The translations under genes and the position numbers were made by a program. 64,000 nt of DNA from Melioribacteraceae bacterium. Lineage in GTDB: Bacteria > Bacteroidota > Ignavibacteria > Ignavibacteriales > Melioribacteraceae. Below the pieces are notes generated by a model. That model made no database searches, was not told where the DNA came from, and worked only from the letters and a program-made list of their open reading frames with translations. The stretch's first letter is position 1. Each line of letters starts with the position of its first letter. Shown piece by piece: positions 1-64,000 of the stretch. Location of the stretch: positions 62,001 to 126,000 of the forward strand of contig JAIPBD010000005.1 in the NCBI GenBank assembly GCA_021739765.1, given 5' to 3'.

Positions 1-1
1 C

Positions 2-910
2 GCAAATTCGGATAACGGAACCATCTTTCACACCAGGCATTTTCTAAGCTATCACAAAAAGAATAAGTTTGAGGATATATCCGGTGTAGCTGTTAAAAAC
101 AAAAATATACATTCTGTTATTCCGGCTGCACGGGTTAAGCGGGGGAGTGATTTTGTCTTTGTTTCGCATCCCGGGGCATCGTATGGAAGTTTCGTGGTTA
201 ACAAAGATCTCGCCATCAAAGAAGCATTTGATTTAGTGGAGCAGTTGGAAACTTACGCCGATAAAAAAGGCTGCAACAAAATTGAACTGACCATTCCACC
301 AATAATTTATCAAACCAAGTATTCCAATTACATCGATTTTGCACTAATCAAAAATGGATTTGAGTACAAGAAACGAGAAATCTCGAGTGTTGTACAATTG
401 GATTTTGCTGATGATGAATTGCTTCAAACGTTTAGATCTACCGCGCGAACCGCAACTAAACGAGCCATCAAACAAAATGTTGAGGTTGTTGAAACAGATA
501 AATTCGATGAGTATTACGAAATACTCAAAAAAAACTTAAAAATGAGGCATGATGTTAATCCAGCACATTCTTTGGATGAATTATTGCGTTTGAAAAAACT
601 GTTCCCCTCCAAAATTAGATTATGGGGTGCATTTGTCGAGGGTAAACTTGCGGCTGGAGTCTGCAATTTTTCAGCTAATAATCACGTTGTTTTGGCCTTT
701 TACATTAGTCATCTGGAAGAGTATCAAGCCTATAGACCGGTAAATCTGTTATTTTACGAAATTATGAGAAAATATAAATTTGAAGGATATCGATTCTTAG
801 ACTTTGGAATCTTTACTGTTGACATGGAACCGAATTGGGGGCTTGGGCGCTTTAAAGAAAATTTTGGAGCCAGAGGAATATTCAGGGATACTTTTATAAA
901 ATCGCTTTAA
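2..910 (+). CDS. FemAB/GNAT-like transferase, 5'-truncated
   Basis: The frame is already open at the left window edge, so only the last 302 codons are visible and the true start lies outside. NGTIFHTRHFLSYH near the edge resembles the beginning of the first GNAT-like domain of FemAB-type proteins, and GLGRFKENFGA near the end resembles their C-terminal signature. Members transfer aminoacyl or acyl groups to cell-wall or surface-polysaccharide precursors; the exact substrate cannot be read here. It sits 6 bp upstream of a glycosyltransferase and near a flippase, which suggests decoration of a surface glycan rather than a peptidoglycan cross-bridge. The in-frame ATG/GTG codons around 180-194 fall inside the conserved domain and are not the start. 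Confidence 0.75.
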   Translation, partial: ANSDNGTIFHTRHFLSYHKKNKFEDISGVAVKNKNIHSVIPAARVKRGSDFVFVSHPGASYGSFVVNKDLAIKEAFDLVEQLETYADKKGCNKIELTIPPIIYQTKYSNYIDFALIKNGFEYKKREISSVVQLDFADDELLQTFRSTARTATKRAIKQNVEVVETDKFDEYYEILKKNLKMRHDVNPAHSLDELLRLKKLFPSKIRLWGAFVEGKLAAGVCNFSANNHVVLAFYISHLEEYQAYRPVNLLFYEIMRKYKFEGYRFLDFGIFTVDMEPNWGLGRFKENFGARGIFRDTFIKSL

Positions 911-916
911 TACTCG

Positions 917-1993
917 ATGAAGAAAATCTTACATATTGCACCACTTAATTTTGCGGGTGTACCTTACGATTTTTTCAAAATGCATAACCACGTCGGCGAT
1001 TTTTCTCACTTAATTACTCTTCATAAAAATCCACATACCTTTCCCGAAGATATTTGCTTTGATTTTCCACTACCGAAATTTAGCTTAGCGAAATTCTGGC
1101 GGGATCGTAAAAAAAAAGAAATTGACAATTCTAATTCAGAATCAGCACCGTATTTCAAACCAAAAAATGTTTTTGAAAAAATATACTTTGCCGTAAATGA
1201 CAGCCTTCGCACGCAGAAAGTTGAAGAAGCCATCAAAAAATATGAGCTCGATAGCTTTGATATAATACACTTGGATGGCGGTTTAGGATTTTATCGAAAT
1301 TCGAAACAAATCCAAAAGTGGAAAAGTGAAGGCAAAAAAATTGTAAGCTGTTTTTATGGAAGTGATCTTCGGAGCAGGGGACTGATTAAAGAAATCGACG
1401 AGATTTCTGACTTAAATATCACTTCGGAATATGATCATCTTTTACTAAAAAATGATCTTGAATATCTTTTCTATCCTTATGATACAGCCGAACTGCCGGC
1501 TCGCATCGAGAATAATTCTGATGTAATAAAAATCGTACATTCCCCGACTAACCGAAAGTATAAAGGAACGGAACTTATAATATCAGTTATTAATGAAATT
1601 AAGAAAAAATATAAAATTGAATTTCATTTGCTTGAGAATTTATCGAGAGAAGAAGTCCTCCGTGTAAAAAGCACCAGCGATATTTGCATTGATCAGGTAG
1701 GTGGATTAGGCGGTGGGACGGGTTATGGTAAATCTGGATTGGAAACTTTAGGAATGGGAATCCCAACTATTATTAATATGATCCCCGAATACATTGAGTG
1801 GATGCCTGAAAATCCTTTCGTGATAGCCAATAATTTTGATGAACTGAAAAAAGCACTCGTTGAATTAATCGATGACCCTCAATTGAGACAAGAGTATTCG
1901 GCGAAAGGTACTCAATGGGTAAAAAAGTATCACGGTTATGAGAGTGTGAATAAATCACTTTATGATCTGTACAAAAAGTATCGAATTATTTGA
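917..1993 (+). CDS. Glycosyltransferase (GT4-like)
   Basis: A 358-residue cytoplasmic protein without membrane segments. The N-terminus (KKILHIAPLNFAGVPYDFF) fits the first Rossmann half of GT-B glycosyltransferases, and GLGGGTGYGKSGLETLGMG at about residues 260-280 fits the nucleotide-sugar-binding E-x7-E region of GT4 enzymes. It probably adds one sugar to a lipid-linked surface oligosaccharide. It follows the FemAB-like gene by 6 bp and its TGA stop overlaps the flippase ATG by one base, so the three are one operon. Donor and acceptor sugars cannot be predicted. Sequence is divergent, so the family assignment is moderate. Confidence 0.7.
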   Translation: MKKILHIAPLNFAGVPYDFFKMHNHVGDFSHLITLHKNPHTFPEDICFDFPLPKFSLAKFWRDRKKKEIDNSNSESAPYFKPKNVFEKIYFAVNDSLRTQKVEEAIKKYELDSFDIIHLDGGLGFYRNSKQIQKWKSEGKKIVSCFYGSDLRSRGLIKEIDEISDLNITSEYDHLLLKNDLEYLFYPYDTAELPARIENNSDVIKIVHSPTNRKYKGTELIISVINEIKKKYKIEFHLLENLSREEVLRVKSTSDICIDQVGGLGGGTGYGKSGLETLGMGIPTIINMIPEYIEWMPENPFVIANNFDELKKALVELIDDPQLRQEYSAKGTQWVKKYHGYESVNKSLYDLYKKYRII

Positions 1994-3420
1994 TGACCAA
2001 TCAGAAAAACATATTTACACTTACATTTTGGTATGCTTTTGGGAACATCCTCACGCGCGCAATCAGCTTTTTATTATTACCGTTTTATTCAAATCTTTTA
2101 ACTCCAGAACAATTTGGTTCATATTCATTAATACTTGCGTTTTATTCGATAATCGCAATAATATATCAATTTGGCGTTCCTTCCGCCCTGACAAAATATT
2201 ACATTGAAGCGAAGAATTTCGATCAGTCCGAGGTTTTCTCATCGGCTTTTAATTTTGTTGTACTGTGCTCGCTTGTGCTTTCACTTTTTGGATTCGTTCT
2301 CTCTGACTCCGTCTCGATTTTGGTATTGGGAGATTCAAATTACAATCTTGTATTTAATGTCGTTTTTATAATCCTGTTCATCGAAACAATGAGTTATCTG
2401 CTTCTGCATCTTCAAAAAATGAACGAAAAACCAAAAATAGTCGCGTTTGTTTCGATTAGTTCAGCAATAGTTAATTTGATTCTAAATATTGTACTTGTCT
2501 ACTATATGGATTATGGAATTATAGGAATATTCTACGCCCAGCTTGGCGCATCGGTTGTATTGTTTATTTCACTTGCTCCGGCAGCGAGACGAAGCTATAA
2601 ATTTAAGTTGAATTTCGAACTACTAAATCCTCTGCTCAAATTTGCATTACCGCTTGTCATTGGGGGATTATTAGCAGTTTTAATAGACTTTGTCGATCGA
2701 TTTATTCTTGATTCCTATTTGGATCGAGAAAGTGTCGGGCATTATTCATTCGGTTATAGAATAGCGATGGTTATGAATGTTTTTGTGATATCATTCCGAA
2801 CCGCGTGGGGTCCAAGGTCTTTAAAAATGATTCAACAATCGGCTTACAAGTATGAATTTGGCAGAATATTCACAAAATTAATTGCCGTATCAGCAATGAT
2901 ATTTTTGTCGCTCTCCCTGCTGGTTGATAATTTATTTGAAATCAGCTTTAAAGGATTTTCGTTGTTTGATAAATCATATTTGGTTGGATTAGATATTATT
3001 CCATTAATTCTGGTTGCTTATCTTTTTAATTTATTTGTCTCATTCTATTCTGTTTATCCGTATAAATCTGGCCGGAGTTATCATTTTTTAATTTCGGACA
3101 CAATTGGATTTACGATTAATATTTTGCTGAATCTAATTTTTATTCCTTTATACGGTTTGGTTGGTGCAGCCGTGGCGACTCTAATCAGTTACTTTTTTAA
3201 CGCTTTATATCTGTTTTTAATTTCGCGAGGAAAGGTCGAAGTCAATTATGAGTTGGCAAAAGTATTTATGCTGGTGCTTTTCGCCGGTGCGTTTTACTTG
3301 ATCAGCGTTTTGTTCAATAATGTTGTATATGACCTATTTTTAATTCTAATTTATCTCATCATTTTGTACAAGGTATTTAACATTAATATTACTAGGATTT
3401 TTAGTCAGCAGTCATATTAG
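1993..3420 (+). CDS. Polysaccharide flippase (Wzx/MATE-like)
   Basis: About 475 residues, almost entirely hydrophobic helices (12-14 predicted by eye), with the N-terminal pattern of the polysaccharide-exporter branch of the MOP superfamily: TFWYAFGNILTRAISFLLLP followed by FYSNLLTPEQFGSYSL. Such proteins flip lipid-linked oligosaccharide repeat units across the inner membrane. I start it at the ATG at 1993, which shares its A with the TGA stop of the upstream glycosyltransferase (TGATG coupling), rather than at the in-frame TTG three bases earlier. The 3' end overlaps the convergent glycosyltransferase on the other strand by 20 bp. Substrate unknown, presumably the glycan made by the neighbours. 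Confidence 0.85.
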   Translation: MTNQKNIFTLTFWYAFGNILTRAISFLLLPFYSNLLTPEQFGSYSLILAFYSIIAIIYQFGVPSALTKYYIEAKNFDQSEVFSSAFNFVVLCSLVLSLFGFVLSDSVSILVLGDSNYNLVFNVVFIILFIETMSYLLLHLQKMNEKPKIVAFVSISSAIVNLILNIVLVYYMDYGIIGIFYAQLGASVVLFISLAPAARRSYKFKLNFELLNPLLKFALPLVIGGLLAVLIDFVDRFILDSYLDRESVGHYSFGYRIAMVMNVFVISFRTAWGPRSLKMIQQSAYKYEFGRIFTKLIAVSAMIFLSLSLLVDNLFEISFKGFSLFDKSYLVGLDIIPLILVAYLFNLFVSFYSVYPYKSGRSYHFLISDTIGFTINILLNLIFIPLYGLVGAAVATLISYFFNALYLFLISRGKVEVNYELAKVFMLVLFAGAFYLISVLFNNVVYDLFLILIYLIILYKVFNINITRIFSQQSY

Positions 3421-4522
3421 AGATAAAGTTAACAAATTCTTTTTCGAGGCGAACCCAATTGTATTTGGTTTCCACAAGTTCCCTCGCTTTCAGTCCTTTC
3501 TTTTGAGTTAATTCGGGATTCCGGATATATTTTTCAATTTCTGCGGCAACACTCCCATAGTTTAACGGATTTACCAAAGAGCCGAATTCATTTATTTCAA
3601 TCTCATTTCTGATAGAATTAAGATCGGAGAAAATCACGGGCTTGCCCCGCTCCATATAATCGAAAATTTTAATCGGAACGGAGTTATCGAATAAAAAATT
3701 AGTATTCCTCAAATCGATACATAGATCGGATCGATTTAAAATTGACTTATAAACTTTATAGTCAGCCCGTTTCAGATACTCAATATTCTCTTCGTATTGT
3801 TTGGCAAATTCAAAAAATAATTCTTCATCGTGGGATGATTCAAAATCACCGAGAAAGATTGCCCTTACTTTTTTAGGAAAATCCATCTGAAAAATAATCT
3901 GAAAAGTATTTATTAGATTTTGTAAACCTCGCTGCTTGGAATATATGCCGCTTGATAAAATATTAAATTCGTCTGCATTCTTTGGTTCCAAGTGTGTATC
4001 CGCTAAAAGAGGATAATATGGTAAATCAAAATATTTTTTGGTTTTCAAAAGTGAAACATATTTTTGCTTTTTACTCTGCTCGCCAAATAGAAAACCATCA
4101 ACTTGTTTTGTAACGTAAGTTGAAAACAGATTTAAAAGTGGGAAAGCGATAAGACGTGAATAACTCTTCGAATACTTATAATATTCGGGATACCACTCGG
4201 TAACATCATATAAAATTAGGCAATCGGGATTATTTTTTCTGTATTCCAAAGCCGGCCAAATTGTAAAAACTTCAGCACAAATTATTAGAGAAGGTTTTTG
4301 TGCTTCCAGTTCATTTTGGAAATAAGATTTCTCCGCTAATTTGTTGCTGGGGCGATTTACAGAAATTAATTTTATTGATTCAGAAACAAAATTAGTTTTC
4401 TGAAGGGTTGAAATAATTGTAAGGTCGAATCCAAATTTTAATAAACTTTGTGCAATTTTGTAATATAGACGGTCGTCATTTACAAAATGACCGGAAGTTA
4501 GTATACAAATCCTTTTTGGCAT
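3401..4522 (-). CDS. Glycosyltransferase (GT4-like)
   Basis: A 373-residue GT-B type glycosyltransferase. The N-terminus RICILTSGHFVNDDRLYYK matches the start of many GT4 proteins, and the C-terminal half carries the nucleotide-sugar site (KIFDYMERGKPVIFSD) followed by a typical last helix (ELVETKYNWVRLEKEFV). It runs opposite to its neighbours: the last 20 bp overlap the flippase gene, and the start lies 24 bp from the divergent GT9 gene, so a short shared promoter region is likely. Role inferred: a further sugar transfer in the same surface glycan; donor unknown. Confidence 0.75.
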   Translation of the reverse strand: MPKRICILTSGHFVNDDRLYYKIAQSLLKFGFDLTIISTLQKTNFVSESIKLISVNRPSNKLAEKSYFQNELEAQKPSLIICAEVFTIWPALEYRKNNPDCLILYDVTEWYPEYYKYSKSYSRLIAFPLLNLFSTYVTKQVDGFLFGEQSKKQKYVSLLKTKKYFDLPYYPLLADTHLEPKNADEFNILSSGIYSKQRGLQNLINTFQIIFQMDFPKKVRAIFLGDFESSHDEELFFEFAKQYEENIEYLKRADYKVYKSILNRSDLCIDLRNTNFLFDNSVPIKIFDYMERGKPVIFSDLNSIRNEIEINEFGSLVNPLNYGSVAAEIEKYIRNPELTQKKGLKARELVETKYNWVRLEKEFVNFISNMTAD

Positions 4523-4546
4523 CTAATGATTTATTAAATTTCGTTT

Positions 4547-5554
4547 ATGGAAAATCTTCGAATTCTAATTGTTCGCCCCGATCGTTTGGGCGATGTTGTG
4601 CTCGCAACGCCTATTCCGCGAGAAATAAAAAAACAATTTCCGCATGCATTTATTGCTGTCATGGTTAGGAAATATACAAAAGATATATTTATTAATAATC
4701 CGCATGTTGATGAAATTTTGATCTTTAATGAAGCAAAAGGCACAAAAGTATTTTTTGATAATTTGAAAGCAATAAAGAGTTTTGATTTTACTCATGCTTT
4801 TATGTTGCTTCCGCACGAAAAAATTAATTGGCTGCTCTTTCTGGCAGGAATAAAAAAAAGATTCGGTGTGGGTCACAAATTCTACCAATTCATCACGAAT
4901 ACAAAAAGTGTTTTTCGTAACAAGTTAAATCCCCTAAGACACGAGGCGGATTACTGCCTCGATTTTGCGCGAAAAATTGGAGTTCAATCTTATAACTACA
5001 AAACAGAAATTCATTTCAGCGATACTGAAAAAGTAGAAATTGATGAAAGACAGAAAAAGTATTTGGGAACGAAAAAATTCTTGGTAGCGGTTCACACATC
5101 TTTTGGGATTTCCAGTCCAAATATTTCAGATGACGAATACTATTTTCTCATAAAAGAACTTTCCCAAAATAATTCTGTGCAGCTGTGTGTAACAGATTTT
5201 GAACCGGAACAAAGAATATTAGATCTCGGAAATGTATTAGTTCTTAATAAATCCGGCCGTGAATTTTTTATGGATATCGCCGCAATGGAAATTATGATAT
5301 CCTCAAGCACCGGTCCTTCACATATCGCGGCGGCAGTTGGAATTAAAACGCTGACAGCCTTCTGTCCGTTAAAAGCATGTTCGTTTCAATTGTGGAGTCC
5401 GATGGGGAATGATGCTTATTATATTCTGCCGGATGAAGGATATTGTTCTAATCTGTGTTCCGGCAATCCTAAAACATGCCGCTTCGAAGGTCAAGGCGGA
5501 ATCGATCATAAAAAAGTAATAGACAAACTAAAAACGATTTTACCCGGCCTCTAA
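4547..5554 (+). CDS. GT9 heptosyltransferase-family protein
   Basis: A 335-residue protein with the two signatures of glycosyltransferase family 9 (ADP-heptose:LPS heptosyltransferases): an N-terminal RPDRLGDVVLATPIPREI (from residue 10) and SSSTGPSHIAAAVG at about residues 251-264, which lies in the nucleotide-sugar site. It ends with a cysteine-containing tail (CSNLCSGNPKTCRFEGQGG) seen in several family members. The enzyme acts on the cytoplasmic face of the inner membrane, probably adding heptose or a related sugar to LPS core or a surface glycan. It is the last glycan gene before the SRP RNA. Confidence 0.85.
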   Translation: MENLRILIVRPDRLGDVVLATPIPREIKKQFPHAFIAVMVRKYTKDIFINNPHVDEILIFNEAKGTKVFFDNLKAIKSFDFTHAFMLLPHEKINWLLFLAGIKKRFGVGHKFYQFITNTKSVFRNKLNPLRHEADYCLDFARKIGVQSYNYKTEIHFSDTEKVEIDERQKKYLGTKKFLVAVHTSFGISSPNISDDEYYFLIKELSQNNSVQLCVTDFEPEQRILDLGNVLVLNKSGREFFMDIAAMEIMISSSTGPSHIAAAVGIKTLTAFCPLKACSFQLWSPMGNDAYYILPDEGYCSNLCSGNPKTCRFEGQGGIDHKKVIDKLKTILPGL

Positions 5555-5557
5555 CTT

Positions 5558-5587
5558 TTGATGGACGATAAATATATTGTATATTTC
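5558..5587 (+). promoter_or_regulatory. Bacteroidota-type promoter of the SRP RNA
   Basis: TTG at 5558-5560, a 19-base spacer, then TATATTTC at 5580-5587. The known Bacteroidota housekeeping consensus is TTG-N19-21-TAnnTTTG, so only the last base differs. It lies 21 bp upstream of the 5' base of the SRP RNA stem, where a promoter for that RNA must be. Confidence 0.6.
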
Positions 5588-5608
5588 TGTCCGCAAAAAA
5601 TTGATTTT

Positions 5609-5694
5609 GGGCACTAGCTGGCAAATTAGCACCCAACTCCGTCAGGTCCGGAAGGAAGCAGCGGCAAGTGTTTAGTTTGGGTAGTTAGTTGCCC
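5609..5694 (+). ncRNA. ffs: Small bacterial SRP RNA (4.5S)
   Basis: The near-invariant core GTCAGGTCCGGAAGGAAGC (5641-5659) is the Ffh-binding helix 8 with its GGAA tetraloop. The ends GGGCA (5609-5613) and TGCCC (5690-5694) pair to close a single long hairpin of about 86 nt, the size of the short SRP RNA of most Gram-negative bacteria. With Ffh and FtsY it targets ribosomes making membrane proteins. The mature 5' end may lie a few bases upstream of 5609. Confidence 0.95.
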
Positions 5695-5701
5695 TTTTTT
5701 T
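5689..5701 (+). terminator. T-run ending the SRP RNA
   Basis: The closing stem of the SRP RNA is followed directly by seven T residues (5695-5701), so the RNA's own hairpin acts as an intrinsic terminator. The T-run reaches into the stop codon of the convergent sixA gene (TAA on the minus strand at 5700-5702). Confidence 0.7.
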
Positions 5702-6152
5702 ATACAGTTTTGTATAACTCACCGAGTCCAAAACCAAATTTACCGTTGAATTTTAGCATTGCAATAGTTCCCGGTTCAAAATTCACTCTCACATTGGGTT
5801 TTGAAACCAGTTTATTTAAATGAAAAGATACATCGGGTAAATGACTGATTAACGCAATTGAATTGCCCGCCATTTCATTTACAAGATCTAAAATTTCTTC
5901 AGTTGACGTGCCGGGAGTTAATCTTTGATCCAAAATTATTTCATTTTTACAATTTGAAACAGATTTCAAAATCTCCGCGGTCTCCTGTGCCCGAATAATT
6001 GGTGAGGAAATGATAAGATCCAAAGTTGTAAATAAATCCATGTTGTCGTGTAACTTGTTTCTAAAGATTGATCTTCCCAGTGAGGTGAGTCTTTTTGTTT
6101 TTTGAGGAATGTCATACTCAGCATGGCCGTGGCGAATTATTAAGAGGTCCAT
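5700..6152 (-). CDS. sixA: SixA-type histidine phosphatase
   Basis: A 150-residue single-domain protein of the histidine phosphatase (phosphoglycerate-mutase-like) superfamily. It begins MDLLIIRHGHAEYD with the catalytic RHG motif (Arg7, His8); Arg54 in SSPIIRAQETA and His104 in LISHLPDV supply the rest of the phosphate pocket. The short length matches SixA, which removes phosphate from phosphohistidine on histidine-phosphotransfer proteins. Substrate specificity within this family is hard to read from sequence; SixA is the best fit. It converges on the SRP RNA and stands alone. Confidence 0.8.
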   Translation of the reverse strand: MDLLIIRHGHAEYDIPQKTKRLTSLGRSIFRNKLHDNMDLFTTLDLIISSPIIRAQETAEILKSVSNCKNEIILDQRLTPGTSTEEILDLVNEMAGNSIALISHLPDVSFHLNKLVSKPNVRVNFEPGTIAMLKFNGKFGFGLGELYKTV

Positions 6153-6292
6153 AGTTTCCTAAAAATTTATTGAAAATATACGCAGAACTGATTTTACAAT
6201 GGTGAAAAAATAAGAAAGAGATAAAATCGCTTTTTATTGATTGCTAACAATTATATATTGCCCCGATTTTGTTCAACTAATTCTCAATACTT

Positions 6293-8167
6293 TTGAAAAA
6301 TTTAATAATTGTATCAATCTTTTTTCTTTTGGGAACCAGTTTCCTGAATGCCCAAAAAGTTCATTTACCTGAATTACACCTAAGCGGAATAGATTTCAAA
6401 TTCACCATCGCAGATGAAGATCAAGACTCTTTGAATTTAGGTGAATTAATAATATTTAATGAAGATGAAAAATTTATTTATGATCTGGATAAACTCGTTG
6501 AGGAGGACATTTCCAAAATTTCAATTCCTGAATCCGGCAACTACAGATACAAATTTGCAAACGATGAAAAAGTTCAGGGCGAAATAAGAATTATACCTTC
6601 ATGGTTTAGTATTCTGCCTCCTTTAATTGCAATATTCCTCGCATTATTAATCAGACAAGTTATCATCGCGCTGGCAGCCGGAATTTATGTAGGCGCTTTA
6701 TTTATTTATGATTACAATCCTTTGATGGCGCTGCTGCGCGTTTCTGATGTTTTTATTTTGGACGCATTAGCCGATAAAGATCATATTTATATTATACTTT
6801 TTACTCTATTGATCGGCGGAGTGGTTGGTGTGATTTCAGCGAATGGCGGAACATTAGGCATCGCCGATAAAATCACAAAAATTGCAAAAACCGCAAGAAG
6901 CGGAATGGTTGCCAGCTGGTTAATGGGTATAGTTATATTTTTTGATGATTATGCTAATTCGTTAATCATCGGAAATATGATGAGACCGCTGACCGATAAA
7001 CTCAAAATTTCAAGGGAAAAGTTAGCTTACATTGTGGATTCGACAGCAGCTCCAATCGTTTCACTTTTTATCGTAAGTACTTGGATCGGTTACGAAGTCG
7101 GATTGATAAATGACGGACTTAAAGCTATCGGGTCGGAAGCAAACGGGTATGATGTGTTTATTAGTTCAATTCCCTACGGATTTTATCCCATTGCGGCAAT
7201 AGTTTTTGTTTTTTTGGTCTCATTTTCACAAAGAGATTTTGGTCCGATGTATAAAGCGGAAGTTCGCGCTCGCACAAAAGGACTTGTAAGCGACCCAAAT
7301 TCGAGTATCGAAAAATTTGAAAAGGGAAACGAACTTTTTGAAAATGATAAATCGAGCTGGATAAATGGCGCAGTGCCAATTTTAATTATACTTTTTGGAA
7401 CTATAACAGGGCTTTTTTACACTGGTATTCAAAAATTAGCTGAGCAAGGTATTGTTGATTATGGTGTTCAACAAATAATAAGCAACTCAGATTCTTATTC
7501 GGCTTTGCTTTGGTCAAGTTTTATTGCGAGTATAACCGCGATTTTAATGTCTCTTTATAAAAAGAATCTCTCCCTCGGTGACGCAATAGAGGCGTGGCAA
7601 AAAGGCGTTCAGACAATGATGGTCGCCGCGATTATTTTGGTTTTCGCGTGGTCAATCAGTACTGTTACATCTGAAGTTAAAACCGCCGATTTTTTGATGT
7701 CCGTTCTCAGCGATGCGATCAGTCCTTCATTTTTACCATTACTAGTTTTTATAATTTGTGCCTTTACGGGATTTTCCACCGGAACAAGTTGGGGAACAAT
7801 GGCAATTGTAATGCCGATAGTAATTCCGCTCACTTTTAAATTAACAACCGAATTTAATTTACCTGCGGAGGAAGCAACCTACATTATGTATGCCGTAATA
7901 AGCTCTGTTTTGGCGGGCTCAGTATTCGGAGATCATTGTTCACCGATTGCGGATACAACGATACTCAGCTCGCTTGCCTCAAGGTGTAATCATATTGATC
8001 ACGTCAATACACAATTACCGTATGCTATTATTGTTGGTTTGGTTACTATTATTCTCGGTTACCTGCCGGCGGGTTTTGGATTAAATCCATTCATTTCGAT
8101 AGGTTTAATTGTGAGTGCGCTGATAGGTTTACTAATTATTTTGGGAAAGAAAGTACCTGACCGGTAA
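6293..8167 (+). CDS. nhaC: NhaC-family Na+/H+ antiporter with exported N-terminal domain
   Basis: A 624-residue inner-membrane transporter of the NhaC family. Signatures are in the C-terminal half: TGFSTGTSWGTMAIVMPIV and SVLAGSVFGDHCSPIADTT. What is unusual is the first 105 residues: a signal-peptide-like stretch (1-20, ending NAQ) and then about 80 polar, beta-rich residues that should lie in the periplasm before the first helix of the antiporter core (WFSILPPLIAIFLALLI). Start is the TTG at 6293, needed to include the signal sequence; no in-frame ATG is nearby. The family exchanges Na+ for H+ (some members move malate or lactate), so ion specificity is inferred. No operon partners. Confidence 0.85.
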   Translation: MKNLIIVSIFFLLGTSFLNAQKVHLPELHLSGIDFKFTIADEDQDSLNLGELIIFNEDEKFIYDLDKLVEEDISKISIPESGNYRYKFANDEKVQGEIRIIPSWFSILPPLIAIFLALLIRQVIIALAAGIYVGALFIYDYNPLMALLRVSDVFILDALADKDHIYIILFTLLIGGVVGVISANGGTLGIADKITKIAKTARSGMVASWLMGIVIFFDDYANSLIIGNMMRPLTDKLKISREKLAYIVDSTAAPIVSLFIVSTWIGYEVGLINDGLKAIGSEANGYDVFISSIPYGFYPIAAIVFVFLVSFSQRDFGPMYKAEVRARTKGLVSDPNSSIEKFEKGNELFENDKSSWINGAVPILIILFGTITGLFYTGIQKLAEQGIVDYGVQQIISNSDSYSALLWSSFIASITAILMSLYKKNLSLGDAIEAWQKGVQTMMVAAIILVFAWSISTVTSEVKTADFLMSVLSDAISPSFLPLLVFIICAFTGFSTGTSWGTMAIVMPIVIPLTFKLTTEFNLPAEEATYIMYAVISSVLAGSVFGDHCSPIADTTILSSLASRCNHIDHVNTQLPYAIIVGLVTIILGYLPAGFGLNPFISIGLIVSALIGLLIILGKKVPDR

Positions 8168-8169
8168 GG

Positions 8170-9993
8170 CTATTTTGGTGTCGAGTAATGCTCTGTAATC
8201 AGTTTCGCCTTTGCCGGACCAATAATTTTTGAAAGATCAGCTTCGGATGAGTTTTTAATATTTTCGAGACTTTTGAACTCGGTCAATAATTTTTCCGCTA
8301 CCTTATGTCCAATTCCTCGAATTTGTGTTAATTCGGTTTCGAAGGTTCTGGCATCCCTTCTTTTCCGGTGGAAAGTAATAGCAAATCGATGCGCTTCATC
8401 CCGAACTTGTTGTAATAATTTCAAACTCGAAGAGGTTTTCGGAATAGTTTGAGACTCGGATAATCCTGGTAAAAATACCTCTTCAAGTCTTTTAGCTAAC
8501 CCAATTATTTGGTAATCTTTGATATTTAATGAATCCAAAATATGGATTGCGCTTGAAAGTTGACCTTTACCGCCGTCAACCATTATTAGGTCGGCAAGTT
8601 TTTCATTCTCTTCTTTCGCTCTTTTATATCTTCTGCCTACAACTTCTCTCATACTTTCAAAATCATCTGGGCCATCAACATTTTTAATAATGTATTTCCG
8701 ATAAAGACTTTTTTTTGGTTTTCCATCAACAAAAACAACCATACTCGCAACCGTGTCAGTTCCTTGTAAATTTGAAATATCGAAACATTCGATTTTATGT
8801 GGGATTTTTTTAAGGTGCAAATCCCTCTTTAATGCTGCCAAAACATGGGGGATGTTACCCTCTCTTTTCATTCTTTGTAATTGAATTTCTTTTAAGAATA
8901 GGATTGCATTTTGCCTGCACATTGCGAGCAACTTTTTAGCCTCGCTTTGTTTTTTAGGAATTATAAGTTTTACTTTGTTTTCGGATTTGGAGTTTAACCA
9001 TTCGGTAATCGTCTGTAAATCTTCCGGTTCTGATTCTAATACGATTTCTTTTGGGACTTCAACAAATTCGTTGTAATAAAATTTGAGAACTGCTGCATTT
9101 ATTACAGCCGTTTCATCGCCTTTTTCTGAAACTAATTTAAGTTGTTTTTTCCCGACAAGTTTTCCGTTGCGGATGTTTAGAATGGTCGATGCAACATCTC
9201 TATCTTCAACTGCAGTTGATATAATATCTCTATCAATTCTATCTTCTGATACCACTTTTTGCTTCGAGGCGTAAACTTGCAATCCTTCAATTTTATCTCT
9301 TAACTCGGCAGCCAATTCGAACTTTAATGTCCGCGATGCATCCCGCATCTCCGTGTTCAACTCATTTATTAAATCATCAATTTTACCTCGCAATACTTTA
9401 GCAACCTGGTTCACCATTTCTTGATATTTCGCTTCAGAAACCAAACCCTCGCAAGGGCCGTCACATTTTTTAATATGATAATCCAAACAAACTTTTATTT
9501 TTCTCTTTTCGATTACTTCATCATCAATCCAATACTTACAACTTCTGATTTTAAAAAGTCTGTTGATCATACGTAAAGATGAACGCATACTTTTTACATC
9601 AGTGAACGGACCAAAATATTTGGAGCCATCTTTTATTACCTGTCGGGTTGAATAGATTTGGGGATAAGGTTCATTTGTAATTCGAATGTAAGGAAACGAT
9701 TTGTCGTCTTTAAGATTAATATTGTACCGTGGTTTGTGGTCTTTTATTAAATTATTCTCAAGCACTAACGCTTCAACTTCGCTGTCGGTAATTATTAATT
9801 CAAAATCTTCCACTTTCTTCATCAAAGCCTGCGTTTTGGGCGAAGGTAAATTTGATTGAAAGTACGATCTTACCCTGCTCCTCAGGTTTTTTGCTTTGCC
9901 AACATAAATTATTTTGCTTTTGGAGTCTTTAAATTGGTAAACACCTGAAAGCGCGGGTAATGCTTCAAGTTTTTGTTTAAGTATTGAATTCAT
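8170..9993 (-). CDS. uvrC: Excinuclease ABC subunit C
   Basis: A 607-residue UvrC, the dual-incision nuclease of nucleotide excision repair. Domains in order: GIY-YIG nuclease (SGVYQFKDSKSKIIYVGKAK, about 16-95, makes the 3' cut), a four-cysteine linker (CKYW...CLDYHIKKCDGPCEG), a UVR motif (about 205-240, binds UvrB), the RNase H-like 5' nuclease (IECFDISNLQGTDTVASMV and MVDGGKGQL), and a C-terminal helix-hairpin-helix pair (IRGIGHKVAEKLL). Length is normal. The start is preceded by a perfect 13-bp inverted repeat (10001-10044). Lies 65 bp downstream of glgC on the same strand. Confidence 0.97.
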   Translation of the reverse strand: MNSILKQKLEALPALSGVYQFKDSKSKIIYVGKAKNLRSRVRSYFQSNLPSPKTQALMKKVEDFELIITDSEVEALVLENNLIKDHKPRYNINLKDDKSFPYIRITNEPYPQIYSTRQVIKDGSKYFGPFTDVKSMRSSLRMINRLFKIRSCKYWIDDEVIEKRKIKVCLDYHIKKCDGPCEGLVSEAKYQEMVNQVAKVLRGKIDDLINELNTEMRDASRTLKFELAAELRDKIEGLQVYASKQKVVSEDRIDRDIISTAVEDRDVASTILNIRNGKLVGKKQLKLVSEKGDETAVINAAVLKFYYNEFVEVPKEIVLESEPEDLQTITEWLNSKSENKVKLIIPKKQSEAKKLLAMCRQNAILFLKEIQLQRMKREGNIPHVLAALKRDLHLKKIPHKIECFDISNLQGTDTVASMVVFVDGKPKKSLYRKYIIKNVDGPDDFESMREVVGRRYKRAKEENEKLADLIMVDGGKGQLSSAIHILDSLNIKDYQIIGLAKRLEEVFLPGLSESQTIPKTSSSLKLLQQVRDEAHRFAITFHRKRRDARTFETELTQIRGIGHKVAEKLLTEFKSLENIKNSSEADLSKIIGPAKAKLITEHYSTPK

Positions 9994-10000
9994 ATAAAAG

Positions 10001-10044
10001 CTGAAACTTTCACAAAAAATAGAGATTTAAAGTGAAAGTTTCAG
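10001..10044 (-). terminator. 13-bp perfect inverted repeat between glgC and uvrC
   Basis: CTGAAACTTTCAC (10001-10013) and GTGAAAGTTTCAG (10032-10044) are perfect inverted repeats around an 18-base AT-rich loop. On the minus strand the hairpin follows the glgC stop by 14 bases and is itself followed by CTTTT, so it can act as a terminator or attenuator for glgC. It also ends 7 bp before the uvrC start codon, so it lies within any uvrC leader and could instead be an operator. Confidence 0.55.
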
Positions 10045-10058
10045 TTAAATGGTGAGTG

Positions 10059-11297
10059 CTATTTTTCGAAATCGTAATTTTTAGGAATCACAACTATACC
10101 CGTATCGGAAACCGTAAAACGTTTCTTATCCTCTTCGGGGTCAAATCCGATCTCAAATCCCTCAGGTATAACAACGTTTTTATCGATAATTGCTCTTCTA
10201 ACTTTTGCGTGCCGCCCAATGTAGACATTATTCATGATGATTGAGTCGGTAACATATGAATAACTATTTACTCTAACATTCGGACTAAGAATAGAACGTT
10301 CAACAAGTCCCCCGGAAATTATAGAACCGTCTGTTACAATCGAATTAAATGCCCGTCCGACTCTTTCTCCCTCGTGCGAAACCGTTTTAGTAGGGGGAAA
10401 TTGCATCTGCCCGGTTCGAATAGGCCAACCGCGGTCATATAAATTGAAGTGCGGATCAACTGAGAGCAAATCCATACTTGCCGCATAGTAGGAGTCAATA
10501 GTTCCAACATCCACCCAATATGGGTCATCTTTTTTATTCTCATCAACAAATTTGTAGGAGTAAATATTGTGTCCGGCCTTTAACATAAACGGAATTACAT
10601 GCTTCCCGAAATCATTTTGATCCGGATTTTCAAGATGCAGTTTTGTTAAAGTATCCATTAATACGTCAGCATTAAAAACGTAAACTCCCATATTTACAAA
10701 TGTATAGCCCGGTTTATCCGGAATTGAAGGCGCCTTTTTGGGTTTCTCCAAAAACGAGGTTACTTTGTAATCTTTATCAATATCCAGCACCCCAAACCTA
10801 GAAGCCAAAGCGGACGGAAAATCAATACTCGAGATTGATAAATCCGCATCCATATCGACATGATATTGTAGCATTTTTAAGTAATCCATTTTGTAAATAT
10901 GATCACCGGAAAGAATTACAACCCACTTATATTTCCCATCTCTTATCAAGTTGAGATTTTGATAAATTGCATTTGCGGTACCGGTGTACCAGTTATTACT
11001 TATTTTTAGCTGAGGCGGAATCGAGTAGATAAATTCGTTAAGCTCGGGGTTAAAAATATTCCATGCTTCGTATATATGCTGATTTAAGGAATCAGATTTA
11101 TACTGAGTTAAAACATAGATTTTACGAAGTCCTGAGTTCAAACAATTTGAGAAAGCAAAATCGATAATTCTGTACTTTCCCCCAAAAGGAACGGAAGGTT
11201 TTGATCTGTCCAATGTTAAAGGAGATAGTCTTTCACCTTGACCACCTGCCAACACCATGGATAATGAATCTCGAAGTAATGAAGAGCCTGAAGCCAT
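10059..11297 (-). CDS. glgC: Glucose-1-phosphate adenylyltransferase
   Basis: A 412-residue ADP-glucose pyrophosphorylase. VLAGGQGERLSPLTLDRSKP is the nucleotide-binding loop, YRIIDFAFSNCLNSG the conserved glucose-1-phosphate side of the family, and a left-handed beta-helix with an N-terminal hexapeptide-like pattern (GRHAKVRRAIIDKNVVIPEG) closes the protein. It makes ADP-glucose, the donor for glycogen synthesis, and is normally allosterically controlled. No glycogen synthase or branching enzyme is nearby; a glycosidase fragment at the right edge of the window may be related to glucan use but is 50 kb away. Confidence 0.95.
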   Translation of the reverse strand: MASGSSLLRDSLSMVLAGGQGERLSPLTLDRSKPSVPFGGKYRIIDFAFSNCLNSGLRKIYVLTQYKSDSLNQHIYEAWNIFNPELNEFIYSIPPQLKISNNWYTGTANAIYQNLNLIRDGKYKWVVILSGDHIYKMDYLKMLQYHVDMDADLSISSIDFPSALASRFGVLDIDKDYKVTSFLEKPKKAPSIPDKPGYTFVNMGVYVFNADVLMDTLTKLHLENPDQNDFGKHVIPFMLKAGHNIYSYKFVDENKKDDPYWVDVGTIDSYYAASMDLLSVDPHFNLYDRGWPIRTGQMQFPPTKTVSHEGERVGRAFNSIVTDGSIISGGLVERSILSPNVRVNSYSYVTDSIIMNNVYIGRHAKVRRAIIDKNVVIPEGFEIGFDPEEDKKRFTVSDTGIVVIPKNYDFEK

Positions 11298-11554
11298 ATG
11301 TTTCCCTAAATTGTTATAATAATTAGAAATATATTTATTTAATAAGCCTTTGGCAATTTATTAAAGTATTAATTCGCTATTATCTTGTTAATATCAAGTG
11401 AAAACTACAAAATAAAGGAATAAGTTATGAATAGAATTTTAATTCAAAAGTTTGAAAACAAATAGAGAATTTATTTGTATAAGTTTACTCATGTTATGAA
11501 TTTATATTGATAAAAAGACCATCTGATTTGCTAATTTCTTTGCAGAATCGACTT

Positions 11555-11584
11555 TTGAAATAGTTTTAATTAGTACTAACTTTG
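11555..11584 (+). promoter_or_regulatory. Bacteroidota-type promoter for lpxH-PBP1A
   Basis: TTG at 11555-11557, exactly 19 bases, then TAACTTTG at 11577-11584: a full match to the Bacteroidota consensus TTG-N19-TAnnTTTG. The upstream region 11298-11554 shared with glgC is AT-rich, and I see no comparable promoter on the minus strand. The -7 element overlaps a TTG that could be read as the lpxH start, which argues for a start further down. Confidence 0.6.
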
Positions 11585-11605
11585 CGAAACAAAAACTATA
11601 ATGAA

Positions 11606-12346
11606 TTGAAAAAACCCGTTTATTTTATCTCAGACACACATTTTGGACTTCAGTCCCGTGATCAGGAAAAGAAAAAAGAAGACTTGTTAGTTGAATTTCT
11701 TATTCATACAAAAGAAACAGCCTCTCAATTATATATTTTGGGTGATTTATTTGACTATTGGTTCGAGTACCGAAGGGTAATTCAGAAGGGTTATTTTAGA
11801 ACTTTTACCGGAATTTATAATTTAACAGAAGCCAATATTCCTGTTAAGTATATTATCGGTAATCATGATTTTATGCACCGTGATTTTTTTGAAAATGAAC
11901 TTGGGGTTGAGATACTACCTGACGAATATAGCACTGAAATTGAAGGTAAAAAATTCTTTCTGGCGCATGGCGATGGGATGGTAAAAAATGATGACGGTTA
12001 TAAACTGTTAAAAAAGATTTTGCGAAATAAAAAGCTGCAGAATATTTACTCGCTAATTCATCCGGATCTCGGTATTTGGCTCGCTTCTTCTTCAAGTAAA
12101 ACTAGCAGGAATTATACAGAACAAAAAAATTATGGTGAAATTGATGGATTGTCGGAATCCGCTCTTGAAATTTTAGAGAAAGGTTTTGATTACGTAATTT
12201 TTGGGCATTCGCATCAACGGCAAGAATTAAAACATCGAAACGGCAAATATATTAATTTAGGAACATGGCTTGATGAACCATGTTACGGAAAGTTTAATGG
12301 CCTGGAATTTGAAATTATAAATTGGTTGGGGAATGAGCAAAACTAA
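11606..12346 (+). CDS. lpxH: UDP-2,3-diacylglucosamine diphosphatase-like phosphoesterase
   Basis: A calcineurin-like metallophosphoesterase with the metal-ligand series of LpxH: SDTHFG, GDLFDYWFEYR, GNHDFM, AHGDG and GHSHQRQ. LpxH hydrolyses UDP-2,3-diacylglucosamine to lipid X in lipid A synthesis at the inner membrane. The frame is open to a TTG at 11582, but that codon is part of the predicted -7 element; I therefore start at the TTG at 11606, giving MKKPVYFISDTHFG, which is how most family members begin (246 residues; 254 with the longer start). It overlaps the PBP1A gene by 14 bp. Some FCB homologues have uncertain substrates, so the specificity is inferred. Confidence 0.8.
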   Translation: MKKPVYFISDTHFGLQSRDQEKKKEDLLVEFLIHTKETASQLYILGDLFDYWFEYRRVIQKGYFRTFTGIYNLTEANIPVKYIIGNHDFMHRDFFENELGVEILPDEYSTEIEGKKFFLAHGDGMVKNDDGYKLLKKILRNKKLQNIYSLIHPDLGIWLASSSSKTSRNYTEQKNYGEIDGLSESALEILEKGFDYVIFGHSHQRQELKHRNGKYINLGTWLDEPCYGKFNGLEFEIINWLGNEQN

Positions 12347-14720
12347 AGTTAAAAGTAAGAAAAAATCATTATTCAAAAAATTAGTTGTTTCCATTTCGGT
12401 CTTTCTTTTTATCGGATTGCTCGTAGGTGGATTTTTCTTTTACTCTTATGTTGAATCCGGATTACCTTCACTTGAGGAGCTTGAAAATCCTAAACCAAAA
12501 TTGGCGAGTAATGTATTTAGTACCGACGGTGAATTAATAGGTCAATTTTTCAGAAAGAATAGAATTGAAGCTTCGCTGGATAGCATCCCGCAGCATTTAG
12601 TTAATGCGTTAATTGCGACAGAAGATCGGGCGTTCTATGATCACTGGGGTGTTGATCTTGAACGTTTTGTTAAAGCGATGATCAAAAGTTTTTTCCTTCA
12701 AAGAAGAGAAGGAGGATCAACTATTACACAGCAGCTCTCCAAAAATTTGTATGATCTGAGAATCCCTGACGAATCACTTTATGATACCGGAGTTAGAAAA
12801 ATTCGTGAATGGATAACTGCTTTTCAAATAGAAAAAACTTATACGAAAAAAGAGATTTTAGAGATGTATCTAAACATCTCATATTTTGGGTATGGAGCTT
12901 ACGGCATTGAGGTGGCATCGAATGTTTATTTTAATAAACATGTGTCACAACTTACTGTTCCCGAGGCCGCATTATTTATTGGTTTATTGAAATCTTCGGT
13001 CTATTACAACCCTTATAAAAAATATGACAACGCCCGAATGCGAAGAAATCTTGTGATGTATAATATGGTACAAACCGGGTTTCTTTCAGCCGAGGAATAC
13101 AACCAATTTAAAGAATTGCCAATCGAGCTTGAAGAATTGGATAATGTTAAATCAAAGTTTAAGAGCACCGATGCACCACACTTTGTTGAATATATCAGAC
13201 AACAATTAGAGGATTTATCGGAAGTCTATAATTTTGATCTGTACGAGGATGGATTAAATATATATACCTCGCTGAATCTCAAACTTCAAAAACTGGCAAA
13301 TGCCGCTGCTGTCAGCCATGTTGAAGAATATCAAAAAACACTTGATCAAGGCTGGTATTGGGGCGAAAAGGATGAAACGAAAGAACTGATTATTGATGAA
13401 GCGATTCGAAGACACAAAAATTATAGAAATGCTTCCTCCGATTCAGAGAAACGATCGATCACAAATATTTTACGGAGCAATATCGCATTTATTGATTCGG
13501 TGCAGCGCGAAGCCCAAAGAATCGAAGTTGGATTTGTTGTACTTGATACTGAAACCGGCGGAATTAGAGCAATGGTCGGCGCACGAGATCAAGGTTTTAG
13601 ATATGGTCTCAATCATGTTACCCAAATTAAACGACAACCGGGTTCATCATTCAAACCGGTTATTTACACCGTTGCAATTGATAATGGTCTTTATCCATCA
13701 TATCCGATTATAAATCAACTTTTCAGCGTGGAAGGCTGGATGCCAAGGAATTTTTCAAAAACCACAGGCGGATTTTTAACACTTCGTGATGCATTAAAAA
13801 GTTCGGTAAATGTTATCACCGCTCGTTTGATTATTGAGGATCACGTACAATTATGGCAAATCGGTCAGTATGCATCAAAAATGGGAATAAAAAGCCGCTT
13901 GAGACTTACTCCTGCAATATCACTCGGAACCAGTGAAGTTACACCGTTGGAATTGACAAGTGTTTATGCTACTATCGCCAATAAAGGAATTTATAACGAA
14001 CCGATTTCCATTCTTAGAATCGAAGATAAAGATGGGATTTTGATCGATCAGTTTTATCCCGAAACACGTGAGGCGATTTCTGAGGAAACAGCTTATATAA
14101 TTTCCGATATGCTCTCGACCGTTATTAATCGGGGAACCGGTGCACGCGTCCGATCAATGTATGAATTTTATGAATATGCCGGAGGAAAAACCGGGACCTC
14201 ACAGAGTTACGCGGATACCTGGTTTATGGGGTTTACCTCTCATTTTGCGGCGGGTGTTTGGGTCGGGTTTGATGATCACAGAATTAAATTCCCCGAAAGA
14301 GCACAGATGGGAACCGGCTCCAGGGCCGCGCTCCCGGTTTGGGCTAAATTTATGAAGGCGGCCTACGATTCAGTCGATTTGCCGGAACGGAAAATTTCAA
14401 GACCCGAAAGCGGAAATGTTGTAGATGTGAACTATTGTTATGAATCAATTTATAAATATGGGAATCCAAAACTTGCTTCCGGAGATTGCGAAGAGGGCAT
14501 AGTTACTGATATTGCTTTACTTAATCAATTGCCGGCTCAATTCAATTCAACCCGCGATACAACAATAAACTTATTCACCAGATATTTAGCTGCTGATTCA
14601 ACAGCTCACGAAGCGATTGATATTATTATTTTAGATAGTATGAGAATTGCGGCTGAAGCAGAAAAATTAAAAGCAGAGGAACGGGAGAAACAGCGGGCTA
14701 AAAGATTTTCCTCCAATTAA
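12333..14720 (+). CDS. Bifunctional penicillin-binding protein 1A family
   Basis: A 795-residue class A PBP. A lysine-rich start and one membrane helix (about 15-40) anchor it to the inner membrane; the GT51 glycosyltransferase domain follows with ATEDRAFYDHWGVD and GGSTITQQLSKNL; the transpeptidase has the active serine in SSFKP (Ser438), SVN and KTGTS (about residue 619). It polymerises lipid II and cross-links the strands. The C-terminal tail is charged and lacks a further domain. The start overlaps lpxH by 14 bp, so the two are co-transcribed. Confidence 0.93.
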   Translation: MSKTKVKSKKKSLFKKLVVSISVFLFIGLLVGGFFFYSYVESGLPSLEELENPKPKLASNVFSTDGELIGQFFRKNRIEASLDSIPQHLVNALIATEDRAFYDHWGVDLERFVKAMIKSFFLQRREGGSTITQQLSKNLYDLRIPDESLYDTGVRKIREWITAFQIEKTYTKKEILEMYLNISYFGYGAYGIEVASNVYFNKHVSQLTVPEAALFIGLLKSSVYYNPYKKYDNARMRRNLVMYNMVQTGFLSAEEYNQFKELPIELEELDNVKSKFKSTDAPHFVEYIRQQLEDLSEVYNFDLYEDGLNIYTSLNLKLQKLANAAAVSHVEEYQKTLDQGWYWGEKDETKELIIDEAIRRHKNYRNASSDSEKRSITNILRSNIAFIDSVQREAQRIEVGFVVLDTETGGIRAMVGARDQGFRYGLNHVTQIKRQPGSSFKPVIYTVAIDNGLYPSYPIINQLFSVEGWMPRNFSKTTGGFLTLRDALKSSVNVITARLIIEDHVQLWQIGQYASKMGIKSRLRLTPAISLGTSEVTPLELTSVYATIANKGIYNEPISILRIEDKDGILIDQFYPETREAISEETAYIISDMLSTVINRGTGARVRSMYEFYEYAGGKTGTSQSYADTWFMGFTSHFAAGVWVGFDDHRIKFPERAQMGTGSRAALPVWAKFMKAAYDSVDLPERKISRPESGNVVDVNYCYESIYKYGNPKLASGDCEEGIVTDIALLNQLPAQFNSTRDTTINLFTRYLAADSTAHEAIDIIILDSMRIAAEAEKLKAEEREKQRAKRFSSN

Positions 14721-14834
14721 GTTTTGCCTAAACCGGAAATTGGAAATTGTACATATTCTGATTTTATTTCTTCGGGGAATTGGATCAAAAAGAGTAGAAT
14801 TCACTTCCATTTATAACAAAAAAGCGGTAATAAT

Positions 14835-15677
14835 TTGAACGATAAAGAGCAAGCATACCGCCAAGCGACAAAAATAGCTAAATCCCATTACGAGAATTTT
14901 CCGGTCGTTTCAATATTTGTCCCTAAAGAGTTACGCAAACATGTCGCTGTGATTTATATGTTTGCGAGGGAGGCCGATGATCTTGCAGACGAGGGGAATG
15001 AATCGGCGGAAATAAAATTAAAGAAACTTGATCTTTATGCATCAAAATTATCGGAATCGTTAAAAGGTGACGCAGTAAATCCCTTTTGGAAAGCCTTAAA
15101 TTTTACGGTAATCGATAAAAAATTATCTCCCCAATACTTATTTGATTTGTTAGATGCTTTTAAGCAAGATCTTGTAAAAACCAGATATACGGATTCTGAA
15201 GAGTTATATGATTATTGCAAACGATCTGCTAATCCTGTTGGCAGATTAATTTTAGAATTATATAATATCAGAGATGAAAATCTCAATCGCCTTTCTGATA
15301 AAATCTGCACCGCGTTACAAATCACAAATTTTATTCAAGATGTTTCGATCGATCTTGCAAAGGGCAGAATATACATTCCGAACGAAAATCAAACGAAATT
15401 TGGTGTGAGCGAGGCTGATTTTCAATTAAAGAAATCTGGTGAAAATTTTAAAATGCTTATCCAATCGGAAACAGAATCGCTTTTAATGCTATATGATGAG
15501 GGGAAGGAATTGATTGATTACCTTCCGATTCCACTGAATAAACAAATAAAGTGGACAATCAACGGCGGTGAAAAAATATTGAAAAAAATAAGAGAAATTG
15601 ATTATGATGTATTAAATTACAGACCAAAACTGACGAAGTGGGAATATTTTACAATCGGGTTAAAAGCATTATTCTAA
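14835..15677 (+). CDS. hpnC: Squalene synthase HpnC
   Basis: A 280-residue trans-isoprenyl diphosphate synthase of the squalene/phytoene synthase family. The two Mg2+-binding aspartate motifs are READDLADEG and QDVSIDLAKG. Together with the next two genes the order matches hpnC-hpnD-hpnE, which convert two farnesyl diphosphates to squalene: HpnD makes presqualene diphosphate, HpnC makes hydroxysqualene, HpnE reduces it. The start is a TTG (14835); the TAA stop is immediately followed by the ATG of hpnD. A carotenoid (CrtB-like) role is the main alternative, but the three-gene set makes squalene more likely. Confidence 0.85.
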   Translation: MNDKEQAYRQATKIAKSHYENFPVVSIFVPKELRKHVAVIYMFAREADDLADEGNESAEIKLKKLDLYASKLSESLKGDAVNPFWKALNFTVIDKKLSPQYLFDLLDAFKQDLVKTRYTDSEELYDYCKRSANPVGRLILELYNIRDENLNRLSDKICTALQITNFIQDVSIDLAKGRIYIPNENQTKFGVSEADFQLKKSGENFKMLIQSETESLLMLYDEGKELIDYLPIPLNKQIKWTINGGEKILKKIREIDYDVLNYRPKLTKWEYFTIGLKALF

Positions 15678-16520
15678 ATGAACGATCAGGCAAAAGAAAT
15701 AGCGAAAAATAGCAAAAGCAGCTTTTATTATGCTTTTAGTTTGTTACCGCCCGATAAAAGGGACGCAATGAACACTGTCTATGCTTTTTGCCGAAAAACA
15801 GATGATATCGTTGATGACGGATTGGAACCGAATGATATTAAATATGAAAATCTACACAAATGGCGCCTCGAATTAGAACGTTCAATCTATGGCAAATCAG
15901 ATTATATTTTATTTAATAAACTCTCCGGAGCCATAAAACAATTTAACATCCCAATCGATCCTTTCTTCGATTTGATTAGAGGGATGGAGATGGACCTTCA
16001 AAAAAACCGTTACCTAAAATTTGAAGACTTGGTTGAATATTGCTACAGAGTTGCCTCAACTGTTGGATTAATGTGTATTGAAATTTTTGGTTATAAGCAC
16101 AAATCAGCACACGATTTTGCGGTAAATCTCGGATTGGCCTTACAACTGACGAACATAATTCGAGATGTTAAAGTCGATGCCGACAACGATAGAATATATC
16201 TGCCTCAAGAAGATCTCGAAAAATTCGGATATTCTGAAAAAGATATCTTTGAGAATACATACAATCAGAATTTTCAAGACTTGATGAAACACGAATCCCT
16301 GCGTGCAAAAAGGTTTTTTGTGAAAGCTAATTCGTCACTCGATTTTGAAGATAAGCCGGCGATGTTTGCCGCTCGAGCAATGCAGCACATCTATTATAAA
16401 CTTCTAAAAAGAATTGAATACGAAAACTATAATGTTTATGAGCAAAAAATTCGTGTTCCCACGCTTGAAAAAGCAGCGATTTCTATAGGTGTTTGGGCAA
16501 AATATAGTTTAGTGTATTGA
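15678..16520 (+). CDS. hpnD: Presqualene diphosphate synthase HpnD
   Basis: A 280-residue paralogue of the preceding protein with the motifs RKTDDIVDDG and RDVKVDADNDRIYLP. In the HpnCDE route this enzyme joins two farnesyl diphosphates into presqualene diphosphate. It begins on the base after the hpnC stop and its TGA stop overlaps the ATG of hpnE by one base, so translation of all three is coupled. Assignment of D versus C rests on gene order and on the longer conserved core here (SSFYYAFSLLPPDKRDAM). Confidence 0.85.
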   Translation: MNDQAKEIAKNSKSSFYYAFSLLPPDKRDAMNTVYAFCRKTDDIVDDGLEPNDIKYENLHKWRLELERSIYGKSDYILFNKLSGAIKQFNIPIDPFFDLIRGMEMDLQKNRYLKFEDLVEYCYRVASTVGLMCIEIFGYKHKSAHDFAVNLGLALQLTNIIRDVKVDADNDRIYLPQEDLEKFGYSEKDIFENTYNQNFQDLMKHESLRAKRFFVKANSSLDFEDKPAMFAARAMQHIYYKLLKRIEYENYNVYEQKIRVPTLEKAAISIGVWAKYSLVY

Positions 16521-17824
16521 TGCCGAAATGTTTAGTAATCGGTGGGGGAATCGCTGGACTCTCCGCCGCCGTTCATCTCTCAAGACAAAATATCGAAGTC
16601 ACTTTACTCGAAGCTTCTCCAAAATTAGGGGGCCGGGCCTACTCCTATTGGGATAATTCATTAAACATCGAAATTGATAACGGTCAGCATATAATGATGT
16701 CTTGTTATCATGATACGATTGAATTTTTGAAAATTATCGGAGCCCGCGAGAATATTTACGTACAAGATTATCTGAGCATTTGCTACAAGGATAAATCCGG
16801 GAAAGAGTATTTCTTAAATGCTGATAAGATGTTTTATCCATTCAATTTAATAATTGCCCTCCTTCGATTTGATGCCATCCCGATTCTTAATCGCATCTCG
16901 ATTTTATCTTTACTGGTAAAGATAAAATTCGGCAAAAAACCAAAAGCCGAGCAAACCGTTAAAGAGTGGTTATTGGCTAATAAACAATCCGAGAGCAGTA
17001 TAAAGTATTTTTGGGAGATAATCGCGATCGGAACCCTAAACACTAATATTGATGATGCTCAGGCGTTGTTGTTTTTTAATGTTTTGAATGAAATCTTTAA
17101 TAAAGGCAACGCCAATACAAAAATCATTATTCCGAAAATTGGATTGAGCCGGATGTATAGTGATGACGCCAAAAAATTTATTGAATTAAATGGTGGGAAT
17201 ATTTTATTTCCCGAGCGGGTTCTTGAAATTAAAACATGTGGTGATAATGTCTGCGAGGTGATTACCACTCAAAAATCCTACACAGATTTTGATTTTATTA
17301 TTTCTTCAATTCCATACTTCGCGGTGGAAAAACTAAATGCCAATTTAGTCTTCCCTGAAGAATTAATGATGAATTATTCCCCGATTATCACAATACATAT
17401 TGTGTTAAGAGAAAATAATTTCTCAAAAAAGTTTTATGGATTATTTGATTCAAAATTGCACTGGGTGTTCAACAATGGTACTCATCTTTCAGTTGTTTCA
17501 AGCGCAGCTGATGAGCTGAACTCCTTAACCCCTGATGAGCTTGCAGAATATACATTTTCGGAATTAGAGAAATTTTTTATTATATTCCAACAAGACCTTA
17601 TTGTCGATTATAAAGTTATCCGGGAAAAAAGAGCTACCTTTAAACCCGGCTTTAAAACAGAGCGACAAAGAACAATGATAAGATCGAATTATAATAATTT
17701 TGATGTTGCGGGTGACTGGGCAAACACCGGGCTCCCGGCAACAATTGAAGGTGCTGTCAGAAGTGGTAAGTCCGCCGCTGAGCGATTGATGAAAAAAATA
17801 AACGGAAATAGTTTAGTGGATTAA
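16520..17824 (+). CDS. hpnE: Hydroxysqualene dehydroxylase HpnE
   Basis: A 434-residue FAD-dependent amine-oxidase-fold enzyme. The dinucleotide-binding motif LVIGGGIAGLSAAVHL is at the N-terminus and the second FAD signature GDWANTGLPATIEGAVRSG closes the C-terminus, exactly as in HpnE and related phytoene-desaturase-like proteins. In this context it reduces hydroxysqualene to squalene. I start at the ATG at 16520, which overlaps the hpnD TGA (TGATG), rather than the in-frame TTG three bases before. No squalene-hopene cyclase follows; the next gene is citrate synthase 28 bp downstream. Confidence 0.85.
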   Translation: MPKCLVIGGGIAGLSAAVHLSRQNIEVTLLEASPKLGGRAYSYWDNSLNIEIDNGQHIMMSCYHDTIEFLKIIGARENIYVQDYLSICYKDKSGKEYFLNADKMFYPFNLIIALLRFDAIPILNRISILSLLVKIKFGKKPKAEQTVKEWLLANKQSESSIKYFWEIIAIGTLNTNIDDAQALLFFNVLNEIFNKGNANTKIIIPKIGLSRMYSDDAKKFIELNGGNILFPERVLEIKTCGDNVCEVITTQKSYTDFDFIISSIPYFAVEKLNANLVFPEELMMNYSPIITIHIVLRENNFSKKFYGLFDSKLHWVFNNGTHLSVVSSAADELNSLTPDELAEYTFSELEKFFIIFQQDLIVDYKVIREKRATFKPGFKTERQRTMIRSNYNNFDVAGDWANTGLPATIEGAVRSGKSAAERLMKKINGNSLVD

Positions 17825-17852
17825 AAACAAATTATAATTATGGAGGTTTCCG

Positions 17853-19160
17853 ATGTCACAATATCTAAAACAAAAATTATTTGAAAAAATTGAGGAATGG
17901 CGCCCACGAACTACGAGATTGCTTAAGGAGTATGGTGATGTAAAAGCCGGTGAAGTTACTATTCAGCAGATAATAGGTGGGATGAGAGGCGTAAAAAGTT
18001 TAACAACGGATATTTCATATCTCGATCCGATGGAAGGAATCAGATTCCGTGGGTTTACAATTCCTGAGACTCTGGAAAAATTGCCTAAAGTTCCCGGAAG
18101 CGAGATGCCATACGTTGAAGGATTTTTCTATCTCCTTCTTACCGGTGAGGTTCCAACAGAAAAAGAGGTTGAAGAGGTTCACGAAGAATTTAACAAAAGG
18201 AAAATGGTTCCGGAGTACGTTTTTGATGTTTTAAGAGCGATGCCGGAAGATTCTCATCCAATGGCGATGTTCTCTGCCGCTGTCGTTTCGCTGCAAAAGG
18301 AATCCGTTTTTGTTCAGAGATATAACGAAGGCATGAACAAGATGGATTATTGGGATCCTGCTTATGAAGATGCACTAAACCTACTTGCCAAATTACCTCA
18401 AATCGCGGCTTTCATCTACAGATACAAATACAAAAACAAAGATATAATTGCCCCAGACGCGAATCTTGATTTGGGAGGTAACTTTGCTCATATGATGGGA
18501 ATTCAACCTCCTTATGATGATGTGGCCAGGTTATATTTCATAATTCACAGTGATCATGAGAGCGGAAACGTGAGCGCTCATACCGGGCACCTTGTAGGCA
18601 GTGCTTTGTCCGATATGTATTTATCGATAAGTGCTATGCTTAACGGGTTAGCGGGACCATTGCATGGATTGGCAAATCAAGAAGTTTTGAGATGGATTCA
18701 AGGTGTGATGGAGCAGATGGGCGGAAAAGTTCCAACTGAAGTAGAGATGACGAAATTTGTTTGGGATACTTTAAATTCCGGGCAAGTAATTCCGGGATTT
18801 GGACATGCGGTTTTGAGAAAAACTGATCCCCGTTATCAAGCACAAAGAGATTTTTGTTTGAAACATTTACCCGATGATCCAATATTTAAATATGTAGATG
18901 TTTTATATAAAGTTACACCGCCAATTTTAGTTGAACAAGGCAAGGCGAAAAATCCATGGCCAAACGTAGACGCGCAATCCGGAGTAATTCAATGGCATTA
19001 TGGGTTGAGGGAATATGATTTTTATACGGTGCTATTTGGCGTCGGAAGAGCACTTGGCGTTTGTGCGAACCTCGTTTGGGATCGTGCATTAGGTTATCCG
19101 ATTGAAAGACCAAAATCATTGACTACCGCTATGTTGGAAGAAATAGCCGGAATTAAATAG
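17853..19160 (+). CDS. gltA: Citrate synthase, eukaryotic type
   Basis: A 435-residue citrate synthase that condenses acetyl-CoA and oxaloacetate. The catalytic histidines are in GPLHGLANQEVL and PGFGHAVLRKTDPR. The N-terminal block (IQQIIGGMRGVKSLTTDISY, RFRGFTIPE) and overall length resemble the mitochondrial-type enzyme more than E. coli GltA; such dimeric citrate synthases are known from several bacterial phyla. A strong ribosome-binding site GGAGG (17842-17846) lies six bases before the ATG. A clear intrinsic terminator follows the stop, ending the squalene/citrate transcription unit. Confidence 0.95.
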   Translation: MSQYLKQKLFEKIEEWRPRTTRLLKEYGDVKAGEVTIQQIIGGMRGVKSLTTDISYLDPMEGIRFRGFTIPETLEKLPKVPGSEMPYVEGFFYLLLTGEVPTEKEVEEVHEEFNKRKMVPEYVFDVLRAMPEDSHPMAMFSAAVVSLQKESVFVQRYNEGMNKMDYWDPAYEDALNLLAKLPQIAAFIYRYKYKNKDIIAPDANLDLGGNFAHMMGIQPPYDDVARLYFIIHSDHESGNVSAHTGHLVGSALSDMYLSISAMLNGLAGPLHGLANQEVLRWIQGVMEQMGGKVPTEVEMTKFVWDTLNSGQVIPGFGHAVLRKTDPRYQAQRDFCLKHLPDDPIFKYVDVLYKVTPPILVEQGKAKNPWPNVDAQSGVIQWHYGLREYDFYTVLFGVGRALGVCANLVWDRALGYPIERPKSLTTAMLEEIAGIK

Positions 19161-19183
19161 TCATTTAAGAAATTACCTTTTCC

Positions 19184-19215
19184 AAAGCCGTTCAAATGAA
19201 CGGCTTTTTCTTTTT
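19184..19215 (+). terminator. Intrinsic terminator after citrate synthase
   Basis: Perfect 10-bp stem AAAGCCGTTC (19184-19193) and GAACGGCTTT (19198-19207) with an AAAT loop, followed by TTCTTTTT. One of the cleanest terminators in the window. Confidence 0.9.
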
Positions 19216-19274
19216 AAATTGATTTTTAATTCATATTTTTTAGATAGTTCATCAAAAGTAACGCGGCGGGAAAT

Positions 19275-22200
19275 ATGCTCACTGATAATAAACAAAAAGA
19301 ACTGTTGAAGGAATATGAATCGATTCGAGATCAATTTTTTGCCGGTAAATCATCTCTCGAAGAAAAAGAGTTAGAAGATCTTGTATTCCGTTTCATTCAT
19401 GAGTTGGAAGGAATCTATCAACGCAAATTATTCTTCGAAAATGAAGAAGCAATTAAAATCTGGAGAGATATTTTCGAATCCGCCCTTCCTTCAAGAATTG
19501 CTCATTCGTTGCTCGAAAGAATCGAACCCAATGTGATGTATAGCTTCGGCAAGTATCTCAACGATTTACTTATTGAGGGGAAAAAGGATAATGAGTTCAC
19601 AAGAAAAATTGCTCATTCATTTCTCGATTTAATCCGATTCCCGGTTTTCCTCGTAAATATTTATGAAAATCCTAAATGGGAAGCCTTAATTTTTGAAATT
19701 CTCAGATCTTCTCAATTTACAATACCTGTTCTTTTTGAACAAAGATTAAACTATTACTCCAATAAACCGTTATTCACAACAATTAGAAACAACAAAACGA
19801 CATCATTAAAATGGAGTGATGCCGCAGCTAGAATTGAGACTTACTCCGATGCCATTTATACGTATCTGAAAGGCAATGATATTATCGATTCAAAAGTCGC
19901 GTTTTTAACAGATAATTCGCTAAAAATGGCTTTGTTGGATTTAGCCTGTCTAACCTCGGGAATTGTAAACGTTATGCTCCCCGCAAATTCAGTTTCTGAA
20001 CATATCAAGTTTATCCTGAATGAAACTGAAACACAGTTAATATTTCTCTCGGATGAGAAACAACTCGCAAAAGTAAAATCAATAAAAGCGAGCCTCCCAA
20101 ATCTAAAGCTGGCAATATTACTGGAAGGAAATAGCACCGAAGAATGGGTGATTTCTCTTAAATCTTTCGTAGATAATCGAGAGCACAATCTGGATAGTTT
20201 TATTCGCGACAGAAGAGATTCGATAAATATTGATGACCTTGCAACAATAATGTATACATCGGGTACAACCGGCGAGCCAAAAGGAATCATGTTTTCCCAG
20301 CAGAATATTGTTTATAAAAGATTTTGCAGGGCACTCGCTATTCCGCCAATCGGGGATAAGGATAAATTTTTAGCGTACCTGCCGTTATTTCATACTTTTG
20401 GCCGTTACTTGGAGATGATGGGCTCTGTTTTTTGGGGCGCCGAATATGTATTTATGGAAAATCCATCCGTTGATACAATGATCTCAAATATGCAATTAGT
20501 AAAACCTACAATTTTTATTAGTATCCCTAAAAAATGGTCGCAACTTTATGAAGAGATTTCAAAACTGATCGATCTTGAATTGGCCGAAGAGGAAAATATT
20601 CGTAATAAAGTAAACGAATTATCTGGAGGGAAACTTAAATGGGGATTGTCTGCAGCGGGATATTTATCTCCCGAAGTTTTTCAATTTTTCCAAAAATATG
20701 ATGTAGAGTTGATGAGCGGATTCGGAATGACAGAGGCAACCGGGGGAATCAGTATGACACCGCCGGGCGAGTATAAACCGAATTCATTGGGAAAGGAATT
20801 ACCTGGAATAGAAATGAAATTGGGTGACGACGGCGAATTGCTGATCCGCGGGCCATATGTTATGACGGGATATTACGGTGAAGATAAAAATGAGACTTTT
20901 ACCGATGGTTGGTTGCCCACGGGCGACATTATGCTGATGGATGAAAAGGGATATATCCAAATTATTGATCGAAAGAAAGAAATTTACAAGAACATTAAAG
21001 GGGAAACTATTGCCCCTCAAAAAATTGAAAATTTATTCCGTGATTTTGAAACAATAAAACAAGTGTTTTTGGTTGGGGATCATCGTCCATTTAACACGGC
21101 TTTAATTTATCCTGATCTGGAAAATGAAAATTCGGTGATTCGTGGTATGCAAGAAAACGAATTAAATGAATATTTCTCTTCTGTGATTGTTTCTGTAAAT
21201 ACATTTCTTGCACCTTTCGAACGCATTGTTGATTTCAGGATTATCGACCGTCTTTTTGCAAAAGAACATGGTGAGCTAACTGCGAAAGGTACATTCCGCA
21301 GAAGAATTATTGAAAAAAACTTCGAAAGTAAGATTGCGGAGATGTATGAAAAAACGCATACAATTCTAAAGATGGAAGGAACCGAACTTAGAATCCCTAA
21401 TTGGTTTTTACGTGAAATGGGATGTTTATCATCGGATATTTCAATAAAAGATTTCGAAATAAAAATAAGTAAAATAGAAAGATCATTAATAATTAAACGA
21501 ATTGAGGAAAATATATTTCGCGTTGGAAGTTATTTGTACGAAGTGAGGAAACATTACATTGACTTTCAACACTTTCTAATTAATCCCTCATACTGGCTGG
21601 GAAACAAAGAACTTTTCGATTTTACGTCGGATGCAATAATCCAGTGGCAAAGACATTCGAAAGAAGAGGACTCGATAATATTCAGGGGGCTGAATGAACA
21701 TCTGACAATAGAAACCTCGCTGACCGACAATCTAAAAGAAATACTTAGGGCTGGTGAGAATTCTATTTTTGGACTTCATCTCGCTGTGATGCATCTGCAA
21801 TCCAACGATTTTGAAAGGGCAAAATTGGGTATTGAATACTCGGAGCAAATTTTATCAGACGAAACCAGTAATGCCTATAAATTCGGACTGCAGTTTGTGA
21901 AAAGTGTGCAATTGAAGGCAGATATAAAAATAGTTCGAAAAACCTGTGCTCTCTGCTTGCGCCACATTGAACCTGATTCTATCTATAAAATACTTACTTC
22001 TTATTTGGAAAAATTCCCCAACCTAATTGAAGATGAAATAATTAATTCTTTCGTCGAACGCAAAGGTGACGAAGTATTAGAAATCATTAAAAAAATTCTT
22101 GAAGAAACTGTTCAGTTTAATTTAAACCATAGAAATGTGCCAAGTACATCAATCGCCGGTATGTTTAGAATTTTGGAAAGTTATTCCGTGCATCATCCGG

Positions 22201-24086
22201 CCAGCTATAAATTTATCAGACAAGTGATTGTTAAATATCAACTTATGAAGGATTGGCCTGAATTGGTCGAATTTGCCAATCAAGCCAGATTAAAAATTCA
22301 ATCCGGTTTTAGAGATTGGCTTGGTGTAAATCAGACCGTCGCCGTTGATCCCGAAACCGGGGAAGAATATGGCTGGAAAGATGTTATAATATTGGAAGAT
22401 AACATTGATTCTGACGATGGCAGGAGAATCACCGAAACTATCGAGAAAAGTTCGATTTTACGCGAAGCTGTATTTTTAATGTCTAAAGCTACCATTCTTA
22501 GACTTCACGCTATCCCTCCGGGTGGAATTTGGATTAGCAATCTAAGTTTTAGAGAAGACAGATCCGTATATAGAATTGCAATCCAGACCCGATTCTTCGG
22601 TTCTTTTGATCTCGTGTTTTATCTAAATAAAACTACTCCAAGGGAGCAAATTGAGGATGAAATTGAATGGCTAATTGTTTCCAATGCGCTGCCTTTAGAT
22701 AAAAAACTTGTAGGGCAGTTTGGCGGATATTGGGAGGAGTTTGGTGTTTGGTGTGAAGAATATATCTCGGGTGATTCGGTGCATCGTTCAATTCAGAGAC
22801 ATCTGCGCAAGAAGGAAAATTTAATTCGAAATCGTATGAGTTATATGTGGCCGTTTTTTATCTGGAATGCTGCTTCAGCGTACATGAACTTTTGGAAAAT
22901 TACCGGATTTAAAATTCAGCTTGCCGAACCTTCTTCGCTGCAAATTTCAGTTCCCTCACACGATTATCAAATTGGTACGCGATTGCTGTCCATCGGAAAT
23001 CGTGTTGAGTCGGATAAGATAGAAGTATTCTTCCAAAATTTTTATGATTCATTCGTTCCAAGAAATTTGAAAGAATTCGAAGAGCTTGATTCCAAAGATG
23101 TTTGGAAGTATATGTACGCCGGCGTAATTGATGCTCTCGGTAAAGAGGAAGGTTTGAAAGTTCTCAGAACTTACGAAAAATATTTGCTGGAAAATGAAGT
23201 AGATAGTGCTGCCTTAGAGAACCTTCAAAATTATCTTAATTATGTCACAACGTTCGGGTTTATTCCTAAGCAACTATATTTTGCGATCAAACGATTCCAC
23301 AGATGGACTTATTTGAACAAAAATGCAACTTACAATGCACAAGCAGATATGCTTTCAGAATTATACAGCACTTATATGCTGGATTTCCTCGAAGATGAAT
23401 ATCCGGCTACAAGAGCAAGATTCTTTTTAGAGACCGTTTTTGCGGATTCTAACCAACATTTTACAAAAATATTAAGATCAATTATCTTACAACTTCGCAA
23501 GCGAGAAATTAACAGAGCTAAATCAATACAAATGATTTCCGATATCCAGACTGAAATTCAGTTAACCGAGAAGGAAGAATATTTTATTCCAAGATTAAGT
23601 TATCCGCATCTTAAATCATCCGATGACGCGGTAATAATTAAAGGTGTGGCAGAAGGTGAAGGAAAATCTAACCTGGTTGTCGAAGTTGAAGATTATGACG
23701 GACAGTCGTACTTAATTCGTAGACCAATTTCGCCGAAGGAAATTTCAAAATTGCATCAACTATTTATCTCTGCAAATCTGCTCGTGAATTTTAGACCTGA
23801 GCATAAATATTTGGTCGCAGTCTCCGAACGAGGATTTATTATCGGAGGTTTATTTTTTAATTATGTGGACGCTCATCACGTACACATGGATAAAATTGTT
23901 GTTTCGGATCGTTATAGAAGAAAGGGGATAAGTGAAGGATTAATGCGGGAGTTTTTCAGCAGATTAAAAGACAAAAAGGTTTCTGCGGTTTCAACCGGAT
24001 TTTTTAGACCCGAATACTTTTATAAATTCGGATTTAAGATCGAGAAGAAATACTCCGGACTCGTAAAAAATTTAGTTTCGGATTAA
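19275..24086 (+). CDS. Giant AMP-forming acyl-CoA ligase - unknown region - GNAT acyltransferase
   Basis: A single 1603-residue frame with no internal stop. Residues 1-160 are helical and unassigned. About 165-690 is an AMP-forming acyl-CoA ligase: YTSGTTGEPKG (327-337), TGD (549-551), DRKKE (565-569) and a candidate catalytic lysine in AKGTFRR (Lys671); the core resembles long-chain acyl-CoA synthetases. About 700-1480 matches no family I recognise; it is helical to about 1010, then a mixed alpha/beta block rich in aromatics (GQFGGYWEEFGVWCEEY). About 1490-1603 is a GNAT domain with the acetyl-CoA loop YRRKGIS (1547-1553). It stands alone between a terminator and pyrG. The layout suggests making an activated acyl group and transferring it within one polypeptide; substrate and acceptor are unknown. 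Confidence 0.85.
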   Translation: MLTDNKQKELLKEYESIRDQFFAGKSSLEEKELEDLVFRFIHELEGIYQRKLFFENEEAIKIWRDIFESALPSRIAHSLLERIEPNVMYSFGKYLNDLLIEGKKDNEFTRKIAHSFLDLIRFPVFLVNIYENPKWEALIFEILRSSQFTIPVLFEQRLNYYSNKPLFTTIRNNKTTSLKWSDAAARIETYSDAIYTYLKGNDIIDSKVAFLTDNSLKMALLDLACLTSGIVNVMLPANSVSEHIKFILNETETQLIFLSDEKQLAKVKSIKASLPNLKLAILLEGNSTEEWVISLKSFVDNREHNLDSFIRDRRDSINIDDLATIMYTSGTTGEPKGIMFSQQNIVYKRFCRALAIPPIGDKDKFLAYLPLFHTFGRYLEMMGSVFWGAEYVFMENPSVDTMISNMQLVKPTIFISIPKKWSQLYEEISKLIDLELAEEENIRNKVNELSGGKLKWGLSAAGYLSPEVFQFFQKYDVELMSGFGMTEATGGISMTPPGEYKPNSLGKELPGIEMKLGDDGELLIRGPYVMTGYYGEDKNETFTDGWLPTGDIMLMDEKGYIQIIDRKKEIYKNIKGETIAPQKIENLFRDFETIKQVFLVGDHRPFNTALIYPDLENENSVIRGMQENELNEYFSSVIVSVNTFLAPFERIVDFRIIDRLFAKEHGELTAKGTFRRRIIEKNFESKIAEMYEKTHTILKMEGTELRIPNWFLREMGCLSSDISIKDFEIKISKIERSLIIKRIEENIFRVGSYLYEVRKHYIDFQHFLINPSYWLGNKELFDFTSDAIIQWQRHSKEEDSIIFRGLNEHLTIETSLTDNLKEILRAGENSIFGLHLAVMHLQSNDFERAKLGIEYSEQILSDETSNAYKFGLQFVKSVQLKADIKIVRKTCALCLRHIEPDSIYKILTSYLEKFPNLIEDEIINSFVERKGDEVLEIIKKILEETVQFNLNHRNVPSTSIAGMFRILESYSVHHPASYKFIRQVIVKYQLMKDWPELVEFANQARLKIQSGFRDWLGVNQTVAVDPETGEEYGWKDVIILEDNIDSDDGRRITETIEKSSILREAVFLMSKATILRLHAIPPGGIWISNLSFREDRSVYRIAIQTRFFGSFDLVFYLNKTTPREQIEDEIEWLIVSNALPLDKKLVGQFGGYWEEFGVWCEEYISGDSVHRSIQRHLRKKENLIRNRMSYMWPFFIWNAASAYMNFWKITGFKIQLAEPSSLQISVPSHDYQIGTRLLSIGNRVESDKIEVFFQNFYDSFVPRNLKEFEELDSKDVWKYMYAGVIDALGKEEGLKVLRTYEKYLLENEVDSAALENLQNYLNYVTTFGFIPKQLYFAIKRFHRWTYLNKNATYNAQADMLSELYSTYMLDFLEDEYPATRARFFLETVFADSNQHFTKILRSIILQLRKREINRAKSIQMISDIQTEIQLTEKEEYFIPRLSYPHLKSSDDAVIIKGVAEGEGKSNLVVEVEDYDGQSYLIRRPISPKEISKLHQLFISANLLVNFRPEHKYLVAVSERGFIIGGLFFNYVDAHHVHMDKIVVSDRYRRKGISEGLMREFFSRLKDKKVSAVSTGFFRPEYFYKFGFKIEKKYSGLVKNLVSD

Positions 24087-24166
24087 TCTTAAACTATAAT
24101 TTCAAGACTAACGGATAAAAATTCATTTTATGCAATTATTTTTTAGATGGGGATAGAACTTTTTCC

Positions 24167-24174
24167 TATCTTTG
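24167..24174 (+). promoter_or_regulatory. Possible -7 element of pyrG
   Basis: TATCTTTG matches the Bacteroidota TAnnTTTG element and lies 22 bp before the pyrG ATG. No clear TTG is found at the right distance upstream, so this is weaker than the other promoters listed. Confidence 0.4.
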
Positions 24175-24187
24175 CTAAACCATTTGA

Positions 24188-27306
<3,119 letters not shown>

Positions 27307-27385
27307 GTTTATTTTTATTCATTTTTGTGCCAAAATTGAATATTACACTCCTTTTAGATAAATTCGAAGATTAGATCGGAAAAAT

Positions 27386-27997
27386 ATGTTCAATGTAGCT
27401 GTATTCGTCTCCGGGAGAGGTTCAAACCTAAAAGCAATCATCGATCATTTTAGTAATAAGCCGGGCATCATTAGTATCGTAGGTGTAATTAGCGATAGAG
27501 ACAGTTGTTTAGCCCTCGAATTAGCAAGGTTTCACAATATCCCAACTTTTATTCTGGATAATTCGAATCAGCAATCATCCTATTCTCAATTAAAAAATAA
27601 TTTACTTAATGCAGATACAGATCTGATAGTGCTTGCGGGTTTCCTTAAAAAAATTCCCGATAGTTTTGTGGATGATTTTAAAAATAAAATCATCAATATC
27701 CATCCGGCGCTTCTACCATCATTCGGTGGAAAAGGTATGTATGGTGAAAATGTTCATAAAGCTGTTTTTGCAAAGTCATGTAAAGTTTCCGGGCCAACTA
27801 TTCATTTTGTTGATAAAGTTTATGATAATGGAATTATAATCGCTCAAAGGGCGGTTGATATCTCGGATACAAAAAGTTGGGATGAGATTGCGGTGCGTGT
27901 TTTACAAAAAGAGCATGAGTTGTTACCCGAAGTTATTGAAAAATTCGCGAATGATAAAATTCGAATTCAAGGTTCGAGGGTTGTCTATTCCACTTAG
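27386..27997 (+). CDS. purN: Phosphoribosylglycinamide formyltransferase
   Basis: A 203-residue GAR transformylase (third step of purine synthesis, 10-formyl-THF dependent). SGRGSNLKAII near the N-terminus binds the phosphoribosyl group; INIHPALLPSFGGKGMYG carries the catalytic histidine region, with VSGPTIHFVDKVYDNGIII downstream providing the catalytic aspartate. It lies 15 bp before purH, so consecutive formyl-transfer steps of the pathway are co-expressed. Confidence 0.95.
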   Translation: MFNVAVFVSGRGSNLKAIIDHFSNKPGIISIVGVISDRDSCLALELARFHNIPTFILDNSNQQSSYSQLKNNLLNADTDLIVLAGFLKKIPDSFVDDFKNKIINIHPALLPSFGGKGMYGENVHKAVFAKSCKVSGPTIHFVDKVYDNGIIIAQRAVDISDTKSWDEIAVRVLQKEHELLPEVIEKFANDKIRIQGSRVVYST

Positions 27998-28012
27998 TTT
28001 GAAGGAATTAAA

Positions 28013-29530
28013 TTGAATAAGTATGCTTTAATAAGCGTTTCAGATAAAACAAATATTGCGGATTTCGCAAATAGATTAAATGATTGCGGATATAAGATTC
28101 TGGCCACCGGAAATACAGCAAAAATTCTAATAGAAAATAAAATTGAATGTATTGAAATAGCAGATTTTACAAATTCTCCCGAAATTTTCGGCGGAAGAGT
28201 TAAAACTCTCCATCCAAAAATATTTGGCGGAATTTTATACCGAAGAGATAATAAATCTGATTTAACGGAAGCACTCGAAAATGAAATTGTGACGATTGAT
28301 ATTGTTTGTGTCAATTTATATCCATTTCCGAAAGTTGTTCATCGGCGCGACATCAACCGTCAGGAAAAAATTGAAAATATTGATATTGGCGGTCCGAGTT
28401 TAATACGAGCCGCGGCAAAAAATCATGCTTATGTTTCTGTTCTGACTAATCCGGATCAATACAATTCTTTTCTGGATGAATTGGTTGCCGGCGAAGTCAG
28501 TCCCACAACAAAAGAAAAATTAGCCACTGCCGCGTTTGCGCACACTTCCTTTTATGACACTCTCATTGCTGATTATTTTGAAAAAGAATTTAGTGTTGCA
28601 AAATCTCATCTTAGAATAAATTCTCCTCTTCAAAATTCCCTGCGCTACGGTGAAAATCCGCATCAGACTGCCAATCTTTATGGTGATTTTTATAAATATT
28701 TCGAAATTGTGCATGGCAAGGAGCTCAGTTATAATAATATTATTGACTTAGTTGCAGGCGTAGAGTTATCTGAAGAATTAGGCGCTAATTCGGCGACAAT
28801 CATTAAGCATACAAATCCATGCGGTGCAGCGATCGGCGAAAATATTTTTTCTGCTTATAAAAAGGCACTTTCGTGCGATCCGGTCTCAGCTTTTGGTGGG
28901 ATAGTATGTTTTCAGAATGAAGTGGAAGCGGATCTTGCCGTAAAATTAAACGAATTATTTCTCGAAATAATTTCTGCTCCGTCTTTCACAACCGAAGCGT
29001 TGGAAATATTAAAAAAGAAAAAGAATAGAAGAATAGTAATTCAAAAAGAAAAACTACCTGACGAGTATTCAAAATTTAAAGATATTCCGGGTGGCGTAAT
29101 TTCCCAAACGAATGATAATTCGAACGTAGATAAAATTGAGTTCACCTGTGTATCCAAAATTGCAATCGACAACAAACAATTGGAAGACATTAAATTTGCA
29201 TGGAAAGTTTGTAAACACACAAAATCGAATGCCATTGTTTTTGTAAAAGATCTAAAAGCGATCGGAGTTGGAGCTGGCCAAATGTCAAGGGTTGATTCCA
29301 CCATACTGGCGGCGAGCAAAGCTCGGAAATTTGGTCATGATATAAGCGGCGGTGTTGCGGCTTCGGATGCTTTTTTCCCATTTCCGGACGGTGTAGAAGA
29401 GATAGCTTCACACGGAATTAAAGCTATAGTGCAGCCGGGTGGATCAGTTAGGGATGATGAAGTGATTGACGCAGTTGATAAACTTGAACTGGCAATGTTA
29501 TTCACAGGAATAAGAAATTTTAAACATTAA
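28013..29530 (+). CDS. purH: Bifunctional AICAR transformylase / IMP cyclohydrolase
   Basis: A 505-residue PurH catalysing the last two steps of IMP synthesis. The N-terminal MGS-like cyclohydrolase begins ALISVSDKTNIADFA; the C-terminal transformylase has the KHTNPCGAAIG signature and ends with the conserved GIKAIVQPGGSVRDDEVI and MLFTGIRNFKH. Start is a TTG at 28013 preceded by GAAGGAA. It is followed by mreB after only 8 bp, so the purine and cell-shape genes may share transcripts. Confidence 0.96.
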   Translation: MNKYALISVSDKTNIADFANRLNDCGYKILATGNTAKILIENKIECIEIADFTNSPEIFGGRVKTLHPKIFGGILYRRDNKSDLTEALENEIVTIDIVCVNLYPFPKVVHRRDINRQEKIENIDIGGPSLIRAAAKNHAYVSVLTNPDQYNSFLDELVAGEVSPTTKEKLATAAFAHTSFYDTLIADYFEKEFSVAKSHLRINSPLQNSLRYGENPHQTANLYGDFYKYFEIVHGKELSYNNIIDLVAGVELSEELGANSATIIKHTNPCGAAIGENIFSAYKKALSCDPVSAFGGIVCFQNEVEADLAVKLNELFLEIISAPSFTTEALEILKKKKNRRIVIQKEKLPDEYSKFKDIPGGVISQTNDNSNVDKIEFTCVSKIAIDNKQLEDIKFAWKVCKHTKSNAIVFVKDLKAIGVGAGQMSRVDSTILAASKARKFGHDISGGVAASDAFFPFPDGVEEIASHGIKAIVQPGGSVRDDEVIDAVDKLELAMLFTGIRNFKH

Positions 29531-29538
29531 GAGGCAAA

Positions 29539-30564
29539 ATGGGTTTTTTTGATTTTTTAACTACAGATGTAGCGATTGACTTAGGTACGGCTAACACGCT
29601 CATATATATAAAAGGTAAAGGAATTGTTCTTAATGAACCATCAATAGTAGCTTTTGATCGAAATACAAAAAGAATTATCGCACTTGGAAATGAAGCAAAA
29701 GAAATGCAAGGAAGGGAACATCGGGAAATTAGGGTTTCACGTCCTATGCGTGATGGTGTAATTGCTGATTTTGAAATTGCGGAAGGAATGATTAGAGCTT
29801 TTATTAAAAAGGTAAGTGGTAGTTCCATTGCGAGCAGGAGAATAGTGATTGCGGTTCCAAGCGGTGTAACTGAAGTTGAGAAAAGAGCTGTTCGAGATAG
29901 CGCTGAACATGCCAGTGCGAAGGAAGTGCATTTAATCGCGGAACCGATGGCCGCGGCAATCGGAATAGGGATAGATGTTGAAGCACCTGTCGGCAGTATG
30001 ATAATCGACATAGGCGGCGGGACAACCGAAATAGCGGTAATAGCGCTTTCGGGTATTGTGAATGAGGAATCAGTCAGGATCGCTGGTGATGAAATGAATA
30101 ACGCGATTATGCAATTTTTCAAAAAGAATTACAATTTATTGATTGGTGAAAGAACAGCGGAAATGATAAAATGTGAAGTCGGCAGTGCAGTGCCATTAAA
30201 AGAAGAAATTACAATCCAGGTTAAAGGTCGCGATCTTGTTGGTGGCGTTCCGAAAACTGCGGAAGTTAGCAGCGTTGAAATTCGCGAAGCACTCAATGAA
30301 GATATCAGTCAAATTGTTGAATCAATAAAACAAACTTTGGAAAGAACACCCCCGGAACTCTCTGCTGATATTTTAGACCGTGGCGTAATGCTGACCGGTG
30401 GCGGTGCATTATTAAAAGGCCTTGATGAAAGAATACGCATGGAAACCAATTTACCGGTTCACGTTTCAGAAGATCCTTTAACGGCTGTGGTAAGAGGAGC
30501 CGGAAAGGCAATTGATAATTTGAATAGATATTCCAAAGTTTTCATTCGAAAAAGAAATTATTAA
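29539..30564 (+). CDS. mreB: Rod-shape-determining protein MreB
   Basis: A 341-residue actin-like ATPase. The phosphate-binding loops are DLGTANTLIYIKGKGIV and IDIGGGTTEIAVIALSG, and the adenosine region is MLTGGGALLKGLDERI. It forms membrane-bound filaments that steer lateral wall synthesis. First gene of mreB-mreC-mreD-pbp2-rodA, the elongasome operon; a GAGG ribosome-binding site precedes the ATG. Its stop codon TAA overlaps the ATG of mreC by one base. Confidence 0.98.
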   Translation: MGFFDFLTTDVAIDLGTANTLIYIKGKGIVLNEPSIVAFDRNTKRIIALGNEAKEMQGREHREIRVSRPMRDGVIADFEIAEGMIRAFIKKVSGSSIASRRIVIAVPSGVTEVEKRAVRDSAEHASAKEVHLIAEPMAAAIGIGIDVEAPVGSMIIDIGGGTTEIAVIALSGIVNEESVRIAGDEMNNAIMQFFKKNYNLLIGERTAEMIKCEVGSAVPLKEEITIQVKGRDLVGGVPKTAEVSSVEIREALNEDISQIVESIKQTLERTPPELSADILDRGVMLTGGGALLKGLDERIRMETNLPVHVSEDPLTAVVRGAGKAIDNLNRYSKVFIRKRNY

Positions 30565-31397
30565 TGTTTAAGAGATTAACACAACTATTCTTTTCTATAA
30601 GAGAATATTTGTTATTAGTCGGACTTCTTGTAACAAGCTTAACCATTCTATCATTTAATGATTCTGCTGCTATAAAAACCGTTCGGACCTACGGGTTTGG
30701 CTCATTTGCCTTATTCTCTTCGGCTGTAAATAATATTGCTTCAATTTTTATTGATAGTGACGAAATCGAGAGGCTGAAGAAGATAAATTCTGAATTAATG
30801 CTTGAAGTAAATCTATTACGCGAATACGGATTAGAGAACCGCGAATTAAAAGCATTGCTATCTATAAAAAACGAACTGAACCATAGTCTGATCGCGGCTT
30901 CGGTAATTTCTCAGATTCCTTCTCAAGTTCGAGGAGATTTTATTATCAACGTTGGCAAAATTGATTCCATTTCTGCCGGAATGCCGGTGATTGACGAAAA
31001 AGGTCTTATTGGGGTTGTTTACGAAACTACTGAAAATTTTTCGCTCGTCAGAACTTTGAAAAACAGTTCGCTTAAAGTTACCGGAAAAGTTCAAAAGAGT
31101 AACGTTCACGGAGTTATAACATGGGATGGTACAGATTTATTAATGCGAAACATTCCCACTACCAGTGATGTCCAACCGGGAGATAGAATAGTTACTTCCA
31201 GCTTTAGTACTATCGTTCCTCCATCAATTCCAATTGGTGTGGTTCGAGAAAAAAGCATTAATATTTCAGGATTGTTAACCGATCTTGTGATCGATCCATT
31301 TGTTGATATTAGCAGTGTTAGAGTTCTGTACGTCGTTCAATTTATTGAAAGTAGTGATGTTGAAGGTTTAGAACTTAATTTAATAAGAAGAAATTGA
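30564..31397 (+). CDS. mreC: Rod-shape-determining protein MreC
   Basis: A 277-residue bitopic protein: one membrane helix (about 13-31), a coiled coil (about 65-100, IERLKKINSELMLEVNLLRE), then the periplasmic beta-barrel pair with PSQVRGDFIINVGKIDSISA and the typical GMPVIDEKGLIGVV. MreC links MreB to PBP2 in the elongasome. Normal length; coupled at both ends to its neighbours. Confidence 0.95.
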   Translation: MFKRLTQLFFSIREYLLLVGLLVTSLTILSFNDSAAIKTVRTYGFGSFALFSSAVNNIASIFIDSDEIERLKKINSELMLEVNLLREYGLENRELKALLSIKNELNHSLIAASVISQIPSQVRGDFIINVGKIDSISAGMPVIDEKGLIGVVYETTENFSLVRTLKNSSLKVTGKVQKSNVHGVITWDGTDLLMRNIPTTSDVQPGDRIVTSSFSTIVPPSIPIGVVREKSINISGLLTDLVIDPFVDISSVRVLYVVQFIESSDVEGLELNLIRRN

Positions 31398-31885
31398 TGA
31401 AAGATAAACTGCACCCGATAATTTTGATTTTTACCGGATTATTGTTGATCCAAATTACTCTGGTACCTTTTATTACAGTTGAATTTGTCGGTCCAGATTT
31501 GTTACTTATTTTATTGTGTTATTATTCGATAAAATATGGGCATACCTACGGGGCATTAGCCGGATTTATAATGGGCGCAATTTTTGATTTAGCAAGTGGA
31601 GGGGCATTAGGCAGTATGATGTTTGCCAAGACACTGTCGGGATTTTTAGCGGGTTATTTCTGCGATGAGAATAAATTTAAAGAACGAACTTTCACATTAA
31701 CCTTTTCAATTATTATTTTTGGTATCGCCATTGTAGATTCATTCATTTTTACACTACTTTCTTCAACAACGGCAAATATTTCACTTATCAATTTACTTTT
31801 TCGGCATAATATTCTTTCCGCTCTATTTACCGCAGCTGTTTCTCTTCCCTTAATATTAATAACAAGGGATAAAAAGTTAGTATGA
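31397..31885 (+). CDS. mreD: Rod-shape-determining protein MreD
   Basis: A 162-residue integral membrane protein with five to six helices, recognised by FVGPDLLLILLCYYSIKYG and the following GALAGFIMGAIFDLASGG, the conserved MreD block. I start it at the ATG at 31397, which shares its A with the mreC TGA, rather than the TTG three bases earlier. Overlaps the next gene by 4 bp. Confidence 0.92.
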   Translation: MKDKLHPIILIFTGLLLIQITLVPFITVEFVGPDLLLILLCYYSIKYGHTYGALAGFIMGAIFDLASGGALGSMMFAKTLSGFLAGYFCDENKFKERTFTLTFSIIIFGIAIVDSFIFTLLSSTTANISLINLLFRHNILSALFTAAVSLPLILITRDKKLV

Positions 31886-33684
31886 ATGACGTGTTTTTTG
31901 GTTCACTGACCAGAAGAAAAATCTTATTTACAATCATTATAATCTTTTATGGATTGATATCTTTCAATCTGTTTAAGATGCAAATCTTGGATACATTTCT
32001 TTACGAAGAGAAATCGGATGAAAACAGCGTTAAAAAGATTGTAAAAAGTGCGCCGCGAGGCATATTCTATGATCGAAATTATAATGTACTCGTCAGCAAT
32101 AAACCATCATTTGAACTTAGTGTAATCCCGGCCGATTATGATACTTCAAACAATAAACTGATCGAAAATTTGTTGGGAGTTGATCCCGGATATATTTCAC
32201 AAATAATGTACGAGAACAGAAGATTTTCAAAATACGTTCCGCTTGTGATTCATAGAAATGCCGGGTTTAAACTTGTTTCGTGGTTGGAAGAAAATTCAAG
32301 CTTCCTTCCGGGTGTCAATTATGAAGTAAGTGTCCAGCGGGACTATTCGTTCGGTGTAAACGGTGCCCACATGTTCGGATATATTAAAGAAATTTCACAA
32401 TCGGAATATCGCAAGTATAGAGACATTTACGGTATGGGTGATTTTATTGGAAATAATGGTCTTGAAAGGTCCTATGAAAGATATCTCAGAGGAGATAAAG
32501 GATACAATTACATAATAGTTGATTCCAAACAAAAATTTATTGCCGAATATACAGGCGAAAAAAACCGTGATCCGATCAAGGGGGACGATCTGGTTCTTTC
32601 CATTGATGCCGATGTTCAGATGAAAGCCGAGGAATTATTTAGAGATAAAACGGGAGCAGTCGTCGCGATCAATCCCCAAAACGGTGAAGTTCTTGCTTTT
32701 GTGAGTTCTCCCTCATTTGATCTTTCAAATTTTTCTTCAATTACTTCGAATGATGTTTGGAGCAACCTGCTTGCGGATACGAGCAAACCAATGTTTAACA
32801 GAGTAACAAACTCGATTTATCCTCCCGGCTCTACCATAAAAATGTTAATGGCGCTGATAGGTTTGGAAGAAGGGATTCTAACGAAATCTACTACGGTTAA
32901 CTGTCAGGGAGGTTATAAATTCGGTAACCGGTTTTTTCAATGCCTCCACAAACACGGAACGGTTAACGTGGAGAAAGCAATTGAAAAATCGTGCAACACT
33001 TTTTTCTATAAACTTGCTTTGGATATCGGACTCGATAACATCGTTAAATATGGTAGACGTTTTGGATTCGGGATGAAAACGGGGTTGGATATAGGAGAAG
33101 AATCATCAGGTCTATTACCGGATGAAAATTATTATAACAAGATATACGGGAAAAAAGGCTGGACAAGAGGAATTTTATTAAATATTGGCATCGGTCAAGG
33201 TGAGCTGAGTGCAACTCCGATGCAACTCGCCAGATATGCGGCTCTTTTCGCAAATTGGGGAAAATCCAAAAGACCGCATTTTGTAAAAGGCACAATTGAT
33301 AGCGAAACGTTCGACTTTACTGAATTCGAGTATGAAAGCATTGATGTTGGTATTCAGCGAGAGAATTTCGATATAATTCGTGAAGCGATGAGAAAAGTAG
33401 TTAACGGACAGGGAACGGCTACCTGGATTCGATTGCCGGACATTGTTATTTCAGGAAAAACGGGTACATCTCAAAATCCATTCGGTGAAGACCACGCACT
33501 ATTCGTTGGCTTTGCGCCTTTTGATAATCCACAAATCGCTTTGGCTGTTGTAGTAGAGAATGTTGGTCACGGCGGTACTCACGCAGCACCGATTGCGCGG
33601 GATTTAATCAAAACCTTTTTGAGGAAAGAAAATAAAATAACAAAATTCTCAGAAGAAATGGAGGTTGTTCAACTTGAAAATTGA
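31882..33684 (+). CDS. mrdA: Penicillin-binding protein 2 (elongation transpeptidase)
   Basis: A 600-residue class B PBP. One N-terminal membrane helix (about 13-33), a pedestal domain with SAPRGIFYDRNYNVLVSNKP, and a transpeptidase domain with the active serine in PPGSTIKM (Ser317), the SCN triad (EKSCNTFFYKLA) and KTGTSQ. It cross-links peptidoglycan made by RodA during elongation. ATG overlaps the mreD stop (ATGA); the 3' end overlaps the upstream open part of the rodA frame. Confidence 0.95.
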   Translation: MNDVFFGSLTRRKILFTIIIIFYGLISFNLFKMQILDTFLYEEKSDENSVKKIVKSAPRGIFYDRNYNVLVSNKPSFELSVIPADYDTSNNKLIENLLGVDPGYISQIMYENRRFSKYVPLVIHRNAGFKLVSWLEENSSFLPGVNYEVSVQRDYSFGVNGAHMFGYIKEISQSEYRKYRDIYGMGDFIGNNGLERSYERYLRGDKGYNYIIVDSKQKFIAEYTGEKNRDPIKGDDLVLSIDADVQMKAEELFRDKTGAVVAINPQNGEVLAFVSSPSFDLSNFSSITSNDVWSNLLADTSKPMFNRVTNSIYPPGSTIKMLMALIGLEEGILTKSTTVNCQGGYKFGNRFFQCLHKHGTVNVEKAIEKSCNTFFYKLALDIGLDNIVKYGRRFGFGMKTGLDIGEESSGLLPDENYYNKIYGKKGWTRGILLNIGIGQGELSATPMQLARYAALFANWGKSKRPHFVKGTIDSETFDFTEFEYESIDVGIQRENFDIIREAMRKVVNGQGTATWIRLPDIVISGKTGTSQNPFGEDHALFVGFAPFDNPQIALAVVVENVGHGGTHAAPIARDLIKTFLRKENKITKFSEEMEVVQLEN

Positions 33685-34903
33685 ATACAAACTCCAAGAT
33701 AAATTTGATGTAATTTCGTTTGCATCTGTTTGTTTGTTAATTGCTATGGGAATCGTTGCCATATTTAGTGCAACCGTTAACCACCCGACCGCTTCCGGAA
33801 ATGCTGAAAGACAATTGGTTTGGGCAGGGGTTTCGGTTATTGTATTTTTCTTTATTTATTTTCTTCCCCATCGCACATTTAGGCTGCTGGCGGTTCCTGC
33901 ATATCTTAGTTCTCTAATACTTTTAATAGTTGTTATATTTGCCGGAAAGGTCGTTTATGGTGCTAAAAGTTGGCTCGCTCTTGGTCCATTTGGGTTTCAA
34001 CCTTCCGAATTCGGCAAGATCGGATTGATTTTATTTTTGGCTTACTGGCTGACACATAAAAAACGAAATATTAATAATTTTACAGATATTAGCTCCACAA
34101 TCCTAATTGGAAGCATCCCGGTTTTGTTAATTTTACTTGAACCGGATTTAGGTACGGCGATTGTCTACATAGCGGTTACCGTTTTTATGCTTTTTTGGGG
34201 TGGAATCAATTTGTTCGGGCTTTTTGTTGTAGTATCTCCCGGATTGGTTGTTTTTGCTTCGTTATTCGGCACGGCTCCTCTATTGGTCGCGCTTGGTTTC
34301 ATTCTTATTGGGCTGTATTATTTTAAAAGAAATCTCTTTACGAGCGCCAGCGTTTTTGTCGCAAATATTTCCGCTGCTTTTCTATTCGATTATGCGTTAC
34401 GATTACTCCAACCACATCAACAAAGGCGGATCGCATCATTCCTTGATCCAACCGCAGATCCGCTCGGATCAGGTTATAACGCCATGCAGGCAAAAGTTGC
34501 TATCGGTTCAGGCGGACTGCTCGGTAAAGGATTTCTTGAAGGAAACCAAACCCAGCTACGGTTTATTCCTGAACAGTGGACAGATTTTATATACTGCGTA
34601 ATCGGAGAAGAATTCGGATTTATCGGGTCTTTTTTAACAATCACCCTATTTATTATAGTTTTTATTCGACTTTTAGATATCGCATATTCATCAAAGGACG
34701 AATTTGGATCGGCAATTGTGATCGGTACTTTATCACTTTATTTCATCCATTTTGTTATAAACATTGGGATGAACATTGGAATTGCTCCGGTAATAGGTCT
34801 TCCGCTTCCATTTCTAAGTTATGGTGGAAGTTCATTGCTTGTAAATTTCATGCTCCTCGGGATTGTTTTTAATATTTATAGAAATAGAAAAGAGAAAATT
34901 TAA
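33674..34903 (+). CDS. rodA: RodA peptidoglycan glycosyltransferase
   Basis: A SEDS-family membrane polymerase of about 409 residues with roughly ten helices. Signatures: GFQPSEFGKIGLILFLAYWL, EPDLGTAIVY, the DPLGSGYNAMQAKVAIGSGG loop and GLPLPFLSYGGSSLL near the end. It polymerises lipid II with PBP2. The frame also contains a TTG at 33665, but the GGAGG at 33660-33664 would touch it; the TTG at 33674 sits nine bases after that site and gives MKIEYKLQDKFD, so I use it. Overlaps pbp2 by 11 bp. Confidence 0.94.
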   Translation: MKIEYKLQDKFDVISFASVCLLIAMGIVAIFSATVNHPTASGNAERQLVWAGVSVIVFFFIYFLPHRTFRLLAVPAYLSSLILLIVVIFAGKVVYGAKSWLALGPFGFQPSEFGKIGLILFLAYWLTHKKRNINNFTDISSTILIGSIPVLLILLEPDLGTAIVYIAVTVFMLFWGGINLFGLFVVVSPGLVVFASLFGTAPLLVALGFILIGLYYFKRNLFTSASVFVANISAAFLFDYALRLLQPHQQRRIASFLDPTADPLGSGYNAMQAKVAIGSGGLLGKGFLEGNQTQLRFIPEQWTDFIYCVIGEEFGFIGSFLTITLFIIVFIRLLDIAYSSKDEFGSAIVIGTLSLYFIHFVINIGMNIGIAPVIGLPLPFLSYGGSSLLVNFMLLGIVFNIYRNRKEKI

Positions 34904-34904
34904 G

Positions 34905-35717
34905 ATGACCGCTCAAGAAAAGTTGACGCTTAAGACAGATAACCACAAACACATTTGCGTTGGTCTGGATACGGATATTAACAAAATTCCAGAGTTTTTA
35001 TTAAAAGAAGAAAACCCCGTACTTGCATTCAATAAAATTATTATCGAATCAACGAAAGAACATTGCGGTGCTTATAAAATTAATTTTGCCTTTTATGAAA
35101 AGGATGGAATCGATGGACTAAAAACTCTTATTGAAACCAAAAAACTTATTCCGGAAGATATTTTAGTTATCGCGGACGCGAAAAGGGGAGATATAGGAAA
35201 TACATCCAAGATGTACGCGCAAGCTGTTTTTGATAAATTTGAAATGGATTCAATAACACTTCATCCTTATATGGGCGGAGATTCTGTTCAACCTTTTTTG
35301 GACTACGAAGACCGAATCAGTTTTATTCTTGCGCTCACTTCAAATAAAAGCGCTGAGGATTTTGAGAAGTGCGAACTTCTGAACGGACAGCCTCTTTATC
35401 AAAAAGTGATTGAAAAAATTCATGACTGGAATAAATATCAAAATTGCGGTTTGGTATTTGGCGCGACAAATCCGCAAGAATTAATTAGTTCGGTTTCACT
35501 CATGGACGATCTGCCCGTATTATTGCCTGGAGTAGGAGCGCAAGGGGGTAGTTTGGAGGAAGTTGTTAAGATTTTTGATGCCACAGGCAAAACAAATTAT
35601 CTGGTTAATGTTAGCAGAGGATTGCTTTATTTAGATTCAACACCGGCTTTTGGTCGTGCAGCGGAAGAATCAATCGTAAAAATGAATAAAACAGTCAATT
35701 CGATGTTATTGATTTAA
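34905..35717 (+). CDS. pyrF: Orotidine 5'-phosphate decarboxylase, type 2
   Basis: A 270-residue OMP decarboxylase (last step of UMP synthesis). The catalytic block is IADAKRGDIGNTSKMYA and the phosphate-binding end is LLPGVGAQGGSLEEV; the spacing and length fit the longer type 2 (PyrF-subfamily 2) enzymes. I start it at the ATG at 34905, one base after the rodA stop, instead of an upstream TTG inside rodA. Likely the last gene of the elongasome transcript. Confidence 0.93.
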   Translation: MTAQEKLTLKTDNHKHICVGLDTDINKIPEFLLKEENPVLAFNKIIIESTKEHCGAYKINFAFYEKDGIDGLKTLIETKKLIPEDILVIADAKRGDIGNTSKMYAQAVFDKFEMDSITLHPYMGGDSVQPFLDYEDRISFILALTSNKSAEDFEKCELLNGQPLYQKVIEKIHDWNKYQNCGLVFGATNPQELISSVSLMDDLPVLLPGVGAQGGSLEEVVKIFDATGKTNYLVNVSRGLLYLDSTPAFGRAAEESIVKMNKTVNSMLLI

Positions 35718-35775
35718 ACTATTTTTTCATAATTTAGAGATAAATTGTTTTGTTATTTGAGATAAATGACACAAT

Positions 35776-37251
35776 ATGTCTTCTTCAACAAAAGTATACG
35801 AAGAGCAACTCTATCAGATTTGGAAAAATCAGAATTTTTCCTCGCCGCTTAAAACCACTTCGGGATTAAACGTTGAAATTCAAGATTCAGGACATCATGA
35901 TTCGGAATTAGCCGGTCCTGACTTCAAACATGCCCGCGTTCGAATCGGAAATTTAGCCTATGTTGGTGATATTGAAATCGATCCGACTTATGCCGACTGG
36001 AAAAACCATGGCCACAATATTGATAAAAAATATAACAAAGTTGTTTTGCATGTAACATTAACGAATCATACGAATCAACATTTTGTGTATAATCGAGACG
36101 GCCGTAAGATTCCTACCCTTTGCCTTGGAGATTTTATCGACTCGGAAATAACCAGTACCTTCGAGGAGAAAGTTCATAAAAAAGAAATTGCCGATAATAA
36201 GCTAAGGTGTACACCTTATACAGATCAAGTAACGGAAGAACAAAAAAGGAAATTTCTTGCTACTCTTGGGGTTGATCGGATTCGAAAAAAAGTCGATCGT
36301 TTTTATGATAGACTATGCGAGCTTACTTTTATTGAGCAGAATAACATTCGTGAACCGGTTGTAACATATGACTTGACACCGGAATTCAGAAATAAAAAGT
36401 TTACAGCTGAAGATTTTCATTCCAAAACCACTTGGCAGCAACTTTTGTATGAATCTATTTTCGAAGCGCTTGGCTATTCCCAAAACAAAAGTATAATGCA
36501 GAAATTAGCTCAATCGGTTGATGTGCAATATCTGTCCAAAACTTTTATTGATCAGCCGATTATACAAATAGAAGCCTCTTTGTTCAATATTGGGGGACTT
36601 GCTCCAAAAATTACCGAGTTTAACAAAGATAAAGTCTCTGAATATGTTAGGAATATCTCTCAAAGCTGGGAAACTCTTTCAAAAATTTATGACGGTCAAA
36701 CCTTCGATGAGACCGATTGGCATTTCTTTAGATTGCGCCCGCACAATTTCCCGACTGTAAGAATTGCCGGTGGGGCCAGGTTAATAAATGAAATACTTAA
36801 TAAAAAATTAATTGAAGTGATAATTACCAAAATTAAGGAAATCAAAAACTATAACGTATTGATTAATTCAATTCGTTCGTTATTTATAGTTAAGGCAGAA
36901 GGATATTGGCATAATCATTATGTTTTTGAGGACAACACAAATATGCGGATTAAATATTTTGTTGGTGCCGCAAGAGCTGATGAAATAGTAATTAACATAA
37001 TCATTCCTTTCTTCATTCTCTATTTTGATATTTTTCACCAGCCGGAAAACTCCAGGCGTGTGCTGAAAATGTATCACATATATATCCAAAAAGGTGAGAA
37101 TCGTATCGTACACGATGTTGCCGACTCATTAAATATTAGCGATCTGTTACGAAGAACAATCTACACACAAGGCATGCTCGAACTATTTCGGAATTATTGT
37201 TCCAAAGGAAAATGTATGGAATGCGAAATTGGGAAAGTGGTTTTCGAATAA
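35776..37251 (+). CDS. DUF2851 family protein
   Basis: A 491-residue soluble protein of unknown function. The N-terminal third carries the DUF2851 hallmark: SELAGPDFKHARVRIGN, GDIEIDPTYADWKNHGHN and VVLHVTL. The C-terminal end has a cysteine cluster (YCSKGKCMECEIG), as in many family members, that could hold a metal. The family is best known from Bacteroidota and relatives and has no assigned role. It ends at the base adjacent to the convergent bifunctional-nuclease gene. Confidence 0.88.
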   Translation: MSSSTKVYEEQLYQIWKNQNFSSPLKTTSGLNVEIQDSGHHDSELAGPDFKHARVRIGNLAYVGDIEIDPTYADWKNHGHNIDKKYNKVVLHVTLTNHTNQHFVYNRDGRKIPTLCLGDFIDSEITSTFEEKVHKKEIADNKLRCTPYTDQVTEEQKRKFLATLGVDRIRKKVDRFYDRLCELTFIEQNNIREPVVTYDLTPEFRNKKFTAEDFHSKTTWQQLLYESIFEALGYSQNKSIMQKLAQSVDVQYLSKTFIDQPIIQIEASLFNIGGLAPKITEFNKDKVSEYVRNISQSWETLSKIYDGQTFDETDWHFFRLRPHNFPTVRIAGGARLINEILNKKLIEVIITKIKEIKNYNVLINSIRSLFIVKAEGYWHNHYVFEDNTNMRIKYFVGAARADEIVINIIIPFFILYFDIFHQPENSRRVLKMYHIYIQKGENRIVHDVADSLNISDLLRRTIYTQGMLELFRNYCSKGKCMECEIGKVVFE

Positions 37252-37851
37252 CTAATTATTGTTCCGACTTATATTTTTAATTTCATCCCTTAACTTAGCC
37301 GCCCTTTCGTAATCTTCCTTTTCGATAGCTTCCCTTAATTGGTCGTGAAGAGACGCAGATTTGGTTTCTGACCGAGATTTGGAAGGCTTATCCGATTCTT
37401 CTTCAGGAGAAAAATCTTCCGGTTCGAGCCCTTCGCTTTCGCTGGAAGGCACAAATGCCGCCGATTTCATTACATCTTCATTCACATAAATGGGAGCACC
37501 GGTTCTAACGGAAATCGCAATCGCGTCGCTTGGGCGCGCATCAACCTCATTTGTTAAAGAAGAAACTTCAAGAATAATTTTTGCGTAAAAAGTGTTCTCC
37601 TTCAATTCATCGATAATAATCTGACTAACTGTTCCGCCAAGGTTATCAACCAAATTTTTCATTAAATCGTGGGAAAGTGGGCGAGGCGGTTTAATTCCTT
37701 CAAGTTCTAAAGCGATAGCTTGTGCTTCAAATGCTCCAATAATAATTGGCAGCCTTCTGTTCCCGAAAGTTTCCTTCAGCAGCAGTGCGTATGCTCCTCC
37801 TGCTGAAGGGTTTGACGATAATCCTAATATTTCAACTTGTACCTTATCCAA
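37252..37851 (-). CDS. Bifunctional nuclease family protein with UVR motif
   Basis: A 199-residue protein: residues 1-135 form a BFN (DUF151) domain with LPIIIGAFEAQAIALELEG and VDARPSDAIAISVRTGAPI, then an acidic linker, then a UVR motif (LHDQLREAIEKEDYERAAKL) of the kind that contacts UvrB or ClpC-type partners. BFN domains have been reported to have RNase and DNase activity. It lies 7 bp after etfA on the same strand, so it is the third gene of the etfB-etfA operon. The link to electron transfer is not obvious. Confidence 0.88.
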   Translation of the reverse strand: MDKVQVEILGLSSNPSAGGAYALLLKETFGNRRLPIIIGAFEAQAIALELEGIKPPRPLSHDLMKNLVDNLGGTVSQIIIDELKENTFYAKIILEVSSLTNEVDARPSDAIAISVRTGAPIYVNEDVMKSAAFVPSSESEGLEPEDFSPEEESDKPSKSRSETKSASLHDQLREAIEKEDYERAAKLRDEIKNISRNNN

Positions 37852-37858
37852 TTGAATC

Positions 37859-38827
37859 CTAATTCTTAAGTTTATTTATTTCTTCCGTTAACGCCGGAAG
37901 AACCTCAAATACATCACCAACAATGCCATAATCAGCAACTTGAAATATTGGTGCATCTTTATCTTTATTTATCGCAACAATATACTTCGAAGATCTCATT
38001 CCTGCTAAATGTTGGATGGCCCCGGAGATTGCACATGCTACATAAAGTGTTGGGGAGACTGTTTTTCCGGTCTGCCCGACTTGTTCACTATGCGGGCGCC
38101 AACCTGCATCAACTACGGCTCTCGAAGCGCCAACAGCCGCATTTAAAGAATCAGCCAATTTCTCGATTAAATGAAAATTCTCAGGTCCTTTTAACCCTCG
38201 ACCGCCTGATACGATTATATCAGCTTCAGCGACATCAAGTTTCCCTTCTGATTTTTTAACTTCAGTAACTTTGGAAGATAACTTTACATCTGATAATTCC
38301 GTTACATCCACATTTGCTTTTCCGCCGTTGTTTTCACCTAATGGAAAAACATTTGGACGAATGGTAAATACTTTATTCTCCGAATTTATTTTGCAATCGA
38401 CTAAAGCTTTTCCGGCATAAACGGGTCTGCTAAAAATAATCTCATCATTCTCATATTTAATTGCAACCGAATCCATAACTATTCCGGCATTTAATTTCAC
38501 GGCGATTTTAGGCGCTAAGTCCTTTCCGAGCGATGTATTTGCGAATACAACCGTACCGGCATCGTTAGATAATGCGCACTCTGCGATCAATTCAGCATAA
38601 GCGCCAGATGAATAGAGCTCTAAATCAACTGATTTATAATGTTTTACGGTATTTATTCCAAAACCGCCGACATCTTCCAAACCATTAATTTCATTGCCTA
38701 ACGCAATGGCCAAAACTTCTGAATTTTGCTTCGCAGCAAGATCGGTTGCTACTTTTACGGCTTCAAAAGAAGCTTTTTTTATTTCCGAATTTCTTTGTTC
38801 AATAAAAACTAATATTTTTTTAGACAT
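37859..38827 (-). CDS. etfA: Electron transfer flavoprotein subunit alpha
   Basis: A 322-residue EtfA. The C-terminal FAD-binding half is diagnostic: [39 protein letters not shown], and [20 protein letters not shown]. With EtfB it shuttles electrons from acyl-CoA dehydrogenases to the quinone pool. No extra iron-sulfur domain, so it resembles the non-bifurcating type, though this is not decisive. Ten bp downstream of etfB. Confidence 0.96.
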
Positions 38828-38837
38828 ACAAACCCCC

Positions 38838-39584
38838 TTAAATTATTTTGGCTTCTTCTCTTAATAATCTCGCTAATTCCGGTGCTGCACTTGCGTCTTC
38901 GCCAACAATTTTACCGGGTTGTTTAGGGGCTGGTTTTTGCATTCCAATAATAGAAACCATCGATTCTCCGATTTGAGCGTCTTTTTCTTCGATTGTTTTT
39001 CGCTTTGCGGCCATTATTCCTTTTAGAGATGCGTATCGTGGTTGATTTAATCCCTTTTGGGCTGTAACTACAGCAGGCAGAGTTGTTTCAACAACTTCGC
39101 GTCCACCTTCAATTTCGCGCTCGGCTATAATTTTATCACCGTCTAATTTGAAATCTACTGCGACGGATATACAGTTATAATCCAGTATTCCGGCAGTAAG
39201 TTGACCGACGATTTGATTGTCGTAATCAACGGATTGTTTGCCGAAAAATACTAATTGTGCGTTTTGATTTTTAATTTCATCCGCGAGTGCTCTTGCAACT
39301 TGGAATGAATCAAGTTCTCCTTCACTTTTGAGCAGAACTGCCGCATCTGCACCCATAGCTAATGATTTACGGATAGTTTCTTTATTATTTTCACCACCAA
39401 CTGATAAAATTACAACCTCACCTTCCACAGCTTCTTTCGTCTTTAAAGCTTCTTCGATTGCAAATTCATCGTATGGGTTTAGAACGTATGTTACACCATT
39501 GGGATCAATTGATTTTCCGTCACTTCCAACATTAACTTTCGTTGCCGTGTCGGGGACGTGACTGACACAAACAGCAATTTTCAT
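38838..39584 (-). CDS. etfB: Electron transfer flavoprotein subunit beta
   Basis: A 248-residue EtfB with MKIAVCVSHVPDTATKVNV at the N-terminus, NPYDEFAIEEALKTKE, and the adenine-nucleotide-binding TTLPAVVTAQKGLNQPRYAS. It heads a three-gene minus-strand operon (etfB, etfA, bifunctional nuclease). A strong GGAGG-type ribosome-binding site precedes the start. Divergent from clpS across a 131-bp AT-rich region. Confidence 0.96.
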   Translation of the reverse strand: MKIAVCVSHVPDTATKVNVGSDGKSIDPNGVTYVLNPYDEFAIEEALKTKEAVEGEVVILSVGGENNKETIRKSLAMGADAAVLLKSEGELDSFQVARALADEIKNQNAQLVFFGKQSVDYDNQIVGQLTAGILDYNCISVAVDFKLDGDKIIAEREIEGGREVVETTLPAVVTAQKGLNQPRYASLKGIMAAKRKTIEEKDAQIGESMVSIIGMQKPAPKQPGKIVGEDASAAPELARLLREEAKII

Positions 39585-39715
39585 TTAGCCTCCTGGGAAA
39601 GAATTTTTCAGAAATATTGATAATCATTATATCAATTCATATACATAAATATGGAAAATTTATTTATTTATTCCAATTGTAGCTAATTTCAAATTACTTT
39701 TATACTTTATTATAT

Positions 39716-40006
39716 ATGGCAAACGAACATAATCCCGGTATACTAGAACCCGAAATTGATGAAAGAACAGATATTGATGTTCCTTTCAGAGTCATTTTGT
39801 TTAATGATGATTGGCATACTTTCGATGAAGTAATTAACCAAATCATCAAAGCCACGAATTGTTCATTTGAAGTGGCTCGAACCATGACTTTCGAAATTCA
39901 TTTTAGGGGGAAAGCAGTTGTTTTCTTTGGTGGATTGCAAAAATGCCTGAAGGTAACATCGGTTCTCGAGGAAATTGCTCTTCACACACAAATTGAATCC
40001 GATTAG
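39716..40006 (+). CDS. clpS: ClpS-like adaptor protein
   Basis: A 96-residue protein of the ClpS family, which hands N-degron substrates to the ClpAP protease. The NDD residues that grip the substrate amino group are in VILFNDDWHTFDEV, and the histidine-containing segment is EIHFRGKAVVFFGG. The last 25 residues (LQKCLKVTSVLEEIALHTQ) differ from E. coli ClpS but resemble family members in other phyla. No clpA or clpC lies beside it. Divergent from etfB. Confidence 0.85.
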   Translation: MANEHNPGILEPEIDERTDIDVPFRVILFNDDWHTFDEVINQIIKATNCSFEVARTMTFEIHFRGKAVVFFGGLQKCLKVTSVLEEIALHTQIESD

Positions 40007-40084
40007 CCGGTTTTCCAATATTATTTCAGTCAAATATATTATATATTACCGAATTAAAACTTATCATCAAGCTACAGTAAAGTC

Positions 40085-41167
40085 ATGCAAATAGGATTAG
40101 TAGGATTACAATTTTCGGGCAAATCAACTCTATTTAATATCATCTCAGGCAATGTAAACGAAGAATCTTCCGGTGTTAATGAAGATGCTCGAATTGAAGT
40201 CGTAAAAGTTCCTGATAAAAGACTTGATCTGCTCACCGAAATGTTTAACCCGAAGAAAAAAGTTAATGCCACGATCGAAGCGTATGATTTTCCCGGATTG
40301 CGAATGGCCGATGACGGTAAGGTTCGTTTGACAACTCAATTCTTGGAAAATGTTAAAAATAATGATGCTCTTTTTTACGTTATCCGTCAATTTGAAGAAC
40401 CTTCTGTTCCACATCCTATGAATGATGTAAATCCCGTGAGAGATTTTGAATTTTTAGAGACAGAGTTTTTGTTAACCGACCACGCATTCCTCGAAAATAG
40501 AATAGAAAAACTTAAAAAAGAAGTAATGAAATCGAAGGATGAAAACCTAAAAAAGGAACTTCCGGTAATCGAGAAATGCCTTGCCTGGGTTGAAAATGAG
40601 AAACCTCTTCGAAATTTGAACCTGGAAGAGAACGAGAAGAAATTACTTTCGGGCTATCAGCTTCTAACATTAAAACCACTTTCGGTTGCGATAAATCTTG
40701 ATGAAAATTCAATTTCTGATTCGGAAAAATTTGTTAACGAATTACGATCGGTAATAAAAGATCAAGAAATTAAAATCATACCTTTTTCTGCAAAAATTGA
40801 AATAGAGTTGGCTTCTTTGAGCGATGAAGACCGAATCGAATTTATGGGTGATTATGGTATCGAGGAATCTGCATTATCAAAGATTCTTAACTCGTCATAT
40901 AAAATTTTAGGTCTCCATTCGTTTTTTACCGTTGGTGAAGACGAGTGTAGAGCATGGACCATCAAGAAAAGATTTACGGCTCAAGAAGCTGCCGGTGTAA
41001 TTCATACCGATTTTTATAACAAATTTATCAGAGCTGAAGTTGTTCATTATCAAGATTTTATTGATCATGGCAGCTTTGCTAAATGTAAAGACGCCGGTGT
41101 TTGGAGTTTAGAAGGTAAAGAATACGTTGTTCAAGATGGAGATATTATTAACGTGAGACATTCATAA
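40085..41167 (+). CDS. ychF: YchF-family GTPase/ATPase (divergent)
   Basis: A 360-residue Obg-family P-loop protein. The C-terminal TGS-like domain is textbook YchF: EDECRAWTIKKRFTAQEAAG and LEGKEYVVQDGDIINVRHS. The nucleotide site is less typical: G1 reads GLQFSGKSTL where YchF usually has PNVGKST, G3 is DFPGL rather than DIAGL, and G4 appears as NLDE, keeping the NxxE that lets YchF bind ATP. YchF/OLA1 proteins associate with ribosomes and respond to oxidative stress. Followed by pepD after 18 bp. Confidence 0.85.
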   Translation: MQIGLVGLQFSGKSTLFNIISGNVNEESSGVNEDARIEVVKVPDKRLDLLTEMFNPKKKVNATIEAYDFPGLRMADDGKVRLTTQFLENVKNNDALFYVIRQFEEPSVPHPMNDVNPVRDFEFLETEFLLTDHAFLENRIEKLKKEVMKSKDENLKKELPVIEKCLAWVENEKPLRNLNLEENEKKLLSGYQLLTLKPLSVAINLDENSISDSEKFVNELRSVIKDQEIKIIPFSAKIEIELASLSDEDRIEFMGDYGIEESALSKILNSSYKILGLHSFFTVGEDECRAWTIKKRFTAQEAAGVIHTDFYNKFIRAEVVHYQDFIDHGSFAKCKDAGVWSLEGKEYVVQDGDIINVRHS

Positions 41168-41185
41168 AAGTTTTGGGAGCAAATT

Positions 41186-42646
41186 ATGTCACAAAATTCC
41201 GTAACGGGATTAAAACCTGAATTAGTTTGGAAGTATTTTGCAGAAATGTCGACTGTACCTCGTCCCTCAAAAAAGGAAGGGAAGATAGTTGAGTGGGCAA
41301 AAAAGTTTGCCCTGGATAATGGGTTCGAAGTAATTGAAGATGAAGTGAAAAATCTGCTTATAAAAGTTCCTGCATCCAAAGGTTATGAGTCAAAACAAAC
41401 TATAGTATTACAAGGTCATGTTGATATGGTTTGTGAAAAAAATAAAGGCACTGAACACGATTTTGATAAAGATCCTATTGTTCTTTTAAAAGAGGATGGA
41501 TGGATTACAGCAGATGGTACAACTCTTGGCGCGGATAATGGAATTGGAGTTGCCGCAGCTATGGCGGTCGCGACCGATCCCGAATGTATTCACGGACCAA
41601 TTGAGTTGTTATTAACGGTTGATGAAGAAACAGGACTTACAGGCGCTTCAAATTTAAAACCAGACTTTGTTTCTGGTAAAATTTTGATAAATACCGATTC
41701 TGAAGAAGATGGTATATTTTATGTCGGTTGTTCCGGTGGACAAGATACGGTTGGGATTTTTGACATTCAGTATTCAGATTCGAGACCCGATTTATTACCG
41801 TATGAGCTTATGGTTTCCGGTTTGAAGGGTGGTCATTCCGGAATGGAAATTGACCGGGGAAGAGCAAATGCGATAAAACTACTTGGTGCATTGCTGCATG
41901 AACTTGGTAATTTTTACTTCAAGGTGTCTGTAATTAAGGGCGGATCGAAAAGGAATGCAATTCCACGTGAAGCTGAGGCTGTTCTTCTTATTAATGAAGA
42001 AGATATAGGTGATATCGAAAATTCCATAAAAGTTTTTGTTGATGAAGTTCTTTCCGAATATAAAAACTCCGATGGTGGATTAAAAATTACTTTAAGGAAG
42101 CTTGATGGACCGGCTCCGAAACCAATGCGTCGAAAATTTACCAGCACTTTAATTGATGTAATTTTAGCTATGCCGAATGGCGTGATTTCAATGAGTAAAG
42201 ATATTCCGGGATTGGTGGAAACCTCAACAAATTTAGCGACAATTGTTATGGAGAGGGATATAATTCGAGTTGGAACCAGTCAAAGAAGTTCTTTAGAACA
42301 CGCAAAAGAAAATATTACGAACAGCGTAGCGGCGATATTTGAGCTTGCCGAAGCGGAAGTTTTGGTTACAGATGGTTATCCTGGATGGCAGCCTAATTTA
42401 GATTCACCGGCATTATCTGCCGCAAAAAAAGTTTATCTGAATCTATTCGGTGACGAGCCAGAAGTTAAAGCAGTTCACGCAGGATTAGAATGTGGTTTAT
42501 TCGCCAAAAGATATCCCGGACTGGATATGATTTCTTTTGGACCGACCATCACCGGTGCGCATTCTCCGGATGAAAAAGTTAATATCGCGGATGTCGAGAA
42601 ATTCTACACTCTGTTAAAAGGTATTCTTAAAGAATTTGCCAAGTAA
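41186..42646 (+). CDS. pepD: Aminoacyl-histidine dipeptidase
   Basis: A 486-residue M20-family dizinc peptidase. Metal ligands are visible in LQGHVDMVCEKN, LGADNGIGVAAAMA and TVDEETGLTG, and the C-terminal ligand histidine in TITGAHSPDEKVNI. Length and these blocks match PepD/carnosinase-like enzymes that cut Xaa-His dipeptides in the cytoplasm. Ribosome-binding sequence TTGGGAGC precedes the ATG. Adjacent to a BRCT-domain protein 21 bp downstream. Confidence 0.93.
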   Translation: MSQNSVTGLKPELVWKYFAEMSTVPRPSKKEGKIVEWAKKFALDNGFEVIEDEVKNLLIKVPASKGYESKQTIVLQGHVDMVCEKNKGTEHDFDKDPIVLLKEDGWITADGTTLGADNGIGVAAAMAVATDPECIHGPIELLLTVDEETGLTGASNLKPDFVSGKILINTDSEEDGIFYVGCSGGQDTVGIFDIQYSDSRPDLLPYELMVSGLKGGHSGMEIDRGRANAIKLLGALLHELGNFYFKVSVIKGGSKRNAIPREAEAVLLINEEDIGDIENSIKVFVDEVLSEYKNSDGGLKITLRKLDGPAPKPMRRKFTSTLIDVILAMPNGVISMSKDIPGLVETSTNLATIVMERDIIRVGTSQRSSLEHAKENITNSVAAIFELAEAEVLVTDGYPGWQPNLDSPALSAAKKVYLNLFGDEPEVKAVHAGLECGLFAKRYPGLDMISFGPTITGAHSPDEKVNIADVEKFYTLLKGILKEFAK

Positions 42647-42667
42647 TAACAATTAAATGGGTCAAAA

Positions 42668-43282
42668 ATGGAATCTGCTAACGGCATAAAAGATAAAATA
42701 TACACTTACGAATATTCAGATGAATTAAAAAAAGAAATTCTCGGACTGGAAAAAATTGCTTCGGCAATAATTTATGACGGTAAAGTTGATCCTTACGAAG
42801 TAAATATACTAAGGGAATGGATTCAAAGAAATGATGAATATTTGACCGAAAAACCGTTATCCGAACTAAAACGAATTTTTAGCGAGATCACCGAAGATAA
42901 TATTGTAACTCCGGATGAAAGAGAAACCCTGCTCTTCTTTCTGGACGCCATTGCGGATAATCCTTCGAAATTGGGCTTACATCTTGAAATATTCGATAAT
43001 CCCGACAATATTATCATCGAACGAAAAACTTTCTGTTTTACCGGTAAACTCGTCTTCAGTTCAATCCATAAAGCGCAGCAAATTGTTGTATCAAACGGGG
43101 GTAATTATACAGCTGAGTTTAATGATTCGGTGGATTTTTTAGTTGTGGGAATGCTTAAATCGGATGCGTATTCGAAAAAAGAATATAACGATGACATTCG
43201 AAACGCAATTTCAGCTAAATCCGCTGGGAGCGGCATTCAAATAATTCGAGAACAAGATTTTGTTCAATTATTAATGAACTGA
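42668..43282 (+). CDS. BRCT-domain protein with helical N-terminal region
   Basis: A 204-residue protein. Residues 118-200 are a BRCT domain: KTFCFTGKLVFSSIHKAQQI, then VSNGGNYTAEFNDSVDFLVV and a final helix. Residues 1-110 are all-helical with acidic, TerB-like spacing (ASAIIYDGKVDPYEVNILRE; ITEDNIVTPDERETLLFFLD). This arrangement is seen in stand-alone BRCT proteins that are not DNA ligases; the ligand is unknown. The stop abuts the stop of the convergent gene. Confidence 0.8.
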   Translation: MESANGIKDKIYTYEYSDELKKEILGLEKIASAIIYDGKVDPYEVNILREWIQRNDEYLTEKPLSELKRIFSEITEDNIVTPDERETLLFFLDAIADNPSKLGLHLEIFDNPDNIIIERKTFCFTGKLVFSSIHKAQQIVVSNGGNYTAEFNDSVDFLVVGMLKSDAYSKKEYNDDIRNAISAKSAGSGIQIIREQDFVQLLMN

Positions 43283-43789
43283 TTATTTTGGTAATTGCCA
43301 ATCGGTCACAATCATTTTACGATCAAATGTGACCTTTCCGGTTTGATCTCCGTATTTATAGATATAAGTGGATGAACGGTAATCGCTGGTGCTTACAAAA
43401 TCCTTACCTAAAAGTTTCACAACTTCATTTTCCTTCATGCCTTTGCGGATTTGATTCCAATTTGCGATTTCCGGTCCCGTAGTCAATTTTTCTATTTCTG
43501 CTTTTGTATCGCCACCAACTAATTCTGCGGCTTTATCCATCAGAGTTTTATCAGTTTTACCCGATAGTTCATTAAAGTTTGGTCTTCCATCATCGAAATT
43601 ACGATCTTTTTGTTCCCGTCCGGATTCGGATTCCGGATCAATTTGCCTGCTTATTTGATTACTGCTTTGATTCGCGAGCATTAATTCAATGTTTATGATG
43701 CGGCTATAAACAAAAAACACAAAAATTAATAGCATCAGCAGCATTGTTGCTATTACTCCCAAAAGGAAATTTGTAAGGTTAAATTTCAT
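43283..43789 (-). CDS. Membrane-anchored BamE/SmpA-like protein
   Basis: A 168-residue protein with one N-terminal membrane helix (about 8-28, no lipobox), a polar linker rich in Gln, Arg and Asp, and a C-terminal small domain (IRKGMKENEVVKLLGKDF, then STYIYKYGDQTGKVTF) that has the spacing of the BamE/SmpA fold. The domain should sit in the periplasm. Function unknown; it is the last gene of a minus-strand unit led by a LytTR response regulator, with 15 bp to the DUF493 gene. Confidence 0.65.
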   Translation of the reverse strand: MKFNLTNFLLGVIATMLLMLLIFVFFVYSRIINIELMLANQSSNQISRQIDPESESGREQKDRNFDDGRPNFNELSGKTDKTLMDKAAELVGGDTKAEIEKLTTGPEIANWNQIRKGMKENEVVKLLGKDFVSTSDYRSSTYIYKYGDQTGKVTFDRKMIVTDWQLPK

Positions 43790-43804
43790 TTAAATTCCTC
43801 TTAA

Positions 43805-44071
43805 TTAAAGAATCATTTTGATAGAATCGGATTGAATTAGCATACCGTAAATCATATCTCTTTCCGCTTCATCATTTACTATAACCTTCAGACTCAGACT
43901 TTTATATTTGCCCTTTTTGCTAATGTTTGAGGCTTGTAAATCATGCTGCATTCTATTAACCGCTTTTCTGATTATTTTTTGCATCGCGATAACATTATCG
44001 CCGATAATTTTATAGTGCCACTCACATGGATAGTCAATATCCGCTTTTTGGTTTTCTGAATTCAAAATCAT
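43805..44071 (-). CDS. DUF493 (YbeD-like) family protein
   Basis: An 88-residue protein with the DUF493 pattern: DYPCEWHYKIIGDN at the start, SKKGKYKSLSLKV in the middle and the terminal SIKMIL. E. coli YbeD is a small ferredoxin-like-fold protein of debated function. It lies between a response regulator and a BamE-like gene, 26 and 15 bp away, so it is probably co-transcribed with them. Confidence 0.8.
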   Translation of the reverse strand: MILNSENQKADIDYPCEWHYKIIGDNVIAMQKIIRKAVNRMQHDLQASNISKKGKYKSLSLKVIVNDEAERDMIYGMLIQSDSIKMIL

Positions 44072-44097
44072 TCTCGTTTCCCCATTATGTCTTTAAT

Positions 44098-44859
44098 CTA
44101 ACCCTCGAAAATGTCTTTAAGTTTCGAATAGTATCTTCTGCTTATAAATAATGGTTCATCATCGTTCTTGATACTCACTTTATAACTTCTGTTAAACCAC
44201 TTTACAACTTTTCCTATAAATTCAATATTAACGATGTATGAACGGTGAATCCTGATAAAATGGCTCGAAGGCAGAGATTCTTCCCACTCTTTGAGCGATT
44301 TTGAGATAATTAGTTTTTCACCTGATTCAATTTTAACGCGTGTATATTTTTCATCAGCCATCACATAAACAATACTGCTAATCTTAATAAATTTTGGGAT
44401 ACCATTTACTTTCAGCAGAATATGTTCTTTATAAGTTAAATCCTTCTTTTCTTTCACTTCCTCTTTCTTGGAATATTCGGTAATTAATTTTTCTCGTTTC
44501 TCCATTTGTGTTTCAATGGCGTTTGAAAGCTCTGCGATTTTGAAAGGTTTGAATAAATAATCATCCGCCCCAAGTTCCATACCTTTTCTAATATCAGTCC
44601 GATCTGATTGTGCGGTTAAATAAATGAAAGGAATTAAATCAGTAACTTTTTTTTTTGCTAAACTTTCCTTCACTTCAAATCCATTTTTAACGGGCATCAT
44701 TATATCGCATATAATCAAGTCAGGAATAAACTTTTCAGCCAATTCAATACCCTTACTACCGTCTTCCGCGGTAATTACCGTAAATTTTTGAAGTTCGAGA
44801 TAGTCACGAACCATTTTCCTGATCTCGGAGTCGTCTTCAATTAGTAAAACAGTAAGCAT
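44098..44859 (-). CDS. LytTR-family response regulator
   Basis: A 253-residue two-domain regulator. The receiver (1-120) has the acidic pocket EDD at 8-10, phospho-acceptor Asp52 in IICDIMMP, and the conserved Lys in DDYLFKPFK; the C-terminal LytTR DNA-binding domain (about 150-250) contains IVYVMADEKYTRVKIESGE and SHFIRIHRSYIVNIEFI. LytTR regulators usually bind pairs of short repeats and activate transcription. It heads a three-gene minus-strand operon and lies 693 bp from the divergent LOV kinase, a plausible but unproven partner. Confidence 0.92.
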   Translation of the reverse strand: MLTVLLIEDDSEIRKMVRDYLELQKFTVITAEDGSKGIELAEKFIPDLIICDIMMPVKNGFEVKESLAKKKVTDLIPFIYLTAQSDRTDIRKGMELGADDYLFKPFKIAELSNAIETQMEKREKLITEYSKKEEVKEKKDLTYKEHILLKVNGIPKFIKISSIVYVMADEKYTRVKIESGEKLIISKSLKEWEESLPSSHFIRIHRSYIVNIEFIGKVVKWFNRSYKVSIKNDDEPLFISRRYYSKLKDIFEG

Positions 44860-44997
44860 AATAATTTCCTCTGTGCTTCTCTAAACAAAGTTGGGTATTC
44901 AAAAAGTGCCGTTCATTCTTGTAAATGTACCGTTTAATCCGGAACACTGGTGGAATGAAGATCATTGTTGTATCTATCTCTCAAAAAATAAGGATTT

Positions 44998-45096
44998 ATG
45001 TTGAGATACACGATAATTTTTCTACTATTTGCTTTCGCTGAGTTTTTTGCTTCGAACGTCGGAATTAAATTCATGTTTCGTTCACTCAAATATTAA
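44998..45096 (+). CDS. Possible 32-residue secreted or membrane peptide
   Basis: ATG at 44998 with AAGGA four bases upstream opens a 32-codon frame whose first 18 residues (LRYTIIFLLFAFAEFFAS) look like a signal peptide or a single membrane helix. It could be a real micropeptide, or the remnant of a larger exported protein that has lost the rest. Nothing else supports it. Confidence 0.25.
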   Translation: MLRYTIIFLLFAFAEFFASNVGIKFMFRSLKY

Positions 45097-45324
45097 TGAA
45101 GCTGATAGTGAGCTATGCGTATTAGAAATGTGTTTATTTCGCAATAGAACACAAACGATTTCTAAATGATCTTTTAAAAACATCGCGGATTTGTTGTTTT
45201 ATCTTCGCATCCGGAGTGTAAATGCCTTACTGTTCCGGGATTTGTTTTTCGGCTTTTGAAGAAATGAGGACATCAAGATTGGAGGCTTCCATACAGAAAA
45301 AAATAGTCTGACTGATAACGATGA

Positions 45325-45340
45325 CCCTTCGAGAGAAGGG
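45325..45340 (+). promoter_or_regulatory. GNRA-loop hairpin over a ribosome-binding site
   Basis: CCCTTC (45325-45330) and GAAGGG (45335-45340) pair perfectly around a GAGA tetraloop. The 3' arm contains the purine run that would be the ribosome-binding site of the short frame starting at 45348, so the hairpin could hide it. Confidence 0.3.
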
Positions 45341-45347
45341 AATTTGT

Positions 45348-45509
45348 ATGTTAATGAAATCTCAAAGTGATCAAATTTGGATAAATCCAGGTGGATTGTC
45401 TGATGAAGGATCTTCAACGAGTGTATTCAGAAAACGCCTCATGAATGAGAATAATAACAAAAGGACTATCGCTTTGATGTCAAAATTTGATCATAATTTG
45501 CTAATTTAG
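45348..45509 (+). CDS. Possible 53-residue small protein
   Basis: ATG at 45348, seven bases after GAAGGG, opens a 53-codon hydrophilic frame beginning MLMKSQSDQIWINPGGLSDE. It ends 43 bp before the LOV histidine kinase start. No recognised family. The composition is protein-like (few rare residues, basic SVFRKRLMNENNNKR segment), but coding status is uncertain. Confidence 0.3.
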   Translation: MLMKSQSDQIWINPGGLSDEGSSTSVFRKRLMNENNNKRTIALMSKFDHNLLI

Positions 45510-45552
45510 TTTTTATAAACGGTTTGCAATACTTCAAAATGGATAAATATAT

Positions 45553-48309
45553 ATGAACGCATCAACTCTCGACGTTATCGAAAATCTGAATAACTACGCG
45601 GCCATGATGGCAGACATAGATTCTTTCGAATCCCTTGCAACAGTCTCGCAAAATATTTTTACTGATTTTCTAAAAGTTGAATTCAGCAGTATATATTTAT
45701 ACGACCCATTCGAAGAAAAACTAAGTCTACTTTTCGCTACCGGGCTTTCAAAAGAACAAGAAGATTTAGCCGAAAAAACAGTTATGGAAAGACATCCGGG
45801 ATGGGCATTTAACAACAACAAATTGCTCCATATTCCTGATGCTGAAAATGATGCATTATCACTTAAAGTATTGGATCGTAAAAATTTAAAAATTCTTTCA
45901 AGACTCTATATCCCAATTCAGAATAAAGGCGAAGCGATTGGAGTTATGAGTGTGTTAAGCTCTAAGAAAAACGGGTTTGCGCCTGAATTAATAGCGCTTG
46001 TTCAATTTATTGCTAACGTTACAGGATTCATCTATAAAAACTTGATAAACTTTGAAAGAATTAAAAATGTTCGCGAAAGAATGCGACTGCATGATAAAGC
46101 GCTTGAATCAAGCAGCAATGGAATTGTAATTACCGATGCTCTGAAAAAGGATAATCCTATAATCTATGTAAATCGTGCATACCAAAAGATAACCGGTTAC
46201 TCACGATTGGAATCGATAGGCCGGAATTGTAGATTTTTACAAGGCGAAGATGTAAATCAGACCGAAGTAAAAAGGCTGAAAGAATCTATCAAGAATCAAG
46301 CTCCATGTTCGGTTTTGCTCAGAAACTATAAAAAAGATGGAACACTTTTCTGGAATGAACTTAGCATTTCGCCAATCCATGATTATAACGGAGTAACCAC
46401 ACATTTTATTGGAATTCAGACTGACGTTACCGAACGTAAAAACACCGAAATAAAACTGGAAGAATCCAATAACAGATTCGGTGCTCTAATTGAAAATCTT
46501 CAAGCCGGCCTTATGGTTGAAGATGAAAACAGAAAAATATCACTGGTAAATCAAGAGTTTTGTGATATGTTCGGAATTCCTGCAAAACCTCAGCAGATGA
46601 TTGGGTACGATTGCGCTTTGGCTTCTGAAGAGGCTAAAAAGGCGTTCGTAGATGAAGACATGTTTATAAATAAGATTACAAAAATTCTGAAAGAAAAAAA
46701 ACCGGTTCGATTTGAAGAATATGAGTTAAAAGACGGGCGAGTATTTGAAAGAGATTACATCCCGATTTTTGTTTCAGAAAATTACAAAGGTCATTTGTGG
46801 CAATACAGGGATGTTACCGAAAAGAAAAATTCAGAGAAGGAATTAAAAAAACTTAAGCATTTTTATGAAAAAGTTCTAAATGATTTACCGGGACAAATAG
46901 CGGTGTTCGATAAGGATTTCCGCTATCTTTATTTGAATCCGGCGAGTGTTAAAAATGACGAAATAAGATTATGGCTTGTTGGTAAAAATGACTTTGAATA
47001 TTGTGAATATCGTGGTTTCGAAACTAAAATTGCTGAGGATCGAACTAAAAGGCTCACAATGGTAAGTGAAAGAAAAGAGCCGATTAGGTTTGAAGAAATA
47101 ATCAATAAGCCCGATGGCGGGGAAAATTATTTCATTCGTGTTATCAGTCCTATTTTAGATGATAATGGTACGGTTCAACAATTATTAGCTTATGGGCTTG
47201 ATATAACTGATCTGAAGCTTGCCGAACGGGAAGTGCAAACTGCCCGTAAACAACTCGAAAATGTGCTTGATGCGACAGCTGAAGGAATAGTTACCATCGA
47301 TGAAAGAAGTAAGATTGTAATGGTTAATAACGAAGTAGAAAATATTTGGGGTTATTCAAAAGCAGAGTTAATCGGGCAACCGGTAACAATTTTAATGCAT
47401 ACGAAATTCCATGATATGCATATGAATGGAATGAATAGATATTTGGAAACGCGTGTTCCTAGAGTGCTTAATCAGAAACTGGAACTTGAAGGTATGCGAA
47501 AAAACGGCGAGGAATTTCCGATTAATATTACGATTAAAGAAACAAAACTTGATGATCGATTACTTTTTACCGCTGCAATTCACGATACCACTGAATTAAA
47601 ATCGCTTCTAAAAAAGCTTGAAAATTCAAATAAGTCACTTTCAGAATTCGCCTACATCGCGTCCCACGATCTGCGTGAACCATTACGGAAAATTACCGCT
47701 TTTGGAGAATTACTAAATGAATCACTGGAAGGTAACATCGAAGAGGACGATGCCGAAAACCTAAAGCTTATGGTGGATGGAGCAAACCGAATGCAAAAAA
47801 TGATAAATGACTTGCTTTCCTATTCAAAAATTACTTCTACTGTTGAAGAGCACTCTAAAATCGATCTAAAAAAACTGGTTGATGAATTGGCCGATTTTGA
47901 ACTTGCCGCATTGATTGAAGAAAGCAACGCCAAGATTGAATTCGGAAAAAATTTAGGGCCGGTCAGAGGCGAAAATACCCAGATAAAACAACTTTTTCAG
48001 AACATTATCAGTAATGGAATAAAATATCGTAAACCAGATATTGATCCAATAATTGAGATTACGATGGATTCCGGACCAAGATTTTATACCGTAAAAATAA
48101 AAGACAATGGAATTGGAATAAAAGAAGAATATTATAATCAAATATTTGAGATGTTCAAAAGGCTGCATTCGAGGGAAGAATATTCGGGAACGGGAATCGG
48201 GCTATCGGTATGCAAAAGAATTGTGGAAATATCCGGAGGCAAAATAGGTGTTGAATCGACTGTCGGGGAAGGATCAACTTTCTGGTTCGAACTCCCAAAA
48301 GTTAATTAA
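45553..48309 (+). CDS. GAF-LOV-PAS sensor histidine kinase (probable blue-light receptor)
   Basis: A 918-residue cytoplasmic kinase without membrane helices. Order: GAF (about 20-170), LOV (about 178-305), three PAS/PAC units (about 306-430, 435-555, 565-685), a dimerisation domain with His705 in ASHDLREPLRK, and an ATPase domain (NGIKYRKP, DNGIGIKEEYYNQIF, GTGIGLSVCKRIV). The LOV core is complete: NPIIYVNRAY, GRNCRFLQGE with the flavin-adduct Cys226, NYKKDGTLFWNE and HFIGIQTDV. Such domains bind FMN and form a Cys-flavin bond in blue light. Downstream lie a single-domain receiver, a receiver-kinase and a STAS protein, all on one strand. Output target unknown. Confidence 0.92.
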   Translation: MNASTLDVIENLNNYAAMMADIDSFESLATVSQNIFTDFLKVEFSSIYLYDPFEEKLSLLFATGLSKEQEDLAEKTVMERHPGWAFNNNKLLHIPDAENDALSLKVLDRKNLKILSRLYIPIQNKGEAIGVMSVLSSKKNGFAPELIALVQFIANVTGFIYKNLINFERIKNVRERMRLHDKALESSSNGIVITDALKKDNPIIYVNRAYQKITGYSRLESIGRNCRFLQGEDVNQTEVKRLKESIKNQAPCSVLLRNYKKDGTLFWNELSISPIHDYNGVTTHFIGIQTDVTERKNTEIKLEESNNRFGALIENLQAGLMVEDENRKISLVNQEFCDMFGIPAKPQQMIGYDCALASEEAKKAFVDEDMFINKITKILKEKKPVRFEEYELKDGRVFERDYIPIFVSENYKGHLWQYRDVTEKKNSEKELKKLKHFYEKVLNDLPGQIAVFDKDFRYLYLNPASVKNDEIRLWLVGKNDFEYCEYRGFETKIAEDRTKRLTMVSERKEPIRFEEIINKPDGGENYFIRVISPILDDNGTVQQLLAYGLDITDLKLAEREVQTARKQLENVLDATAEGIVTIDERSKIVMVNNEVENIWGYSKAELIGQPVTILMHTKFHDMHMNGMNRYLETRVPRVLNQKLELEGMRKNGEEFPINITIKETKLDDRLLFTAAIHDTTELKSLLKKLENSNKSLSEFAYIASHDLREPLRKITAFGELLNESLEGNIEEDDAENLKLMVDGANRMQKMINDLLSYSKITSTVEEHSKIDLKKLVDELADFELAALIEESNAKIEFGKNLGPVRGENTQIKQLFQNIISNGIKYRKPDIDPIIEITMDSGPRFYTVKIKDNGIGIKEEYYNQIFEMFKRLHSREEYSGTGIGLSVCKRIVEISGGKIGVESTVGEGSTFWFELPKVN

Positions 48310-48316
48310 GGTGAAT

Positions 48317-48733
48317 ATGTTAAAAAGAATTGTTATAGTTGAAGATGATCCCGGGGATCAAAAATTATTAAAACTGTCATTAAAAAAAATGTGTCCAAAC
48401 GCGCAACTTTTATTTTTTTATGATGGTGAAAAAGCAATCGAATTTTTTCAAAATGATGCCCTTGCCGTTAATACTGATCTTGTGATTCTCGATCTAAATT
48501 TACCGAAGAAAAGCGGCTTGGATGTTCTGAAAAAAATTGAAAAACTTGAGTTGTACGAAAAAATTAAAATAGTAATTTTCAGTACTTCTTTTATGGAGAG
48601 CTTTACCCAAAGAGAAATAATTGAAATGGCGGATGGTTATTACACCAAGCCGATTGGTTTGGCGGCATTCAATGATGTAATCAAGAGGATTATATCAGAG
48701 AATTTCCCCGATGTAGTATTTCAGAATAATTAG
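48317..48733 (+). CDS. Single-domain response regulator
   Basis: A 138-residue CheY-like receiver with no output domain. The acidic pair is in VIVEDDPGDQ, the phospho-acceptor is Asp59 in VILDLNLPKKSG, and the conserved Lys is in YYTKPIG. The DDPGDQ form is typical of receivers paired with phytochrome/LOV-type kinases (Rcp1-like). I start at the ATG at 48317, eight bases after the kinase stop and preceded by AAGGTGA; the frame is open further upstream but only inside the kinase gene. Likely the direct phosphate acceptor of the LOV kinase. Confidence 0.9.
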   Translation: MLKRIVIVEDDPGDQKLLKLSLKKMCPNAQLLFFYDGEKAIEFFQNDALAVNTDLVILDLNLPKKSGLDVLKKIEKLELYEKIKIVIFSTSFMESFTQREIIEMADGYYTKPIGLAAFNDVIKRIISENFPDVVFQNN

Positions 48734-48741
48734 GAATTTAA

Positions 48742-49818
48742 ATGAATCGAACACTAAATATACTTATATGTGACGATGATAGAATCGATATCAAAATCTT
48801 GAAAAGTTCACTAAAAAAAATTTCCAACCACAATTTTGAGATTCATGATGCTGTATCAAAAGATGAAATTGAAAATTCCCTAAACGAGAAAGGCAAGTTT
48901 TGGGATCTAATTTTCCTCGATTATAATATGCCTCTGAAATCAGGTATCGAATGGCTTCGTGAAATTGTTGAAATGGATATTGCTCCGGTTATAATGCTAA
49001 CAGGATTTGGTGATGAAAAAACCGCTGTTGATTTAATGAAGAATGGCGCATTCGATTATATCCCCAAAGGGTCATTAAATGTTTATTCTCTGGAAAAATC
49101 CATAAATAATACTTTGGAAAAATGGGCTATTCAGAAAGAACGGAACGCCTTGCTCGGTATTGCCGCACATGAACTGCGAAACCCTATTACAACAATTATG
49201 GGATACGCTGAAATACTAAAAGATTATTCGGATATCGAAGCTGAGAAAAGGAATGAAATTTATTCTGTTATTCAAGAGCGCTCTGAACACTTACTTGAAA
49301 TTATTAATAAACTTCTTGACATAACAAGAATTGACAACGGTAAAATTACATTAGAAAAAATTGAATCAGATTTAGTAAAGTTTTGTGAGAACAAAGTAGC
49401 AGAATTTAACCTCCGCGGGAAAAACAAAAATATTTTGATTTCTTTCAACACCAACAAAACTGATATAAATTATTGCTTCGATCCGCAGAGATTTGATGAA
49501 GTAATTTCAAACTTGCTCGATAATGCATTGAAATTTTCGCATGTTAATTCCTCAATTGATTTCCAAATCGAGGAAACAGATTCCGAAATAAAAATTGAAA
49601 TCGCCGATAAAGGGCAGGGAATTAAACATGAAGAATTACAATATCTTTTTGATCTTTTTTCAAATACAAAAATCAGTTCCAGACCGACCGGCGAAGAAAA
49701 ATCAACCGGTTTAGGTTTAGCCATCTGCAAAAAAATTGTAACTATGCACGATGGTGTAATTATGGTTGAATCTGAGCCGGGAAAAGGAACAAATTTTATC
49801 GTAAAACTTCCTTTATGA
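48742..49818 (+). CDS. Receiver-histidine kinase hybrid
   Basis: A 358-residue protein with an N-terminal receiver (Asp60 in LIFLDYNMPLKSG, Lys in DYIPKGS) followed by a kinase core: His143 in GIAAHELRNPITTI, the N box NLLDNALKFS, DKGQGIKHEEL and GLGLAICKKIV. No sensor domain, so its activity is probably set by phosphorylation of its own receiver, making it a relay downstream of another kinase. Lies 8 bp after the single-domain receiver in the LOV operon. Confidence 0.9.
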   Translation: MNRTLNILICDDDRIDIKILKSSLKKISNHNFEIHDAVSKDEIENSLNEKGKFWDLIFLDYNMPLKSGIEWLREIVEMDIAPVIMLTGFGDEKTAVDLMKNGAFDYIPKGSLNVYSLEKSINNTLEKWAIQKERNALLGIAAHELRNPITTIMGYAEILKDYSDIEAEKRNEIYSVIQERSEHLLEIINKLLDITRIDNGKITLEKIESDLVKFCENKVAEFNLRGKNKNILISFNTNKTDINYCFDPQRFDEVISNLLDNALKFSHVNSSIDFQIEETDSEIKIEIADKGQGIKHEELQYLFDLFSNTKISSRPTGEEKSTGLGLAICKKIVTMHDGVIMVESEPGKGTNFIVKLPL

Positions 49819-49939
49819 ATTAATCACACAGTATCGCAAGATTTTAACCCAGACCGTAAAATCCATAATTCAGGATTTAACCCACTAATTCCAATAAAAG
49901 TACCGCTCATCGGTTTCTAAGCTTAAATCATTGACTTTC

Positions 49940-49969
49940 CCCCTATAATTACATCATAAATTTTAGGGG
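49940..49969 (+). promoter_or_regulatory. Inverted repeat overlapping the STAS gene ribosome-binding site
   Basis: CCCCTATAATT (49940-49950) and AATTTTAGGGG (49959-49969) pair at 10 of 11 positions around an 8-base loop. The 3' arm includes AGGGG, which with the following A forms the ribosome-binding site of the gene starting at 49978. Either an mRNA hairpin that masks translation or a dyad operator. Confidence 0.5.
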
Positions 49970-49977
49970 AAAATAGA

Positions 49978-50298
49978 ATGAGTATCACACACGAATTTTC
50001 AGACAATAAAAAATTACTGAAACTATCAGCAGACGCGCTGGATAATACTAATATAACTTTGCTCGAAAAGTACTTATCTGTGAAACTTCAAAACTCCGAT
50101 ATGCCATTCGCATTAGATTTTTCCGAAATAAAAAACATCAGTTCAACCGGAATCAGATTTTTATCCAGAATAAAGAAATACGAAGGCATTCATTTCGTTG
50201 GCATAAATAGCGCTGTAAGACCAATGTTTAAGTTGAGCCAAAATGAAGATTATATTCAATTGATTTGCAATGTGGTTGAAAAATGGAGAATAAACTAA
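49978..50298 (+). CDS. STAS-domain protein (anti-anti-sigma-like)
   Basis: A 106-residue STAS-fold protein. LDFSEIKNISSTGIRFLSRI is the conserved segment; Ser56 aligns with the serine that is phosphorylated in SpoIIAA-type anti-sigma antagonists. It would act by partner switching with an anti-sigma kinase, which is not in this window. It follows the receiver-kinase by 159 bp and is followed by a small membrane protein after 1 bp. Confidence 0.75.
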   Translation: MSITHEFSDNKKLLKLSADALDNTNITLLEKYLSVKLQNSDMPFALDFSEIKNISSTGIRFLSRIKKYEGIHFVGINSAVRPMFKLSQNEDYIQLICNVVEKWRIN

Positions 50299-50299
50299 A

Positions 50300-50653
50300 A
50301 TGGATTTTGCGGCGATTTTAGTATATAAAATTATTTATTTCTTTTTGTTAATCTCATCGGTCGGAGCCTTTATTTTTACTTGCGTACTCTTAAAACGAAA
50401 GATTAGTAAACAAAACAATGTGTTATCAACAGAAATTTTCCAACATTCTCCTAATCAAACAGCATATGCTTATGCTGCCGAATATGATCAGCAATCGACA
50501 AGCCGGTATTATATAAATGAGAATGGAGAGATTGAAGATAGCGCAGATAGTCAATTATACTCAGAACAATTTGAAGATTACCATCCGCGTCTTACAAATA
50601 TGAGGATTGTAAATCCGGGCGTAAACAATTTTGAGGTAATTGCATTTCACTAA
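50300..50653 (+). CDS. Small single-pass membrane protein, unknown
   Basis: A 117-residue protein with one N-terminal membrane helix (about 6-30, IYFFLLISSVGAFIFTCVLL) and a polar, acidic C-terminal tail with no recognised domain (SRYYINENGEIEDSADSQLY). The basic KRK after the helix suggests a cytoplasmic tail. It starts one base after the STAS stop, so it is translationally coupled to it and may anchor or sense for that system; this is inference. Confidence 0.6.
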   Translation: MDFAAILVYKIIYFFLLISSVGAFIFTCVLLKRKISKQNNVLSTEIFQHSPNQTAYAYAAEYDQQSTSRYYINENGEIEDSADSQLYSEQFEDYHPRLTNMRIVNPGVNNFEVIAFH

Positions 50654-50676
50654 ATATCATCACAATTGAGGAATTT

Positions 50677-50764
50677 ACTAAGCCCACAATCTGACCTCAC
50701 TCACTGAGCCCACATCTACATTTGCGACAATTAATGACAAAATTTCGAAAACTAGTGACAAAAT
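50677..50764. repeat. Two sets of short direct repeats upstream of the secreted-protein gene
   Basis: ACTAAGCCCACA (50677-50688) recurs as ACTGAGCCCACA (50703-50714), 26 bp apart. TGACAAAAT occurs at 50735-50743 and 50756-50764, 21 bp apart, which is two helical turns. Both sets lie in the 150-bp gap before the gene at 50804 and look like tandem protein-binding sites. Confidence 0.35.
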
Positions 50765-50803
50765 CAATACGACTAACAGAATGAAACCAAAAAGGGGGGA
50801 AAG

Positions 50804-51088
50804 ATGAAAAAGTTACTGGTTACTCTTTTATTCGTTGCGTCAGCGGCGGTTACAGCACAAGAAATTCCTAATTATGCTGTTGAAAATATTAAGATGGGTT
50901 TGCAATCCGAAAATCCCGGGCTCCGAAAAAGTTGTATTAATTTTATCGCAAAGTATAATCTAATAGAACTTCAAGATGAATTGATAGAAGCTTATTCAAA
51001 TGCTGATGAGGAACAAAAGGGATTGATTCTAAATGTGGTGATCTACTTGAACAAGGATAATGAAAAATCGCTCCTCGCAGATTTTTAG
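50804..51088 (+). CDS. Small secreted helical-repeat protein
   Basis: A 94-residue protein with a signal peptide (KKLLVTLLFVASAAVTA, cleavage about residue 18) and a short helical remainder with HEAT-like spacing (GLRKSCINFIAKYNLIELQD, then ADEEQKGLILNVVIYL). The ribosome-binding site AAGGGGGGAAAG is unusually strong. Function unknown; possibly regulated through the repeats listed just upstream. Confidence 0.65.
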   Translation: MKKLLVTLLFVASAAVTAQEIPNYAVENIKMGLQSENPGLRKSCINFIAKYNLIELQDELIEAYSNADEEQKGLILNVVIYLNKDNEKSLLADF

Positions 51089-51204
51089 AGAGAACTTTTG
51101 TTAATCTTTATTCCACAATAGTTGAAGAAATAAAATTTGATGTATTTCTTGTAATTGAATTATTGATGAAACTGGAAAAGACAATTGAAATCTCTTTAAA
51201 TCAA

Positions 51205-51241
51205 AAAAGCACGTTTCCTTTATGAAAGCGTGCTTTTTTTA
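51205..51241. terminator. Bidirectional intrinsic terminator
   Basis: AAAAAGCACG and CGTGCTTTTTTT flank a short T-rich/A-rich inner stem with a CTTTAT loop. Runs of A on the left and T on the right make it usable in both directions, ending the gene at 50804 and anything read leftward from the GIY-YIG gene. Confidence 0.75.
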
Positions 51242-51256
51242 ATTTAAACATCTTTT

Positions 51257-51315
51257 GAGGCGGTAGTCAGATTCGCCCGCCGGAGGAGGGTTGCAGACCT
51301 TCGCCTTAGACTGCT
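51257..51315 (-). pseudogene. Degenerate partial tRNA-Cys copy with GC-rich insertion
   Basis: Read on the minus strand this segment repeats the D-arm, anticodon arm and 3' end of the intact tRNA-Cys at 51660-51733: the segments matching 51304-51319 and 51257-51275 on the plus strand are nearly identical (single C/T changes), but the second half of the anticodon stem, variable loop and T-arm are replaced by a GC-rich near-palindrome (CCCTCCTCCGGCGGG on the minus strand). The 5' acceptor half is also lost. It cannot fold as a tRNA. Orientation is the same as the intact gene, and the GIY-YIG gene lies between the two. Confidence 0.75.
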
Positions 51316-51319
51316 CTTG

Positions 51320-51351
51320 CCCGCCAGGTCAGTTTTTAGATTACGGCGGGT
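51320..51351. repeat. GC-rich inverted repeat beside the tRNA remnant
   Basis: CCCGCC at 51320-51325 and GGCGGG at 51345-51350 face each other across a 19-base AT-rich loop, in otherwise AT-rich DNA. The same CCCGCC word also occurs inside the tRNA remnant at 51275-51281, which gives the region a REP-like look. Confidence 0.45.
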
Positions 51352-51364
51352 GGCGATATCAAAA

Positions 51365-51604
51365 TTAAATTCCTTTAGAATTAAGGAAATCTCTTCCAAA
51401 GCCGGACTTGAAGAATTTCTCTCTCATTGCAGCAGAGGAACGAGATTCAAATTCTTCAAGATAAATTAATTCTAAAGGACGTCTGAATTTTGTGGGTTTA
51501 ACCAAACCGGCGTTATGTTGTGCTAATCTTTTTTCAAGATTATTTGTCAGTCCGATATATCTTTTATGATCTTTTTTTGAACAAAGAACATAATCGTAAA
51601 ACAT
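51365..51604 (-). CDS. Small GIY-YIG nuclease-domain protein
   Basis: A 79-residue protein that is nothing but a GIY-YIG domain: YDYVLCSKKDHKRYIGLTNN has the two tyrosine motifs, RLAQHNAG the catalytic arginine helix, and the last conserved Glu is in MREKFFKSGFG. Stand-alone members of this length are widespread, and their substrate is generally unknown. There is no ribosome-binding site before the ATG, which lies 56 bp downstream of the tRNA-Cys end (in transcription direction) just past the tRNA terminator. It is bracketed by intact tRNA-Cys and its damaged copy, suggesting a mobile or formerly mobile unit. Confidence 0.85.
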   Translation of the reverse strand: MFYDYVLCSKKDHKRYIGLTNNLEKRLAQHNAGLVKPTKFRRPLELIYLEEFESRSSAAMREKFFKSGFGRDFLNSKGI

Positions 51605-51621
51605 GATCTATCCCAACAAAT

Positions 51622-51656
51622 AAAAAAAGCTCACTCCTAATAAGAAGTGAGCTTTT
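51622..51656 (-). terminator. Terminator of tRNA-Cys
   Basis: On the minus strand AAAAGCTCACT pairs with AGTGAGCTTTT and is followed by further T residues, directly after the tRNA-Cys 3' end and before the GIY-YIG start. Confidence 0.8.
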
Positions 51657-51659
51657 CAG

Positions 51660-51733
51660 AGGCGGCAGTCAGATTCGAACTGACGAATAAAGGTTTTGCA
51701 GACCTTCGCCTTAGACCGCTTGGCCATGCCGCC
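51660..51733 (-). tRNA. tRNA-Cys (GCA)
   Basis: Full cloverleaf on the minus strand: acceptor GGCGGCA/TGCCGCC, anticodon loop CTGCAAA giving GCA, T-arm GTTCGAATC. The discriminator base is U, as expected for bacterial tRNA-Cys. CCA is not encoded. Confidence 0.95.
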
Positions 51734-51792
51734 AAAATCAAGTACAAGAAAATGTTTAGTGAAGTTCAGCAAAAATGATAAATCACTTCAAC

Positions 51793-51818
51793 AAAAAAAA
51801 TCCTCTTTGGGAGGATTC
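51793..51818 (-). terminator. Terminator between tRNA-Gly and tRNA-Cys
   Basis: On the minus strand AATCCTC and GAGGATT form a stem followed by TTTTTTT. It lies between the two tRNA genes, so read-through is needed if both come from the upstream promoter, or tRNA-Cys has its own. Confidence 0.7.
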
Positions 51819-51822
51819 TTTG

Positions 51823-51894
<72 letters not shown>

Positions 51895-51938
51895 ATAAAC
51901 TTTCATCAAAACGTCAATAAATCATTCAAATACGAACA

Positions 51939-51969
51939 CAAATATATTACTGTTTGTTTATTAAATCAA
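51939..51969 (-). promoter_or_regulatory. Bacteroidota-type promoter of the tRNA genes
   Basis: On the minus strand TTG (51967-51969), 20 bases, then TATATTTG (51939-51946), matching TTG-N19-21-TAnnTTTG. It points at tRNA-Gly, whose 5' end is 45 bp further on, and lies just past the stop codon of the DUF2179 gene. Confidence 0.6.
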
Positions 51970-51975
51970 CACAAA

Positions 51976-52494
51976 CTATTTTCTCGAACCGTGCACATAT
52001 CCTCTATATGGTCGGGAGTGTTGAACAGAAATAAAACAATCTTTATCAATACCTTCAATCAATTTTATGACTTGATTTGATTGTTTCCGGCTAATAATGG
52101 CAACTAATACATCAATATTTCCATATCCTCCCATCGCCGGGATAATCGTAACCGCATATTTGGATTCTCTTAATTTTACGGTTATTTCTTTTGCAAATTT
52201 TCGAGAAATAATATTTAATTGAATATAACCGATTCCAATTTTACCCTCGAGAGTGATACCGAGCAGATTGCCGAGCCCGAATCCAATCGCGTATCCGAAC
52301 ATATTGTAAGTATTATCCATATGCTGCATTATGTATTTCATCGCGTAAATCCAGATTAACACTTCGAAAAATCCTGTAATTGCGGCGTGATATTTTTTTG
52401 CTTGAACCACCAATATAGTCCTTAGTGTTCCAAGAGTAACATCAAAAATTCTGAGCACCATTATCAAAACAGCACCTGATAGAGCTTCAATCAT
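51976..52494 (-). CDS. DUF2179/UPF0316-like membrane protein
   Basis: A 172-residue protein: three membrane helices in the first 90 residues (LRIFDVTLGTLRTILVVQAKK is the typical opening) and a C-terminal soluble domain (IGYIQLNIISRKFAKEITVK, then YGNIDVLVAIISRKQSNQVI) of the DUF2179 type. Related to YebE/YitT-type proteins of unknown transport role. Divergent from pcm. Confidence 0.8.
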   Translation of the reverse strand: MIEALSGAVLIMVLRIFDVTLGTLRTILVVQAKKYHAAITGFFEVLIWIYAMKYIMQHMDNTYNMFGYAIGFGLGNLLGITLEGKIGIGYIQLNIISRKFAKEITVKLRESKYAVTIIPAMGGYGNIDVLVAIISRKQSNQVIKLIEGIDKDCFISVQHSRPYRGYVHGSRK

Positions 52495-52567
52495 TTCTAT
52501 TCTCCATTATTTTCAAGTCTAAAAATAGATTCTATTTTATTATTATGGACACAAAAAATGATGGAAA

Positions 52568-53209
52568 GTGTTCGAATACGAAAGAAATAAATTGATCGAA
52601 ACGATTCGTAAGAAAGGAATCAAAAACGAAAGTGTACTGGAGGCGATGAACCGAGTTGAAAGACATCTGTTTGTTCCTGATGCCGTTAAATCTCATTCAT
52701 ACGACGACGTTGCGGTACCGATCGGATTTAGTCAAACTATATCTCAACCTTATACAGTAGCGTTTATGTCCGAAGCCCTCGAACCGGAAAAGGGAAAAAA
52801 AATATTAGAAATCGGAACCGGTTCCGGTTATCAAGCGGCTGTTTTAGTTGAAATTGGATTAAAGGTATTTTCGATTGAAAGGAATTTTAATTTATATAGC
52901 CGGACTCAAGATTTGTTTGATAAATTGAAAATTAGAGCTGCCTTAAGATATGGCGATGGAACCCTTGGCTGGGCGGAATTTTCCCCGTATGACGGAATTC
53001 TGGTAACCGCAGGCGGTCCCGAAATACCCGGAAAGTTAAAAAAACAATTAGCAATCGGCGGTAAAATGATTGTTCCGGTCGGAAATCGTGCAAAACAATC
53101 TATGTTGACCGTAACACGTTTAGATGAAACAACTTATGATGTTAAAGAAACCCCTAATTTTGCTTTTGTTCCATTAATCGGGAAAGAAGGGTGGAAAGAA
53201 AATCGTTAG
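52568..53209 (+). CDS. pcm: Protein-L-isoaspartate O-methyltransferase
   Basis: A 213-residue SAM-dependent methyltransferase that repairs isoaspartyl residues in aged proteins. IGFSQTISQPYTVAFM is the substrate-site signature and LEIGTGSGYQAAVL the SAM-binding motif. Start is GTG at 52568 with GATGGAA upstream; in other frames there are two nearby ATGs that do not lead into the protein. Overlaps miaA by 19 bp. Confidence 0.94.
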   Translation: MFEYERNKLIETIRKKGIKNESVLEAMNRVERHLFVPDAVKSHSYDDVAVPIGFSQTISQPYTVAFMSEALEPEKGKKILEIGTGSGYQAAVLVEIGLKVFSIERNFNLYSRTQDLFDKLKIRAALRYGDGTLGWAEFSPYDGILVTAGGPEIPGKLKKQLAIGGKMIVPVGNRAKQSMLTVTRLDETTYDVKETPNFAFVPLIGKEGWKENR

Positions 53210-54108
53210 TTATTGTCGGACCAACTTGTTCAGGCAAAACAGATCTTTCATTGATTCTTGCTGAAGAACTCGGTATGGAGATTGTTTCCGCTGACAGCAG
53301 ACAGATCTATAAACACCTCAATATTGGTACTGCGAAACCTTCACGAGGCCAATTGACCAAAGTCAAACATCACTTGATTGATGCTTTGGAACCGGATGAA
53401 AACTACAACGTAAGTAAATTTGAGCATGATTCACTCGAAGTTATCGAATCCATTCTTTCGATGGGAAAAATTCCAATAATCGTTGGAGGTTCAGGTTTAT
53501 ATATTCGAGCCATTGTAGATGGAATTTTTGATGAGGTTGACCGCGACGATGATTATCGAAAAGAACTTATGAAAATAAAAGCAAATGAAGGAAATGAAAA
53601 ACTCTACCAAATGTTGATTGAAATTGATTCTTTGGCTGCAAAAACCATGCTTCCTCAAAATTGGAAAAGGGTAATTCGGGCGTTAGAAGTTTTCCGTTTA
53701 TCCGGTAAATCCATTTTAGAATTTCATAAAGATCATAAAAGGGAAGTGGACGTTGATTTTATCCAAATTGGTTTGAATTGGGATCGAGAGACGCTCTATT
53801 CGAACATTGAAAATCGAGTTGATTTGATGATTAAAGCCGGATTAGTTGATGAAGTTAAATCATTGCGCAAAATGGGATATTCGACTAAAAACAATGCTCT
53901 TAATACAGTCGGTTACAACGAGATATTTTCATTTTTGGATGGTGAAATTTCGCTTGAAAGAGCAATCGAATTAATTAAACGAAATACCCGGCGGTTTTCA
54001 AAAAGGCAAATGACTTGGTTTCGGAAAGATGAAAGAATTAAGTGGTTAAATGTGGAAAATGAAGCATCTCTCAAGCAAATCGCAAAAACAGTAAAAACTT
54101 TGCTTTAG
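53191..54108 (+). CDS. miaA: tRNA dimethylallyltransferase
   Basis: A 305-residue MiaA, which adds the dimethylallyl group to A37 of UNN-reading tRNAs. P-loop GPTCSGKTDL (10-19, with Cys where Ala is usual), DSRQIYKHLNIGTAKPS, and the C-terminal NTVGYNEIFSFLDGE and RRFSKRQMTWFRKDERIKWL. Start is GTG at 53191 inside the end of pcm, so translation is probably coupled. Full length. Confidence 0.95.
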   Translation: MERKSLVIVGPTCSGKTDLSLILAEELGMEIVSADSRQIYKHLNIGTAKPSRGQLTKVKHHLIDALEPDENYNVSKFEHDSLEVIESILSMGKIPIIVGGSGLYIRAIVDGIFDEVDRDDDYRKELMKIKANEGNEKLYQMLIEIDSLAAKTMLPQNWKRVIRALEVFRLSGKSILEFHKDHKREVDVDFIQIGLNWDRETLYSNIENRVDLMIKAGLVDEVKSLRKMGYSTKNNALNTVGYNEIFSFLDGEISLERAIELIKRNTRRFSKRQMTWFRKDERIKWLNVENEASLKQIAKTVKTLL

Positions 54109-54183
54109 AAAGTAGAATTTCGACTTGATTGACCTCCTTAATAAGAATGAATATATTGTTCCTTCATTAATCATAAGTATGCT

Positions 54184-55554
54184 ATGAAAGAAAAAATTAG
54201 AATTGCCTCCGGGCAAGGATTTTGGGGCGATCTTATCGATGCGCCTTATCATCAAGTTACAAAAGGTGATATCGATTATCTTGTTATGGATTACCTCGCG
54301 GAAGTTACCATGTCGATTCTGCAGAAACAGAAAAATCGTAATCCCGAATTTGGTTATGCAAGGGATATACCAGCACTGATGGAAAGAATCCTGCCGATTT
54401 GTAAAAAGAAGAACATCAAAATAATTACCAACGGCGGTGGCGTCAATCCGGAAGGATGCGCGAATGCTGTGCTAAAAGTTGCTGCCGAACTCGGATTGAA
54501 CGATCTAAAAGTTGCCGTAGTTGTAGGTGATAATATCAAGGATGATATTGATGAAATTATTAATTCGGGCGCTCAACTGAAAAACATGGAAACCGGCGAA
54601 CCTATTTCCGGGATCAAAGATAAAATTTTAAGCGCGAATGTATATTTCGGCGCATTCCCAATCGTCGAAGCCCTAGAAAGAGGGGCGGATATAGTTATAA
54701 CTGGCAGAACAACTGATACCGGTTTAACACTTGCACCGATGATCTATGAATTCGGCTGGGATAAAAATAATTATGATTTGATGGCAGCGGGCACTGTTGC
54801 CGGTCATATTTTAGAATGCGGAGGGCAAGCTTCCGGTGGTAATTTTTTGGGTGATTGGCAGTCTGTTGATAATCTGGCTGAAATAGGATTTCCAATAGCC
54901 GAAGCGTATCCTAACGGTGAAGTGATTATTACTAAACACGAAAACACAGGCGGTAAAGTAAGCTTTGAAACCGTCGCTGAACAATTGGTTTATGAAATTG
55001 GTGATCCGAAAGATTATATAACTCCGGATTGTATTGCCGATTTCACTTCGATTAAATTGGAAGAAATCGGCGAAAACCGCGTGAAAGTTTTTGGAGTAAA
55101 GGGAAATCCGGAAACTGAGTTTTACAAGGTCTCGGCTTCTCATTCAGATGGATATTCTGCATTTGGAACCCTTACTTACACCTGGCCTCAAGCGCTAACA
55201 AAAGCAAAAGCCGCTGGAGAAATATTCACAAAACGTCTTGAAAATCTTGGATTAGAGTTTGAAGAGGTCCGGGTTGAGTACATCGGTTACGATGCTTGCC
55301 ATGGTAAATTAGCAAGTCAATTGGACGAGGATCAAATCAATGAGATTACTTTAAGACTTGGAGTGAGGTCAAAAGAAGCTGCTCCTGTTGAAAGATTTGG
55401 TAAAGAATTAGCGCCGTTAATTTTAACCGGTCCTCCCAGTGTTACAGGTTTTGCCGGCGGACGACCGAAAGCAAGTGAAGTGGTTGCTTATTGGCCTGCA
55501 TTAATTCCTAAAAAGTTAGTACACCCGCAAGTTAAAATTTTGAGTTTATCATGA
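54184..55554 (+). CDS. AtuA family protein (DUF1446)
   Basis: A 456-residue soluble protein of the AtuA/DUF1446 family: RIASGQGFWGDLIDAPYHQV at the start, ITNGGGVNPEGCANAVLKVA, and ITGRTTDTGLTLAPMIYEFG. In Pseudomonas AtuA belongs to the acyclic terpene (citronellol) utilisation cluster, but the family is far wider and its reaction is not settled. It overlaps the small AtuA-associated gene by 4 bp (ATGA). No other atu genes (AtuC/AtuF carboxylase) are present, so terpene use should not be assumed. Confidence 0.88.
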   Translation: MKEKIRIASGQGFWGDLIDAPYHQVTKGDIDYLVMDYLAEVTMSILQKQKNRNPEFGYARDIPALMERILPICKKKNIKIITNGGGVNPEGCANAVLKVAAELGLNDLKVAVVVGDNIKDDIDEIINSGAQLKNMETGEPISGIKDKILSANVYFGAFPIVEALERGADIVITGRTTDTGLTLAPMIYEFGWDKNNYDLMAAGTVAGHILECGGQASGGNFLGDWQSVDNLAEIGFPIAEAYPNGEVIITKHENTGGKVSFETVAEQLVYEIGDPKDYITPDCIADFTSIKLEEIGENRVKVFGVKGNPETEFYKVSASHSDGYSAFGTLTYTWPQALTKAKAAGEIFTKRLENLGLEFEEVRVEYIGYDACHGKLASQLDEDQINEITLRLGVRSKEAAPVERFGKELAPLILTGPPSVTGFAGGRPKASEVVAYWPALIPKKLVHPQVKILSLS

Positions 55555-55862
55555 AAATAAAATTGAAAGACATCGCTCACGGAAGGAGCGGCGATAAAGG
55601 CGATGCAGCTAATGTTGGTATTATTGCTTACGACGATAACGGTTGGGAAGTCATCAAGAAATATCTTACGGCTGATCGCGTAAAGAAACATTTCGAAGGA
55701 ATTTGTGAAGGAAAAGTTGAACGGTTCGAATTACCGAATATACGCGCCTTAAATTTTATGCTCCATAATACTCTTGGTGGCGGAGGTACTGTTTCCCTTA
55801 AATACGATGCACAAGGGAAAACGCTCGCCGCTGCATTGCTTCGTATGGAAATTGAAATTTAG
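55551..55862 (+). CDS. AtuA-associated small protein
   Basis: A 103-residue protein with IAHGRSGDKGDAANVGIIAY at the N-terminus and LNFMLHNTLGGGGTVSLKYD near the end, the pattern of the small domain that is fused to the C-terminus of AtuA in many organisms and split off here. Its ATG overlaps the AtuA stop, so the two are almost certainly subunits of one protein. Confidence 0.85.
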   Translation: MKIKLKDIAHGRSGDKGDAANVGIIAYDDNGWEVIKKYLTADRVKKHFEGICEGKVERFELPNIRALNFMLHNTLGGGGTVSLKYDAQGKTLAAALLRMEIEI

Positions 55863-55885
55863 ATTATAATTTTTCGAAATCAATT

Positions 55886-56740
55886 ATGAAAAATAAAGCC
55901 GTTCTTTTGCTCTCATGTCCCGATCATTCAGGTCTCGTGGCAAAAATCTCAAATTTTATTCATCATATTGGTGGTAATATCACCGGTTTGGATGAGCATG
56001 TCGATATTAATGAAAATGTCTTTTTCTTAAGAGTGGCTTGGGATAACATCGCCGGTGAGATTAGTCGAAATGAATTAATTCGACTATTCACACCACTCGC
56101 GAATTCAATGGATGCGCGTTGGGAAATAAAACTGCTCAGTGATAAAATGCGAGCTGCCGTTTACGTTTCGAAATTTGATCATTGTATCCAAGAACTGTTG
56201 TGGCGGTACTCAAATGACGAACTGAACATAGAAATTCCGCTTGTAATTTCAAATCACGAAATGATGAGACAGCTTTGTGAAAATTATCAAATTCCCTATT
56301 ATTACAAACCTCGGACCGCGGGAAATAAAATTGCTGAAGAACAATCTGAACTTGAACTTTTGTCCGATCACAAAATTGACTTTATTATACTCGCCCGGTA
56401 CATGCAGGTTCTTACACAGCGATTTGTAGAAACTTATAAAGAACGAATAATAAATATTCATCATTCATTTCTTCCGGCATTTATGGGTGGTGATCCATAT
56501 AAACAAGCTTTTTCCCGAGGTGTGAAAATAATTGGCGCAACGAGTCACTTTGTAACCGAAATACTCGATGACGGACCTATTATCGAACAAGATGTTATAA
56601 GAATTTCACACCGAGATTCTGTGCGCGATCTTAAAAGAAAAGGAAGGGATTTGGAAAGATCGGTTCTACTTAAAGCGATTCAACTTTATAGCGAACATAG
56701 AATTTTACTTCACAATAAAAAAACTATCATTTTCGAATAA
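55886..56740 (+). CDS. purU: Formyltetrahydrofolate deformylase
   Basis: A 284-residue PurU. An N-terminal ACT domain (LLSCPDHSGLVAKISNFIHH) is followed by a formyltransferase-fold domain with INIHHSFLPAFMGGDPYKQA and GATSHFVTEILDDGPIIEQD. It hydrolyses 10-formyl-THF to formate and THF, balancing one-carbon units with purine synthesis (purN and purH are at 27-30 kb). Starts 23 bp after the AtuA partner. Confidence 0.95.
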   Translation: MKNKAVLLLSCPDHSGLVAKISNFIHHIGGNITGLDEHVDINENVFFLRVAWDNIAGEISRNELIRLFTPLANSMDARWEIKLLSDKMRAAVYVSKFDHCIQELLWRYSNDELNIEIPLVISNHEMMRQLCENYQIPYYYKPRTAGNKIAEEQSELELLSDHKIDFIILARYMQVLTQRFVETYKERIINIHHSFLPAFMGGDPYKQAFSRGVKIIGATSHFVTEILDDGPIIEQDVIRISHRDSVRDLKRKGRDLERSVLLKAIQLYSEHRILLHNKKTIIFE

Positions 56741-56777
56741 TCATTTCAGTTTAACAATTTTTTAATTGGAGGAAATT

Positions 56778-57224
56778 ATGCGAGAAGTTAAGTGTGATAT
56801 AAATATTTCTGCTGAAACAAAAGATGTTTTATCAGTTTTTACGGAACACGAACATTTGCAAAATTGGTGGAAAGTTGATAAATCAAAAATTGAAAAACGC
56901 GCAGGCGGCGCTTACTTGTTAGCATGGTTGAACGAAACCGGTACTTTTTCGTATATAAGCGCTAGTAAAATTAGAAAATATGAACCAAGTTCGATTCTGC
57001 ATTTGGAAGACTGCTTTTACTTTAGTCCGAACACGGAAATACTAGGCCCAATGGAATTGATTTTTGAAGTAAAAGAATCCGGGAAGGGTAAAACCATCCT
57101 GCAAGTTTGTCAAACCAGTTATCAAACCGGGGGTACATGGGATTGGTACTACGAATCGGTTAAAAATGCTTGGCCGGGAGCTTTGACAGAAATAAAAAAA
57201 TATATCGAACAAAAACGAAATTAG
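56778..57224 (+). CDS. SRPBCC (AHSA1-like) domain protein
   Basis: A 148-residue single-domain protein with the START/SRPBCC pattern: VFTEHEHLQNWWKVDKSKIE near the start and a C-terminal helix (WDWYYESVKNAWPGALTEIK). Such folds bind hydrophobic ligands or, in AHSA1 types, chaperones; the ligand is unknown. I start at the ATG at 56778, six bases after GGAGG (56768-56772); an in-frame TTG twelve bases earlier would overlap that site. Confidence 0.75.
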   Translation: MREVKCDINISAETKDVLSVFTEHEHLQNWWKVDKSKIEKRAGGAYLLAWLNETGTFSYISASKIRKYEPSSILHLEDCFYFSPNTEILGPMELIFEVKESGKGKTILQVCQTSYQTGGTWDWYYESVKNAWPGALTEIKKYIEQKRN

Positions 57225-57299
57225 TTTAGTACAAAAACTGTCTATGGAACAAAAACGGATAAACACAATTTTTAAGGCTAAAGATAGGATTTAATAATA

Positions 57300-58226
57300 A
57301 TGCTGGAACAAGTTCAACAATATTTACAGGCGTTAGATTGGGGCGCCATTCTCCTAAAATTTCTTCATATCGCGTGGTTATTAGCCGCCGGATTAATTGG
57401 AATGAAAATCATTCTGACTTTGATTAAACGGTTCGAAAAAAGATTAGTTGAGAGGAGCACCGAAGAAGGTGAACCGCCAAGCGAATCACAAAAAAGAATC
57501 GAAACACTTACACGCTTAGCGAAACAAGGCGCAATTTTGGTTTTATGGGTTGTTATCGGACTGACAATATTAGATCAAGTTGGTGTGAAAATGGGCCCGA
57601 TTTTGGCGAGCGCCGGAATAGTTGGTATCGCTATCGGATTTGGTGCGCAGAATTTAGTTCGTGATTTCATTTCCGGTTTTTTTATAACACTTGAAGGGCA
57701 GATTCGCGTTGGTGATGTTGCAATCATAAATGGAACCGGCGGACTTGTTGAAAAAATAAATTTTCGTACTACTGTTTTACGTGATCTTTCGGGAGTTGTT
57801 CATGTATTTCCGAATGGTGCCATTAACACTTTGAGTAATGTAACCAAAGAATGGTCGGCTTACGTATTTGAAATCGGTGTTGCTTATAAAGAGAACACTG
57901 ATCGCGTGATTGAGGTTATTAAAAAAGTTGCGGAAGAGCTGGAAAAGGATGTTGAATTTGCAAAAGCAATTATCGAGCCTATAGAGATTTTTGGAGTTGA
58001 TAAATTTGCGGATTCGGCGGTTGTTATTAAAGGACGGATTAAAACTAAACCCATCAGGCAATGGACGGTAGGAAGAGAGTTTTTAAAAAGAATAAAAATC
58101 GCATTTGATGAAAAAGGAATTGAAATTCCATTTCCACATCAAACTTTATATTTTGGTGAAAACAGTAAACCAATCGATCTCAAAATTTTGGATAAATTTG
58201 GTGATCATTCGAACTTGCAGAATTAA
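57300..58226 (+). CDS. mscS: MscS-family mechanosensitive channel
   Basis: A 308-residue channel with three N-terminal membrane helices; the pore helix region is ASAGIVGIAIGFGAQNLVRD followed by ISGFFITLEGQIRVGD and the beta domain (VEKINFRTTVLRDLSGVVHV). The cytoplasmic alpha/beta domain ends with IPFPHQTLYFG. It opens under membrane tension to release solutes on hypo-osmotic shock. Alone in its unit. Confidence 0.92.
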   Translation: MLEQVQQYLQALDWGAILLKFLHIAWLLAAGLIGMKIILTLIKRFEKRLVERSTEEGEPPSESQKRIETLTRLAKQGAILVLWVVIGLTILDQVGVKMGPILASAGIVGIAIGFGAQNLVRDFISGFFITLEGQIRVGDVAIINGTGGLVEKINFRTTVLRDLSGVVHVFPNGAINTLSNVTKEWSAYVFEIGVAYKENTDRVIEVIKKVAEELEKDVEFAKAIIEPIEIFGVDKFADSAVVIKGRIKTKPIRQWTVGREFLKRIKIAFDEKGIEIPFPHQTLYFGENSKPIDLKILDKFGDHSNLQN

Positions 58227-58341
58227 AATCCGACTAATGCAATTCACTTTCGATAGCATTTTTAAGTGGAAAAATTAATAGGGATTGAAATTCACCCCAA
58301 CATTTAATGCGATAATAGTACTCCGAAGTGTTATTATTTTT

Positions 58342-58349
58342 TATATTTG
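58342..58349 (+). promoter_or_regulatory. Possible -7 element for the OB-fold lipoprotein gene
   Basis: TATATTTG matches TAnnTTTG and lies 37 bp before the ATG, but no TTG lies at the right distance upstream. Confidence 0.35.
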
Positions 58350-58386
58350 TTAATGATTTTTTTAAAATAAATATTCAGGTAAATCA

Positions 58387-59103
58387 ATGAGAAATAAATT
58401 AATCGTTTTCACACTAGCTATACTATTTATAATTATCGGCTGCGGAACTGAAGAAAAAGTTGAGACCACCCAACAGATGGAAACTCCTCCAAGTTCTGAA
58501 AAACCGATTCATGCTTTTAAAGTTGATGAGGTAATTCAGTCATCTTCATACACTTACGTAAGAGGAACAGATAACGGCAAAGAAACTTGGCTGGCAATTA
58601 CAAAACAAAATGTTGTTGAAGGTGAAACTTATTACTTCACGAATTCAATGGAAATGAACAATTTTGAATCTAAAGAATTAGGAAAAACTTTTGAGAGCAT
58701 ATTGTTTGTAGACCGGTTGGTCGAACGAATTGGTCAAACAGCTCAAACTCCAACTTCAATGCATGGTAAGCCTGACGGCGGAGCAATGAGTGATATTAAA
58801 ATTGAAAAAGTTGAAGGTGGAGTAACAATCGCCGAATTATTCTCGAACAAAACTAAATATGAGAATAAAGATGTTACGGTAAAGGGAAAAGTTGTAAAAT
58901 ATAATGCCGGGATCATGGATAGAAATTGGGTTCATATTCAGGATGGAACTAAAAGTGGCCAAAGTTTTGATCTTACCATTACTACCGAAGCTGAAGTTAA
59001 AGTGGGCGATATTGTTACCTTTTCCGGTAATGTTACACTCGATAAAGATTTTGGTTATGGTTATAAATACGATTTGCTCCTCGAAAATGGAGTTATTAAG
59101 TAA
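58387..59103 (+). CDS. OB-fold lipoprotein
   Basis: A 238-residue lipoprotein: signal peptide with lipobox IIIGC (Cys19 is the lipidated residue), a polar linker, and two OB-like repeats (about 45-115, HAFKVDEVIQSSSYTYVRG; about 145-238, VTIAELFSNKTKYENKDVTV). The second repeat matches the nucleic-acid-binding-type OB domain common in Bacteroidota lipoproteins; ligand unknown. Ends at a clear terminator. Confidence 0.75.
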   Translation: MRNKLIVFTLAILFIIIGCGTEEKVETTQQMETPPSSEKPIHAFKVDEVIQSSSYTYVRGTDNGKETWLAITKQNVVEGETYYFTNSMEMNNFESKELGKTFESILFVDRLVERIGQTAQTPTSMHGKPDGGAMSDIKIEKVEGGVTIAELFSNKTKYENKDVTVKGKVVKYNAGIMDRNWVHIQDGTKSGQSFDLTITTEAEVKVGDIVTFSGNVTLDKDFGYGYKYDLLLENGVIK

Positions 59104-59112
59104 TTAATTTGT

Positions 59113-59142
59113 GTGCTGTCTCTTTTCGGGGCAGCACTTTTT
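59113..59142 (+). terminator. Terminator after the OB-fold lipoprotein gene
   Basis: GTGCTG (59113-59118) pairs with CAGCAC (59132-59137), followed by TTTTT. Confidence 0.75.
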
Positions 59143-59176
59143 CTCCCGCTTTCCCGCCAAAACCCTCTTAATATAT

Positions 59177-59207
59177 TTGATTCAGTACTATTCTTAACGT
59201 AGCTTTG
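59177..59207 (+). promoter_or_regulatory. Bacteroidota-type promoter of prfB
   Basis: TTG at 59177-59179, 20 bases, then TAGCTTTG at 59200-59207, matching TTG-N19-21-TAnnTTTG. It lies 45 bp before the prfB ATG and right after the preceding terminator. Confidence 0.6.
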
Positions 59208-59252
59208 GATTCTTAAAAAACAATTCCACTTATAAATACTGAAGGAAATTAG

Positions 59253-60354
59253 ATGTACGATGAGCAATTAAAAACCCTCGAAAAATTTTCGCAAAGGATC
59301 GAGAAATTACGAGGTTATCTTTGATGTAGATAAAAAAAACTTACGGATTGGTGAGCTGAGATCTGAAACCGAACAACCAAAATTTTGGGATAACCAAAAA
59401 GCCGCACAAGAAACACTTCAAAAAATAAAAATTCTTCAGGATTGGGTAGATCTCTGGAAGGATTTGGATGATAGATTGAACGAATCGAAAGAATTTGTAG
59501 AAATTGCCGTACTCGAAGATGATGATTCATTTGTTGAGGAGATCGAAGAACAATTTACCGATTTGCTGAAACGAATTGAAGATGTCGAATTAAGAAGTAT
59601 GCTCAGCGGCCGTGACGATGATAAAAACTGCATTATGCAAATTCATGCCGGAGCCGGGGGAACTGAAGCCCAGGATTGGGCTGATATGATTATGAGAATG
59701 TACCTCAGATGGGGAGAACAGAATAGTTATAAAATGACAATAGTCGATATTTTAGATGGAGACGGAGCGGGCATAAAAAGTGCAACAATTGAAGTTTCCG
59801 GCAATTTCGCTTATGGATATTTGAAGGCGGAAAACGGTGTTCATCGGTTGGTTAGAATTTCGCCATTCGATTCAAATAAAAGAAGACATACATCTTTCGC
59901 GTCGGTTTTCGTAATCCCTGAAGTTGATGATTCTATTGAAATAGATATCAATCCCGCTGATCTGCGTATTGATACTTATAGATCGGGTGGGAAAGGTGGT
60001 CAGAACGTAAACAAAGTTGAAACCGCGGTTCGGATAACACATATCCCGACAAATACTGTTGCTGCCTGCCAAAGTGAACGTTCTCAGGGGCAGAACAAAG
60101 CTAACGCCATGCGAATGTTGAAATCAAAACTTTACCAATTAGAATTGGAAAAACAAACCGAAGAATTGGATGAGATTGAAAAAGGAAAGATGAAGATTGA
60201 GTGGGGAAGCCAAATTCGTTCCTATGTTTTTCATCCTTACAACATGGTTAAAGATCATAGAACAAATCATGAAACCTCGAACACCCAAGCTGTGATGGAT
60301 GGTGATTTGAATGATTTTATAAAATCATTCCTTCTCAAATTCTCGGAGAATTAG
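59253..60354 (+). CDS. prfB: Peptide chain release factor 2 with programmed +1 frameshift
   Basis: RF2, 366 residues after frameshifting; it releases chains at UGA and UAA. The first 23 codons (59253-59321) run into TGA at 59322-59324; reading continues in +1 from 59323. The slip site is CTTTGA with GAGG just upstream as stimulatory Shine-Dalgarno-like element, the same arrangement as E. coli prfB, where low RF2 favours frameshifting and so controls its own level. The anticodon-like SPF (203-205) and the catalytic GGQ (248-250) are intact. GAAGGAA precedes the ATG. The zero-frame stop is regulatory, not a mutation. Confidence 0.95.
59313..59324 (+). promoter_or_regulatory. RF2 autoregulatory frameshift site
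   Basis: GGT TAT CTT TGA with GAGG at 59311-59314. Leu-tRNA slips from CTT to TTT when RF2 is scarce, then decoding resumes at GAT (59323). Confidence 0.9.
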
Positions 60355-60355
60355 T

Positions 60356-60679
60356 TTGGCAAAGGAAGAAGATTTTTTCGATAAAGTTCTAAAAGTGGTT
60401 GCTCAAATTCCATATGGTCGAGTAACCACTTATGGTGCTATTGCTGAAACATGTGGAATAAAATCAAGTGCCCGAACAGTCGGATGGGCATTGAATGGAG
60501 CCAAAGAATCTAATTTACCTTGTCACAGGGTTGTTAATCGATTTGGAGCGCTAACGGGGAAAATGCATTTTGGTTCCCCGGAATTGATGCGCGAACTTCT
60601 CGAATCAGAAGGTGTAAAATTTGATGACGATGGTTGTGTTTTACTTCAAAAATATTTCTGGCAACCGAATAAAATCTAA
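60356..60679 (+). CDS. MGMT-domain protein (alkyltransferase-like)
   Basis: A 107-residue protein that consists only of the DNA-binding and active-site domain of O6-alkylguanine-DNA alkyltransferase: IPYGRVTTYGAIAE, RTVGWALNGA, and NLPCHRVVNRFGALTG. Cys56 is retained in the PCHRV motif, whereas bacterial alkyltransferase-like (ATL) proteins replace it, so it may still transfer alkyl groups. The usual N-terminal domain is absent. TTG start at 60356, nine bases after GGAG (60344-60347) and one base after prfB, so it is co-transcribed with prfB. Confidence 0.8.
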   Translation: MAKEEDFFDKVLKVVAQIPYGRVTTYGAIAETCGIKSSARTVGWALNGAKESNLPCHRVVNRFGALTGKMHFGSPELMRELLESEGVKFDDDGCVLLQKYFWQPNKI

Positions 60680-60681
60680 AC

Positions 60682-61578
60682 CTAATATCGATTTACTTCG
60701 AAAGATGAAACCGCGCCATTTACATTTATCAGAATTTTCTGATCTGAGTAATGATTTGATTTTGATCTATAATGATCACTCTCTTTCACAAATCCATCCA
60801 AGTCCTTAACTATTAGAACCATATCGCCGCGAATTTCACAATCCGCGTTTTCAGGAATAAGAATTTCAACCCCGGTAACTCCGATTTCTAAATCGACATC
60901 AATTTTATCAGATTTATCGCCAAGTTTAATCCATAGTGAAGAAGCGCCACACTTAAGATCAATTGATCGAACATCAAGATTTTCAAAATCCAAATAATTT
61001 TTAGCAGCGCCCACTTTAAGGATAAAATCCCAGGTAGGTTGATCATTTAGCAATATATCAAGTTCATTCCCTTTTTTACCATCCAAAACATTGTACTTGT
61101 AATTTTCTTGTTCAATTTGAATTCCCGCAATATCATCATAAGTTCTCGTGTAGAAATCATATCTGGCCAAATTGCCTTTTTGATCCACATCGACCAAGCG
61201 GTCAGTCCCACCAGAAATTGAGAAGATTCCCGCGCCTGCTCTTAATTCAAGGCTTGCGTGCTGTATCGTGGAATCAAAATCTTCGGAGTAGTAGTCGGAC
61301 GATTCATGTGAGTAGCTTTTTTCCCACCTTTGAGTTGAGACTAAAGAATTGATAGTTCCATAAATTTGCGTTGCGAAAAACACTCCGAACAAAAGTACGA
61401 TTATCGGTTTAACGGATTTATTACTGACCATAATAATAAGGCCCCAGAAAATAAATACCAGTGGCCATAAATCCCAAACGTAATCCCAATTCATCATTAA
61501 TAATTCGAATCTGGAGAGTAGAATTAGTGAACCTAAAGTCAGGAAGAAACTTCCCCAAAATACTTTTCCTGTTTTCAT
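60682..61578 (-). CDS. LiaF/DUF5668-like membrane protein
   Basis: A 298-residue protein: an N-terminal TM domain of three to four helices (FWGSFFLTLGSLILLSRFEL, then DLWPLVFIFWGLIIM), then a beta-solenoid-like soluble domain (LDFENLDVRSIDLKCGASSL) as in LiaF and related cell-envelope stress proteins. I start at the ATG at 61578, overlapping the PspC gene stop (ATGA), instead of the earlier in-frame ATG at 61611. Probably works with PspC upstream in an envelope-stress response; the partner kinase and regulator are not in the window. Confidence 0.8.
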   Translation of the reverse strand: MKTGKVFWGSFFLTLGSLILLSRFELLMMNWDYVWDLWPLVFIFWGLIIMVSNKSVKPIIVLLFGVFFATQIYGTINSLVSTQRWEKSYSHESSDYYSEDFDSTIQHASLELRAGAGIFSISGGTDRLVDVDQKGNLARYDFYTRTYDDIAGIQIEQENYKYNVLDGKKGNELDILLNDQPTWDFILKVGAAKNYLDFENLDVRSIDLKCGASSLWIKLGDKSDKIDVDLEIGVTGVEILIPENADCEIRGDMVLIVKDLDGFVKESDHYRSKSNHYSDQKILINVNGAVSSFEVNRY

Positions 61579-62051
61579 TGTATTTTCTCTTTGGTTTTGA
61601 ATGTATGCCACAACAACGCTGCTCCGCTAATAATTAAAACTACCGAAAAGATGTCTTCAAAATCTAAGTGTGGTAAAAATCTATCGGCAGCGAACATCAA
61701 TCCTATTACTATCAAAATAACACCAGCAACAATTCTACCTTTATTATTACTCTGGCGTGCGGAAAATTGAGTGTAATTTGTGTCTTCTGCATTTGAATTG
61801 TGCTTTTTCTCAGTTTCATTTTCTGAACTTTGTTTACTACCGGCAAATCGGGCTGAGTATGTATCCGAATAGTTTAATGGAACGATAATCCAAAGTACTA
61901 TGTAAAGAAAAGCCCCCAAACCTTGAAAAAAGAAAAGCACGATAAAGAGAACACGAATTAGAGTTATATCAAGATTCAAATAGGTAGATAGTCCTGAACA
62001 AACACCCCCGAATACTTTATTTACCGGTGATCTGAATAATTGATGGGTCAT
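61575..62051 (-). CDS. PspC-domain protein
   Basis: A 158-residue protein: PspC domain (FRSPVNKVFGGVCSGLSTYL followed by LNLDITLIRVLFIVLFFFQG), a linker, and a second hydrophobic segment with LiaI-like helices near the C-terminus (GVILIVIGLMFAADRFL). PspC proteins sit in the inner membrane and signal envelope stress. Start is the ATG at 62051, six bases after GAGGAG; an in-frame TTG six bases upstream would lie on top of that site. Coupled to the LiaF-like gene downstream. Confidence 0.85.
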   Translation of the reverse strand: MTHQLFRSPVNKVFGGVCSGLSTYLNLDITLIRVLFIVLFFFQGLGAFLYIVLWIIVPLNYSDTYSARFAGSKQSSENETEKKHNSNAEDTNYTQFSARQSNNKGRIVAGVILIVIGLMFAADRFLPHLDFEDIFSVVLIISGAALLWHTFKTKEKIQ

Positions 62052-62113
62052 TTTCAACTCCTCTTCATGTGTAATTATGAAGTTAGACGAGGAATTACAA
62101 AAAATGTTTTAAT

Positions 62114-64000
62114 TTAGTTTATCAGAAGAAAATCATAGATATTATCTACTGTTCCTTTAGCTCTGCGACCACCGTGCCATTCGCTTTGCCTTTGTTCAAC
62201 AAGTCTGAATTTGCCGATTCCTGCGCCACCAAAATCATCTTGTGAGCCAACCAAAACGGAAATGACGGTATTTTTATTAATTTCTCCAACGAAACGAATT
62301 GGAACTGCAAATGAAATATTACCCTCTGTAACAGAACCTAAAGGATTTCTTATATCAGATTCCTCAGGCAGATAAGCCGCAAGAAGTTTGCCGGTTCCAT
62401 CCTTAATTTCGATTCCACTTCCGACGGTTAGTTGTCGATTAAATTCCCTGGATTGAGATAATCTATAATTTGAATTATATCCGACTTCTAAACTAAGATT
62501 CGGATCATCCGGGGATTGTATAAGTATCGAAGTAAATGTTAATTGATAACCAATTTCCGGATTCCATCCCGGATTTGACAAATTTCTATAATCAATGGAG
62601 AAATAATAATTTGAAGAATCTGATTTCACCTCGAACTTGGTCAAATCACAAATTCCATCTTTAAAAGCTGAATTGGTTGGGTAAGAATACCTTTCATCAT
62701 TAATTTTATCTGAAACTTCAACTATTGTATTTGCCGATGAATCCGGTTTTGCTTTTATTCTAATTGATGGTAAGAATTCGAATTCGGCTTTTTCGTATGA
62801 TTTAATTATATCGGAATTTGCCGAATTGGTGAACTTAATGTTATCATAAAGTAATTTATTCTCTTTCGGATCAACATAAATTTGAGCTTCAACATCAATC
62901 ACAACGCCATCTTTACTTAAATTTAATTCACTTAGTTCCATAGAATATGCCGGAATTTCAATCATCAAATTTTCATTTTCATTAAGTTCAGCGACCAATT
63001 GATAATTGGCATTTGCGAGATTTGTGATGCTAATACCGATTTTCAAATTGTTGAAAATATCACCGGGGGAAAGGTAAACTCTATAAATCAAATTTGTGAA
63101 CTGATATTTTACATTAATAAATTGCTCACCGACACGCTGTTTAAATTCAACCATTGTCAGATCGTCCGGGAGCGAAGGAATCAAATAGAGAGTATTATTG
63201 GGAGCATCGGGATAGGCGCCCAAATAATCTTGATAGAAGTTTCTGATGTACTCAGCCAGCGCAGGTGAGTGAACTTTGGCGCCTAGCAACCTTTTATTTG
63301 TTCTTCCGGGTTTTACGAAAGGAGCAGTATACTCAGCGATTCCTCCAACAACCCCTTTTGAAGAAAGTTGTTCATTCAGATTTTCGGTCAATTGCCAAGA
63401 AAGATTATTAATGCCGTATGAGTTTAACGCGGTTATGGCTTGACCAAAATTCCAGAACCAAATCATACCATTGTGCAGCGCTTCCTCCTTTAAATAATAA
63501 GGTCTGTATTCAACATAAGGGTGAAATTCAAGATCGTTCAATCCAATTGAGACAGGTCCTTCCGGCAGAACCAGTTCGTTGAAAGCCTCGGCCATTATTT
63601 TCAATCTTTCCTTATATCCTTCAAAGAAATTGTTAATATTGAGCGAAAAAAATAAATTTGGGCGAAAGGATGTGTCAGGTTCATTATCTGAATTGATAAA
63701 ATCATAAATTTTGGTTCGGTCCGCTGAGATAAAAAATTTCTGAAAATTACGTTCCAGCTTAAGTCTTGCTGTTGTACAAAGATTTATTAATGCTTCATCC
63801 TCCATTATTTCCGCGATAGCGATCGTCGCCTCCAACTGTCTGTACCAAAGCGCTTGGATTTCATTCGCACGATTTCCGCGAGGTGTTATTTCTCCATTTT
63901 GACCGATATTGTTCATCCACGTTTCATTTCCGGAGTGAACCAAAAAGCCAAATTCGTCTGTGTTTTTTTCAAGATTCGTTATGGTGTTCGTTTTAACCAA
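62114..64000 (-). CDS. Six-hairpin glycosidase with C-terminal binding domain, 5'-truncated
   Basis: The gene enters from beyond the right edge; only the C-terminal 628 codons are visible and the start is outside. The first 270 visible residues have amylo-alpha-1,6-glucosidase-type (GDE_C, six-hairpin) features: GEITPRGNRANEIQALWYRQ and EEALHNGMIWFWNFGQAITA. The last 190 (about 430-628) resemble the C-terminal binding module of glucodextranase-like enzymes (DDFGGAGIGKFRLVEQRQ). It probably acts on alpha-glucan or a related polymer outside or in the periplasm, but no signal peptide can be seen because the start is missing. Confidence 0.75.
   Translation of the reverse strand: MVKTNTITNLEKNTDEFGFLVHSGNETWMNNIGQNGEITPRGNRANEIQALWYRQLEATIAIAEIMEDEALINLCTTARLKLERNFQKFFISADRTKIYDFINSDNEPDTSFRPNLFFSLNINNFFEGYKERLKIMAEAFNELVLPEGPVSIGLNDLEFHPYVEYRPYYLKEEALHNGMIWFWNFGQAITALNSYGINNLSWQLTENLNEQLSSKGVVGGIAEYTAPFVKPGRTNKRLLGAKVHSPALAEYIRNFYQDYLGAYPDAPNNTLYLIPSLPDDLTMVEFKQRVGEQFINVKYQFTNLIYRVYLSPGDIFNNLKIGISITNLANANYQLVAELNENENLMIEIPAYSMELSELNLSKDGVVIDVEAQIYVDPKENKLLYDNIKFTNSANSDIIKSYEKAEFEFLPSIRIKAKPDSSANTIVEVSDKINDERYSYPTNSAFKDGICDLTKFEVKSDSSNYYFSIDYRNLSNPGWNPEIGYQLTFTSILIQSPDDPNLSLEVGYNSNYRLSQSREFNRQLTVGSGIEIKDGTGKLLAAYLPEESDIRNPLGSVTEGNISFAVPIRFVGEINKNTVISVLVGSQDDFGGAGIGKFRLVEQRQSEWHGGRRAKGTVDNIYDFLLIN

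Follow-up and report, generated by a model that had tools for sequence, protein, structure and literature searches.

A conserved ligase, kinase-fold and GNAT fusion protein often encoded near a citrate synthase gene

The bacterial GNAT protein acetyltransferases are divided into five types in the available parts of two reviews, and those linked to a synthetase carry an inactive NDP-forming domain (PMC8556138, PMC6456759). The inactive synthetase domain of Pat enzymes binds acetyl-CoA, and Gly or Ala is the rule at the final position of a GNAT acetyl-CoA loop, according to the accessible portion of the first review (PMC8556138). An AMP-forming ligase and its GNAT form a complex in AcuA-AcsA, in which AcuA acetylates K549 of AcsA, as given in the available portion of a third paper (PMC11255334). 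Among the literature matches listed, none describes, by its title or the opening of its abstract, an AMP-forming ligase fused to a GNAT.

The protein described here has such a fusion. It is encoded in the window, which is the whole stretch of 64,000 nucleotides analysed (GCA_021739765.1, contig JAIPBD010000005.1, 62,001-126,000). Coordinates are positions in this window, every gene, domain, motif and hairpin given with coordinates lies on its forward strand, and residues are numbered along the fusion protein.

Domain composition of the fusion protein

The fusion gene (19275..24086) starts with an ATG at 19275, ends with a stop codon at 24086 and has no internal stops. It encodes 1603 residues in a single frame running from a ligase to a C-terminal GNAT, as the initial annotation of this DNA had read it, with Pfam domains above their cut-offs, and the motifs YTSGTTGEPKG, TGD, DRKKE and YRRKGIS, together with K671, stand in the translation where that annotation placed them. 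The large domain of the AMP-forming ligase (residues 161-534; 19755..20876) matches AMP-binding (PF00501, E 1.3e-58) and is followed by the ligase C-terminal domain (residues 574-694; 20994..21356), which matches AMP-binding_C_3 (PF23562, E 2.2e-13, 51.1 bits with a cut-off of 20.8). The best NCBIfam matches of the protein are fatty-acid CoA ligases, and none of the best 25 of its 103 matches reaches the NCBIfam cut-off. The CoA-binding, Succ_CoA_lig and ATP-grasp families are absent from its Pfam matches with E up to 1; in agreement with the contrast drawn in the annotation, there is no NDP-forming synthetase family among them, unlike in the known Pat enzymes.

Conservation was counted in the 74 rows that reach a length of 1500 aa, several of which are near-copies of one another. 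The P-loop SGTTG..K and the TE, TGD and DR motifs of AMP-forming ligases are present, and the ten ligase residues checked, T328, G330, G333, K336, H373, E487, D551, R566, K572 and K671, are invariant (74/74). The A10 lysine is not at its canonical position. Alignment with L003, a long-chain-type ligase of the same genome, is gap-free through A10 (33% identity over 545 columns) and sets the canonical lysine against residue 673, a Thr in 69 of the 74 rows and a Ser in the other 5; the segment K671-G672-T673 lies at 21285..21293. The candidate lysine of the annotation, K671, is fully conserved but displaced by two residues before the canonical position. Its context is AKGT in the window versus PKTRSGK in L001, which we take to be the Acs of the same genome. 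A KGT form of A10 exists in fungal enzymes, and a long-chain synthetase signature is known as well. A PDB search with the A10 stretch returned a single match at chance level. On contig C11 of the window's own genome (G000), some 3 kb separate the AMP-binding matches L002 and L006; both are reported in a 1947-aa open frame, and they are probably one gene.

The annotation had joined two ends in one chain, and this union is conserved, but the protein consists of more than these ends, with helical and kinase-fold parts between them. A small beta part and a helical array (residues ~700-1035; 21372..22379) have no Pfam match above cut-off. They are followed by a protein-kinase fold (residues ~1043-1312; 22401..23210), assigned by fold searches that re-aligned the best 1000 chains of Foldseek, and by a helical linker (residues ~1313-1450; 23211..23624). 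The canonical catalytic residues of kinases are not conserved in the 74 rows: a beta-3 Lys occurs in at most 28 rows at any position of 1110-1120, a catalytic-loop Asp at position 1218 in 32 rows, and a DFG-type Asp in at most 7 rows at any position of 1239-1246. D1230 (22962..22964) is invariant (74/74) and lies outside the canonical kinase sites, which were placed by eye. The nearest known folds for this part, those of Bud32/PRPK, Rio1 and choline kinase type, differ from the fusion protein, which lacks a conserved beta-3 lysine and DFG-type Asp and has the catalytic-loop Asp in less than half of the rows.

The GNAT domain (residues 1467-1603; 23673..24083) has both the fold and the profile of a GNAT acetyltransferase, with Acetyltransf_1 matching residues 1505-1587 (E 5.9e-6, 27.0 bits, cut-off 20.7). 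It is placed C-terminal to a synthetase-related domain, as in PatZ-type enzymes, at a distance of ~770 residues from the ligase. G1524 and G1525 are invariant in the 74 rows. The acetyl-CoA loop (RRKGIS, residues 1548-1553; 23916..23933) departs from the pattern R/Q-x-x-G-x-G/A. The annotation had regarded loss of the loop residues in most members as evidence against its proposal; 72 of 74 rows retain R1548 and 72 retain G1551, but the last position, residue 1553, is Ser in 54 rows, including the window, Ala in 14 and Gly in 6. Most of the fold-search matches of the GNAT domain for which a substrate is stated are acetyltransferases of proteins or amino acids.

Conservation and spread

Among the matches listed for 39 genomes of the same family or order, a relative of the fusion protein is present in 26 genomes, the own genome included; 22 of these relatives have at least 41% identity, two of them being cut by contig ends, and four have 29-31%. 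A query with the middle part and the GNAT matched 22 of 395 genomes drawn from the phylum, a count that includes the own genome and one weak match of 76 residues, and a second weak short match falls in a carrier genome (weak short matches, E 3e-4). Apart from contig ends and these two weak short matches, no gene with the middle part but without both ends was present among the matches listed for the 39 genomes and the phylum draw. Two carriers were found among 150 genomes drawn from Gemmatimonadota, one of them the centre genome, which had been picked as a carrier.

A scan of named genomes with a single GNAT peptide pattern, which covers relatives having that pattern, kept 80 of 87 matches. In 66 of these 80 loci the fusion is a single frame of 1500 aa or more; contig ends truncate another 10, and 4 are split. 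Their titles name Ignavibacteria, Melioribacteraceae, Bacteroidetes, Calditrichota, Gemmatimonadota, Acidobacteria, one Planctomycetota and a few others. The domain order is therefore conserved, as the annotation had suggested checking, but it is not restricted to one phylum.

An assembly or frame artefact joining two genes, named by the annotation as a possible refutation, is ruled out, because relatives occur in 26 of 39 genomes and 66 of 80 loci are single long frames, with contig ends cutting 10 of the other 14; the four loci in two frames, broken at four different places, leave this explanation a negligible probability. Nor are the two ends always separate genes, since two frames are seen in only these 4 of 80 loci.

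In the split loci L102, L107, L132 and L153 the site of the break is different in each, and either sequencing error or decay may be the cause. A divergent clade of fusion proteins (L031-L034 and L072-L074) has 26-28% identity over A1; its acetyl-CoA loop is R-G-R-G-x-G in 5 of 7 rows, and its end motif is different. The four order-level genomes of this clade have an ordinary citrate synthase with 32-33% identity to that of the window, and inspection by eye of six loci noticed no shared neighbour gene.

Genomic neighbourhood

Upstream of the fusion gene lies a citrate (Si)-synthase gene of eukaryote-like type (17853..19160; NF007128, 736.7 bits with a cut-off of 344; TIGR01793, 588.7 bits, below its cut-off of 619.75). 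Where the annotation noted a terminator, the two are separated by a terminator-like hairpin with a 10-bp stem and a T run (19184..19207). Hairpin/T-run sites number 5 in the window against 5.3 expected in shuffles, so the call rests on the perfect stem of this site. The statement that nothing in the neighbourhood explains the gene did not hold, as citrate synthase is a recurrent neighbour, and 41 of 88 loci have it close by. It is upstream on the same strand in 28 of them and downstream in 13 (4 on the same strand, 9 on the opposite one), and in 34 of these 41 loci no more than 650 bp lie between the two genes, the widest gap being 5.8 kb, with fusion starts extrapolated from the alignment. 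In a FastTree tree of rows of uneven composition, the rows with citrate synthase upstream fall on the Ignavibacteria side, and 12 of the 13 with it downstream fall in a Gemmatimonadota/Acidobacteria clade, L156 being too short for the tree; 7 of the 19 rows of this clade have no citrate synthase at the locus. The locus DNA of the other 47 of 88 loci, many but not all of them cut by contig ends, has no citrate synthase; among them are the nine loci whose titles name Calditrichota, Calditrichia, Calditrichaceae or Caldithrix, as well as the seven loci that form the divergent clade.

The citrate synthase query has one match in each of the 39 genomes. A close citrate synthase (at least 71%) is present in 29, among them all 22 with a close fusion protein; the other ten have no close fusion protein and four divergent ones. 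In 20 carrier genomes reached through the named loci, a match to the citrate synthase of the window is found in 17 (one match in 12 genomes, two or three in 5) and none in 3. When the citrate synthase lysines of 57 carrier rows were compared with those of seven non-carrier rows, none gave a clean separation; the two groups differed most at 54% versus 14%.

Thirteen relatives lack the fusion. The analysis covered the seven of them that have a close citrate synthase, and 5 of these seven keep the gene block of the window (14835-29530). Its order is HpnC-HpnD-HpnE, citrate synthase, a slot, pyrG, a TPR gene, purN and purH, where we take the genes to be HpnC/D/E of squalene synthesis, purN and purH. 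The downstream neighbour pyrG encodes CTP synthase (24197..25825), and its cluster occurs in 17 of 80 loci. In the fusion-less relatives with the same block (L219-L223), the slot holds a lytic transglycosylase gene (four) or a signal peptidase gene (one). Since five relatives keep the block without the fusion, synteny alone may explain the neighbourhood in Ignavibacteria, and citrate synthase adjacency there can be plain synteny. Synteny leaves unexplained the different side and orientation in Gemmatimonadota/Acidobacteria. Acyl-CoA dehydrogenase is present in all 39 genomes and does not separate carriers from non-carriers, and the two PF13607 matches of the own genome correspond to no PatZ-type enzyme.

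Possible functions and comparison with known systems

The fusion protein may be a protein acyltransferase of the acetyl-CoA/citrate node that makes acyl-CoA or is gated by it, working in the manner of Pat or AcuA-AcsA with other parts; we give this tentative reading a probability of roughly 0.4. It starts from a single frame, its domains, the conservation of both ends and the recurrent citrate synthase neighbour; what it says of activity at either end, of the acid substrate, acyl donor and target, and of the middle part is inference. The N-terminal half is of the long-chain acyl-CoA synthetase type and would use ATP and CoA to activate a carboxylic acid, probably a fatty acid. The middle, with its kinase fold and helical parts, could be a scaffold or a relay for nucleotide or acyl-CoA that docks the substrate protein, and the C-terminal GNAT would take an acetyl or acyl moiety from CoA and place it on a lysine of some protein at the acetyl-CoA node. 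Ligase and transferase would then work like Pat or AcuA-AcsA, permanently joined. The first candidate target is the neighbouring citrate synthase and the second is K671 of the ligase itself. Since the gene is often near citrate synthase, the protein may couple acid activation to the control of central metabolism.

Against this acyltransferase reading stand the hairpin between the two genes, the retention of the Ignavibacteria block without the fusion in 5 of 7 relatives, the 47 loci without citrate synthase, the lack of a citrate synthase lysine that separates carriers from non-carriers, and the carrier genomes with no match, or with two or three, to the citrate synthase of the window (3 and 5 of 20). 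A bolder version is rather unlikely: a new acyltransferase architecture of active fatty-acid ligase, pseudokinase relay and GNAT would read the state of acid, ATP and acetyl-CoA and modify citrate synthase, and perhaps its own K671, to set acetyl-CoA entry into the TCA cycle in Ignavibacteria, Gemmatimonadota and Acidobacteria.

Alternatively, though this is unlikely, the protein might be the channelling enzyme that the annotation suggested, with its GNAT putting the acyl group of ligase-made acyl-CoA on a small amine or on a protein before any release; an N-acylated metabolite or lipid would be the product. The motif residues retained at both ends and the kinship of the ligase with long-chain acyl-CoA synthetases agree with channelling, as does the finding that the two ends are never apart among the matches listed and the named-genome loci, bar contig ends, short weak matches and the four split loci. 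HpnC/D/E-read clusters upstream in part of Ignavibacteria (17 and 18 of 80 loci) also point this way, but the HpnCDE block is present without the fusion too and was seen at none of the loci of other phyla among the 80. The substrates stated for the GNAT fold matches and the long separation of the two domains speak against it.

It is also doubtful that the ligase is a sensor only; in this reading the A10 lysine shift would have removed or weakened adenylation, and the domain would bind acyl-CoA, AMP or a fatty acid and gate the GNAT as the inactive NDP-forming domain of type I Pat does. Thr or Ser at the canonical lysine position in every row favours such a sensor, and type I/II acetyltransferases give a precedent in the accessible part of PMC8556138. 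Against it, the other ligase residues checked are all invariant, as is K671 two residues away, and some loss among them would be expected of a domain that only senses.

Less probable still is a ligase that brakes itself, with the GNAT, at high acetyl-CoA, acetylating its own ligase domain on K671 or on a different lysine, comparable to AcuA acting on AcsA (available portion of PMC11255334). The invariance of K671 and a sirtuin in 38 of 39 genomes, the own genome included, are consistent with this, but K671 is off the canonical position and its context differs from that of L001.

If the acyltransferase reading is true, a conserved, motif-complete AMP-forming ligase and a kinase fold in the same chain would make an added type of acetyltransferase, whose sensor can also make the acyl donor, and the recurrent citrate synthase neighbour would be its first candidate target. 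As far as the literature was searched, the combination of ligase, kinase fold and GNAT is undescribed, and it is absent from the classifications in the available parts of PMC8556138 and PMC6456759. The type I/II acetyltransferases PatZ/SePat and SlPatA have an inactive NDP-forming domain, in the text available of these systems, whereas the fusion protein has an AMP-forming ligase with its motif residues kept and the kinase-fold domain as an extra. Long-chain fatty acyl-CoA synthetases share with it the AMP-binding and AMP-binding_C_3 domains and a gap-free A10, as aligned with L003, but the fusion protein has Thr/Ser at the canonical A10 lysine, a Lys two residues earlier and about 900 additional C-terminal residues. 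AcuA-AcsA of Bacillus subtilis, as described in the accessible portion of PMC11255334, likewise brings an AMP-forming ligase together with a GNAT in a single assembly, but as separate proteins and with no kinase-fold part described; AcsA is an acetyl-CoA synthetase, whereas the fusion protein joins ligase and GNAT in one chain and has a ligase of the long-chain type and a different lysine position.
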